Shown in pieces: positions 1 through 64,000 of a stretch of 64,000 bases of DNA (the first letter of the stretch is position 1; every line of letters begins with the position of its first letter). A program made the translations under genes and the position numbers. The stretch covers positions 248,001-312,000 of the forward strand of contig JAHREC010000007.1 of NCBI GenBank assembly GCA_020081605.1. Direction: 5' to 3'. Below the pieces are notes generated by a model. The model did no database searches. It had not been told where the DNA came from and was given only the letters and a program-made list of their open reading frames with translations. The DNA is from Albifimbria verrucaria. Taxonomy: Eukaryota > Ascomycota > Sordariomycetes > Hypocreales > Stachybotryaceae.

Positions 1-9
1 TCTACGAAC

Positions 10-1903
10 GTGCCTCACGTTGAGCAGGCCACGACTATAGACCCAAATTGGGAGGCTCAACGAAAGGGCGAAGATGCGGAGGAACCCAGTTCTTCAGTCA
101 ACAAGAAACCACCTCGATCTCTGTGGGTTGCGTGGCTGTACTTGTTTGACTGGTACCCAAGTCATTATTCGAATGAGGAGAAACGCCTTTTGCGCAAATT
201 AGATTGTGTTATCCTCCCAATATGCTGCCTAGCCTGTAATTATTCTAGTTGCTCAAAGAGAGATTGACCTCGCTAATTAGGAGAAGTTTTCATCAAATGG
301 CTTGATCAGGTCAACATAAACAATGCCTACTCATCTGGTATGAAAGAAGACTTAAATCTCAGGGAAATCAGTAGGTTTTGTCCAGCAGATAGATAGGCCC
401 ATAACTGATTTTCCAGATACTCTCTTTTCGGAACGTTTTACAACATTGGATATCTCATCTTCGAAATTCCTTCCATGCTCATCATCTCACGCCCAAAACT
501 CGCTCGATATTACCTACCAGTTATGGAAACCCTATGGAGCATCTTGACATTTGCGCAATGCAGGTTGCGTAACGAGAAAGATATTTATGGCCTACGATTT
601 CTTCTAGGAGTGCTTGAGACCCCAGTGTCTTCAGGCTCCATGTATATCTTGTCGTCGTGGTACCGCAGCGATGAACTTTTAAGCGAGCTGGAGTCTGGTA
701 CGTTTCAAGCAACCTAGGCTCATTTATGGGCGGCTATTTGCAAGCAGCAGCTCATAAGAATCTTGACGGGAAGCTCGGTATGGCGGGCTGGCGATGGCTC
801 TTCATAATTGATGGCTGCATCAGCCTGCCCATCGCGCTGGCAACCTTCTTCCTATTTCCTGGTGTGCCGTCCAGCCCTAAAGTCTGGTGGCTGACCGAAA
901 ATGACCTGAAGGTCTGCCAAAAGCGTATGCAAAATGAGGGTGTTCGTCCAAGCAGGAAGATTGGGAAAAAATGCTGCAGCGTGTCTTCAAGCACTGGCAC
1001 TTTTACCTGGCTGTCCTTACATACATTTTGTAAGTCCTGGCAGCAATGATCAAAGTCCCATTGGAGGCAATCGCTTACTGGTCCAGTTTCCAATGCTCGT
1101 CATATGTTGCTGGTCAGATGATCTTATGGCTCAAGCATGAAGCTGATGTAAACGGCACTTTCACCGTCTCCCAAATCAACATTATACCCACTGGTGTTCA
1201 AGCAGTTTCGATTGTGGCAGGTATTGCGGCTACTTCCATGGTCATGGTTTACCCTTTCTGGGCAGTGTTGTCAGTCGTTGCTGGAGTCTTGTTCTTTGCG
1301 AACCTGTGCCTTGTTGCATGGGACATTCCCACAGGGCTTCATTGTGAGCAGTCTAATCGAATTGGCGTTGGAGGATTATACTGATGACAGTCATAGTTGC
1401 TGCTTACTACATGCTTGGGTTCACCTCCTGCGTCACTCCTATATTGTTTCCTTGGGTAAATGTTCTCATGAAGGATGACTCTGAAGCCAGGGCATTTACG
1501 AGTGGAGCTATGGTAAGTCAGTACATTTTCACAGATGAGTCCTACGTTGACCAGTTTGCTAGATGACCTTGGGGTGGGTTTTCTTCAGCTTCTGGCCTAT
1601 CACAGTGTTTCCAGTCCTCGAAGGTGAGTTTCATTCTCTCTCTTACTCTGACGGCTGCATTTTATCCGTGCTGATGAACCAAAATCAAAAGCTCCGAGAT
1701 GGCGGAAGGGTTATATTGTCAATACCGTATTTGTATTCGTGTGGTGGAGTCTCTTCATGGTCGGTCAATACCTCTGGAGGAAGGAGCTTAAGAGCAAAAA
1801 ATACGATATCAATGAAGACCAGCCTCAAAATCACGAGGGTATCAAGGACGAGCACGCTATGGAACATATTGAGATCTCTGGTACCAAAAATACAAGGGAC
1901 TGA
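10..1903 (+). CDS. MFS anion:cation symporter, Dal5/Liz1 (allantoate/pantothenate) type; frame broken twice
   Basis: A plasma-membrane major facilitator carrier, predicted to import a small organic acid or vitamin-like solute. The N-terminus runs into the family signature ([20 protein letters not shown]) only after removing an intron at 236-286. The conserved [10 protein letters not shown] segment, then [34 protein letters not shown] and [17 protein letters not shown] follow in family order. Further introns lie near 375-416, around 1080-1116, at 1343-1388 and near 1515-1625. Two breaks are not introns: near 678 (TTTT, one T short) and near 970 (AAAAAA, one A short); the family sequence resumes in the next frame each time. 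The tail is hydrophilic and ends at TGA 1901-1903. The gene starts nine bases into the window, so an upstream start cannot be excluded. It sits beside DUF2264, GH2 and GH95 genes, suggesting uptake of a carbohydrate-derived product. The substrate is inferred only. Confidence 0.85.
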
Positions 1904-2188
1904 AGTTGTGGTGTGATATACAGCATTCTTGAGTTAGATTAGTAACGTTAAATAAGCTTGAGAAAAATGGAGATCGGACAATATACGTGCAAGACCGAAA
2001 AATAAAATCATAAACTGCAAAGACTATGGCGCCTATCTCGTGTGAGGTAAGACCGAGTTGACACAAAGTTCACCCGAGCTCCGAGGTGAGGTATCATGTG
2101 GTTTCATATTTTCACTTAAAGCCCCTACCACCCACGACACCTATCAGGTTCACTAGCCAAGTTTCATAGCGCGACAGTCAGAATCAAA

Positions 2189-4307
2189 ATGACATCTTGT
2201 GCGGGATTCACTGCCAACTCTTTCCAGAATCGCTCAGACTTGGTCTCTGCAACAAAAAGCCTTTTGATCCCGCTTGAACAGTATAGGTCTATAGGAGGGG
2301 CCCGTGTGAAATTCTGTCCGCCAACAGTTGCCGCCTTCGATGACAATGCTGCTCAACTTGAGGGGTTTTCTAGACCGTTGCTTGGAATCGGCGCATTCCT
2401 GGACGAAGGAGAAGACAACGAAAATCACTTAAAAAGTGGATGAAGGGGTTAGCTGCCGGTGTTGACCCCAAAACCACGAATATTGGGGTGACATAGGAGA
2501 TTTTGACCAGCGCATTGTCGAGACTGAGTCTATCTGCATTGCTTTTTAGCGGCTTCAGAACAGCTTCTACCCTATCTAGATGAATCTGCTCGAGCCAATA
2601 CAATCAACTGGCTCCGTCAAGTGAATGGAAAGCAGATGCCAAGGAACAATTGGCGATGGTTCCGAGTTTTTGTCAACTTAACATTAATTCAAGTGTTTCA
2701 CTTCCCAGAGGAAGAACTCAAACCACAGATGGCAGCAGATTTCGAGGTTCTTGACTCTTTTCACATTGGTCATGGATGGTCAAGCGATGGTAGTTGGGGA
2801 GAAGAGAGAAGGCAAGCAGACTATTATTCGGGTAGCTTTGCTATACAATTTGCACAGCTTTTGTATGTGCGATTCGCCAATGGGAATGAGGATAGAAAGG
2901 CTGGCTACATACAAATGGCGAGAGAGTTTGGTGAAGATTACTGGAGATATTTCCACGTTGACGGTATAGTTCCTCGATATTTCATTCACAACATAGGTTG
3001 GTCTAACGAAAATAGGAGCTGCAATTCCCTTCGGAAGAAGTATGACTTATCGTTTTGCAATGGCCGCCTTCTGGGCTGCCGCAGCTCTCGCAGATGTCGA
3101 GCTACCTGCTCCTGTTCACAAGCTCGGAATTGTGAAAGGTATGCTGCTGCGACATCTTCGATGGTGGGCTACCAAACAAGACATCTTTAATTCTGACGGC
3201 ACCCTCAATGTTGGATTTGCGTATCCTAACTTGTATCTCACTGAGAACTACAATTCGTCACAGTCGGTATACTGGTGCCTCAAAAGCTTTTTAGTTCTGC
3301 TTATGCCCCAGTCGCATAAATTCTGGGCTGAGATTGAAGCAGATCATCCTATAGGAGATCCATCTTTGATCGCCAAGGACATACAGCTTTCCAAAACAAT
3401 GAAAGCTCCTCGACAAGTCGTCAATAGCACCCCAGAGCACCATTTTTTGTTATCGGCTGGCCAAATGACAACCAAAAGCCACAAGAGCAAATCGGCAAAA
3501 TACTGCAAATTTGCATACTCGTCCGCTTTTGGTTTCAGCGTGCCATCAGGTCCCACTCTTGAACAAATGGCTCCGGACAGCACTATTTGTTTGAGCCTTG
3601 ACGGTGGGACGACTTGGCTTGCACGGGATTGCCCAAGTGATGGTAAATTCAAGACCGTTTGGGTAAATAAAATCCCTGTGGCTAGTCTCAACAGCACTTG
3701 GAAACCTTATCAACACCTTGAGTTAACCATCGAAACAACCTTGATACCTATCTCAGTCATTTTTCCAGGTTGGCATATTCGCATACACAAAGTCAAATGG
3801 ACGGAAGCTGCTGAGCTGGCCTTCCTCGCCAGCCAACTGCAACTAGTCGAGGGAGGATTCGCAGTTCCAGCCTTTTCTCAAAATGGTTATCACATTCCAG
3901 TAGTTTCTCATGAGAGTCCAGAAGTCTCTGAGTATATTCTTCAATGCAATTCGAGATGCTACATGCGGTCCAACTCAGGCACATGCGGTGTTAGACATAT
4001 CGATCCAACCGGAGTGGAGGCAATTCTCTCACCCAACACCGTGAGCAAGCATCCGCGAAAAGATGCATTCATCTTGAGGGCGGACCCAAATACCAATGTG
4101 CTCTCTCCAAGAACGTTCATCCCTTGTCTACATTTCAAACTAGACTCTGGTTCAACCCAAGGGATGAAGACGAGAGAAGCGATATTAGTTACTGGTGTTT
4201 TTGCAGTTGCGCCATGTTCAAGCTCTAGAGACCTGTCTTCAAGTTCCTGGTCGCGTTGTCCGCAAGTTGTATTCACTGAAAGCGAAGGCATTCAGATAAC
4301 GGATTGA
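2189..4307 (+). CDS. DUF2264-domain protein (predicted carbohydrate-active, alpha-toroid type)
   Basis: The product matches the DUF2264 family along its whole length: an N-terminal block ([31 protein letters not shown]), [12 protein letters not shown], a [13 protein letters not shown]...[11 protein letters not shown] block, [29 protein letters not shown] and [10 protein letters not shown], then a beta-rich C-terminal part ([22 protein letters not shown]). One intron is clear at 2964-3015; removing it joins VDG to [13 protein letters not shown]. Three breaks upstream of it (near 2430, 2475 and 2546) each need one extra A or T in an existing A/T run. The length of about 680 residues is normal for the family. 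No signal peptide is evident, so the protein may be intracellular. Family members often sit in bacterial polysaccharide-utilisation loci, and the neighbours here (sugar-type carrier, GH2, GH95) fit that. The precise reaction is not assigned. Confidence 0.85.
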
Positions 4308-5212
4308 TGAATGCTTGCACCATCACGGCATAAGATAGCTGCCTGTGAAAAAGCGAAAATCCCTCTTCGTGTCAGAAATGGCCAAGCAGCGATGGAAGGT
4401 AAATACAAAGAAGAAAGACAATATCTCCTAAACGTGTAGCAATTTAGTTAGCACAAACATGAAGACTAGTTTGGTAGGAATAAAACTAGGCTGCAGTCGA
4501 CGGAATGTGCGAAACATGCCAAAATAATTAGTGATTGATCAACGGCGAATGAAAGATATAGAAATCAACTGCCAAACCACATTTATTCTCAGTTCTGTTA
4601 TCATTGGGTAAAGAGCAAATGTCGTCGAATGCACCCTACTGCACTATCACTTCGAAAGTAAACCAAGTACAGCATAGGGTTACAACAAGTCTAAGGGAAA
4701 CAAAGATTATATCACATTATTCTGCTGGCTGCTGGTATGGAAACAGCGATGCATGATCGGGCGAAACACAGCGGATAATATCATCAGGTGGAAGAATATC
4801 CTGATGAAAAACACCTTTCGCTGCAAAAACGAGAGATATGTGTCTCCACTGTGTTCTCAATAGAGTTAGGCGACGACTCTTATTATAAATTCATGGTAGA
4901 TTATATTGGCTGACTCTGACACCAATACAGAAGACTAGTCGCGGAGGTCAGAGGTTTTGAATGCAAAGATGTCCGAATATGATGGAGGCTCTATTTGCCG
5001 AGTATAGAGTATGTTACACACATGAGAAGACTGTTATGGTGCTAGATCAAAGGCTGAATTGGTTTGTTCGACTATTGGACAGAAGATTTCATGTTTCAAA
5101 GTAAACTATCCAAGATCGAATCAGGAAACCATTGTGGACAGACACTACCGAGAATTCTCCTCAATTCTTGTACTCAGGCCGAAGGTCCGCGCGACATAAT
5201 GCCAACTTTCAT
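4308..5212. other. Intergenic, convergent gene ends
   Basis: About 900 AT-rich bases between the 3' ends of the DUF2264 gene and the GH2 gene. I see no coding signal, RNA gene or repeat here. Confidence 0.6.
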
Positions 5213-8063
5213 TTACACTAACGGACCATATATTTCAGCTTCTGTAATACGCAATGCTCGGTTGACACTAGAAGCAATGGTGACATTCTTTCCTTCAATA
5301 GTATCAAATGAGAAAGTCGCATATCCGAGATTCGTCGGTGTGTCACCAGACCAAACCGATTTCCCATCTACAGCAATGGTAATAGAATAACTTGTAGTTC
5401 TAAAACTGTTCAGCTTTAGCACCACTTGGTTGACGTGGGCAGTATCCTTGAAGAGAAATGAAATCCAAGCCTCTGCACGAGCAGTGGTGCTACTCCAAGA
5501 GGAGTATTCATCGTCATCAACAGCCAGTGGAGCTGATAGAGAATTAGACCCTGCGAGAACCTCATCAACTTTTAGCGTTTTTCGTTTTATTGTAAAGGAT
5601 TCACCGCTGGGAGTCGGCCCTCGGCTATAGTCAGGAGGTAAACCTTGTGCATCAAAGTAAGTTCCGAGGCCATTCTTCACGTCGACTTTTTGGCTTTTGA
5701 GTCGTATGGTCGCAGAGTCAAGACCTTCGGATTTGGCCCTGAGAGTCACACTGCCAGCCTTAGCCGTGGATCTGAGAAGCACCCTGTTCACACCCCTTCC
5801 ACTGGCAAGCTCTTTGAAAGAATGTAGTTTCCTGGGCCTTGAGCAATACCCCCTCCACTCCGCTTCACCCTCCAATTCGAAATCAATGAGATTGAGGGCT
5901 ATTGGTACGCGCTGGCCCGATTTGTCAACAACCTCAACTTCTACGAGGGCGATATCCGCTCCAGTGGCTTTGAAACCATTGGGTGAAACGCGTGGCGTCA
6001 ATCGAATTGCAGCTGGCTTTCCAGCGGTAGTTCGAAAGTCAGAGGTAGTCTCTTTACCGTTCTTGTCATACCCAATGGCTTTGATTTGGCCGGCTTCGAA
6101 GGCAACGTTGGTGAAGTTAAAAAGGAATTGATAGGACTGCTTGCCGAACCCCAGCGACTCGCCATTACGGAAGAGTTCAACCTTATCTGCAGTAGAGACT
6201 ACTGTAATATTCTTTACCACATCGTCTGCGTAGTTCCAATGCCCAATGATGTGGCTGGCGTGTTTTTCAATATCTACCCAATTGTCCCACATCACGCGAT
6301 GAGCATGGTATGCATCTTTCGGAATACGGACTGCATCAACTTCTCCAGAGCGGCGGTAATTTTCGACTCCGCGATAATGGGTGTTGGAGTCAGAGAAGAT
6401 GATGTTGGTCCCGCCAGAGTTGACACGTGTGCCAGTCCCTGGTCTAGCCTCATAGTAGTCAAACCAACGAACAACATTCTCAATTGCATGAGAATCTTGG
6501 TTGCGATTGTAGACCCAGCCTTGGCCGGCTCCATCACCATTTGGGTGAAATGGAGGGAATAATCATCCCACCATTTTCGAAGGCCTTCATCTCGAGAATA
6601 TTCCATTTGCCAAAAAGGAATGCGAGCTCCTTTATTGATGTACAACATCTCACCACCATATTCTGCAATGCTACTGTTCAGCATTTCGCGTGAGCCAGCT
6701 GCTCGCCCACCATGGGGTCATAAGTATCACGAAGCTTCTTCATTTCTTCCATGTGCTCTTCAGCTATACCAGCATTGCCACTCTCGTAGAATATGACGCT
6801 GGGATTATTACGGTTGTAGATTGTGGCATCTCGCATGAGTTCCACCCGTAAATCCCAGCGTCTATCTTGGCGATCTGCCTCAGAGTCTCCAGCGGGTAGA
6901 GCTTGAAGTATGCCCAAGCGGTCAAGTGACTCTACGTCTTGTTTCCAAGGAGTTACGTGCATCCAGCGAATCAGGTTGCCGTTACTCTTTAGCACAAGCC
7001 GATTAGAGAAGTCTGAAAGCCAGGCGGGGACAGATTGTCCTAGTGCGGGCCATTCGTTTGTTGTTCGTTGAGCATAGCCCTTGAGTTGAATTGTCCGGTC
7101 ATTGAGTTTGAATGTGCCATTAGAGAAACTTGTCTTGCGAAACCCTGTTCGGGTTGTGACAGAGTCGATAATTTTGTTGTCCACGATTATACTGGTCTTC
7201 ACGTCATACAAATATCCATAACCCCAGCTCCAAAAATTGACATCTTCAAGTTCGGTCGATAATTTAAAGCTTGCTGTCTGGTTTGCTGCTATGCTTTCCT
7301 CCTCACCAAGCACCTCTGCGACTTTTTGGCCATCGGCATCAAATATTTCCAGTCTGTACTTGAAGGTCTGGACCGTTTCGTAATCATTCCTGAGCTGTGT
7401 TTCGGCAGTGACCGTAGCCGTCTTGGCTTTCGTATTGATATCCGTAGCATACACGTATGGTCCTACGGTACCAAGATTTGAATACAGTGGGAGGGTTTGG
7501 TATAGTTTGCTCGTAACATGCAGATAGACGTTCTTGTTGATGCCTCCATAGTTGGCGTAAAAGTTCCGGTCATTCCATTGGTAGGGCGTATTTGTGCCAA
7601 CTTCGCGGTAGTCCCACCTATTGTCGATAAGTGCTGCAACGATATTCTCATCTTTCAGGTTCACGAGACTCGTGATGTCAAAACCAAAGGCCATCACCCC
7701 ATTGCCACTACGTCCGATCCATTGTCCATTTAGAAAGAACTCCCCACCGTGGCGAATACCTTCGAATTCGAGAAAGAACTTCTGTCCTGTATATTGCTTT
7801 GGGATTTTAAAAGCCTTGCGGTACCAAACTAGACCCGTAGTCAAGTTTTCTATAGGTAGACGGAAAGCATCATCCTCGTTATACGCATATGGAAGCGTAA
7901 CTTGTTTCCAGTCCTGATCATCGAAGTCTGGTGCCTCAGCCCCATCAAGGTTCCCAACATGGACTTTCCAGTTTGGGTTGAAATTGAACCTTGCGCGGTC
8001 CACTGCTTGGGCCCCAAACGTCCAAAGCAGGAAAGCTGTCGATAGAGCAGATAATAGCTTCAT
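5213..8063 (-). CDS. Secreted glycoside hydrolase family 2 (beta-galactosidase/beta-glucuronidase-like)
   Basis: A secreted enzyme of about 950 residues that removes beta-linked terminal sugars. The start at 8063 gives a clean signal peptide (MKLLSALSTAFLLWTFGAQA). The GH2 sugar-binding domain follows (WYRKAFKIPKQYTG, GGEFFLNGQWIGRSG), then an immunoglobulin-like domain, then the (beta/alpha)8 domain with TGFRKTSF...LNDRTIQLKGY. The candidate acid/base glutamate is in NNPSVIFYESGN; the candidate nucleophile region is FWQMEYSRDEG. After it come DUF4982-type beta domains and a discoidin-like C-terminal module (about residues 790-950). There is no intron. Two breaks, near 6705 (CCCC) and near 6573 (CCC), are repaired by one C each; the restored stretch reads SPPFHPNGDGAGQGWVYNRN. 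Substrate choice between galactoside and glucuronide cannot be made by eye. The GH95 fucosidase gene upstream in the same orientation suggests fucosyl-galactosyl side chains. Confidence 0.88.
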
Positions 8064-9042
8064 GTTGGTAGATGTGCCATGATTTGGATTTAAGTTACTT
8101 TATTTCTCGGGTTGGCAAAGCAGTATTTATATTCATTGAGTGGCAGCAATTGAATCTATCTACAGATTGCATGCTTCGGTGGCACGGAAAAAGAATCATG
8201 AGGAGTGCTCGTCGTGATTTAACCCGTGTAGCCGTCACATTCCGCTCTGACGTTTTGATATTTTCCTTTCGGAGTATAGAACACTTGGAATGTCACCAAA
8301 ATATCAGAGTTTGCCCGATTTGCGAGATAGTTGACCCGAGTGTAACCTTAACGGAACTCAGGCTATTACTGGGCGGGTTTTTCTTTCTTATATGTTAGCT
8401 AGGCCGCATTGAATAAAGCTCGGGTTTCTTTTCAGGTGTCCCTGAGCTAGAGAATTTAGTTATAACACTGAGCTATAGCTTTATTTATCTAAAAACTACT
8501 CCTTGGCCTTCTGCCTAGCCTTTCAATTTCTCTTCAGTTTACCATAAGGGGTTGGGACTGAGAGTAGTCGAGTTACACCGACAAAACAAGTACAATCTCA
8601 TATTAGAGTTAGAGCAAGAGAAGGATACTACATCAATGGGTCTCAGAGAATGCGGACTTTAAAAAAGCCAATGCTCTTAACAACTCAATGGAAAGACGGC
8701 CGTGGAAATTGATGTTGACATTTTCATGACAAGAGCCAACCAAGACCACGAGGAAAGCTACTCGAAATAAACACCACTAGCCAATGAATAGCCATGGTGT
8801 ATCCCAATAGCTTAAATCCTCAATTCTTTACTTCTTCTCCCCATGGCCCTGAGCACTCGGATGTGCAGCTGTCGTACAGTGCAGTAATCATCATGGCGGT
8901 ACAGAAGCAAATTAAGACCACCGTGGTGGTTAAAAGGTATCTGATGGTGTTATATATGACGAGAGTCAATGTAGCTGACCTCGGCCAAAATAAAGAGCAT
9001 TCTTTTAGTCGGCGCAAGTGAGGCAACAGCTTCTTGAATCTA
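8064..9042. other. Intergenic, promoter side of the GH2 gene
   Basis: About 980 bases between the 5' end of the GH2 gene and the 3' end of the GH95 gene, both on the minus strand. It presumably carries the GH2 promoter. I see no convincing gene. Confidence 0.55.
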
Positions 9043-11571
9043 CTACCCGAGTGACTGCGCCAATCGAGGAATACAGCCTCGTTTTTGAGGTGTGACGACA
9101 TATTCCCTCCCCACAATTGTGTCAATTGGTCCATCATAGACCCTATCGTTTACCAAAAAGTTGCTGCCATCCCGTACCCTGATCTTCAGCTTTCCTCCAA
9201 GTGTAGATTTAATGGTGGCTCTGCGGAATATACCTCCGTTCCACTCAATATCCACTTCGAAACCACCTCTAGCCAAAAGCCCTGTGGCATTTCCATTCGG
9301 TATCGCTTTGTTTGGGAGAGCTGGTAAGATATGTAGAAGACCAGCATGGCTCTGGAGCAGCATTTCAGTGATACCATTAGTAAAACCATAGTTGCCGTCG
9401 ATTTGGAATCCTCGGCCATTGTCCGTGTTCCAAAGCCCAGTAGTTGGATACTTGGCGAACCACGCAAGCACATGTTTCCAAGCGTCTTCGCCTGAATAGA
9501 GCCGGGCATACATATTGATAAGCCAAATGCGGCTCCAGCCCGTGCTTCCCGATCCACCGTTTGCTCGTCGGTCAAGGGATACCTTTGCTGCCTTGCCAAG
9601 GGTCTCGTTAACCAATGGTGAGAATTGGGCTGACGGATGAAGACCATAAAGATGGGAAATGTGCTTATGTCCCTTGGCTTTCTCCTGATACTCTTCACGC
9701 CACTCCAGAATCTGACCTAGTGAACCAATTTGAGGTGATCTTATCAAAGGAAGAAATTTTCTGGCTTCAGCCACATCTTCATCCTCATCTGGTACGTCTA
9801 ACACCTCAGCGGCCTCGACAAGGCTCATGAATACATCTCGCATCAGCTGGTTGTCCATCTCAATGGCTATGTCCATGGGCTCAATGTTACCGGCAATACC
9901 CATGTGCGATGGAACAACAAAGCTATTTTCAGGTGACAGCGATGGACCTGTTACCATCGAACCCTTCCATTCAAAGGTATAACACCGAAAGAACCTAGCT
10001 ACATCTTTGAGATATGGGTAGGCTGTCGTTTCCAGAAAAACACGGTCGCCAGTGAACCTATAGTGTTCCATCATATGCTGTACAAGCCAGGCTGCGCCTA
10101 CTGGCCACATGGTTGAAGATGTATAGTTGTCGGTTGGTGCCGGGTCCCCCACAAGTCAAGATTGTGGTGGAACATGGTTCCCTCACAACCGTATAGTTTC
10201 TTGGCCATCTCCTGACCTCTTGGTTGAGATATCCTAAGAAGGTCAAACAGGGGTTTGTTAGTCTCAACCAGATTTGTTGAGGTAGCTAGCCAATAATTCA
10301 TTTCCGTATTGATATTGATGGTATACTTTCCACCCCATGCAGCCGTCGTTTTATTATTCCAGACTCCTTGTAAATTAGCCGGCATGTCAATTTCGGCATC
10401 GGTATCTCGTGATGCTGCAACTAACATGTGGCGGCCCAGGTTCCATGCAAGAGTTGTTAGTTGAATATCTCGGGTATCTGTGCGAGCATTCAGGACGCGA
10501 ACGTCGGTGGGAAAATCAGCCAGACCGTCGGGAGAGGTTCCAAAATCTATCGAAGCTCGGCTCAACAAGCCACTGGAGTCTGATAAAGCTTCCTCTTTGA
10601 TTTTCTCAAATCCTTGATCGATTGCCGCATTCAACTTTCTATCCACTTCAGCTTCTAAAGCGTTTTGGTCAGAGTATCTGTAGTTGGTTTCGGCATCGAA
10701 AAGACATCGAGTACCGTAGCATTCGTAATCGTCAGGACATCGCCTGACACGGCCATTTGAGCTATTGAGCCAATTAGTAAAATGATCATGAATCATCATA
10801 AGTATTACTGACCGCCTGGAGCTACAAACTGAGCTTTGCCCGCGAATAATATTGGGCTATCTTTCATCGCTTGTCCGCTAGATCCAGTCATTTTGACTAA
10901 ACCAGTGTTTCCATCAAGAAAGGCTTTGTTAGTCAAGATGTTCTCTAGTCGACTGATAGTGGCATTGACACTGATGGCTCCATCTTGGCTTGCCGTAAAA
11001 CGAGCGGCAAGAATGCCTGCAGGGTAACTTGCAATGTATTCGCGACTGAATGGGAATACGTCAACCGATAATACCAGATTTGATAGATAGTCCCCTTACG
11101 TGTAATTAACATTCTTGTAGGTATAGGAGACACCAGAGTTTCCCTGTCTAGTGTCGAGCCATCGAATGTAGTTTTCTTCTACCTCATGACCGAATGCGAT
11201 GTTCAGGTTTCCGAAATAGCTGAAGGCGCGCTCTGATTTCTGAGGCGGCGTCATTTCTCTCAGCACTACTTGTCCACCAGCAGTGATATTGCCAGATAAG
11301 AACAGTTCGCGGGCCTTTGGCAGAGCTTGGAGGCCATTTTGAGGAACGCGATCCTGGATGGGACCTGACCAAATAGTGTCTTCAGTGATGGTCACGACTT
11401 CGTTTGCTCCCCAAAGATCGTTGCGCCAAGCCTGCCACAACCGATTGGCAATGCGCCCGTTTCCCAGTCCGTAGCGGGCTCGTTATACCACAAGAAGCGG
11501 CTGCCATCCAAGGCCGAACTTTCCGCTATTAGAGCCAAGATGCACCATGCCGATATGAATAACCGACTCAT
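9043..11571 (-). CDS. Secreted glycoside hydrolase family 95 alpha-L-fucosidase
   Basis: An inverting alpha-L-fucosidase (or alpha-L-galactosidase) of about 805 residues. Exons run 11571-11100, 11045-10813 and 10761-9043; the introns (11046-11099 and 10762-10812) have GTAAGG..TTCAG and GTCAGT..ATAG borders. The start at 11571 is chosen because it opens with a signal peptide (MSRLFISAWCILALIAESSA). Domain order is the GH95 N-terminal beta domain (RFLWYNEPATDWETGALPIGCGRLGA), then the (alpha/alpha)6 barrel with NTEMNYW (catalytic asparagine region), FHHNLDLWGDPAPTDNY, WPVGAAWL, EMDNQLMRDVF, GHKHISHLYGLHPSAQ and QIDGNYGFTNGITEMLLQSH, and a beta-sandwich tail. Three breaks, near 11404 (GGGG), 10701 (TTTT) and 10146 (GGGGG), are each one base short. 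It is encoded just upstream of the GH2 gene in the same direction. Confidence 0.92.
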
Positions 11572-13170
11572 GATAATACCTAACACGAGATCGCCGGGTC
11601 TTGGAGTACGTGAAGCAAAAAGCTTGGCTTGCTCGACCCCATCTGTCACTCAGTGAAATTTATAGACAGTACCGTACCCCATCTCCTCCAAAAACGTACC
11701 AATAGTCCCACAGCTTGACCATTGCATATTTGTTCTGTTCAACATTCCGAGCCAACACTTCCGATTGGTGGATGAACCGGTTGGGTAGCTAGATAACCCG
11801 AGCAAGCCTCAGCTACATGGGCTTGACAAGGATCATTCTAGGAGCTATACTTAGCAGGTCTCCTATGTCTATTTCCTGAAGAGCTCACGATTATCCAATC
11901 GACAATTCAAAACTCCTGCATTTGCTAATAGGCTCACTGTTTGCTGTGGGGTAGCGGCTGTGGGGTTGTTGGCAACGCGGGGTTTGGACAAGAATAAGTC
12001 CGTCGGATGAACTTGTTGGAGGAAGCATTTTGGTATGCGCAAACCGTGCACATCATCATTGGAAAGGCTCGACTAACTACAATGTTGATTCTCTCTTATC
12101 TACTCCTCCATTTGCATGCGCGAACCTGGGACTCGGACAACCTGTATTCTATGGCTTGAGGGTCATTAAGTTGCATATTCTGTTGCGGACCAGGATTTCC
12201 AGCTCAGGACTGGCTTAATGGGTGACATTTCTGTGACAATCCATTTACCGTGCCATATCTACCTAGGTAGCGGGGCTTTCTATGAGTTATGCCTCTGTCT
12301 TGGATCGCTTTTGAATGAGCAGCTTCCAAGTCAACATAATTTGGTCACGAAGCAGAAGCACTACGACATGCCGTCATTAACACAAGGAAAATTGGCGTTT
12401 CCATTGACTCTGCGTTCTCTCAATCAGGGATAATATTTGATTTTACATAATTGGTAGTCGGTATTAACCGAATTCTCCCGTCGGTAAATTAAATTCTCGG
12501 CAGACTTGACAAAGATCGCTGTAAGACTCCATGTTTGGCGTCATCAACCACCGATCTAGCAACCTCTTGCCATAGCAATTTCTTTCCCCGCACGAGCAAT
12601 CCCGTACGAGACCTGGTAAGAATTCTTCTCAGCCCTTTAGCAGACTCAACTGATACACCACCCGAATATGTCGCGTACAATCCCATTCGTGGTTTAACAC
12701 GACTTCTCGTTCTATTTAATAGCTTCATCACACCTTGGCAAGATCAAAAAATGCTCCGTAACGGATGTTTGTGTCCCGTGCCACGTACTTCCCAAGTCTT
12801 TGCATGAGCATCCTGGCAATTTGCCAAAAAGTATTGATGCCGGATTGAAATCAAATGTGATAGTTCGAAGATAGCCTGTATTTTCTTGTTCGCCACAAAC
12901 TGCTGATTCGTGGGGTTTCTTGCGAAGGAGAATGATTGATATACTTCTAACATATGATGAGTGGGAACTTAATACAGGGCAGCACAAGTGAATGTTGCAT
13001 CTGATCAACAGCCGATTTTGTTAGGAGGGGTGACGGGGGATATCCGGGGCGCATTTTTAAAATCATTAAGCAGAGAATATATATAAGACAACAGTCATTC
13101 GCGTTTGTGTGTACAAATTCTTGACAGTACAGATATCCATTCTCTAAAATAATTTTACACCAATATAAAT
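11572..13170. other. Divergent intergenic region between GH95 and pectate lyase genes
   Basis: 1.6 kb separating two divergently transcribed secreted-enzyme genes, so it holds both promoters. A minus-strand ORF at 12731-12489 (80 codons) has a protein-like composition but I cannot place it in a family; it may be a relic. Confidence 0.5.
13044..13086 (+). promoter_or_regulatory. TATA-like box and CreA-type site before the pectate lyase gene
   Basis: An ATATATATAA stretch at 13077-13086 lies about 85 bases before the pectate lyase ATG, a reasonable distance for a fungal TATA box. CCGGGG at 13044-13049 matches the SYGGRG consensus of the carbon-catabolite repressor CreA. Both motifs are short, so this is suggestive only. 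Confidence 0.3.
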
Positions 13171-14569
13171 ATGTATCTCATTACTTCTGTTCTGATCCTC
13201 GGAGCTTTGGCGCCCCAAATGACCTTTGGGCAGGTTGTTGGAACAGCGCACGGTTAGACACCGATCATTTCAGGTAGTTGTTGAAAGACTGTGCTGATTC
13301 TGGCATAGGCTTTGCAAAGGGTGTTACAGGCGGTGGCTCTGCGACACCAGCTGTTCCTTCAAGCATCACCCAGTTGAGTTTTCCCTCATATCTTTGCATG
13401 ATTCGACCTATATTAGACTTAGACTAATGTTATGGTTATAATTGCATAGGCTTAAGGCTTGGTTAGCTGATGATGTGCCACGCGTCATTATGATCGATAA
13501 AGAGTTCAACTTTCTAGGATCAGAAGGCACTGTTACCGAACAGGGCTGCAAAATGAATAACGGCGTTTGTACGACAGCGAATGGGGGCCAAGATACCATC
13601 AAGACGGGTGGATGTGATTCAAATGAGGCCCCTACAACAGTCACATACGACAAGGCTAGTTATCTCGGGATGGATGTGGGTAGCAACAAGAGCCTTGTTG
13701 GAAGGGGCAACAAAGGTGTTCTCAATGGCAAAGGTCTCCGGTTCAAGGCAGGGGCGAAGAACGTCATTATTCAGAACATCCATATTACGAACCTCAACCC
13801 AAAATATGTCTGGGGAGGTGATGCAATCAGCCTGTCCGGAAACGATGGGGTCTGGATTGACCACGTCAAAGTAGGCATCATATATCTCCCTTCCTTTTGC
13901 ATTTACTAATCAACTACTAGCTCTCCAAAACTGGGCGCCAGCACTTTGTTAGTCAGTAAGTCTATTCCAAAGATACGTCAGCAAGAATCGCGCTAACACG
14001 TCTCCAGCTATGAGGCTTCGCGTGTGACCATTTCAAACACCGAATTTGACGGGGTGACCTCTTACTCACATTCTTGCAACAACGACCACTACTGGACAAT
14101 CATCATTGGTGGAAAAGGCGACAAGATCACTTTCGATAGCAATTATCTTCATGACGTGAGTGGTCGAGCCCCCAAGATCGGTTCAAGTGAGGGAACCCAG
14201 CTTGTCCAAGCGGTCAACAACTACTTCAAAGACAGTACGGGTCACAACTTTGATATCTCTTCCTCTGGCCATGTGTTGATAGAAGGAAACTATTTTCAAA
14301 ATGCAAAGGAGCCTATGACCAGTGGTAGTAATGGGGTTGTCTTCAACACGCCTACAACCAACAACGAGGCCACTTGTTCATCGTACCTCGGTAGGAACTG
14401 CGAGGTAAATATATTGAGTAGCAACTCTGGTAAATGGGCTAGTAAGACAGCTACTTCTGTCTTGAGCGAATTTGGCGCCAACAAGCAGTATCTCGTCGTA
14501 CCAGATGAGGTCTCGAATGTGGCTACAACTATCCCGGGAAGCGCCGGGATTGGAAAGATTGGTAACTAG
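13171..14569 (+). CDS. Secreted pectate lyase, polysaccharide lyase family 1
   Basis: Cleaves de-esterified homogalacturonan by beta-elimination outside the cell. Exons: 13171-13252, 13309-about 13377, 13450-13870, 13921-13955 and 14008-14569. The signal peptide is MYLITSVLILGALAPQMTFG. The mature protein opens with the PL1 signature GFAKGVTGGGSATP, then LADDVPRVIMIDKEFNFLGSEGT, NKSLVGRGNKGVLNGKGLR, NVIIQNIHITNLNP, GGDAISLSGNDGVWIDHVK (calcium/substrate region), SYSHSCNNDHYWTIIIGGKGD, a GRAPKIG segment carrying the catalytic-arginine motif region (RxPK), and a short C-terminal domain with a cysteine pair. The 13378-13449 intron leaves the frame one base off, so the donor is uncertain or a base is missing. 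Length (about 390 residues) and motif order are those of pectin/pectate lyases. The sequence does not separate pectin lyase from pectate lyase with certainty. Confidence 0.88.
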
Positions 14570-15233
14570 CACATAATATATACTGTTCGCCCTAAAAAGC
14601 GATGCCTATCATACATTACTCTTGTCTAGTCTGTATTGAAAACTGGAAGCTCGGAGATGAAAAATGGCTACTAGAAAGGGAACGAGCTGACCGCTACTCC
14701 TGACAAGAAATGTTCATTGATCACATGTTTATTCAGGTTATTGTTAGCTATCTGCCCAGTCACACGCTTTGACTATGGAATAGCATTCCATCACAGCAGC
14801 TTATCACTGTGCAGCGTTCCAAAAGAGTTCTTTTTCATCAACAACCAATTAGCTTAGCTGGGGCGCGAAAATTCAGTTGGTCCTTCCTCACCTCCAGTCA
14901 TCTCCCATCGATATAGCCCCACTCCTACCGCATGAGCCGCTGCCAACATTCGGTTGGGCGTGGCCAAGGCTAGTACACAACGTCGCCAACCCCAGGCTGG
15001 GTCTGCTTGCGTGCTAATGCTTACAGGGTCATGGTCGTGGCCCACAGCTAGCGGCAAGAAGTTCTATCAGAACTCATTCTTTATGCCTGTTACACGAGAC
15101 GGCGCACGGTGTAAGACCAACCCCGGCCTCTTCAATATATATAGGTAAGTGCTTACCTGGTTTATTGCAACTCCTTGTCCCAGCTCATTTATCTAACTCC
15201 TCACCGCTTCCATTTTCCATACCTAGATCACAC
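14570..15233. other. Intergenic; promoter and probable 5' UTR intron of the next gene
   Basis: A TATATATAG stretch near 15136-15144 is followed directly by GTAAGT (15145), and a CTAG acceptor lies just before the ATG at 15234. This fits a spliced 5' UTR of about 80 nt. No coding exon could be supported upstream. Confidence 0.35.
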
Positions 15234-16242
15234 ATGGCTGGAGCCGTGAATCGAACGCAGGACTTTAAGAGCCGCTTGGCTGATGGAAACATGAAGTTGC
15301 GGCCAGTCCTCACCTATATCAACGGTGATGTGTCCTGGCTCATATCCTTCCCCGGCCGGTTGCGGACCAAGGAGAAAGCGGCAAGATTTACTATCATGCA
15401 GTCGTTGATCCGTGGTTCGGTCAGCCAGCGTTTTTCGGCAGTTCGTTCATCCTTGAAATGAACCTAGGCCGCAAGCCAGGCTTCTCAAGTCGTGCAGAGC
15501 TTGATACCGCCATTATGGAACTTGAGCACGCAGCGGGAAACACATTGATGCCGACCGACACTGGGCCAGCTGTGGACGCCATCCTTGTCATGGGCTTGGC
15601 GGCGGACCATTGTCACAAGATAAGTCTGCTTCAGTTCGCCGCCGCCACCCCCGTTTTTGCCGTTGCTGCACCTGCCAAGGCCATCACCTCATGGGGACAT
15701 TTTACTAGCGTCACAGAGCTGTCTGACTGTGACCCGAGTAAAACGTCATGGAAGGACGCGCATCCTGGAGCGCCCATGCCCGATTGGCTGACTGTATTTC
15801 CACCAACGGTGACAAGATTGAACAATTTTGGACTCGCCCTCATCACCTCGGCTGACCCATCGGAGAATGAGCTTATACTGATGGCGCCGCATGGGATTGG
15901 GGCTGACGAGACATCCATCCAGGGGCTCGTCGCGAATGCAAATGTGCCAGTCAAGATGCTGGCGCTGGTGGGGCCCTTGAAGGACAGCTTTACCTTTGGC
16001 ATAAAAACTGTGCTAGGGGTTGAGGATGGCCTTATGATCGTGCACCAAGCAGGAAACCCATATTATGTGCGCAGCGGAGATTTTGTGAGTTTGAAGTATG
16101 GTGGATTGTTGAGCTACGGAGTTCGTGATGAGCCACGCGAACTGCAATGGGGATTGACAATCTTAGCAAGGTCCAGGGCCCAGGTAGTGATATCAAGAAG
16201 CCCAAGTTGGTGGAAGTTGAGAATGGGGGAGTTTCTTACTAG
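15234..16242 (+). CDS. Metallo-beta-lactamase-fold hydrolase-like protein (fungal family)
   Basis: A single-exon protein of about 335 residues resembling a widespread ascomycete family annotated as beta-lactamase superfamily domain proteins. Landmarks are LTYINGDVSWLISFP at the N-terminus, YYHAVVDPWFGQPAFFGSSF, VDAILVMGLAADHCHKISLLQF (aspartate/histidine segment at the usual metal-site position), AITSWGHFTSVTELSDCDPSKTSW, NFGLALITSADPSENELILMAPHGI and FGIKTVLGVEDGL. The classical HxHxDH motif is absent; the HCHK segment is the nearest equivalent, so metal binding is uncertain. Two breaks, near 15353 (CCCC) and near 16151 (GGGG), need one base each. Restoring the second moves the stop to TAG 16240-16242 and gives a tail rich in KKPKLVEVENGG. 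No signal peptide; cytosolic location likely. Function unknown. Confidence 0.75.
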
Positions 16243-17287
16243 CTTAGAAGAATCGTAATGATGGAGCACAATCTAGGGTAGGATCAATCAACAGAGGGAA
16301 CTCGATTGAAGGGATCTTTGAAAGAGAAATATCATAAATTGTTTTTTTTTTTTTTTTTTGGTAGTTCCTTTATTGGCTAACACTGGTTTATTCTAGGTGG
16401 TCTGAACTTTGATATTTGTGTGAATTTTGAATATCGAGAATACTCATGAGGCATCGCGAGGTTTGCATACAGGGGCAGTCGAGGGACGGGAAACCTTTCG
16501 ATGATCAGTCATAGTGAGCCGTTATCTCTCTTGATACTGGACCAAGAACGACATAAGCTTGATTATACGAGCACAGACATACCATGTCATGAAATTATAC
16601 CTGGAGCCACTACTATACTTTGCAGAATTTAAAAGGAGTAGTGATCAGTCTCTGGGCTTACCAGTGTAAGTTTTAGTCCAATAGTTTGATTGGAATCTGG
16701 TGAGGCTTTAGGTACTGCCATGCCGCCGTTACTTGGCACATCGCATTCCGATCGTACTCATAACTTACGCTCTGAAAACATCGGGCAAGCTGGTTTACGG
16801 CTGGTAAAACTATAGCACTATACACTGGAATATACGTAAATGCTACTAATCAATCAATAAATCGTCATCGGTATAAGCTATTGTACGTATAAATTTGCGC
16901 TTGTTTTCAAACCATTCACCCTCATTCTCACATATCGGAAAACAAATCCTCCAACCAGATTTGCACAGAAGGTATTAACCCGCAATCTCTGCATCAAAGA
17001 AAGTCCATCTAGGCCGAGGCTATTCGTGCCGTACAGCCCCATTAGAAAATATGCAGCTAGTCCCAAAGTGCTTGCAGTGGCATCGAATTTGGGCTCTCTG
17101 TGGTAATCTAAGTTGGCAAAGACGCCGCTTGCGACAGGGTTTGGGCCTCAATAGCTATCGACAAGACTAGCCGCGGATCTTGGCGTTCCATATACCAAGG
17201 ACAGATGAGTAAAATGGTATATAGACTCTACCCCGTTGCCCAGCGACGTGTTATATCCTCGGCAAGGTAACTCATCCAGCTTCAGAA
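16243..17287. other. Intergenic
   Basis: About 1 kb with no supportable gene. It contains an 18-base T run (16342-16359). Confidence 0.5.
16342..16359 (+). repeat. Poly-T tract, 18 nt
   Basis: An uninterrupted run of 18 T, located 100 bases after the stop codon of the metallo-beta-lactamase-fold gene. Confidence 0.95.
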
Positions 17288-18673
17288 ATGAAAGTCACTG
17301 CTTTGGTAATCGCTGGCCTAGCCGGAGGCGCATTGGGTGGTCTCCAATGCAGTCCCTTATGGTGAGTAATCAAACAAGAATGGCTTGGCCAGCACGAGCT
17401 AAATATCACTTCTAGGGGTTTTTGTGGAGGTAATGGCTACGTAGGCCCGATTTGTTGTAGTGCTGGGGCTTGCCATTACTTGTCCCAGTGGTTTTCACAA
17501 TGTCTTCCTGACATTGTTTCGGAACCTCAAGTACTGAACCAGGAGCGGTATGCACACAAGCTGCTGATGGTTTTGCTTCACTGAGTGGCGGCACTATTGT
17601 CACTGTCCAAGACCAAGCCGAACTTGCGAAGTATGCCAAGTCTGCCGGCAAGTACGTCATTAAAGTCAAGGGCAAAATCACAATCAGCCCTCGCGGCAAA
17701 ACAATCAAGGTAACTGACGACAAAGCAATCATTGGCATTGATTCCACGGGAGAGATTGCCTCTAGTACGCCATTCAAATTCATGGCACGACTGCATGATT
17801 AACGAGGAACCGACAGGTGAATTCTCACTCAGCAAAGTCCATAATGTCATCATCCGCAATCTTCGAATTGGTTTGTTTTCTTTTGAATGTCAGGTTATTA
17901 CTACTAATTGTAAATAGGCGGTGACACAGACCCCAACGTGCCAACTTCGAGTATTAACCGAGTTGGGATCTTGGCTGCAAGTATAGTCCATCCTTGAACT
18001 AATCAAACTATGCTAAAACCAGCTTATGTAGGACGGAAGCAGTAACATCTGGATTGATCACTGTAATTAAGCCACCTATGTCCATTCAATTCCGAATGAG
18101 CTAACAATTGTTTCAGGCCTCTTCGAGAATGAACAGAACGGACTCGTTCAGTTTAAGAAAGATACAAACTTTTGGACTGTCTCCAACACAATCTTCCGCA
18201 ATCAAGACAGAGCGTTTGAGATTGGTGAGTCGCAATCAAGTCTAGTATCTGTCCTGATTTGACCGTAAATAGGATGGACAAACAATCTTGTTGGTCAAGG
18301 GACTGTCCATCATAATCTGTTCAGCAATACAACCCAGAGTAACCCAAGTGTTGACTCACTTTTGCGGTGCCACCTGTACAACAATTATGTCTACGGTGCC
18401 ATCTCTTACGGACATTAGGCCCAAGGCAGGACCAATGCGCTCATTGAAAACTCTCTCTTTGAGTACTCCAACCGCTCGTTGCGAGCTGATCCGGAAGCCA
18501 CAATTGGTTTGAATGGTAGTTTCTTCAATAACTGTACGAGAATCCGGGCAGTCAACCAAGGGACTTCTTTCAGAGGCCGTGATTACTATAACTACACCAT
18601 GAATCCAACAGACACTTTACCAGTATATCTAAGCGCTAATGCAGGACCCAGGACTTTTGTTTGTCCCAGTTAA
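17288..18673 (+). pseudogene. CBM1-linked pectate lyase C-type (PL1) gene, probably inactive
   Basis: Exons: 17288-17361, 17416-17764, 17817-17870, 17918-17976, 18032-18062, 18117-18224, 18273-18673. After a signal peptide (MKVTALVIAGLAGGALGG) comes a fungal CBM1 cellulose-binding module: CSPLWGFCGGNGYVGPICC through QWFSQCLP. After a linker follows the PL1 domain (DGFASLSGGTIVTV, KYVIKVKGKITISP, VHNVIIRNLRIGGDTDP, NIWIDHC, FWTVSNTIF, FEIGWTNNLVGQGTVHHNLF, CHLYNNYVYGAISYGH). The intron at 17977-18031 starts with GCAAGT, a GC-AG intron. One T is missing near 17517. Two changes differ from the homopolymer breaks: codon 18416-18418 is TAG where the family has tyrosine, and the catalytic-arginine position in the (Q)RNPS motif is AGT serine (18338-18340). 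Both suggest a dying or non-catalytic gene, although a base error at the stop remains possible. Confidence 0.8.
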
Positions 18674-19482
18674 GGAGATACACGCGTTAAATGTTCTGAA
18701 ATTCCTTTTTGCTCCTTGTTTCTATCATGATGCTCTATCAGGAGGAGAGATTTGGTTACGGTATGTGCAGATTACCATGGGTGGAATTTTGTACCTACCG
18801 GCTTCAGTAAACCAGCAACAATCTGCCTACCTTGGGATAGCATTTCTGGTCGCATTTTCTTGACGCCCTCTGTGTGAAATTGTTATAATACTGAGTGAAA
18901 CCGCATCTTCGTTAATGCGCAAAGCTACAGGATACCCAAACACAGCCACAATTCAGCCATCGTGACAGCACTTGCAGCGAACTAGAGACACCCTGGCAGC
19001 CATCATTATAGTAAGATAAGTATTCCAAGAAAAATGTTGGCACGATTTTCAACAATTCATCAGTTACCTTTTATAGATTTATAGGATTTAACTAGTTCCT
19101 CAAAGACTTCGTGCACATAGAGAAATACAAACTAAGCAGTTTCTGTCTCAAAAACTCCACATACGTCATGGAAATAGTCTGAAAACATCTTTACATGCAG
19201 AATATTGCCGAATGAACTATGCAGGCTTAAGGATGCGGGCTGAATACTGCGGGCTGAAATGGTGATTGATTTAACATGGCGAAAAAGAATCACCTGGCTC
19301 ATATTCCGGTCGCTACGACTGACATTTCGCCAATTTATCAAGTACTTAAGATGTAACTAGTGTCGGAGGTTAAAGAAGAAGAAGAAAAACCCATTTTCAA
19401 GTGAACACAAGCCATCTGGTGTTTTCTTCCTCTTTTCAGTAACCTCTATGCTCTGCACAGCTTTAAGCGTACTCTAAATAGG
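18674..19482. other. Intergenic, AT-rich
   Basis: About 800 bases with no supportable gene. It marks the start of a gene-poor AT-rich stretch. Confidence 0.5.
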
Positions 19483-19715
19483 ATGAAGTTATCTTTTTCA
19501 ATCATCTTCCTCATCGGAACAGTCCTTGCGGCACCAGTCAGCCAGCAGGATGACTATCCAGTAAGTACTGCCTCCATTTGCGACGGGCCTTCTTGACTGA
19601 CCTCTGGTAGGCGTGCCTGTCTCAGTGTGTTATTAAGAACGCGTGTTTGCGACTGCCTAATTCACTAGTTCAAGCATGTTTGAAAAAATGCTCTATCGAG
19701 TGTGGTGGTGGTTGA
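19483..19715 (+). CDS. Small secreted six-cysteine peptide (effector or antimicrobial candidate)
   Basis: Two exons, 19483-19560 and 19611-19715, joined over a 50-nt intron with GTAAGT and GGTAG borders, phase 0. The product is 60 residues with no frame repair needed. Residues 1-17 form a signal peptide (MKLSFSIIFLIGTVLAA), followed by a short acidic stretch. The mature part is about 35-40 residues and carries six cysteines in the order C-x3-C-x5-C-x10-C-x3-C-x3-C, ending in a triple glycine. Two CX3C pairs (CLSQC and CLKKC) lie 16 residues apart, the spacing of a disulfide-stapled helical hairpin. I recognise no named family. It stands alone, about 810 bases after the damaged pectate lyase, on the edge of an AT-rich gene-poor stretch, a common setting for effector genes. 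A function in host interaction or microbial antagonism is inference. Confidence 0.7.
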
Positions 19716-20493
19716 TGTCTGAAATACCGACTGTGGATGGGCTACATCTCGAAGTTATCTCCAATTATCATTGGCATTGGCTTAGCATTACAGGCAGCTT
19801 TAAGATTTATATTTATAAATTTCTGCTCTGTGGCAAAAAAAAAAAAAGAAATATCCTTGCCTTGCTATATTTCAAAGACTACCGGACGTATTCCATGCAC
19901 ACCCATCAATCGCCTCAAACCTTCTAAATAAAATATGGGAATGCGTTATAACACAACTCAGCTGGATGACTATTATACAATTTGGTAATGCATGATGTCA
20001 ACTAACTGACTTCATATATTTAATCGTCTTCCTATATGTGTTTGATCATGCTATCATCCGTATACGAGCAGCTTTTCATGCAGATGACCTGTTTCTTATT
20101 CTTTATTCTCAAGGATTATGTCTCGCGGTGTTGTTCTGAAGACAAATTCTGACTGATTCAGTCCCGGGAATATTCATTCTTTGCCCTGCGAGTGCTCACC
20201 CAGAGGTGGTTCAAATCAAAATAATTTGCGCTGACGAGAACTTTGATCATCTCTAAGTCTTATGGCAGATACTACGTGCCATAGTATATTATTTGGGGAA
20301 GTATATCAATCTAGTATACTCTACTATAATTGACGAGTGGCTTTTACTCTGTTAGACTTTGGTCGTAATCTTCAAAAGGTTCTTCGTATAGATATTCATA
20401 GAGAAGCTATACTATATTATATACTAGAATCTGAATCATGTCTTCCTACTATCGAGGCTCATACTAAAACAGTTTGTGATGCTTAGAAGTGAA
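19716..20493. other. Intergenic, AT-rich
   Basis: No supportable gene. A 13-base A run lies at 19835-19847, probably in or just beyond the 3' UTR of the six-cysteine peptide gene. Confidence 0.5.
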
Positions 20494-20979
20494 TCAAATA
20501 CCAATATCCGCCAGCAGAAGTTTTTGGTGATTGGTTACCCCATTGATAGCATCCTCAAGCTTGAGCATCCGCAAGTTTTTGTTTTGGAGCAGTAATGTCT
20601 TGCGAGACCAGTGCCCCGTAAGAATGTTGTACATCTTCAGATGCATGTCAAAAGACAAGAACTGAGTATATCGGTCCCGTATCTTCTCGCTGGATCTGAC
20701 TTGACGGATGATAAGGCCCTCCTCGATTTGTTGGTGGTGCTGCTGTATTCTATTTATTGTCCGTCCATGTATAGCCCGAGCTGATTCTATATGATCAGCC
20801 GCGACCTCGAGGTTAACTGGACGGTTCCGGAAGAGCTCCGTTATCTTGTTTCGGATATCTTCAAGGTCCTTAACGGCCCGATCGACGACAATGTCAATGG
20901 GGACGAGGGCCTCATCAGAGGTGCTGTGATTTGCCTCAGCAAACATGATCTTTCTAGCTTTCGAAGTACCGGAGGTCAT
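20494..20979 (-). CDS. Hypothetical protein, 161 residues, predicted helical
   Basis: An uninterrupted ORF starting at 20979, not resembling any family I know. The composition is protein-like: charged and helix-forming, with possible coiled-coil segments between about residues 25 and 110 (heptad-like LEDIRNKITELF and INRIQQHHQQIEEGL), and no signal peptide or membrane segment. Low-complexity AT-rich DNA surrounds it while this ORF has higher GC, which favours a real gene. There is no partner gene nearby. It could be a fragment of a larger protein whose other exons are lost. Confidence 0.4.
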   Translation of the reverse strand: MTSGTSKARKIMFAEANHSTSDEALVPIDIVVDRAVKDLEDIRNKITELFRNRPVNLEVAADHIESARAIHGRTINRIQQHHQQIEEGLIIRQVRSSEKIRDRYTQFLSFDMHLKMYNILTGHWSRKTLLLQNKNLRMLKLEDAINGVTNHQKLLLADIGI

Positions 20980-22842
20980 CGTTAATGATCGTAGAGTCGA
21001 ATTACTGGATTCGTAATTGATGGTTATAGTGAGATATCGAGGAGAAAATCTTGAACTCTAACGACTGGAAGGCTGCTTTCAGGGCTTATAGTTTGATGTC
21101 TCGGATGGCTGATATTTATGACCTTGTTTAGAGCAGATTGCTGAACAAGGTGGTTATCAGGTAAATGATGTTGTAGACGTGAAATACCCGAGAATTGATG
21201 GGTCAAAGAAAGAGAAAATCGTGGCCCGGTCTGATGATTATGCCTGCTCGAAGTCGGGTCATGTAGGTTGCACAATACTCCTCTAATTCAATTCCATCCC
21301 GACGACTCCTAAGGCCGGTTCCGTGTAAACTCCAAGCCATTGATGAGAAAGCAATCTTGTATCAATGAGAAAAATCGAGCATCCGGTACACAATCCAAGT
21401 GTGGGAACTCGTATTAATACCGTTAATCCAGAGCGGTATGATGCTGTTCAGGAGAACGTGATGATGACTAGATGACGGATGTTAGCTGTGAATCTATGCT
21501 ATTTTGGGTTTCCCAGACCAATTAAGCTATCCAAGATAGGCGAGTTTGACTCGGTTGTGCCAATTCAATTGTACTCTCTATGCATACCAAACTCCATTTC
21601 ATTGGTATGTCAAGAGGTCATACCGTGAGATTTCTTGACCTCAAGTTGTTTTTGGCAGCTTGGTGGCCAGTGCCTGCTTGTTTTAGGCGTTTATCCATCG
21701 ATAGAGAGAAAATGATTATTTTAGTTGCGCCTTGGCTCGGGTGGTCCAAAACTGACATGGTGCATAGGGGCGTGTTGTTCAATGCTGTGTTCACATCGTT
21801 GGGTCGCCGAGCAATGTTCTCGTCGGTATTTATAGTTCGTTTGCAACATGCCAAGAAGGCTGCAAGTGACAAATCGCGTCAGCAACACTGATATTAGGCA
21901 TCTTCCTCTTGGCGTCGGCCCCACAGGAAGATTGCCCCTAAAGGCACGTGAAGTGCTGTGACTTATTCCTGCTTCCTGTCTTAAAAACTTCGACTGCAGA
22001 GTCTATTATAATTCCCAAAAGCCTATCAGGCGTATAGCGATTGTAATTGCCTTCATTACTACCAATAAGTACAAGAGTCCAGAGCATTTGCGGGTTTATC
22101 GCAACCGCAATAAGATCCAATTCAACGCGACAATCTGGTAACAGAAATCTCTGCCCTCCGCATGGGAGTCATATTGAAGAAGGCCATTACCTAATGCCAA
22201 GACTGATTCTTCATCAAGTTTTCAGGCCTCAGTACCTTGCCGTAGCATCTAACTTCAGCTGGTGACGAGGGCAAACTTTAGTGCCCTCCAAAGGGCCCGA
22301 TCTTTGCCAAGTGTGGCTGAGCACAGTGCGCTTAATAGGCATGTCATTCTACCGACGTTCAGAAATTCCATTCCTCGATAATACGCTAAATATATATCGA
22401 CCCCATCAAATATGCAGTATGCTGTAATGTTATGATCTATTGCCAATATTATAATTGAACGATACACGTCAATAAATTTTTTTATATTTTCCATAGGAGA
22501 GAAATGAAACAGTGACTACTTTTGTAGCTGCATGCCATTGTAAATCTGATCCACTGACTAGTCTATCACACTTAAGTTCTATCTCCTGGAGCCTGATAAG
22601 GTATAGAATAAGTAGTAAAACGAAAGAACCGACTATTCCAAATTGCATCAGCCTAGGTACCCTGAAGCCTAATACATTCACTGGTGATAAATGTACCAGC
22701 ATTGCCCATCACTACATATAGCTACACCACAACAGTCACAGCCTGGCCGATGTTTCAAGATATAATTTTAGATGCCCACACAGTGACTGAAATTCTTCGA
22801 TCTTGCTACTCATCCTGCACCTCACTGGACTCAAGGAGATAC
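20980..22842. other. Gene-poor AT-rich stretch
   Basis: About 1.9 kb. Only short overlapping ORFs without family resemblance are present, and no repeat or mobile-element hallmark was seen. Confidence 0.5.
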
Positions 22843-23339
22843 TTAATGTCCATCAATATTCAGTTTAGAAACAACAATTGCATTTCCCTCGGCCCCTCTC
22901 CCACTTCCCTGGGTGCTAGGTAGCATATCAATAATAGCTACCCCTTTCAATGGAGTGTTAATCCCATTTATCGGGACTGTCTGCCATATTTCAAAGTCTA
23001 GGTACGGAATCAATACTAGTTGCTTGTATACATTCGAACATGAATTACCCACCTGTGGGCCCAAATCCGTTAATCAGTGTATTGTTAAGTGAAGGGTCAT
23101 CTCGATTGAATGTGACGGTGTTCAACTCAGGATTAAAAACCAATAGGAATGGCCAACCACCCCGGGGTTTTCGAATGTACGGCATATAAGTCACCCCAGC
23201 TGTAGGCGCCCACCGCATAATCTGTGACCACTTGGACATTCCAGAAACCATAATCTTTGCACGCCCTCGCCGAGGCTGATGTGGTATGAATAGACAATAG
23301 AATATGGTATATGAACAAAGTTTCTTTGAAGAGGCACAT
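22843..23339 (-). CDS. Small secreted protein, about 150 residues (effector-like)
   Basis: Reconstructed from two exons on the minus strand: 23339-23053 and 22997-22843, separated by a 55-nt intron with GTGGGT and CCTAG borders. The start gives a hydrophobic leader (MCLFKETLFIYHILLSIHTT) followed by a mature N-terminus containing ACKDYGFWNVQVV. This opening recalls fungal secreted proteins that begin CxDYGFWNV. Exon 1 has one frame change near 23161 at a CCCCGGGG stretch, consistent with one C and one G missing. After it the reading continues through WPFLLVFNPELNTVTFNRDD into exon 2 (DFEIWQTVPINGINTPLKG) and ends LNIDGH. The protein is cysteine-poor. No function can be given. Because it needs both an intron and a frame repair, support is moderate. 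Confidence 0.45.
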
Positions 23340-25101
23340 GATATAACCACTTGATTAATACTCGGGATTTATTTTTCTCGGCGCTTTTGCTTATGACGAA
23401 ATGATAGATCCGAGTATGGAATGCTTAGGTTCGTGTATGAGGGATAGTCTTGGCTTAATTACCTTGTCGAATTATTCAGCCTCACTCTTGGTATCTGATG
23501 ATGTTTTCAGCTCATCCCTTGTTCTCAGCTCGCACTGCATGGCGCCTGCAAAGGGCCTGATTGAAACAAAATCTAGAACAAACTAGAACATGCAGCTTCA
23601 TACTACTAAAGCATGGACGTGAATCGAAGTGAGAGAGTTTCTTTTCTCATGTGTCATGCAGCAAGTATTTTATTTAATTGTAAGACACCGCTTTGAATGT
23701 CTTGTTTCCCATGATAATGAAGAAATTGACATTCAGCAACAATACCTGGGAAGCCAAAGGTTTGCCGCCATCTTTTGAGACTGATCGTGATACGCGAGAC
23801 TCGGGTCAGCAAGTACCTCTAGCGCAGCCACTTTATTGCTAATGATTCCCTAATGGGACATTTATTGGCAAACTTGCATATTGTAGATCAAGCAATGTCT
23901 ACTTACAACTCCCACCGTTAGATTCCTAGGAGTAAAATAACTTATAGAACTCTTTTGTTATACTAGAGGAACTATGCGTGTAGAGGTGGGTAGTATTTTA
24001 CTACATGTGTAAAATATTTACTCGCTCTAAAACAGTGCATATATAACAAGGAAAAATTTGCGGAGCACTCCTCAGTATGAACACTTTTCTGTCTATGCGG
24101 ATCATAGAATAATAGGCATGGAATATTTTGCTCAAATAATGAATTATTTATATGACCACTTCCAATCTGAAGTGTCATATAAGTGTCTAGCTCCTGGGCT
24201 TAGTGAACAAGACCTAGAACAGGCTGCCTCGCTTAAATGTTTGTATGCATGACGAAACTGACGGTTTGAGACTGACGACTTGAAGCTGAATATATGGGTG
24301 CTTATCTGAGGAATAAATTGCTTCGCTCTCATTCTCACAATTCCAAACGGCACAAAGAAGAAGTCGGGTATAGGGTGGATGGCTGAGGTGAAATGCCGTC
24401 ACTTCGAACAAGTATTTACTTGCCTCCTTTACAAATCTACTCACCCCTACAGAATATATCATTAACGTTTCTATTCTATTACATGTTGATCCTATTTAAA
24501 CATCAAAGGTTAAGAACCGGTATGAGACTGATTAGAGAAGGCCTTCAGTGTCCAGTTGCAAGCATTGCATTAGTCTAGGTCTGGATACCCAACGCGGTTG
24601 GCTGCGAGTCCTGATCTGTTGCGTGAACCCCTCTCCTGGTGGTTCAATCATTATTAGTCGATCAGGGTCACCTCCTGGTTACCGGGGTGTTAGGACGTTC
24701 GGGCCTAATGGCTCCTCACTGCGGTCGTGTAAACGACCTCTGACCATACCTAAGTGACCATCACTATTTAGTAGAAGATAGAGGGTAGTTCCAAAATAAT
24801 GACTAACCAGGGTGAACGTCAGAGCTGTAATTCTGCCCAATTGTTGTGAAGCCATCAACTTGCCCGGTGTCATCATACAAAGTAATGCAATTACACATGG
24901 TTGATACGATCAATCAAGTGCCGCTTAGATATGTTTTGATATTTGTCTTGAAAATTGATCTAATGCAACTATATCGTCACTTCACAAATCTGCCGCTGCT
25001 GATTCCCAATGACCCCTCCCTTATTAGATCCAAGGTATAGCATCTAGACCTTGTTGAATCAAGTCTTGTTCTGTACAACAGATGCATGGACAATTCTATG
25101 C
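23340..25101. other. Gene-poor AT-rich stretch
   Basis: About 1.8 kb holding no gene I can support. A locally GC-richer segment around 24590-24760 has no recognisable coding or RNA signal. Confidence 0.5.
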
Positions 25102-27190
25102 TTAGTCTTCTATCACTGTGCCAGCAGGAACAGGGAACCAAGATGGGTTGGCGGACTGTAGATCAAACGACCCAGAAGGTTTCTTGGCCCTGTACTCCTC
25201 GACGCTTGCCGCGCCATCTTTTCTGATGATATTGATTTGCTGTCTTGAAGATACTGAATTCTCACTTCTCAAGTAATTTTGGGGTCGGAAAGTAATTCCA
25301 GATTGTGCGCCTTGAAATACCGTGTTGGGTAAGTCATAGGTGTCCGGCATGTGGTGCATTCCTAGATTAAAGAAGACGACAATATCCTCCTGCTCCAGAG
25401 ACTCGCCATTGAAGAAGCTATTGAAATCAACCAAAGTCTGCTTGGTCTCACTGATAGCGTTTGGGTGTGCGGAAAGTGGCTCCGTATCCTTGCGGCGGAG
25501 AACATAGAAATGGTGTGTAGCCCAGTCCACAAGATGTCCCAACATGGATGAGTTTTGGACTGTAAGATGGGTGACAGAGCCAGTAGAAGGGTACATTCGG
25601 AATCCCGGGTACTCTCCGAATTCGTTCTTCTTATCCTTATTAACGATAGAGTAAGCTGCAGCAGAATTAGGAGACCAGTTAATCTTTCCTTGATCCTCGT
25701 TAGTAATGAAGCTACGCTCCACTTTCATTGTATTTATGACTTCTCCATCCGACCAGTCATAAACCTGTGAGTGGGGTACAAATTCCGTCTTAAACATGGT
25801 ATTGTTGGCGCCCAGGATATCCAAGTCAGCTTTGAAATTCAGTACATGGTCATGCATAGAACCTGACATGTCGTCGCGAATATGAAACCCATAGTCCCAT
25901 GCATCAGTGGCGTTAACATTGTCAGAGGCCTGTGTGTAACCTGAAGCACGAACAAGAACTTGAATGGATCCATCCTTATAGAACTCGTATGTGGTCTGGT
26001 AATCATAGTTTCCGACAGTTGTAACACTGCGAACCATAAACGCAATGTTTTTGGTGGCATGATAGTTGGTCCAGGTTTTGTGACGGTTCATGGGATAATC
26101 TTTGGGGTATTCAAAGAGGCAGAAGGAGTCGGTGTAAGTTGCGTAACTTGGACAGTCGTAGCCAGGAATAAGGTTGAAATCCCTAAAGCCAACTGTCACA
26201 TCTAGCCACGACGCTTCGTTTTGCTCCTTATCCGGTCCGGCATAGTGAGACAGGGCCTCTTGCATGCCGAGTTCATAGATTACTCTCTGTCCCTTGAAGC
26301 GGACGTCATGCAGTGAAATGCCTCCCAAACCTGTGCTGACAAAGAACGTAAAATCCACTGGTATCAAGTTAGCACGGAATCAAAAACATAACCTCGTGAC
26401 ATACTCCATGATATGTAGTTTTGCTTAGGGTCAAACTCATGTCTAGCTCCGTCTGGAAGGATAGTAACGGGCGCCGCCTTATCATCATGAGGTAGCTCTT
26501 CACCATTCCATTCCATTTTTTCTTCATAAGGGTAATGAGGAGCACGGCGCTTTATTTCGACCAGCTCTTCCCTTCTTTTTATAGCTCTTTTCTTGTTAGT
26601 TGTATGCCTCGATGTGGCGGTATCGTTTTGATTGCTGCATCCCAGATACGGAATTGTTGCAGTGCCATTGTTTACGTAGATGAGTGGTGTTATGCTTGTA
26701 GCCTCAACAACAGGAAGTGGTCTGACATGTCAATGTTAGTTTGCATGCATTAGAAATCAAACCAGTACCACAACCTACCCTATCATGTACTCGCGATACC
26801 AGCAGTCAGCAACACCAAAGGCTCGAGCATACCGTGCCGGTTTGGGACCATTGCTATCAAGGTAAGCTGTCGCTTCCGTTTTATTTGGCATCAACAACCA
26901 GAATCTATCGATATCAAAAACATATCGCCGGGGCTTCTCTTCTTTAGCAACTATTGACCTGTGATTCGATGCGCAAATACGTACATTGTAACATTTTTCT
27001 GTTTCTCAAGAAACTTGCGCACAGAATCTTGCTCCTCAACAGAGAGCTCTGCGAATATATTATCCCGAGGGGCGGTAGCCGCAATGTAAGGCCCTTTGAC
27101 ATTCGAATCATCCCGCGTGTCAATCTTGACATGAGTTGTGGCAAATGCACAACTGGCCATAGAGGCCACAAATACAGAGGAAATGCGCAT
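25102..27190 (-). CDS. Secreted copper amine oxidase
   Basis: Oxidatively deaminates primary amines to aldehydes with release of ammonia and hydrogen peroxide, using copper and a self-made topaquinone. Several introns lie in the 5' half (roughly 26909-26993, 26728-26790, and one close to 26360-26400). The start at 27190 gives a signal peptide (MRISSVFVASMASCAFA). N-terminal segments include YLDSNGPKPARYARA and EYMIGPLPV; the catalytic domain has TFFVSTGLGGISLHDVRFKG, the topaquinone motif VGNYDYQTTY (second N-Y-D-Y position), the copper HxH pair in MHDHVLNFKADLDI, and the third histidine region GMHHMPDT near the C-terminus. The length of about 640 residues is slightly short but within range. 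The large 3' exon (26357-25102) is intact. The downstream neighbour across 1.4 kb is a serine hydrolase gene; no functional link is evident. Confidence 0.9.
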
Positions 27191-28639
27191 GCTGACAACA
27201 AAGCTAGTGAAAGTGAAGATGTAACTTATGAGGACACTAAATTGCATGAGAGGTTCCAGCATATATAGATATATGAACCCAGAGAAGCGCCATGTGCCTG
27301 AAATTCTTTACTGTAGTTTGCTGGAAATTACCAGCTGTATGTTCATTCTGGAGGATCATATCCCTGTTCATGATCCTTCAATATGTTCTCAAATTAGCCA
27401 GCAGAACGTGCAAACGAGGAAGATGTGGCCAGGAACAATACACCCCTGAAGGCCCTATTTAGATTGCAAGGCTTGATCTCGCCTTCGGTTATTTTCAAGT
27501 CTACCAAAATTGTGGATATCCTGATGTAGAATTTGCATTGTTACACACATAATACATTTCATGTTTATTTTCCAGCTATATCCGAGTTCAGTTTTGATGT
27601 TTAGTCTCGCCTCAAGATAAACATGGTGGACATCATCAACGAGTTTCTTTTCTATAGTGCTTTTCACCATCCCAATGTAGTTGCACGGCAAGGAATCGCA
27701 ATGCCAGCCCATGGCACTTCGGATTTTCTGTTCAAGCTTAACCCTTACCAGGTTTGGGATAGGTCGTCGTCATGCGCTTACGTGCGTTGGACTAACCTAG
27801 AACCACTCCAGGCTCCAATTCTACGCATATGCTACTCATCACCAGCCTAGGTATCCGGTCGCTTCACAGTGGGAAATGTACGATCATTACGCCATAGAAA
27901 CTCAAAATAGTCATGGAGGTGAGAGCCATTCTCCGAGGATCGTGAGTAGGAAGCTGACTTGATGTGGGGAGATGTTGCTGGATCCATTTGATACGTGGCT
28001 AAGTGACGCGTTCACAGGGGTCCCGACCACCGCAAGAAACCAGCCCTCCCTGGCATCGAATATTAGCAAGGGTAGATCCGTTAATACTTTGATGCCTACG
28101 GATACAGAGTACATTTAAGCGGTATTAATGGTCGTGTGTGCTGACATCCTGGCCGTCCAGTTTGCTGTGGCCTACCCTGAAATGTAGGGTAAATGTACGC
28201 TAGGGGCTCCGCATATTTACCACAATGAGAATTGCATGTGGCACAGCCTGGTTCAACAGTTTCAAGTGATTAAGTCAGTAGTCTCGACACTGTAGATCAA
28301 GTAAAAGCAAGGTTGAAAAAGCAATTATATTTAACACTCAGGTTTTATGCGGAATTTCCCAAAGTTACATACCATGCTTTCCGTGAATACCATATCCGTT
28401 GTATATGCAGACTTATAATGAAATATGGAAGTTAATTAAATTTATGTTTGGATAATCCTCAAGGTGAAGGCTGTGCATCGATCTTTCCTTTGTTTATAAG
28501 CGTAATGTTTTAAGAAAACGGCCAACACCCAGCTGGTGTTGAACTTATCATTGTATTCTTGCGTGTCAGCTCGATACAAAGACAAAGTCTTGAGGAACCC
28601 GTCCCTCCACAATGTCTTATATGTCTGTCTTAAGTCTAT
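27191..28639. other. Intergenic
   Basis: 1.4 kb between the 5' end of the amine oxidase gene and the 3' end of the next minus-strand gene. No supportable gene was seen. Confidence 0.5.
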
Positions 28640-30443
28640 TTACTGCTTCTTCGATTTTTCGAAAACAATAGTTCCTTCATTAATATCCAAGTCCTGATCA
28701 TACATCTGTACCCGAAAACTACTCACTTTTCCATCAACACCAGCGACAAATTCGGCCGCATAATAACCTTCAATCTCATTGATGCCTAATAGAAGCTTAC
28801 TGTAAAGTGTCCAGTAGTTACTAGAGACATGATGTAATCGCCATTGCTGCGCCCATGTCAACTCAGTCCGATTTGCTACAAAAATTATGGCGTTGGGATC
28901 GTCTGGGATTGTCTCTTTGAATAGAGAAAACGATCCGTATCCCGGATTGAAGTAGTTGCCGACCATCTGGTCCACTTCGATGCTAGGTGGAAGTGATTGT
29001 TTCGGCCGGTCAGGATATAGAATGTTGTCGGCCTTCTCAAGTCTGTATTGCCGTTGTAGAGCGCGTTTCTTTTGTCTAAATAGCAATATGTCAGTAGATC
29101 ATGCTAGAAATATGATCAGAGCTGAGTACCCACAGCTTGTTTATGTCAGGACGATCCTGAACTGGAATTCGCAGTTTGTCCTCAAGAAGCTTCCTCACGA
29201 GTACCAGCTCTACCTCTTTTGAAACCAATGCACCATTTCCAAATGCAACAATACCATATTGAAGATCCGGAAGCCAATAAACTAGTGCACCAAAAGTGGC
29301 TGTGGATCCAGAATGCCAATACACGACTTGGCCATGGATTGTGGTACGAATCCAGCCTAAGCTGTAGAGTGATACATCGGATTCTAAACCAGGCTGAGAG
29401 TTTGCGATAAATCTGGGAGTTTTGATATCATTATGAACCGCTTTGGAGAAAGGTTCTGTTTCGTTGATGAGACATCTTAGCCACTTGGAGTAATCAAGAA
29501 CATTCGAGATAACACCACCAGCTCCATTGATTTCTTTTACTCCCAAATACGGTAATTCATCGTATTTTTCTTCGTCATTGCGCCAGACATAGCTAGTTGC
29601 GAGGTGTGCTGACGAATCTTTCGCTTTATCCAGATCCATATAAGTCGAGCTCATGCCTAAAGGATCCCAAATCAACTCTTGCAGCACCTGGCCAAGCCAT
29701 TGTCCTGTTAGGACTTCGATAACATGGGAAAGGGTGATGAACATATAGTTACAGTAATGCCAGCTGGTCCGAGGCGTTACAGTGTAGGGCAGATTTCGAC
29801 CATTGCGAACTATATCTCGAATGGTAGCCTGAGTGCCGTTGATTTCCCGGTGCCAGGAGTTATCGTGCCCAGGCATACCAGTGCGATGACTGACGGCGTC
29901 ATCAAGGGTAATATGGGCCGTCGACCATTCATCCTGCAAAACAAAGTCGTCACGGATGATGGATGATATTGGAGTAGACCAGCCACCGGCCAATTCAGGA
30001 AAGCGTTTGATGTCGATAAAGTGTGAAAGAACAGCGGCAGTCTGGGCTTTTGTGGTGGATCCAACATAATACAAAGTTTCAGGTGTTGCTGGCGTATCAG
30101 GTAGAGTCGCAAAACCGAAGCCCTGGCCATGTCAGTGAGTCCCCTGCCTAAGAGAGCGTGGAAGGAAATCGCTTGCCTTGGCATATGTTTTGCTACCGTC
30201 AACCACAGCCATGGAGATTCCTGGCACATGCCATTCTCCCATAATTTCTCTAGCTAAAATATCTACCTCTGTGGTAAACGGATTTCTCTCCGTGTGATCT
30301 GTGTCCTGGGGATGCTCGAAGCCAAGTGGCTTCTGTCCTGTCTTAACAAGTGACGCATGGACTCCTGATTGCAGCAGCCCAATCCCTGCAACTACAGTGA
30401 GAGTTTCTCGTAAGACGATCATCTTTCGCGGTGCCTTGTTCAC
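28640..30443 (-). CDS. Serine beta-lactamase-family hydrolase (class C/DD-peptidase fold), secreted
   Basis: Exons 30443-30177, 30122-29134 and 29075-28640. The first intron (30123-30176) begins GCAAGC and ends CCAG, so it is a GC-AG intron; the second (29076-29133) begins GTGGGT. The protein of about 560 residues has a hydrophobic leader after MNKAPRK (IVLRETLTVVAGIGLLQSG), then a penicillin-binding-protein-like domain: EIMGEWHVPGISMAVVDG, the catalytic SxxK (STTK in YYVGSTTKAQTAAVLSHF), HRTGMPGHD, the second active-site motif Y-x-N (YCNYMF), NGAGGVISNVLDYSKWL and the WHSGSTATFGALVYWLPD segment near the third motif. A C-terminal lipocalin-like part follows (VGNYFNPGYGSFSLF). It lies 355 bases beyond the end of the PKS-NRPS gene on the same strand. 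Such esterase-like proteins occur in some polyketide clusters, but the leader peptide argues for an extracellular role. No frame break. Confidence 0.85.
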
Positions 30444-30797
30444 AGCTCAGCAATGATAATGATGACATGACAATAGCATGAAGAGGGAAACTTGGGTTGT
30501 CGCATTAATCATCAGCATATCCTTGGCACTATACTCAATTGAGGCATTAGGATCAGCGTTTGCTAAGGTACAGCACGAACAGATAACTAGGAACACTCCA
30601 TACTTGTTGAACATGGTAAAGAGTGGATTGATATGAATGACCTTGAATTAAATATTATCGGATTTCAAATGACAGTTTCAGCATATACAGATAATCATTG
30701 TCAACGCAGCAACACCATGACTTTTACTGGCTTCTACTTCAGCCAAGCAGGGGATGTTGAAAGTTTCACCACCCAATCATCCTGTTCGAGCTGCAAT
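30444..30797. other. Intergenic between the beta-lactamase-type gene and the PKS-NRPS 3' end
   Basis: 354 bases without a gene; presumably the promoter of the hydrolase gene and the 3' UTR of the PKS-NRPS gene. Confidence 0.5.
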
Positions 30798-33700
30798 TCA
30801 AATTTCAGCTTCCACCTTCAGTAACCTTGGGAAGTTGATCTGCTTGAAGTTCCCCATTCCTCCAATTACAGCCCCCATAGCACTGGATAAACCGTTTTTT
30901 TCTGCCAAGCCAGTCCAGTCCTGTAGAGATAGTTCTTGTATCGCGGTCTTGGTTTCATTACTCAAATAGCCTTGTAGGCCAGACAGCTCGATTTCCACAT
31001 CTCCTGACTCATGAATGTAGACGATTTTATTCTCTTTTCCAAATTCTGGGATGGAGCCCATGACGGCAGAGATGACTTTTCGTGTGACTGTCTCTGGGCT
31101 CACCAGATCAACAGTCCCTTGCCAGTTGGGCGAAATTGGAGCAGCCTTGATCCGACGGGAATAGAGCAACATGTTCTGTAAGACGTCTGCCGTTGGACTA
31201 TCACCAGTCATATCCTGCTCTGGACGAATGATACTGGATGGTCGATGAATAGAGACAGGTAGACCATATCGCTCGTTTACCGCCTCAAGGTATACTTCAT
31301 TGACCCATTTAGTTGCTACATAACCGTAGAGCCCATTGACGGGTGGTGGTGCATCTCGGACGGATACTTCTGCATATGTTTCAGACGTTGTGTACATTGT
31401 TACACCCGTAGTAGAGACATAGTGGAGAGGAATTCGGCGAGGTAAACACAATTTGACCAACTCCTTGGTTGACCCAACGTTGGCCAATCGCAATGACTGG
31501 TAAGTCTTGAGATGCGATACATCAGAACCGTTGTGGATAACAGCATCTGCGGTTTCAAAAATTCGAGAAGCCTCCTCAGGGTCAAGCCCAGCAATGGGGC
31601 CCGAAGATCGCCCTCGTAGCACTCCACTTTTTGATCATCACTAGACAACAGAGCACGGCGTTCTGCTGTCAGGTTCCTGTTGGCAATGCAAATGACTTTA
31701 TCAACCGAGGCACTCTTGTTCAAGGCTTGTAGCAAGTGTTGGCCGAGAAAACCGGTAGCCCCTGTCAATACAACGACACGAGGAGGTGATGATGGGTGAA
31801 CCACAGAGGCCATCGCTGAGATGTCTTCCAATTCTGGCAGTAATGCTGTCTCATCCTCCCAACTAAATGCCTCAGTCGTGGCTACGTCATCGAGTCCCAG
31901 CAGTCCGGCCATACCACGAAGTGTGCTGGCTTGGAAGAGTTGCAGGAGCTGAACAGAAGTCTGGAGATGCTCACGTATCTCTCTTTGCAGCTGAATCAGA
32001 AGCATTGAGCTTCCTCCGACTTGGAAAAATCAGAATCGGCCTCAATGCGATGCAATCCAACGAGGTCAGAGGGAATGACCATTTCCCATAACCGGAGTAG
32101 CTGTGCTTCCGCTTGGGATAGAGAGAGTGACGGCTCCGATGTTTTGAAGACTCTGGACTCAATTGGAATGCGAGAAAGGGCTCGGCGATCAAGCTTTCCT
32201 GCGATAGTACGTGGGAGGGCCTGGATGGGAATTAATGCTGATGGTAGCATCTGACGTGGCAAAGGCAAGTCTTTCAACAGGTCTTTCAAGAATCTTTCGT
32301 TCTCTTTTTCGTCATTGTTCTCAAGGACAACATGAACAACCATGAAAGATACAGCCGAGTCGAGCATTGACCGTTGAGATGCCGCTGCATCTATTATGGA
32401 ACCTGGAGGGGCAGTTCGGATCACGGTTTGTTCAATGTCTCTGAGATCCGTTCTTACACCGTTCAGTTTGACTTCCGTGTCGTTTTCGATACGACCAAGT
32501 AGGACCAAAGTACCGTCTGCGAGCAGGTAACCTAGATCACCCGTTCGATACATGGTGGTCCAACCTGACGTGATGTATTCCGGAGTGGCAAATGGATCAG
32601 GAAGAAACGATGCTCGGGTTTGTTTGTCGTTGTTAAGATAACCGATACCTACCCCAACACCACCGATAACAACTTCGCCTATTTGGCCGACGGGTTGAAT
32701 ATTTTGTTTGTCATCCATAATATAGAAGCACTCGTTTGCAGATGCGCGACCAACTGGGATGGTCGCATAATGGAAAGGTGTCAAGTAGTCAAGCTCGGTC
32801 TTGGTCGAGCCACAGGTTGTCTCGGTGGGCCCGTATACATTGAATAACCGAAGACTGGGTTGGCTCAAGTCTCTAAAAGCCTGTAGTAATGGCTCCGTTA
32901 CTGGCTCTCCGGCAACCAAAGCTAGACCCCATGCTGAAGTACGTAGAGTGTCCCGATGCATTGGTTGCAACCAACTCCTGTATTCGGTCGGTGTTGCGTA
33001 TGTTACCGTCACACCTTTATCCTTGATCGTGTTTGCTATAGCGTTCGCATCTGGTCGTACATGATGTGAAACCATCGCAAGCTTTGCTCCAACGGAGATT
33101 GCTAAAAGAGTTGTGTGATTGAAAGATCAAAACTCCACGCACTTTGCTGGAGAACGACATCATTTTCTCCCAGTTTGTATATAGCAGCGCAATGATCAAA
33201 CTCGTGTTGAATGCTAGAATGTTTCAAAATCACACCCTTCGGAGTTCCCGTTGAGCCACTGGTGTAGAGAATAATGGCCGGTGCATCAGGGCTCGCCGTG
33301 GTTGGAATAGGCTCTGGTGGAGACCCAGACAGCTCTGTGACGTCGATAAAGTCTTCCGGGGAGCTATGTATCCCGGCTGTCATGCCTCTTGTATGGCTAT
33401 GAGTCAGTATAGCGACTGGTCGGCTGTCATCGACGATTAACGCCAATCGTGCCACCGGTGTCGCAGCGTCAAGAGGAACGTACACAGCCCCAATCTTCAG
33501 AATGGCTACGACAGATGCAACCCAATCAACACTCGGTTGCTGAAAAACAGCTACTTTGCAACCATGTACTGCCTTATGGCGCAAGAGTTCCCTAGCAATG
33601 ATATCAATCTTCTCCGAGAGCATGCTGTATGATATGGAAGCTCCATGATCATCTACAACAGCTATACTGTCTGGATGAGAACGAACGACAGTCTCTAACC

Positions 33701-36700
33701 TGTTTACAAGAGTGTCTGACCTAGTGTACTCGAAGGATGGACCTATCGAGAGCATTAGTAAGTCATATCAATGATTCGCAAGTTCGATCCTCACCTCTTC
33801 CAGCGTCCAATGCCTTTTGTATCGCGTGTTGCCGGAAGCTCCATTTTGTGCCAATATGCTTTTCGGGAGCGAAGGCAAACTCCGTTAGTATATCCTCGTA
33901 TCCATTGGCTATAATTATTGCATCATCTTCATTATACAAAGATTCTTGAATATTCAAGGTGATGCCTGTCCCCCTAAGCCGCTGTTTACGACAGTGAAGG
34001 TCATATCATAGGCTAGCCCTGACTGATCCAAGTCTATCAAGTCAGTAGGGCAGCCAATGAAAGTCTTTCCACCTTCAATGTTATCTTCAGAGTAATTGAG
34101 GAAACATTGTGCTAATGGAACATGCGTGGAGTGACGAGGTATTTGGAGTTCGTTCAAGATGAGCTCCCAAGGAATTGTGTTCTCAAGGGCAGAGAGGCTC
34201 TCCTGACGGGCTTCTGCAACAGCTGCGCTGAATGTTTGTCGCCCGTTAGCATTCATTCGCACAGGAAGCGTATTTAGGAAGGGGCCGAGTGCTCCTCGTG
34301 CTGCATCATCGCTACGACCATTGTCTGCTATTGCGATACAGACATCAGCCGTTCCGAGGAACCGGTGAAGGAGAACTTTGAAGGCGGCAAGGTAAAAGTG
34401 AAATGGTGTACATCTGTAATTTCTCGCCACATTTCGGATTTGACTTGCAAGTTCGCTGTTGATGCTAAAGCGAGTTTGGACGGTTGAAGCATAACGCTCG
34501 AGCGGACTACGTTTGAGTGCTCGACTTCGAGTTAAAGGCAAGACTTCAGGAATTGTCGCAAGCTTCTGGCGCCAAAACTCGATCGCTTGTTTCCACTCTC
34601 CATCACTATACTGCTCACGCTGCTTAATTGAATGTTCGAGATGCTGCAGAGGGCTAGAGTTAAACTTAACCCCGTTGTACGCTTGCTCAATGTCTCCCAT
34701 CAGAACATCCACACTAGCCCTGTCGTACATGGCGTGGTGAAGACATATGACGAGGTAATGATCTCCTGGTGAGTAAGATAACAAAACTATTCGCATCGAG
34801 GAGCCCTGACCCAAGTCGAAGACGAAGCGCTTTATAGCTTCATATTCATCGAAGAGTTCTTGCTTGTCCTTAATTTTCTTATGCTCGAGGGTCAAAATCG
34901 ATTTTTCTAGTACACCTTGAGCCAACTCCCTTGGCGTGAGAAAATGCAAGTTCGTAAGGCCTCATGTCGCTCCCCTACAACTCGTACGGCTCGCGCAAGC
35001 TCGGGGACTTGGATCTGTCCTTGAAGGTGCAATAGGACTGAATTGTTCAAGGTGGTCTTATCAGCCAATAATTCGTGAACAAACATGAACATGGACTGCG
35101 AAAATGAAAGCTGGCCTGACTTGATCATCGAATGTTGTGCGTCTGATTCTTGACTTGGCTTAGCCATAACTTCAGGATCAGTGTTGACGGATGATGCGGA
35201 CGATGGCGGTGTATCAACTGATCCAACGTCACTAGAGGAGAAGACTCTTTGATATCTTCATTAGACATGGCAATTGCTTGGTCATTTGACAACAGCTGGG
35301 GAGTTAATTCGCGTGGTGCTGTATCGACAGCCTGATTGATGAGCTCTTGCAAGGCAACTCCTTTGAGAATTTTCAGAGCGGCAATGTTCACTTGGAAGTG
35401 ATTTAAAAACCACGACCGAATACGCACAGCCACGAGAGAGTCTAGGCCTAGTTCGTCGGTTCGAACTGATGGTTTAATTTGGAAGTCCTCGTTGAGCTGA
35501 AGTATGGTGCGCAAATTTTGGAAGAAGGCATCTAACTCAGTGTCAGAATGAATACCAGGGCATATGGTGTATAACTAACCTCTTATGACAACTTCAAGTT
35601 CTTCCGTTGTAGATACGTCTGTTAGTTGTTCTTTGAGAGTAACTACCCCGGCCTGCTTCTCTGAGGAACTGCCTGCATGTTCGACATCCTTGATGGTGAA
35701 GCATGCGAATTGAGGATATGTCTGCCACTGGGGTCTATTCGATGCTGTAGCAGGCAACCGTTCAAGTCCCGTCATGATGTGCCAAGGTTGGCTTGAATCA
35801 GCGGGGCTTGCATTGACAGCTTCCGAAAAAGCATAATGAACATCTATTTCGGAAAGAGGAGAGCCACCTCGATCGAGTATGCCTTGCAACTGAGAGTCAT
35901 TGAGCTCTCGCGTAATGTAGCCGATACCAATAACAGGACCTAGATCTATTACCGAAGCTGCCAGCCCGCGACGACGTCGTTGCTCGGCAAGACCGCTCAT
36001 AAATAGATTAGCGGCTGAGTAATTGGCCTGGCCTGGGTTGCCGACGGTGCCAGCGCTGGATGAAAAGAAAATGAAGAAGTCGAGCGGCCGGTCTTCAAAT
36101 AGGCGATCTAGATTCAAACTTCCATCGACCTTGGGGCGAATGACATTATTCAGTTGCTTCAAAGTCATATTTCTTACAGCAATGTCGTCCAAGACCATGG
36201 CACCCTGGACAACTCCAGCAATACCGGGCATTTCGCTGGTAATTTGCTTGTAGGTTCGTTCAAGCGACTCAAAGTCGGTAATATCACTGATTGGACTGTT
36301 AGCAGACATAAAGTAACCTCAGGGCAATAACTTGCCTGCTCAACAAGCGAACGGCTGCTCCCTTCTCTACCGCGCTTTTTGCCAGCTTTGGCTAACCTTG
36401 GGGTTGCGGCTAGTTATGACCAAATGCTTTGCCCCGCGACCAATCATCCAATCTGCAATGGAAAGACCCAGGTCACCAGATAAACCAACAAGCCAGTACG
36501 TCCGATCAGGGTTAAACGAAGATGTGACTGGTTTCAAGGGAACAGAGAGCGAAGAGCTCTCCCAAGTAAGAATCGAAAATAGCCCGCAAGAGCCTCCTGT
36601 GTTTACAAATTCCTGCGCGTCAATTTCGATTTTGGCTGGGATATCGTCCCAGTTCTCCAGATCTGCTAAGGCTTTTACCACAATTTCATTAATCTGTTCA

Positions 36701-39700
36701 AGATTAACCCGCTCATGAGTTGTTTGGAAAAGGGTAGCAGTATTGATCTTTTGACTTGGGAAGCGAGTCTGGATGAAATCCATTCATTTGAAAGGATTGA
36801 AACATCGTTAGGCTCGGTGAAGTCAATTGAGTGTGCTAAATCGTATGGTAGCACTGCTCTCAAGTGAGATGGGAGCATGTACTCAGTTAGTAGATTCCAC
36901 CCTCGTAGCTTAGCAGTATCTTGAGATGTCGTCGAAAAGAATAGGCTGATACCTCTGATTGAGGCTTCTTGTGCAAGAATTGAAGCTAAGATGATAGGAG
37001 CATTGTGAATGAGGGCACTATCTCCTCTTTGGAAGCCTTTAATCACGCTTGGGATAGCAAGTCGTGATGCAACAAAACTTAAAAACACTGACCCCAGCTG
37101 TGACGAAGCCGAAATGGGGACTGCACGATTCTGCGGTACCTTCGATGAAGAAGTAAGTGCGTCAACCAGAGCAATGTACTGACGCTTGGTTTCACAGCAG
37201 TTTCCAAGAACCAAATAGTAATCCCCAAGAGCTGTAGGGAACTTTCGCACGGTCGAGTAGGTCAATTTCAGATCAATGGCTTGATCAGGTACAGTTCCCG
37301 CAGGCTGTTCTTCGACAATATAGCGGTTATCATTATCCGAAATGGTGACAGTAGAACTATCAATCTTAATTTCTTTAGTTATAGCCCTTTGGCTTGAATT
37401 ATAACGGTCGTTCATTTCTTGAGCCGCTCTGAGACGAGGAATGCGTTGGCGCCCATCGACATCTATGATCACTTCCCACTCGGTTGACCACAGATACGTT
37501 TCTCTTTTCGATTCCGGGATAGAAACTGAGGCCTTGAAGCGCAACAAGCACTCTGATACTACTCTAGGATCAATTCTTTGAGTTGCCTCGAAGTCGACAA
37601 ATTGATACTGAAGGTCGGGCACTTCCCAGAGTACCGACCGTGCGAACCCAACAATCATATTGGAAAATGGATTTTGACTTAAGCGATCCTTGGTGACCCA
37701 CATGATACTTTTCTCTGAATTAAAAAGTTTCTTCAGGCCTTCTAATCGAGCTTCGGAAATATCCTTAAAGACTGGCTGGTCAAGATCGGCAAGTACGAGT
37801 ATGGTGGCGTTAGCACCAATATCGGCTCTTATTAATTCGTCAAGCGTTTTATATCGTGATATATCATCGCAAAGACTGCCAACAAGCTTATAGATGCCAT
37901 CAACAAGACGGGCAACTTGAAACGTGCTTCCTCCAACGATAACAAGTTCTTGAATAGGCGAGCTTTTGGCGAACAAAGATGCTGATGTCAGAAGAGGCTC
38001 TCGCAGATTGCTGACCCAATCATCAACAGCCTGGGAAATCACAACTGAGTTAAGGTATGATAAGTCATCAGTGGTAGGTGTCATTGAATCCACTCCAGAA
38101 AATCCCGTTTTGCGAAGGACTTCGTCCCATTGATCCACTGACACTGATGGGCCCCAAACGCGGCCTTCATCTCTTCCAAGCCACCATCCCGAAAGGCAGC
38201 CAAAAACATGAGTGACGCGAGTAGCGTCAAGGTTCGTGCCCTCAGACATAACTAAGTAGCCCCCAGGCTTTAGCAGTGAACGAACCCTGCGCATTGTCTG
38301 ATCAAGATTCTCCGTTGCATGAACGACAAGTGAAGCTACCACAACATCATACGAGTTCTTTTCGAAGCCTTGTGAAGCAATGTCCTGTTCAAGGTTCAAA
38401 ACTTTGAAGGTCATTTGGCTCTTGTAGTCTGCAAACTCTGCCGCTGCATTACCGAAAAATCCCGCGGAGATATCAGTATATGTGTAAGTACCAAAGTCAT
38501 AACCCTTCAAACGCTGCAGGACTTGTCGAGTGGCGCTCCCAGTTCCGGCGCCGACTTCAAGGATACGAGCGTCCGGATAGCGGCGAGCAATTTGAAGCAC
38601 CGTATCTGCCAGGGCACTAGCAACTTGAACGAAGCCTAAAGCGTGAGCATAGTACTCATCAAGGACTCCAGTCATGAGCAACTGTTCTACCATTGTAGTT
38701 TCGCCCAAAATGGCCCGCGGCATCTGCTCGCCCACTAGGTGAGCAACGCGGACTTCTGAAAGCTCGGAAAATGGTGCAGTAGCGGCATAAATATCCTCAA
38801 GTGTATCACTCAGCCACTCCTTCTTGGCGTACTTGTGTTTTCCTGTTACGCAGAGGTTGTGGGTATATTCAGCAAACTCGAGATATGCGGCATTGAATTT
38901 GTCTTCCCGGCCAGGATGATCAGCAGGAATTGATCTTTCAGCTGACGCAAGTAGAAGCACGATACGCGCTCCAGAATCAAAGCCAGTTCTCGTTCTTTTG
39001 CCGTAGCTTCGTATGTTCCAGGGATATCTGCATTTGGTTCCGCCTCGACCCAGTCCGTATTATAGAATAGCTGCTTATCATCGGCAGGAGTGGCCTCGGA
39101 CATTGGAACGATCCCAAATCCTTGAACCTGAATAGCGGAGTTAGTTCCAGTGACGTCGTGAAATTCAATATCTCCCTGATATCCACGTGCACCTGCTGCA
39201 TCCGTTAAGACCGAGGTGATTGGAACACCATTGGTGGCACTCAAGTGACTACCACACAGCGCAGGATTTATTCTGATTCTTTTGATAGTGGTCGGAAGAT
39301 GCAAGGCACGGAGTCGGCCATCTCTAGGATAACCTAATGCTGCAAAGGTAGCTTGGAAACCAACATCCAAAAGTGCCGGATGTAGGGCGTATTCGTAATC
39401 TCTTTCCGACGGCATGATAACTCCAGAGGCGGCTCCAAATCTCCGCCTCAATTGTGAGAAGGCCCTGAAAGGACCTGTGTATCCATATCCGATCTCTTCC
39501 AAAGCAGAATAGAAAGAGTTTATGGGCACTTCGGTTTTGTCGAGTTCATGACACGAGCTTACAGGGAGCAGATCATGGGTAGGTTGGCCAATATCGATCA
39601 CCAACATTCCACTTGCAACCAGTTGATAACCTTCCTGAGAGCCATTGTTCGTCTCATAAGTGAAACAGGCAGTAATTTGACTAGCCTTTTCTCTGATGAT

Positions 39701-42700
39701 ATTGTTGACTGCAAACTGAGTTTCAATACCAGATCCTTGTCCATCCTCATCAAGGACTGTTGCCTGGTGGATCACAAGATTCTCGATGCTGATCAACTTA
39801 ATGGGCTCATCCGCAGCAACATAAAGGCACTTTCCAGTGCCGTGACAGCGTATCCTGCTGCAGGAAAGATAGTCTGTCCTTGTATCCGATGACCGTGAAC
39901 CCAAGGAATATCCTGCGGCCGTAGAATATGCTTCCACACAAACTGGTGTGCTGAACTAGTAGGGCTGAGGTTGCCAAGTAGTGGATGCATTGCATGTTTC
40001 CTTTGTCGAAGGTTGTGAGAGAGGATAGATTCATGCCAGTATTCTTGGCTGTGGTTCCATTGATACACTGGAAGATTTGGAATGTACCGACGAATGAATG
40101 GCTTATCAGAGCCTCCCTCGTAAGAATCAAAATTGAGGTTGACATTCTCCAGATTCTCCCAAAGGTACCCAAAAGCGCCTGAGAACGCGCGGTTTGCATT
40201 TATGTTGCGTTGAAGCAGACCCGTGTATGGTAAATCTATTTTCGTCTCTGCCAACACTTCTCGTACGGGCCCTTTGAGTGCAGGGTGAGGCCCGACTTCA
40301 ATAGCAGCATCGAAAACATTAGAACTTAGGACTCGCTCGACAGCCTGCATAAACAGTACTGGGGACGTTAGGTTATCAATCCAATATGAAGCATCCGGAC
40401 TCTGCTCCATTATACGGTCTGGATAAACACTGGAGACCCACAGACCATGTGGCTCGGTTTTCTGAACCTGAGCCTCATCTGTTTTCATTGACAACAAATA
40501 CGCGTCAGCGCATGGTTGCATATGATGAGAATGGTACGCCTTGTCAACCTTGAGTCGACGAACGAACTTGTTCTCATCTTCGAATATAGCTGCTATATCA
40601 GTAATCGCATCCTCATCGCCAGATAGAGTGACACTTGAAGGCGAATTGCAGGCAGCAAGGCTGACGCGACCCTCAAATTCAGGATCGCTGCACAGCTCCT
40701 CTGCATCCTCCTGGGAGGTGCCGACAGCGAGCATAGCACCCTTCACGCCATTAGGCCCGCCAGCTAAATGAGAATGAAGACCGCGGTAATAGGCGATGCG
40801 TATCGCCTGGTCTTCTGTCAAATACCCGGTTGCAAATGCCGCAGCTATTTCACCAGATGAATGTCCAACAACAGCGGCAAAGTTTATGCCAATTAATCTG
40901 AGCAATTTAACGAGGACAATCTGAATTGCTGTGCACAGAGGTTGTGATATGAAGGCCTCTCCAACCTTGCTCGATGATGCATCTGCTAGTAGCTCAGATC
41001 TAAGCGTCCATGATGGCCGATATTGCTGCGGAAGCTGTGCCAAGCTTTCATCCAACTCCGATAGAAACCTGGTGGCTTCAGGCAGGGACTCTACCAACTC
41101 AGCTCCCATGCGAGCCCACTGAGCGCCTTGGCCGGTGAAAACGCCTAGTAGCCGGACCTCTTTACCACTATTGACGGCTCTATTTATGTTCAAATCCTTG
41201 CCGAGGAGTTCCTTAAGACTCGTTTGTAGTGTTGATATAGATGATCCAGGAAGTGAGACCCTGAAAGACAGCTGCGAGCGACGTTCACGCAGTGTATACG
41301 AGAGATGAGAAGGATTCGTGTCTGGGTTAAGCTCCAGATACTCGAGGTAGGCAGCGAGGCTAGCGGCCAGGGATTGTTCTGATTGTGCCGAAAAGATAAA
41401 TGGAGGAATGAAGCCTAAGTCGCTTGTTCCAGTGGTACCATCCTCAGATGAGTGCGTATCAAAACTTTCGAGAATTACGTGCGCATTTGTACCACCGAAA
41501 CCAAAGCTATTTACACTGGCACGGCAGGGTTGACCAGGTATTTTGGGCCACGGCGTAGGTTCTTGAGGGATCAAGACGTTCTTATAAAACGGCTCCACGC
41601 TGGGGTTTAGGCGATCTAGCAGCAAGTTAGGGGAACATAAGAGTGTTTCAAAGCTTTCGCAGCCTTAAGTAAGCCGGCGATACCAGCAGTAGCCTCGGTA
41701 TGTCCTATGACAGTTTTGATGGAGCCAACATATAGAGGTTCGCCCTCGTGTGGTGAAGAAGATTCGTCTTTTCCAAAGAAGGCCAACTGAATGGCCTCTG
41801 CTTCGACTGGGTCACCAGCTTGTGTGCCAGTTCCGTGCGCCTCGAAGTAGTGGCATCGGTCCTGTTTATTCTGAGGATCGAGACCAGCTCGAGCGTATGT
41901 GCTGCGAATCAATGCCGCCTGGGCAGTGGCGCTGGGCATTGTGATCCCATGACTGCGGCCATCTTGGTTAACACCAATTTCACGAATAACGCATTCAATA
42001 TTATCACCGTCGGCCAGCGCAGCACTGAGAGTCTTTAAAACGATCGCTGCCACGCCATCGCCTCTTGCATAGCCGTTGGCTCCAGCATCCCACATACGGG
42101 ATCGTGAGTCTGGAGACAGCATTCTGAGGTTGCTATGATAGACATAGGGCTCCGGTCCTAGGAGAAGATTACTGCCAGCAGCAACAGCAACAGGGATGTG
42201 ACCAGCCCGTAACGCTTGCACGGCCTGGCTCACAGCGACAAGACTGGACGAACATGCGGTGTCAATGGTCATGGAAGGTCCGTGCCAGTCGAAGAAATAG
42301 GAAATACGATTTGACGCGATGCTCCGAGCGTTTCCTTATACATTTCAGTAATTCTATCGATTCAAAAGTTGAGTGTAGCATCTCACCTGTTGAATGATAT
42401 GTTGGCATTTTTGAAGGTCTCGAAATTGTAACGCCTCATAATCTCCATACATGAGACCAACATAAACGCCTGTGTCTGAGCCTTTGAGACCTTCCATGGT
42501 CAAACCTGCTGATTCGAGTCCTTCGTATACGGTTTCTAGAAGCAACCGCTGCTGTGGGTCCATAGCCGCAGCTTCTGCAGCCTGTATACTGAAGAAGGGT
42601 GCGTCAAATTGTGCTACATTCTGGTTCAAAATGTACGAGTGTCGGACATTGCTGTGTCCTGGGAACTGGCCATCTTCATGGTACCAGCTGGAGGCGTTGA

Positions 42701-42850
42701 ATCGGGTTGCTGGTATTTCTTCTAAGACATCTCGAGGCTCACGAAGAAGTTCCCACAGCTGGCTAGTTGTGCCAACATTTCCGGGAAACGACATCCACTG
42801 CCAATAATGGCAATGGGTTCGTTGCGATCGGATCCAGCAGTTGACTGCAT
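30798..42850 (-). CDS. Hybrid PKS-NRPS (KS-AT-DH-MT-[ER inactive]-KR-ACP-C-A-T-R)
   Basis: A megasynthase of about 4,000 residues joining a reduced, methylated polyketide to one amino acid. ATG is at 42850. Domains in order: KS with DTACSSS (about 42254), EAHGTGT and [11 protein letters not shown] with GHSSGE (41160-40210); DH with [10 protein letters not shown] and [10 protein letters not shown] (to about 39060); C-methyltransferase with [14 protein letters not shown] (38564); a degenerate ER region; KR with GLSGDLG and [11 protein letters not shown] with LGLDSL (serine near 35439); C with HHAMYDRAS (34739); A with [12 protein letters not shown] and [10 protein letters not shown] with GGSSML near 32010; terminal R with GATGFLG (31762) and YVATK. 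Introns: 42335-42386, 35532-35579, 33743-33794. About a dozen frame breaks lie between domains, nearly all one base short in a homopolymer. The missing cis-ER matches the separate enoyl reductase gene. The terminal domain keeps YxxxK, so reductive release and Dieckmann cyclisation are both possible. Product unknown. Confidence 0.93.
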
Positions 42851-43440
42851 TGTTTCTATTCAGTAAATGTAAAATACTCGAGATGCGACATGGCCTTCTA
42901 CACTCGAAGAGAACTGTATTTTGCCTTGTGAGCTTTATGTTTTATGTAACTAGGCTTAACTGCGTTTCGCCTATTCTGGCAAAGATCACTATCTTACCCT
43001 GATAGGTTCCAAAAGTTACATTGCCACGCACGTCGTTGTCTCCGAGCGACCTTCGGTCTGGCCAATGCATGCCTACATGCGAGCATTGTTCCCAAACCCG
43101 TGTCACAGCGGCAATGATCGGACATAACTCCGCGATCTATCTTAACAGAACAATGCTGAGTGACCAAAGTACACGTTCGAACGGGTGGTGGGCTGTGGCC
43201 TGCCCTGCAGTGGTTCCGCGTGCCCGATTAATTTGTCCCCGAACACGGACGCATTTCCGATTTGCTAGGTATGTCATGGATCATCCCCGAGTGTGCATTC
43301 GGCATTACAAAGGCTCCAGGGGCAGAGTACCGCATTACAATCAGTATTAGAATATTTGAGAAAACACAAATACAACCTCAATAGTCAAGTTAGGAAGTGG
43401 TGGTTTTAGTTGCAATTAAACATCGCGTATTGATTGGAAA
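42851..43440. promoter_or_regulatory. Bidirectional promoter between PKS-NRPS and P450
   Basis: 590 bases between divergently oriented start codons. It contains two paired CGG-type triplets: CCG-N9-CGG at 43042-43056 and CGG-N8-CCG at 43119-43132. The second has partly symmetric flanks (GATCGG before and CCGCGATC after). Binuclear zinc factors bind such pairs, and one is encoded about 3 kb away. Confidence 0.45.
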
Positions 43441-45377
43441 ATGTCTGCAAATCTGTTCAACATGTCCGTTCCCTGGCGCACGGGGTCAAACCTGGATTAT
43501 CTTGCTATTATACCGACTATGGTAAGGCTCCGCAATTCATGCCCTCTGGATTGTTATTTACGTAATTCCAAAGCTTGCCGCGTACGGCTTGATACGAGGC
43601 ATCTATTTACTATGGTTTCATCCTTTGGCCAAGTACCCAGGTCCAAAACTCGCCGCGCTTTCAAATGCTTGGTACGGGTATCAATGGTATGATGGAAGAA
43701 GCCAAATTCCAGTTTCTGTAGTAGCTGATCTGTGTTTTCAGGTTGTCCGGGCGTTATCCTTGGGCCATGCAACGAGTCCTTGACAAATACGGTGGGTTAT
43801 GCAGTCGTTTGGTACCAGAGCCACTGTCTAACTACCTAGTTAGGGGATGTTGTCCGTGTCGCTCCAAATGAACTTGTTTTTCTCACACCCAAGGCGTACA
43901 CTGGTAAGTATTGTGACAGGATTCCTCCTGCCCTTTCCACAGTCAAACTCACACGCACAAAGACATCTACGCAACCACCATCGATAATCGCCCTGCCTTT
44001 GTCAAATCGGACCTGCTGGACACTGGTGATCAATATGAAGGTCTGGCATCGGAGAGAGATATCGAGAAGCATCGTGCCTCTCGTAAACAGCTTGCACCAG
44101 CATTTAGCCCACGTGCTCTTGTTCAATATGAACCGCGCCTCAACACCCTAGTGAACCGCTTCATCGCGAAGATTAAAGCCCCAGGCGCGGCTTCTTCGGG
44201 TGTGAATATGGTGCCAGTAAGTTGTGCTCGAGCCAGGATAATTATGTATGCTCTAACTCGGTGTTTTCAGTGGTTTGAGAGACTAACTTGTGATATTGGG
44301 GGCGAAATAACTATGGGTCATAACTACAACAATGTCGAGACAGGTGAGTTTCCTAACTAATCGTCTTGAGTGACGTTTGACACTGACGTCCTTGTTGAAA
44401 CACATGGTAATTCGCTCACTGGATTCATTAAACTCGGGCCGTGGGTCACAATTCAGGTCGTAATGCGGCGGTTCCCTGCGCTGTTTCCCTTTTGTACCCT
44501 ATCTCATACGTCTACCTGTTGTTCGCTCCTTGGGCAGCAATAGATTACGCCGGTCTCCACAAAGAGAACGAAGAAATCATTCGCAAACGTATGGAAGAGA
44601 AAAACCACGATAAACCGCTCGACTATGTCACACAATACTTGAATAAGCAATCAACGAATCCGCCTTTGGGTTTCCTGGTTTCGCAGGCGATTCATCTAGC
44701 TTTCGATCACTTCGAATCAGCCAGTGTTCTGTCAGCCGGCATTTACTTCTTGACGACGAGCCCTGAAGTTCTCAGCAAGCTTCAAAAGGAATTAAGAGAA
44801 TCGTTCACGAGCCACGAAGATATGACTGACAGGGTGCTTGAGCGTCTCCCTGGTTGAAAGCGGTCATCGAAGAGATTTTGAGAATCCATACGAATGTTCC
44901 TTACGGACTTCCACGTATCAGCCCGGGACACGATGTTGATGGGAACTATGTTGCAAAGGGGTGAGTTAGAGGCTCCAGCGCCATCACTGCCAGACCCAGG
45001 TACTAATTCGTCTCGAACCGTAGTGTATAGTCACTACTTGCGCATATGCAACGACACATTCGTCAAAATACTTCATCAAACCCTATGAGTTTAAACCACA
45101 AAGATGGCTTCCCAATTCTCATCCTGATTATGATAGCACATTCGATGGTGATCAACGCAGTGCTTTTCGCCCATTCAGTGTAGGATCTCGAAATTGTCTT
45201 GGTCAGGCCATGGCATATGTTGTGCTCCGCAACATTTTTGCGAAGTTGCTGTGGAACTTTGATATGGAATTGGTTAATCGGAACAAGGTGGACTGGGATC
45301 GCGATCTTCGGGTATACATGGTCTGGCATAAACCTGACTTGTATGTGCGTCTCACTCCTCATGAAGCCGCAACTTGA
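43441..45377 (+). CDS. Cytochrome P450 monooxygenase of the cluster
   Basis: Probably oxidises the PKS-NRPS product at the endoplasmic reticulum. The N-terminus has a membrane helix (ALWIVIYVIPKLAAYGLI) followed by FHPLAKYPGPKLAALS, then DVVRVAPNELVFLTPKAY, KHRASRKQLAPAFSPRAL, WFERLTCDIGGEITMG, an I-helix region with FESASVLSAGIYFLTTSPEV, ExxR (EEILRIH) and the heme-binding loop FRPFSVGSRNCLGQAMAY. This order resembles the isotrichodermin C-15 hydroxylase-like fungal P450s (CYP65 type). About six introns are needed, at roughly 43685-43740, 43792-43843, 43902-43962, 44216-44271, 44343-44402 and 44960-45022. Frame changes near 43540 and 44500 that do not fit introns look like missing bases. The stop is TGA 45375-45377, so the 3' end overlaps the antisense extension of the regulator ORF. 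It is transcribed away from the PKS-NRPS start. Confidence 0.88.
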
Positions 45378-46631
45378 GCGGGAATTGGTAGGGCTTCTTC
45401 TGGTATGTTGCATGATTGGCTTGCGCCGGTAAAAGCGACGCATGGCAACTGACCCATTCTGCTTCAAACCCTTATTCCCTGGGGGTGTGTCAGAAGACAT
45501 CTTTTGTATGTGTTCCATAGTTCGCTTCAGGGAGCGGAAAGTCTCCATCTCTTGATCCATAGTCGTCTGCACAATACTAGTAAAATCTCTCTCGTCTAAT
45601 ATTCCCATATATGTATCTCTTTGGCTCCAAAGCCGATGTCCCGAGGGCACACCTAATAAGCGCTCTATACAGTGTAATTGATGCTCAAACACCCGAAGGA
45701 CAGTTAAAACATGCATGGTTGATCTCGTTTTTGGTTTCTTTTGAGAATAAGGAGTGGACCACCGTTCTGTCTCTTCTTCTAGAATTCGATCGGTCTGCGT
45801 GAGTATGGTTTCGAGAAGTTGGACAAGCCGTATGTATGTGGACAACAGCACCAGTGCCGAAGGCAAAGACGTCAACGGCGTGGGACCCGAAGTCGATGCG
45901 ACTACTCCTTGAACAGGTGCCAGCATCTGCAAAACCATGATGAATCTCCCCGTTGTAGATATAGCGTCCTCTAAGGAGCTTGCTTCGTGCGACCCATGGC
46001 TGTCTTCTAATAGACTGCAGTTAAATGGCACTCTCCGTAGATTTGGCGAATCATAAGACTGGCTTCTAAAGCTTGCCAACTGCCGCGAGATGCTTCCTGA
46101 CACAGAATGAAGGGGTGCCATCGAATCATTGTCACTAGGTGTGTTCCCTAACAGAAATCCCTCCTCGCTCACGATCGATTCAAAATCTGGAATGCCTGAG
46201 CCAATGTCGATTGATCCAAGCTCACCCCATTGCCGAGACTGCTGCTCAGGCGGTTCAGAGATTGTAGAGGTTGAGTGCTGAGCTGTTGTAGCATTTCCAA
46301 CGCCGTCAGCCAGGTATGCACTGAGTGATGAGGCAATGTCTACTTGAGATATGAGATTTGGTGCAAGATTCGCAGACGATGAAGTTCCTGTAGCGAGGAG
46401 CGAATCTGGTGTGGCAAGAGATGTAGATGGTCGGTTTACAGGTGTAGCTGTTGAGGAACGGCGTCTGCTTGGGGCTGTTCGGTACCTGTCATCATAGGCA
46501 TGGTAACATGTGGCACCAACACGACTGCAGCGTTCGCACGAACCATAAGGCATGTCTGATCCTGGGCGGCATCGGAGCTTAAGCTCTCGGCAACGCTCGC
46601 AGGCTTGTTTCTTTGTCCCTTGATGGTTCAT
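45063..46631 (-). CDS. Zn2Cys6 (AflR/LovE-like) transcription factor, likely cluster regulator
   Basis: An N-terminal binuclear zinc cluster with cysteines at residues 11, 14, 21, 32, 35 and 42 (CERCRELKLRC...CERCSRVGATC), a basic linker (RTAPSRRRSS), a serine/threonine-rich middle, and a helical regulatory domain of the aflatoxin-regulator type (FIMVLQMLAPVQGVV, LLSTYIRLVQLLETIL, HVLTVLRVFEHQLHCIERLLG, MDQEMETFRSLKRTMEHIQK). The ORF of 522 codons is open from 46631, but the last 105 codons (to 45063) run antisense through the P450 heme-domain exon and have no family character. The true C-terminus is probably near 45400, in which case an intron or missing base hides the stop. Expected to switch on the adjacent PKS-NRPS, P450 and enoyl reductase genes through CGG-type sites. 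No intron is evident in the supported part. Confidence 0.85.
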   Translation of the reverse strand: MNHQGTKKQACERCRELKLRCRPGSDMPYGSCERCSRVGATCYHAYDDRYRTAPSRRRSSTATPVNRPSTSLATPDSLLATGTSSSANLAPNLISQVDIASSLSAYLADGVGNATTAQHSTSTISEPPEQQSRQWGELGSIDIGSGIPDFESIVSEEGFLLGNTPSDNDSMAPLHSVSGSISRQLASFRSQSYDSPNLRRVPFNCSLLEDSHGSHEASSLEDAISTTGRFIMVLQMLAPVQGVVASTSGPTPLTSLPSALVLLSTYIRLVQLLETILTQTDRILEEETERWSTPYSQKKPKTRSTMHVLTVLRVFEHQLHCIERLLGVPSGHRLWSQRDTYMGILDERDFTSIVQTTMDQEMETFRSLKRTMEHIQKMSSDTPPGNKGLKQNGSVAMRRFYRRKPIMQHTRRSPTNSRSSCGFMRSETHIQVRFMPDHVYPKIAIPVHLVPINQFHIKVPQQLRKNVAEHNICHGLTKTISRSYTEWAKSTALITIECAIIIRMRIGKPSLWFKLIGFDEVF

Positions 46632-47420
46632 ATTGGCCTTGCCATATCACATATTGCGGTTAAGATAACCGGCGGGGGTTCTTCTACTTAATTTCCTTTC
46701 CCTTTTACACTTGCCCCTTGTGGGTCTCACGTCAGATGTCGGACGTAGTATTTCCTTACCGACTTGCTTTCGGCAGTCGACGCTTGGTTAACTTGCCTAG
46801 TCAAGCATCTTTGCCACAACAGGGGTAGGCACGCATCTATCACAGTGACCCTTGAGGCCTCCTCTCGTTTACCGCTCCATGGTTCTCATCTACCATCTAT
46901 TGGCATACTCGCATCCACGCGTTGCCTTGGGTGCATAATTCAAGTGTAGTTATGGTAAACTAACTCGCATGGAACTTCAGTATGAACCCCGTTTCTCATA
47001 CGACATAGAAAGCATAGGCTATAGGGCCTCGAATCTGACTACCTGCCTAAATGAGGCTCATCAGTATCCTATCAATCTTCCCAAATCTAATGCTGAACAT
47101 CGATGCTCTTAATCTTTGCCTGTTCAATCACTGGTTCAATATCACCGGCATTGTTCCCCAGCGTCGATCAAATAGGATCCTTGCAGGGTAACACAAACGT
47201 GGCCTGAGCGATACCAGGATTCGAATCCTGTTATATAGCCAAAAGTTGACCTTTCAAACTCTTCTTGGATAGATGATTTATCTTGCGTCATCCCCATATT
47301 CTCCCACTAAAGCCTAACACCGTCATACTACATAAGAACTAGCCATTGCAGAAGAAATCGACAGCAACTCCGTCATGAAGTCAGATTGTGCAATCCCTTG
47401 TGTCCGATTAACGAGTTATT
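46632..47420. other. Intergenic, promoter of the regulator gene
   Basis: About 790 bases between the regulator start and the 3' end of the enoyl reductase gene, both minus strand. A short inverted repeat, CAGGATTCGAATCCTG, occurs at about 47213-47228; it resembles a tRNA T-arm but no tRNA can be built around it. Confidence 0.5.
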
Positions 47421-48569
47421 CTAGGATTGAAACCACAAGCTTTTCCCTCTCACCTCACCAGATTGCAGCATGCGTAAACCCTCAATGATACCCTCCCAAC
47501 GTCCATCTAGTTGATGCACAGGGTGGCAACGGAGACTATTCCCATCCAATAAGGCTTGCATTTCTTGGCTCCACGACACTGCCAGGTCGAACGCGGCAGG
47601 ATCAGCGTCGCGGCGGTAGGCCCCTGTAAGCTGCAGCTCGCGACCAAACGCCGAGAATGCTATGGGCATCCCTATTTTGAGGGCTTTTCGTGACTTCCAC
47701 TCGTCAGGGACGTGCTCCAAGGTGGCGAAGTGGCCCCGGCCCGGCCTAGGACTGCTGAACAGCAACTGATGGATTCTGGGGAAGAGATGCAGTCTATTAC
47801 ATGCCGCAAAGGACCCTTGGCTTTCTTCTTAATCTGGTCTGCACAGTTTGGGGCTGCGTAGTCAACTGTATGGACGGCACCATACTTAAGTGCCAGCGGC
47901 GCCGTGGATGGTGATACAGTCACGATGGCGTCATATCCTGACCTGAATAGTTCTCGCTTTAGTAAAGATACCAAGTCCGAGCGTATTGTGAAGGATTGAA
48001 CGCGTACGAACCTTGCAAGGATTTGACAGGCCATGGCCCCTGTCGCAGTTCCCGCACCGTAAACCAAAACTGGGCACCTGGTCCCATCACCTCGTGCGGG
48101 AGCGGGACGGGAGGGACGGCCCTCCAACTGCAGGATCTGTCCCATGACCAGGGCTACCGTTGTCCAACCAGTTCCTCCAAGAGCCGCAGCTTCCAAGTCG
48201 CTCCACGTATCAGGCACCCGCAGCAGCAAGCGAGAGTCTGCAACAACATACTCCGAAAATGCGCCTGAGGTAGCATCCACAGGGTTTGAGCCGTGCACAA
48301 ATCCACACAACCTTGTTCCTGCGAGAATTTCCTCGCCAACTTCGGACCCTACCTCGACAGCAATACCCGAGAAGTCACAGCCTATGACAGCTCCAGGTGT
48401 TGGCATGAGCGCTGGAAATTTGTGGTCACAAGGGTTAAGGGCCACAGCAGAGACCCGTATAAGCACGTCATATGGGGATCTGAGGCACGGTATCGCATGG
48501 CCCTTGGAAGCGATAGGCAGCCCCGCTTTCAGCGGGTTGAACAAGGCAGGTCGAAGTCCCGAATGCCAT
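47421..48569 (-). CDS. Stand-alone trans-acting enoyl reductase (MDR/zinc-alcohol-dehydrogenase family)
   Basis: NADPH-dependent enoyl reductase of the type that works in trans with PKS-NRPS enzymes lacking an active ER. Visible blocks are the GroES-like N-terminal domain (SPYDVLIRVSAVALNPCDHKFP, PGAVIGCDFSGIAVEVGSEV, LCGFVHGSNP, GAFSEYVVADSRLLLRVPD) and the Rossmann domain (VLVYGAGTATGAMACQILARSGYDAIVTVSP, LKYGAVHTVDY, GPLRHVIDCISS), ending HQLDGRWEGIIEGLRMLQSGEVRGKSLWF. An intron at about 47943-48009 joins ILAR to SGYDAI. One break near 47745 needs extra bases in a G/C run, and the N-terminus has another: an ATG at 48569 begins MAFGTSTCLVQPAESG, like trans-ER N-termini, but in a different frame from the ORF at 48544. 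The start is therefore uncertain. As in most trans-ERs, the zinc-binding cysteine set is absent. Same strand as the PKS-NRPS. Confidence 0.82.
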
Positions 48570-50700
48570 AGGTGCTATGATAGTACAATTTGAGTAAACT
48601 CTTTTGTTCTGGCTACCTTGTCCCTATTTTGACTATATGCACTCGACACTCATATTGATCCCCCTGCTAATCACTATGGAGGGCATTCCGAGATCCTGCA
48701 GGTATCCGAGTCTCGCTTCCGAGTTCGGTGCGCGTCCGACTGCTAGGCCACGGATGTATGTTGCAACTCCGAATGCAGGGACTCGGGGTTCCTGAATCCT
48801 CCATCCAAACTTGGCATAACTTTCATCAATCACATTCTACCCCTGTATAATGGGGGATTGGATTGGCCATGTCCCATCTGAGGGGTAAAACTTGGAATTG
48901 GAAGGGGGATAACCACACATTAGTGATCAGGATATGATACAATCCACGACACGCATGCTGCACAGAGGCCTGGGCATGGAGGCAGATGTATTCGTCTATC
49001 TAAGTTGTGAAGTTGTCATGACAATTTTTATGAAGCAGAATCAACATTCCATCAGCACGTAATCTCTTCAGGAATCATCATAAGGAGAATCTTTGATGGA
49101 GACAACAATGAGGTATCATTGTGGCGCAGCTACGCTTTGATGCGGAGACCTAATGATGATGAATGTTGGATGGTCTGGGTGGACCCCAACAGCCTCTGAG
49201 CCGTGAGGGGCCGAGGCCAGGTTGCGTCTGCTCCTTAGACTTGCTGACTTTAGAACAGAACTCTCGGGTAACTGTTTAAAGTCGTACCCGAAACCTGGAA
49301 AACCCATGGCCCACTCCTACATAGATTTAAATGTATCAAGTGCCTTGAACTTGGTCACAATGAAGGATTCGGATATAAGAAATATTCTACGTACGCAGTA
49401 TTGTGAGTAATGGGTTAAAATCCTCAGGAAAACATATACCTTTCGAGATACTGTGATGTTACAGCTTAAAATCATAATCGCTCGATTCTGACGAACTAGT
49501 GGATCATCGAATGAATCTAAATTCTCTGAAAGCACTTTAATTATCATACACAATCTAGAGATTAGATCCTTAGTTGACGGCGGTTATATCAAGCACCGAT
49601 GCCTGTTGCAATTCTATCAGTCGAATCATGTTGAGCCGGCAGAAATCGTGGTATACGCATAATGTTTATTATTATTTCGGTAGACGATATATTTTGGTAT
49701 TTTTATCGGAAATTAGTCCACTTGAGATGCCTACACTCAACAGGGGATAACGCCGACACATAGGTAAACAGCTCATATACAAGGTCTTTCTATTATATTG
49801 TAAGCATTGTTGCTTGATTGACTAACTAATGAACTACGGCTATTTCTAGGTATATATATTTATGTGTGAACTGACAACCAGCCACATAGTAAACAGGTCT
49901 TTGGTCCCCGTGCGTTTCAGCACTTTCAAGCGTCTCATTAAATGTAGTAAGCCTCCATAGAGGCCACGGTCCCCTCAGCGTTTTAGTTAACACATCGATA
50001 CATAGAGTAACTGAAAGATTCTTCTCTGAATGCTAGGGAGGTAGTGTAGATCATAGTACATAAACCATTATGAGACCTCCATGCTCAGCTAAAATATTAA
50101 TTGGCTGATGTCACCGGACCTTAATTGGATAAGACTCATATACGTTATTTACTGAGGAGGCTTAGCATATTCAATGAGATACAATTTTCGTATAGTTTCA
50201 ATTGGCCACGTCCCTGTTTTGTTAAATACTCTATTATAGTCTAAGATGCTTAAGGAGATATAACCATTCCAACAATATAATTCAAGAAATCCTGATATCA
50301 CCTCAATTCCCTACAAGTTTCTAACGGAAATGGCACACTCATTCCCAAAATTATGCTATGGAGTTGGTAGAAGGTGAGACCTCTCACACAATGTAGCATG
50401 TGTCTATTGTAGGCATCCACGTTCATTCCTTGGTATCAAGCTTTTCGCCAGGATCGGAACAATAGCAAGCCTTTGGTACAGTATATGGACGTTTTGTAAA
50501 ATCTTTTATCCTGTTAAGTTTACGTTGCTAACTTGGTGCCATGTTCAATGGTTCAGCCAATTTCACTGTACACATAAAATACAAGAACAACACCAAATTT
50601 CGGTTTTCAACATTTAATTGGATTCACTTATGAATACCAGAAAGTATTACTACATGTATTTTTTCCATCATTAGGGTCGAGGCTATTTGGATTCGATTTC
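48570..50700. other. Gene-poor AT-rich stretch
   Basis: About 2.1 kb between the metabolite cluster and the protease gene. No supportable gene, RNA or repeat array. It probably marks the cluster boundary. Confidence 0.5.
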
Positions 50701-53677
50701 CTAAAGCACTGTAATTTTAGGGGTCTTGAATACACTCCAGTTATCGCCATTCTCTGGAACACCGAACGGGTTCAGAGCCGCAAAGCGCATACTGTAACAT
50801 GTGTTAAAAACAACAATCAGCTGAGTGGGAAGGAAGGAGAATCTCTTACGTGTAATTGCCAGGCTGGATCTTGGTTCCGTCGCCAAGCTTGCCCTCAGGC
50901 CACCAGTACTCATGGAAGAGCTGGTTCTCACTGGTATCAGCGTTGCGGTTCACCCATTCAACAGGGAAGGTAACGGTGACGTTGGGATAATCAACGGAAC
51001 CCGTAGACTTGTCGAGGCCGTGCACAGTACCAACGAAGCCGTTCTTGCCAGGGGTAAGGGCCAAGACCATTTACGTTCGGTCCAGTCAGATTCGAAGATC
51101 TATATTCAGGTTGAATTAGCAATCATGATAGCGTCGGTGCTGGATCTGCAGGTGCTTGCGAGGACGTAATGCTATTTTTTTGTGCTTGGGGGAACATGAT
51201 AACTTGGTGGCCTAGCGTTTCCATGTCGTATGGACAGGACAGAGAAAAGGTGGTGTTGACGGAAGAAAAAGACTTTGAAAACTTACATCCCATCTGATCT
51301 GAGCGGATCCCCATTTAAGCTGAGTGACGATACGAGGGAAGTCAAGCGCAGCATCGCTGTAATCGAAAGTGAAGTTGGAGTCCTTGTCGATCGGGGTGTC
51401 TGCTGGTGTGGACACAGCAGTTGGGTAGCCGGCACGGAAAATAGGTGACACAACCTTCTTGAGGTCGGCAGCCAGTCCAAAGTATGGCACAGAGAGTTCC
51501 TCGCCATTGCTGCCCTTGATGCGGACGTTACCGCTGTACGCGGGCAGTGCAGCAGCATTCCAACCCTTGTTGTCGGGGTTAGCGAAGTTGACTGTCACTT
51601 TCTTGCTCTGGCCGGGCTTAAGTGTAAAGCCCTTGGGGAGATTGACATCAACCTCAAGCTTGGTAGCCTCCAGCTCCGCCCAGGTCTTCACTCGGCAGTC
51701 GCCATCGGCGCATGTGTAGGTCTCAATACCGGCACCGGGGCGTGGCTGAAGGTATACTCGACATTCTCCTTGCCGTTGTTCGTCAGTGTAACATCGTGGT
51801 AGCGGCTGAAGTGGCGAGTGTCGTTGAGGCTGATGGTCTTAAAATCAAGCTGCGTGTCATAGTTCAGGACCTTCCAGCCGTCGATGAGGCCAGATCCAAC
51901 TTGTTCGACGGGGCTGTAAAGTTGCGATCAACCGTTCCGGCATGATACCAAGGGATGGCCTGTCCGCTGCTGATAATGCGGCGGCTCAATGATCGAGCCC
52001 AGTCCTTGCTGTGCGCCTTGCGACCTCCGTTCTTGCCAACCCATAGGGCAGCGACACCGGCAACATAAGGGCAGGCCATAGATGTACCTGAGAGGACGGC
52101 GTAGCTGTTGTCTAGATAAGTGGAATAGATCTGACCTCCCGGAGCACCGACGTCCGGTTTCACCGTCAAATCGTTCAAGGCACCCCAAGAAGTGAAATCG
52201 CTGGTCTTGCCGGCAGCAGGCCAATCGACGAATGCTGGAATTTCCGAGTCGGCCGAGAAGTTGCCTGTTACGTTACCGCCGGCCTTGATAGTCTCGATAA
52301 TCTTGGCACCAGTCTCAGCTGGAACCATGGCGGCGAGGACGCCTGGGACACTTCCCGGAGTAGTGATGGTGCCCTCATTGTTGTAGAAGAGGATATATTT
52401 GGCTCCGAGAGCGGCCAGGTTCTGCGCCTTGACGACAAAGGTGCAACTGCCACGTCTTACAAGAGGAATCACGTCTTCGAGTCTGGGTGTGCCAGCTGGA
52501 TACGGCTTGCAAGCATCATCAACGACGGATGTGTCGAAAGTAAGTGGGCGGATCTCCCAGCCGTTGACGGCGGTAGGGAAGTTGTCAGTTGCGGGAAGAT
52601 AAGCCTCGGTCACCGTAGAAACGGGGCCAGACTTGGGGCTGTAGATAGCTTGCCAGGACCTGGCCGGCAACTTGTCAGCGGCAATAGACGCGACAGCCAC
52701 AACATCCCTGCCCGAGGAACCGGTGCTGCCAAAGAAAGGGCCAGCACTGCCCTCATTGCCAGCTGAGACGGAGATGAAGATTCCATCGCTCACTAGCCTG
52801 TCAGATACGACAGCCCAGGCGTTCTGGGGCCATCCATTGAAGTTGCCGATACTGCAGGTGATGATATCACAGCCATCAGCAGCAGCCATGAGAAACGCAT
52901 CGATGACCGTCTCATCATCCGACTCCGGGCTTCCTTCGGCTGAGAACACTTTGTAAGCGCGAAGCTTGGCCTTTGGCGCAACGCCGCTCCAGTAGTCGTT
53001 CTCGCCCGCTACGATGCCTGCCACATGAGTGCCGTGGCCTTGGTTGTCCCTAGGGTCGGAGTCGGGAGCCTTCTGCAGGCCGGGGTGCCACGGCTCATCG
53101 CCTACAAGGTCGTAACCGCCGATAACTTTGCAATCAGGGCCAATGCAGCCGCCCAACTAGACAGTCACAATTTGAATAAGCATGAAATTCGTCTTTTATA
53201 GTGTTTGAGTTGTTGGGGTGACATGGTAACTTACAGCAGGGTGCTCGTACCAGGCACCTGTGTCTACCACACCGACGACGGCGCCTTCTCCAAGGATGCC
53301 GGCATCGTGCAGCTTGCTGACGCCCGTCGTGTTGTGAACGATGTAATCGAGCTGCTTGAACGGGGCTGCCTTGGCCACCTGCAGGGGCTCGAGCTTGTGG
53401 ATGCCGTTGCGCCACACGTTGGCAACCTCGGGCAGGGCAATCAGACCATCGAGGTCGAAAGCTTCGGTCTCGATGCTGGCGCCCGAGAAGACGGAGCTGC
53501 TGTACGTCTTACGCACACGGATACCCCCTTGCTGGCGAGGCTGTCGCGTGCCTGGAGCGCGTTGGTGTTGGACGCATACTCGACAATGTACTGATTGGGC
53601 CGGAACTCCTGGCCAATTGCAGAGTCAGCAAGGCCAAGCGCCAGCCAGACGGCGGCAGCAATGAGTCGGGAAGGCAT
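50701..53677 (-). CDS. Secreted subtilisin-like serine protease (S8, PA and Fn3-like domains)
   Basis: An extracellular endopeptidase of about 890 residues. Start 53677 gives a signal peptide (MPSRLIAAAVWLALGLADSAIG), then an inhibitor-I9 propeptide (QYIVEYASNTNALQARDSL). Catalytic residues: aspartate in GAVVGVVDTGAWYEHPA, histidine in NQGHGTHVAGIVAGEN, serine in LSGTSMACPYVAGVAALW. A PA domain sits between histidine and serine (LVRRGSCTFVVKAQNLAALGAKYILFYNN). After the catalytic domain comes an Fn3-like (DUF1034-type) region with VNLPKGFTLKPGQSKKVTVNF and a final beta domain (FPVEWVNRNAD). Introns: 53157-53234, 51100-51286 and about 50794-50850. Four breaks, near 53527 (GGGGG), 51918 (CCCC), 51742 (CCCC) and 51066 (AAA), need one base each. 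The coding part is noticeably GC-richer than its flanks. It lies outside the PKS cluster. Confidence 0.92.
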
Positions 53678-55773
53678 CGTGAAGGGCTGGCGACACGATG
53701 GATTGCTGTCGCCGCATTCCTTGGCGGAGGAAGCTCCTACTTTATAAATTGCCCGCCCAGAATCACCTTCCACATTGGGCAAGCAACGGCCTGCCAGAGC
53801 CACTCAATCCACAGAAGGCCCTGTCCATAAACAGAAGGTTGGGAACTGCAGTACTGACCTTTTGTAGTGCGCGAGTGGAGAAGGCCGTTAGGGAGATTCC
53901 GATTGGGCAATTCCTCCAGTTCCTTGCGTTGGCCCCAGCCTCGCTCCCGTAAATCCTACCTCGATGTGCTACCGTTGTTGCATCAAGCCGCTTTACCGAT
54001 CGAGTGGGATGATTTTGCTCTTGATGGATTCGTATTTCGCTCAGAAATGAGCGTGTTCAACCAATTGAAGCTGCATCCAGGGGTTGAGCCAAGCCGTAAC
54101 AAAAGGCCATCAGACATTGACGGCGTTGGAAGCCCCACTGTAGGGCGGTTCTTCAGTGCATGTGAGTGGGTGCTTCATGTCCTTTTGAATGGGATAACGT
54201 AAAATGTGCTAGACTGCAAGATAGACGCAGGAGGGTCGCATAGAAATAAGACATCTAAGTTGCTTGCAGTTTTATGTAAATCGAGTCACAAGTCCCCATA
54301 TTAAACGATGAAGGCCGGTCGGTCCAGATTGGCAGAGTTGCGGATTTTTCGTCACATAAAGTCCTCTGGCAGTGTCCTAGCGATCTGGTTCTCCCAGAGC
54401 CATCATCATCTCGACTTTGTAGGAAGCGAATCCTGGTTCGAATCTCACCCATTATTCATGCACCTGATGAGATGCTACGAGGACTACAATGCGAAGCATC
54501 TGGCGGGTAGGAAATGGCTTAATTAGTTTTGTGATTGCAAGTTAAATCGTTGCCATACCCACAGGTGGAATTACCTGGCCAAGTCTGTGTCTTGCTGTAG
54601 CGCACTGACGAGCGCCCCTCTCGTACGTTTAGTTGCTTTGTATTTAACACAGCTACTCTCCCCTGCAACACTTCTCGCAAATATGATGGGCGTTTAGAGG
54701 GGAAGATTGTGATATGAGCGAGTCTATCACACACTTTTAGCTTCAATGCGAAGTTTCTGTGAGGCTGAACTAATAGTCCTTCATATGAAGTACCGGTTCT
54801 AATTTGCGTGAGAGATGGTATTTCGACATTGCTTGCCATTGACTGACCTAAATAAAACGTTCCGTCTTGTCAAGTGCCAGATTACAGAACGCGCTTCTGA
54901 GCTCTGCAGCCCACTTTGTTCGTTTCATAGAAGGGTACGGAGTATAAGCCCCAAAACCTGGCAACACCCTGGTCAAATCGCTCGGGATGCAACAGTGCAA
55001 TTGTATTTTCAGATCTTACAGCAGAGCTAATCGATGTGCAACGGCTGCAACCCGCGCTAGTTGCATACTTAGTGCCCGTTCCATTGGTTCTAGATGCAAA
55101 GGACTTTGCTAACGAATTGTATCACCAACATTCAGTCACGTTGCACCACAACGAGGGGCGCGTGGTATTTAATGATTGAGACGATGTAGTTGAAGTTCCT
55201 TTTAGTGATAAACTAGGACCTTGGGTTGGTGAGCTCCATCAACGCTACTCTTGACTTCTGCTCGTGTATTTTCTCGGGCCCTGGTCACTCAGACAGATGG
55301 ACGTATAAAGAGAAGTGACAACATTGCATTGAGAGCTTAAGGAGCTATGGTAGCATATTTTTTCAACCAAGTATATCACACAAATAAGCCACTTATAATG
55401 TGGCAGGCTTGGCCAGAGCCTGGCCCTCCACGTCTCTGTTTGAAGCGCAATTGACTATGAGGCCCCTGTTTCCTGCTACTGGATCCACGGGCAATCGTTA
55501 TCTCTTTATCACGCATGGGAACTGCAATTGAGACAGAACATATTCAGATGGTATTGCCTGTTCTCGGTGCGGTTAAAGTTTCAGAACAAAAGATATGCCC
55601 ACCATGCCTGCGCAGCTATGCCCACACATATCCCCGTAGTTAGAAGGTATCTTTATGTATGTAATTATTTTCTCTGGCTAGAAGATGCATCTTGGCTCGT
55701 TCTTCAAGCTTGGCAAATGAAGGCAGCAGCTTACATACTGTGGCGCTCATTGACTAACTCGACCTATAGATTT
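53678..55773. other. Intergenic
   Basis: About 2.1 kb with no supportable gene. A T-arm-like GGTTCGAATC at about 54434-54443 does not sit in a foldable tRNA. Confidence 0.5.
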
Positions 55774-57283
55774 TCAACATCCAGCTCCGAGAACCTGTAA
55801 GCTTTGTATCAACGGTACTGCGTTTGATTGAGTTATACGAAATCGGACTCGACTGGTTCGCAACACAGTCGACGGCTTGTCAATACGCTTATATCCCAAC
55901 GAGGTTCCAGTAACGACCGTATTAAACTTTCCCCAGTCATTACATCAAATGCGTAACCGCCAATTCGCTGTCCTGAAGCGATATGCTCTTGTACTATAAA
56001 TCCAGTCACAGAACATGTGCGGCCAAGATCAATGTCAACCGATCCTGTTCTTCTGTCATCGTCCATCGTCCAGTAGGTGTTGGTGTTGCCGTCTAATAAC
56101 ATCGCGGGACCATAAGTGGCATTATTATTCCCGCGGACGCTGCTCGCTGTGACATGTATACCTGGCCGTAGAAGCTCTTGGTTCAGTGATGATTCCCGTA
56201 ATGTTTTGAATTTGAGCAATGAATCAATGTCTTCGGCTCCAATCAGCCCCTTGTGTCTGGGGGCACATCGAGAAGTAATGCGACGCTTCGGCCCACAGTT
56301 TCCATGTACATTTTCATGAGAGCCTCGCTTGTTTTAGGACGCTCATCAGCGTGCCAAAACCAACCGTTACGAATGCGTGCATCTGATTCTGCTGGAGTCC
56401 AATACAGTCCATTGCGAGCGCCGAGCATCAGCGCGTTCTCGCTAAGCCGCGGATCGTCTTGCGTGGAATTAATAGTGTGCCAGTTAGTCACTGGAGAGAA
56501 GCCATCCTCATTGCCTACCCAGCGTGCATCAACACCCTGATGACCCCACATTATTGCGCCAGGCTGATGCTGGCGGATGATGTCGCGAAACTTGGTCCAG
56601 GCAAAGGTCTGCTTGGTCGTAGATCCGCTCGCGCCATCAAGCCAAATTTCGAACAGCTCGACTGGAGTATCATCATTGAGCTTCATTGTGACCAATTCAG
56701 TCAACTGCTTCGAGTAGAACTCATTATAGTCACCGGGGTTGGCGTCTCCGAAGATTTGAGGTTCATCGTACACTGTTCCAGCCAGGTGTGGCTTTGGCAT
56801 TGCAGGATCCCGGTGCATATCCCAAGGCGATAAATACACACCGAATTTGAGTCCAAATTTCTTCGCTGATATAGCCGCCATTTTTACAACGTCTGTTTCC
56901 AGACCCTGCACTTCGCGATTCGCTGCCCAGGCTGAATTCCCAATCTTGTACGTAGTTGTGGTGGTGTTCCAGAGGGCCATACCATCGTGATGTTTGGCTG
57001 TTAGGATCATCCCTTTCAGCCCTGCACCGGCAAATTCTCTTGCCCATTGGTCTGTATCGAGGTTTGTGGGATTGAAAACATCAGGCGTGCTTTGACTGTG
57101 GCCCCATTCTTCATTGGTGAATGTATTGTGTCCAAAGTGTACGAATGCATAGTATTCAAGCCTGTGCCACTCAAGCTGGCGCTGCTCAGGCGTGCAGAGA
57201 TAGGCCGCTGGCGGAGTTTGTGAGTTTGCGAGAGCCGTCGACAGGGCAGATGCCACAGCCATCATTAAGCACAGGCTATACAT
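55774..57283 (-). CDS. Secreted glycoside hydrolase family 29 alpha-L-fucosidase
   Basis: A retaining exo-alpha-L-fucosidase of about 500 residues. The signal peptide is MYSLCLMMAVASALSTALA. The (beta/alpha)8 domain shows YYAFVHFGHNTFTNEEWG, WAREFAGAGLKGMILTAKHHDGMALW, KFGLKFGVYLSPWDMHRD, YNEFYSKQLTEL and the nucleophile aspartate in VELFEIWLDGASG, then IMWGHQGVDARWVGNEDG and GRSVALLLDVPPDTRGLI. A discoidin-like C-terminal module follows (ATYGPAMLLDGNTNTYWT, GSVDIDLGRTCSVTGFIVQE). Two breaks, near 56245 and near 55946, need one base each. After the second, the frame reads DWGKFNTVVTGTSLGYKRID and ends at TGA 55776-55774, so the gene is longer than the uncorrected frame suggests. No intron. 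The catalytic set is intact. With GH95 and GH2 elsewhere in the window it adds a second route for removing plant fucose. Confidence 0.9.
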
Positions 57284-58846
57284 TGTGCTGCGGGAAGTTG
57301 ATCCAAACTTCAGCAGAAGGCCGTTTCGAGCACAAGGCGGAGTCGCCCAAACCCTGGAGGCTTTTCAACGCTCTATCCTTATGATTAATGCCAAACTAGT
57401 GCCTTTTTATGATGAACACATGTAAGGAATTTGTGGGGTCTTCTGAAGATAGGTTGAGAATCTGTGGGAGTGAGAGGCTACAGCATACGCTGTTTATATT
57501 CTCCGCCATCACCTGCCAAAGAGGGGAAGCAAGAGGAGTCACCCACACCAAGGTAGTATTCTTCATTAGGTAAAGATCCCACATTCAACGGAAGGTATGC
57601 AAACACTTTCGGCGGCTTAGGCCAGAACAGTTCCCTGTCAAAATACAATTCTATCCCTCTGTTCTCAACTTTCTTTCCCCATCCTTCAGTTGGCACTAAA
57701 CAAAATTGAAGTTAATACCAGACATTTGTGTAAAAACAAGATCCTTGGTACCACTATTCCGTGCATTGATCACTTCTTTATAGTCCATTATATTCTCGGC
57801 CCTCACAAAAATGGTGAATAGAAAATAGTTTATCAAGTTCTGAAGGTCAACACTTCTCACATCAAAACTATGGTTTGGAATATCTCGGAGCCATCCGCAA
57901 AAGTTGGTCTGGCATGTTCAAATACTGGAAATAGACCTCCAGACCAAGCGAAGACGATCAATTCTTAAGAAGTATGCTTTTTACAGAAGCTGAGGACTGG
58001 TGTACATGAGTTATAAAAACGATTATAGACATAATAGAAAACCGAAAGACCAAGCTGAATGGGTCAGATATAAGTAGCAGTCATTAAATGATGGAGTACA
58101 CGATAAAAGTCTAGCCATGAATCGAAACTTTGCGTCTTTCAGTAAACAACAGTTTTTAGTAAAGTCCTATGATTGGAATAAGTACTGCTGGTTGGGATGA
58201 GCAGCAGACGCGAATGAGCCCATGTTCAATCATTGAAGGGCGAGAACCGCTTCATTAAATAGAGAAAAGAAGTCCAAATATTAGCAATCCTCCTAATGGT
58301 CTTCACCAAAACTCTGTTATGATCTTCTCCAAGTACCGTATTTCACACCTCGCAATCTGCTAACACAATGCTAAAATTAAGAAATCATGAGCGCCATGAG
58401 TACTACATAGGCAAAAGCATCAGCTACACATCACATAGCATAACGCTATAAATATGAGAGCTCCGTTGAGTATCAAATGTGTCAATATCCTTTCTTATGA
58501 CTTCTTTGGAAATCTGCCTGGTAATCGGCCGCCTACCCTACCAATGATATTGGGGACAACAATAGGGAAACTTCAGTGACGAGTTTCATGATCATATGAA
58601 AAGTCCTGTCTCTAATCTAGGCCAATAGGGACCTGATGGCACTGCATTACATAGCGGTGAACAAAATATATCAGATCAATCATGCGTCCTATGTTATGGT
58701 AACCCTCTTCTGGTTGTAACTTGCTTCTTTAGACCCACTTATATGGCCCTGATAGCTGCTGTGATTCGATTTGTGGCTGGCTGAAATGTTTTATTGCATC
58801 TTCTATAGGATTATGCCGTCCAGCTCGGCTGGCAGTTTTAAGTTGC
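57284..58846. other. Divergent intergenic region
   Basis: About 1.6 kb between the GH29 start (minus) and the DyP-glycyl radical gene (plus), holding both promoters. A 72-codon minus-strand ORF (57696-57478) has no family resemblance. Confidence 0.5.
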
Positions 58847-61800
58847 ATGTTTACTGGAGAAAACATATATAAACCCGTGCGTGTATGCGAAAACACTACA
58901 GATTATTTTCCTTGGGAAGTAGACACTACAAAAGTCCACAACCTTTTACAAACAATGGGAATTTATGAAATCCTTCAAGGAGCACAGCGGGGCTTACCCT
59001 TACCAGCCGTCTTTGGCCAGGTATTGACAATCGTGCTCAAGAAACACGACGAGGCAACACAGGATGCTATTCTTAAAATCATTCGAGACTTGGCGGAGCA
59101 TGCAGAGAAACACGCAGAGTGTGGCCTCGTTGCAGCTTTCGCACCCAGCCTTTGGGGTACTTGGAACGAGCGTACCATCCCTATTAAGACGGATGTCCTT
59201 GGCCGTGGTATCAAATTTTGCAACACTGGTGGTGATGTTCTCCTGTATATCAAGACACCTAGCAAGGAATTAGCGGCCAAGCTGGTTTCAACTGTTTGGG
59301 ATCGCTTGCAGGCTATTTCCAAGAACATCGACGCCGTCGCAGCGGGTAAACGGAAGGACATTCGCGTTCCAGGTGGGCGCTACAACGAGGGCATCACAAA
59401 TCCAAACGACCCAGTCAGTTTAGTGGAGGACATACTCATCAGAGACCCTTGTTATGCCGGTGCTAGCTTTGCTTTTACTCAGAAATTCGAATTCGATTGG
59501 CCTCGTATCTCGATTCAAAGCGCAAGCTCAGAGGACGAAATGATTGGCCGCAATCCAGACGGTGCCTCTCTTCCTCAGCATGCCACTCATTCGCATATCC
59601 ATCGCGCACATGTCAAAGACAAGGATCAGAACCAAAGAAAGATTTTGCGCCAAGCCCTGTCCTTTGGGAAAAGTGCAGGTCATGCTGGTCGTGAAAAGGG
59701 ACTCATATTTGTTGCATTCTGCAATGATCAACCACGGTTTGAGAAAATCTTGAACAATCTGCTGGGCGACAAGCCTGAGAACCCTCTAGACAGGCTCATG
59801 GATGTAGTCGAAGCTACCAGTGGCGGCTACTGGTACGTCCCTGCAGCAAAAGAACTAGGCATACCGGGTGTGAGCGGACGAGATGCCATTCCTGAAGAGC
59901 CTCACTGGAGCGTCCGAAGTCCTAATGGCTATCTTTTCTACAATTCCCAAGATTGGCTCCATCAGATGTCTGCAGGCCGTTACATTGGAGGTGACCCTCC
60001 GAGTGATCGTGTTCTAAGCTTGATGGCAAGAACGTTTTCACATTGGCGTGATGGATGGATGGATAGGCGAAGTTTTCCACGGCTACCTCACTTGACGGAT
60101 TTCTTTTTGAAAGACGAAGAAAAGAAGGCAATCATGCAGGAACCAATTCCCGTTCGCAAAGCCATGGCGAACTTCAAAACGCTGGAGCTAACATTATCGG
60201 CACCGGATTCCAAAACAGCGAAATACAATGGCCTCCTCCGTATCCTGCCAAATGAACTCATTGTGGGAGTGATTCCCGACTTTACTCTCGGACGTGGCAA
60301 GGAAGTTGTGCCGTACCTGAGCAAGGAAGAAACAGTTACGGCCTGGCTGGACAAGACGCTTAACGAATGGGCCGCGATGGGCCACGTTGTGCCCGATTTC
60401 GAAAAGTTGGTCAAACAAGGCCTAGGCGATATCAGCGCAGATTTACAAAATAAAATGGACTGCGCAAAGAAGGCCAATGACACGAAATCGACTTTCTTCC
60501 GCTCTTGTTTGATTTCTATTGAAGCAGTGCAGCGCTATCTCAGCAACTGGGCACTCATTGCAGAGGCTGCGGCAGCACAGGCCACAGAAGCAGACGACAA
60601 GACGAATATGAGCAATGTCGCCCAGCGCCTAGCATACCTCGTACACAACCCCCACGAGACTTTCACGATGCCGTTCAACTTGTCTTTTCAATGCATTGTT
60701 GTCTACATCTTGTCGGCGAGTTGACTGCTTTGGGCCGTTTGGATCAGATCCTCTGGCCATTCTTGGAAAAAGATCTGGCAGCAGGAACAATTTCAATGGA
60801 ATATGCGCAGGATATCATCGATTGTCTATGGATGAAAATTGGAGAGAACGCATTCGTAAATCGCGCTTTTATCTATGATTATGTCTCCTATGGAACGACG
60901 TCTGTTTGTGGTGTTGGTGGTAACTTCCCTCAAGGAGGCGGTATCAATCAGTGGGTCCAACAAATTACTGTTGGAGGCTACAAGGCCTTGGATGGAGATA
61001 CGGGTGAAGGGGTGCCAATCCACTCACCTTGTTGTGTCTGAAAGCGGCGCGCCGTATTCCTGTGAATGCGCCGACCCTTTCACTCAGGGTCTATAAGGAT
61101 ATGCCGGAAGAGTTCCTGGATGAAGCTGCCAAAGCAATCCTGGCAGGCGGAGCGCAGCCAATTCTCTTCAACGATGACAAGTTGTGTGAGGGATTGTACC
61201 GCTCTGGTAAGGGGCTTGTCAGTCGGGCATGGTCACGTAACTACGCCGCAGACGGCTGCTATGAGCCCATGTTTGCAGGCGCTTCCGAATTCACTTTCAA
61301 CAATGTAGCACCTATGCTTGCTCTCGAGCAGACACTCAACCAAGGAGCAACGTACGGGGCAGCAGGGCCTGAAAGCTTACGGGGTTTAAAACAGACATTT
61401 CGCTCACCTCCCGCCGCCAAAATCAAGACGTTCAAAATGCTGCAGGAAGTATTCTTGGAGCAGCTCGAATGGCTTGTTATCCAGTGTTACAACGTAATGC
61501 TTGAGAATTACGGCAATCTCGCAGATGTCTGTCCCAGTCCGCTACTCTCTGTATTCATCGACGGTTGCTTACAAAGTGGCCATGATCTTACCAATGGCGG
61601 AGCACGTTTCCATATCATGGCACCGCTGTGTGTAGGGGTTTCGAACACAATTGACTCTTTATTTGCAATACAGAAGCTGGTCTACGACCCGGACACGGCT
61701 GTGACAACTCTGGCTGACTTGGCGGATTGCCTAATCAACGACTGGGGCTTCAATATGATTGAGCCATTTGAGGACCGCCATCTCGGACCTGCTACTACAG

Positions 61801-62483
61801 GTCAATACGCGGTTCGGTATAAACAACTGAGAGAGTTGGCATTGGCCTTACCCAAGTGGGGAAGTGGTGATGAGGAAGTCAACAAATTAGGCGACTGGTT
61901 CATCGAGAATATGGTTCGACTTTGCGTCGATAAGATCAACTCTCCTGCCTTAAAACCGAAGCTGGATGAGATTGCTAAGGTACATGGGGAAAGCCTGAAG
62001 TTTGTGATTACCCCGGGCATTGGAACTTTTGAAGGTTACGTCGGCGACGGTGCCCCATGTGGAGCCTCAGCGGACGGCCGTCGCAACGGGATGCCCATTG
62101 CGTCTGACCTTTCACCGACACCGGCTGCGCAAGACCTGCCTCCAAACCCTGCTTTCCGAAACATTTACCAAGCCATGAAAAGTTGTCAATCCGACGCGGT
62201 AACATATGGCCTCTCTAATGCGTCCCCGGTTGATATGAATATCGACGAGAAATTTCCGCTAGAAGACTTGAAAAAGTTTGTCAAAGCATATGCCAACGGC
62301 GATGTTGGTGGGAATTTGGTCACTCTTACATGCGCAGATCTGAAGACATACCAGGAAGCGGACAAAGATCCGGAGAAGTATAACCTGGTGCGAGTTAGGA
62401 TGGGAGGTTGGACAGAATTTTACGCCACCATGTTCCCGGCACATCAGGATCAACACCAGCGTAGACAGTATTTCACTCCTTAG
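58847..62483 (+). CDS. DyP-type peroxidase / glycyl radical enzyme fusion protein
   Basis: An intronless gene of about 1,210 residues. Residues 45-340 form a dye-decolorizing peroxidase domain: the GxxDG-like motif reads GRYNEG (E181 where most DyPs have Asp), the proximal heme histidine is H250 in SHIHRAH, and a distal arginine R268 follows 18 residues later, then GLIFVAFCNDQPRFEKI. After a linker (HWSVRSPNGYLFYNSQDWLHQM) a full glycyl-radical-enzyme domain starts near residue 420: ALGRLDQILWPF, YDYVSYGTTSVCGVGGN, NPLTLLCLKAARRIPVNAPT, SLRVYKDMPEEFL, the thiyl-radical loop DGCYEP (Cys codon 61257-61259, Glu 61263-61265), DGCLQSGHDLTNGGARF, and the C-terminal glycyl motif RVRMGGWTEF (Gly codon 62406-62408), 24 residues from the end. 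Residues 1-625 are one unbroken ORF, so the fusion is real. Two breaks near 60690 (TTTT) and 61013 (GGGG) need one base each. The GCxE loop resembles dehydratase/lyase GREs, not pyruvate formate-lyase. Substrate unknown. Confidence 0.85.
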
Positions 62484-64000
62484 TGGTTAACTGATAGTGA
62501 GAGAAAATGAATTTGGCGTTGTCAAGACGACATTTGAATCAATTTGTCCAGTGAAATCATTTCTCGTCCAAGAGAAAACAGCTCCAGTGTATTCAACCTG
62601 ATGACTCTCTACAATCCATGAAATTTTATTATAATTTGACGAATATGCCATTAACTCGAGTATCAGCGAGTTCATGAGCTATGCTATCATCTTCACTGAC
62701 CGGTTATCAGACACTTGATGTGGGTTCCATAATGCCAAATATCAAATCTTGTGTCCCCTAGCCTGGTTTAAAATAAATTATACTGAACGGATCACATACC
62801 CAAATATGTATTCAGAATTTGTTTCCCGGATTCAGAAAGCCCCATAGGACTATGCCAAAATTTTCTCTGCAGAGTAACTCGGTACTTGAATATCAGACAG
62901 TGGCTGAGTATTTTAGTATGGTACGGAATAACTCTTAATTTCGTTTGGTTGTATTGTCAGATGCGCATTCAGTTGGACTTTGAGAACGATTGTGCTTTGG
63001 TTCTTGTCCAAATAAGTGATTGTAAAACATTGCAACTAATTTTTAAAATTCACAGATTTATTAAGGGGTGTTGTTCAGTGTTCGTACGTGTGATTTTAAA
63101 TGTCATGGTAATAAAGAGCCCTGTGCAGAAAGGGTTGCCCCCAGGCTTGGCAGAAAATGGAAATGCGAATTTATCTCAGATGGAAATCACGCACGTCTGC
63201 TCAATTTAAAATTCGTCCTGTGAGTTAAGGTATTCTGAAGTTTGACGTATCCTGTGAGCATCTCACCCTTAACTGAACATACCCTATATCTAGAGCATGA
63301 AGAGTTTATTGTTTTTGACGCTAATCCCATAAAATACGCGGATGGCCTCGTTCCGTGTCTGCTAAAGGTAAAGCTTCGGGGTAAGGTCACATTGCAGGTC
63401 GGTGTAAGGGATGGAATATAGCCGATTTGAACGCAGTACGCCATCGCACAAACCTGAAGAATCGTGGAATCTAATTCACAGGGTGAATGTTGAAACCAAC
63501 AAGACCAAAGAAATAGGGGAGCTGGTAAATAAATTACGGCCTCTTCTGCGTCCGTTGCACAATGCATTGCAGGGTGCTGTTTAGAGGGCCTGGGTACGTG
63601 GAACTCACTAGCCCACTTCAAACTTGCTCTATCTAGTCGATCAATTTGTTTATTTTTCTTTTTGGTCAACTGTGGCAAGGAGACCTGGTGGAATCTGGGG
63701 TAAACTGCACAACAAGGATTTCGAGTTTCCCAGGATTTGCTGCCTTCCAGGCATCTTATTGGCCTCTCCTCGAACCGAAGCATTAGTGCATTACCCCAGC
63801 TACAAAAGCCGGGCCGATCACATGATCTCTTTAGATGGAGCCTCAGCAGAATTGATTGCGCGCCTCGGTTCATCTCCTTACATCTTTAACTGTGCCCGAC
63901 ATAGACGATACCGCTTACCATATTTTGGCAAAGGGAATGTCAGATTGACCTCCGTACAGGATGACAGGAAGCCCCTCTAGCCCAGGGAGTGGAGGGATCT
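62484..64000. other. Intergenic to window end
   Basis: About 1.5 kb without a supportable gene. In particular, no radical-SAM activating enzyme follows the glycyl radical gene. ORFs at 62886-63209 and 63187-63980 have no family resemblance. Confidence 0.5.

Follow-up and report, generated by a model that had tools for sequence, protein, structure and literature searches.

A family of glycyl radical enzymes fused to or encoded beside a DyP-type peroxidase, mostly without canonical activases

The window, the 64,000-nucleotide stretch of an Albifimbria verrucaria contig analysed here, carries a gene for a DyP-type heme peroxidase domain followed by a complete PFL-like glycyl radical enzyme (GRE) domain. 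GREs normally need a radical-SAM activase, and the glycyl radical is cut by oxygen. Across the family of this gene, the GRE is paired with DyP, the catalytic residues of both halves are conserved, and canonical activases are few. The family is likely a GRE variant whose partner is a peroxidase, and we partly infer, with a probability of roughly 0.45, that DyP, as a dedicated partner, stands in for the activase and probably uses peroxide to generate the radical.

Results

The DyP-GRE gene of Albifimbria

Profile searches of the pieces between 58847 and 62483 found a DyP domain and then a complete PFL-like GRE domain. The earlier note had described one unbroken reading frame; the assembly instead splits the gene into three overlapping ORFs, each in its own frame (58847-60724, an open stretch at 60523-61038, and 61029-62483), with frame changes at 60649-60661 and 61009-61014 (+ strand), each with a short homopolymer run inside. 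The whole gene spans 58955-62483 on the + strand; its first ORF opens at 58847, and, judging by the alignment, in which many orthologues start at 58955, translation probably begins there. A relative from a JGI source, P0001, is intact (1212 aa, 98% identity) and aligned with zero gaps to the 1212-position X-marked read-through of the window gene, from which it differs at only 19 residues, not counting the two X and three residues next to the first frame change. Because this intact protein matches the read-through gap-free, the fusion is real, its breaks being local, and the window copy, given an intact relative at such identity, reflects either assembly indels or a fresh pseudogene. The two frame changes would suit a pseudogene in the window strain; this reading is made very unlikely by the few differences from P0001 and by the position of both frame changes at homopolymer runs, as expected of assembly indels. 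A nearby PKS-NRPS-like gene is likewise cut inside domains, which favours assembly indels, introns being possible in that gene. It occupies 30798-42272 of the window on the − strand as ten overlapping or neighbouring ORFs and encodes KS, AT, DH, methyltransferase, KR, condensation, AMP-binding and reductase domains. The genome assembly comprises 48.4 Mb in 41 contigs.

Introns behind the frame changes were ruled out, since P0001 is gap-free against the read-through and the Chaetomium cochliodes orthologue is listed without introns in the available part of PMC5041501. Chance overlap of the ORFs was ruled out by the domain matches and by the 341 homologues found with the read-through query. Two separate genes in Albifimbria are unsupported, as both Pfam domains are held by 114 of the best 120 of these homologues, the other six being shorter.

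Conservation of the two halves

The DyP domain lies at 58967-59863 (+ strand), an extent transferred from the DyP fold in the predicted structure of the relative P0029 (residues 4-302). The window piece matches PF20628 (E 5.1e-22) and is above the cut-off of TIGR01413, and the intact P0001 is above cut-off for both. The proximal heme-ligand His (59594-59596, + strand) is kept in 107 of the 108 full-length fused relatives listed, with a gap in the remaining one, and the distal Arg (59648-59650, + strand) in all 108. At the distal acid position (59387-59389, + strand) the window has Glu; among the 108 it is Asp in 103, Glu in 4 and Asn in 1. Glu in place of the usual distal Asp was seen in the window gene, P0001, P0003, P0008 and P0106.

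The GRE domain is complete over the three frames at 59981-62480 (+ strand; transferred from P0029 residues 342-1167), and its pieces match PF02901 with E values of 1.8e-14, 1.4e-16 and 2.4e-61. The thiyl loop D-G-C-Y-E-P (61251-61268, + strand) contains the catalytic Cys (61257-61259) and Glu, and the second Gly (62406-62408) of the glycyl motif R-M-G-G-W (62397-62411, + strand) corresponds in the alignment to the radical Gly of GREs with solved structures; the aligned counterparts of DGCYEP and RMGGW in the structures of diol dehydratase and CutC are GCVEP and RVAGY. The DyP domain and the glycyl-radical domain with a thiyl Cys-Tyr-Glu loop and RMGGW, as claimed in the earlier note, are thus present by profiles and alignment. 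Intact members (P0001, P0029, L025, L018 and P0113) were far below all curated NCBIfam GRE cut-offs tested (PFL, PFL2-3, CutC, HypD, sulfopropanediol dehydratase, HPAD and indoleacetate decarboxylase), the best reaching 261 against 678 bits.

When motif loss in orthologues was looked for, the Cys-x-Glu and glycyl motifs were found to be retained in all 222 full-length relatives listed (108/108 fused, 114/114 unfused). This retention speaks for a role of the Gly and weighs against the reading in which the glycyl radical is unused, DyP making a thiyl or Trp radical in the GRE fold at each turnover and RMGGW being otherwise employed. We regard this reading as unlikely, although it would sidestep the oxygen problem, RMGGW departs from the RVxGY type of solved relatives, and the RMGGW loop is of low model confidence in the P0029 model, where both the DyP and the GRE folds are complete.

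Distribution and phylogeny

A search for the fused architecture across fungi and bacteria found DyP-GRE proteins in both. The closest named match among those listed is a Paramyrothecium foliicola protein (86% identity), and proteins of Lindgomyces, Chaetomium and Xylaria are among the homologues listed. The hosts among the matches listed include many Sordariomycetes, several lichen fungi, betaproteobacteria and Chloroflexota, and the DyP-linked GRE clade occurs in genera known as aerobes. A genome scan with the exact peptides GNF[PS]QGGG or VRVRMGGW yielded 30 loci (L004-L033), whose hosts include Pseudomonas cichorii, Corallococcus, Actinoalloteichus, Ensifer, Sphingomonas, Hymenobacter, Haloferula and a Planctomycetota MAG; such a scan passes over members lacking these peptides, and it partly preselects the motif in the 30 loci. 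The 240 listed proteins from the homologue searches are free of this exact-peptide selection. An earlier genome scan with a window piece as the query gave no match, and phages gave a single weak GRE match without the DyP part. A tree of the GRE domain, for which the unfused members were chosen as the root, placed 38 fungal sequences in a single clade (support 0.857) next to 11 proteobacterial tips, among which one Massilia protein appears twice. The tree fits a single transfer into fungi, at modest support.

The earlier note was unaware of any comparable system described from ascomycetes; such fusions are in print. In its available part, PMC5041501 (2016) describes a fused DyP-B/PFL gene of C. 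cochliodes with an N-terminal DyP and a C-terminal PFL, reports its induction by H2O2 (3.3-fold) and peracetic acid (18.5-fold), and proposes a putative PFL activase for it. The same text describes further fusions in prokaryotic and eukaryotic genomes, including bacterial relatives, proposes transfer of the fusion between proteobacteria and ascomycetes, and cites a 2014 encyclopedia entry for prokaryotic fusions. A second DyP-PFL fusion, Xylaria grammica g1956, appears in the available part of PMC8469222 (2021). The fusion architecture is already known, and the window gene belongs to the published family as a frame-broken copy: the relatives and P0001 carry both parts on one polypeptide, as in the DyP-PFL family of PMC5041501, and the window gene does so only across two frame changes.

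Pairing of GRE with DyP

Nineteen of the 30 loci (L004-L022) match the fused query including its DyP sequence. Both Pfam domains lie on one ORF in L012, L014, L015, L017-L022 and P0029, the single-polypeptide protein of the Andreprevotia lacus locus L004; the fused gene of Kordia (L016) is interrupted by stops. L023-L030 match the GRE part only, and L031-L033 only its C-terminal end. At all loci with an unfused GRE and downstream DNA (10/10), a DyP gene lies directly downstream: the next downstream gene has both DyP Pfam domains in L023-L028, L030, L031 and L032, and on a Hymenobacter plasmid (L046) GRE is followed by DyP, the order being taken from the annotation. As the contigs of L031 and L032 hold the GRE end only, the unfused state of both is deduced; the L029 contig stops at the GRE, and L031 may hold the remainder of that gene. 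L033 is a fragment; since a 610-residue frame on another contig of its genome runs from DyP into the beginning of a PFL-like domain, its gene is probably fused. The unfused GRE-then-DyP clade would be a split form, in which DyP takes the place often occupied by an activase. A search of open-licence PMC found no account of unfused DyP-GRE neighbours, the pairing rule or the missing activases.

Other genes adjoin some of these loci. The GRE-DyP pair of the Hymenobacter plasmid (L046 2971-14125) is accompanied by a PLD-like gene and a HAD-like gene, the latter matching PADLOC PDC-S34 (E 6.8e-18); trypsin-like and STAND/NACHT-like genes lie nearby, an arrangement known from candidate defence or conflict loci. 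PLD genes near the pair were also seen in L025, L028 and L030. Reading the locus as a defence system was set aside: some PADLOC models match the Hymenobacter cassette, but none matched the GRE/DyP proteins of L004, L025 (twice), L028 and L047 or six neighbours taken for HAD-like. A PF04185 phosphoesterase gene adjoins the fused gene in L013 (11439-12974) and L017 (269-1765) and, by similarity, in L016 (6080-7711). A cytidine-deaminase-like gene follows the DyP gene in L028 (11959-12807) and its relative L026 (11981-12847). On an Asticcacaulis plasmid (L047 5301-10316), the gene immediately before a long DyP-GRE fusion is sulfatase-modifying-factor-like (PF03781).

Activases beside the gene and genome-wide

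The activase signature GCx3Cx[WYF]CxN was found in none of 32 DyP-linked loci (the 30 scan loci and two plasmids, several of them short), compared with nine of 12 ordinary GRE plasmid loci, controls which were hand-picked from 101 matching plasmid records and are therefore not a random sample. All nine signature-positive controls have an annotated activase next to or near the GRE; the three negative ones are two pflB loci without an annotated activase and one unannotated record. No annotated activase lies within 8 kb of the plasmid-borne pflB of Azospirillum (L055) and Ilyobacter (L057). Since three of 12 ordinary controls lack the signature, adjacency alone is weak evidence, and since a neighbouring activase is common rather than universal, its absence leaves membership of the GRE fold family possible. 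Two looser forms of the signature each matched 9/12 controls, and one (L026) or three (L009, L011, L046) of the 32 DyP-linked loci. CX3CX2C in all frames was discarded as too loose (11/12 controls, 16/32 DyP-linked loci), and an earlier pass over selected ORFs of 27 loci gave no match.

A genome-wide profile search covered 29 carrier genomes, with L031 left out as belonging to the same MAG as L029. TIGR02494 was above cut-off in none of the 29 and matched four at E 1e-8; TIGR02493 was above cut-off in two and matched 11 at E 1e-8, leaving 18 without any match at that limit. The two carriers above the TIGR02493 cut-off are Andreprevotia, each with an ordinary PFL and an adjacent pflA, which thus serves as a positive control inside the carrier genomes. 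The radical-SAM control LipA was detected in 25 of 29 carriers, including 15 of the 18 without a TIGR02493 match, and was absent from four MAGs. PFL-like matches in 27/29 carriers, sorted by position and ORF length, were the loci described, a second DyP-linked gene (G021) or fragments. Two of the sub-threshold TIGR02493 matches in bacteria were identified and set aside, L042 as NrdG2 beside an NrdD-like ORF and L043 as an AmmeMemoRadiSam enzyme. TIGR02495 at a loose limit matched 29 of 30 genomes, above cut-off in three; it catches generic radical-SAM proteins and therefore has no discriminating power. Canonical radical-SAM activases are absent beside the gene and in most carriers examined.

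A radical-SAM gene of the Albifimbria genome

The genome of the window holds one activase-like radical-SAM gene, L035, which is unlinked to the DyP-GRE gene and below cut-off, and one further weak TIGR02495 match; a TIGR02494 match in the fungus (L034) resembled complex I ferredoxin by inspection and was dismissed as noise. Databases call the relatives of L035 'pyruvate formate lyase activating enzyme', and L035 could act on the GRE. Its presence fits the alternative that DyP protects or senses, removing peroxide near the oxygen-sensitive glycyl radical or acting on substrate or product, the radical coming from an unlinked or unrecognised radical-SAM activator, perhaps of the L035 type in fungi. 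An activase of such a type is proposed in the available part of PMC5041501, the peroxide induction of the C. cochliodes gene published there suits a protective role too, and nearly every carrier encodes radical-SAM proteins of a generic type. However, among the L035 matches listed (best 120), 48 of 57 named genera lie outside the 28 genera named for the fusion, in a comparison of names among matches listed and not of whole genomes; L035-type genes are widespread and therefore look general rather than dedicated. L035 also had no match in the 29 bacterial carrier genomes, in a search that is weak as it had no positive control, and a TIGR02493 match at 1e-8 is absent from 18 of the 29 carriers, as given above. 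On balance, a protective or sensing DyP appears possible but somewhat unlikely.

Discussion

The earlier note had suggested that the peroxidase may generate the radical, which had no support when first proposed; the pairing with DyP, fused or unfused, and the few canonical activases now point in that direction. If DyP replaces the activase, the DyP half would bind heme and form a ferryl or protein radical with H2O2. The oxidising equivalent would be passed, perhaps via Trp/Tyr, to the RMGGW loop or straight to the catalytic Cys, and the thiyl radical would then drive an elimination-type (dehydratase or lyase) reaction on a small substrate, in which the Glu of GC[YF]E would be the base. More tentatively still, the family may represent an activase-free GRE, in which heme peroxidase and hydrogen peroxide give the protein radical, in aerobic bacteria and moulds.

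Several points speak against the peroxide route. An oxidant-driven mechanism must survive the cutting of the glycyl radical by oxygen, and the window DyP carries Glu where Asp is usual. The unlinked activase-like L035 is present, a gene of the kind proposed as an activase in the available part of PMC5041501, and an unrecognised radical-SAM protein could serve the GRE, generic matches being found in 29/30 genomes.

A conserved GRE clade tied to a heme peroxidase, mostly without canonical activases, would challenge the rules that GREs need an activase and are killed by oxygen. If DyP is only protective, the family would still show how GRE chemistry survives in air. Activation is directly testable with single-polypeptide members such as that of Andreprevotia lacus (P0029) and with the unfused clade, where DyP can be added or omitted.

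In prostaglandin synthase, a peroxidase site generates the protein radical that a second site uses. DyP-GRE may work like it, by analogy only and with no membership claimed, and a similar analogy is class I ribonucleotide reductase, in which an oxidant-driven metal site gives a radical used elsewhere. DyP-GRE would thus stand to PFL-type GREs as class I stands to class III ribonucleotide reductase. Compared with diol/glycerol dehydratase and choline TMA-lyase (CutC), the GRE half shows ~20% identity, has RMGGW in place of RVAGY, and has a DyP partner where they have an adjacent activase. Unlike the type-B-like bacterial DyP peroxidases YfeX, DtpB and DypB, the DyP described here is fused to or encoded beside a GRE. 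The closest known systems are the ascomycete fusions of C. cochliodes (PMC5041501) and X. grammica (g1956; PMC8469222), which, in the available parts of both sources, have the same N-terminal DyP and C-terminal PFL-like GRE, whereas the Albifimbria copy is frame-broken; where PMC5041501 proposes a PFL activase, DyP is proposed here in the activase's place.
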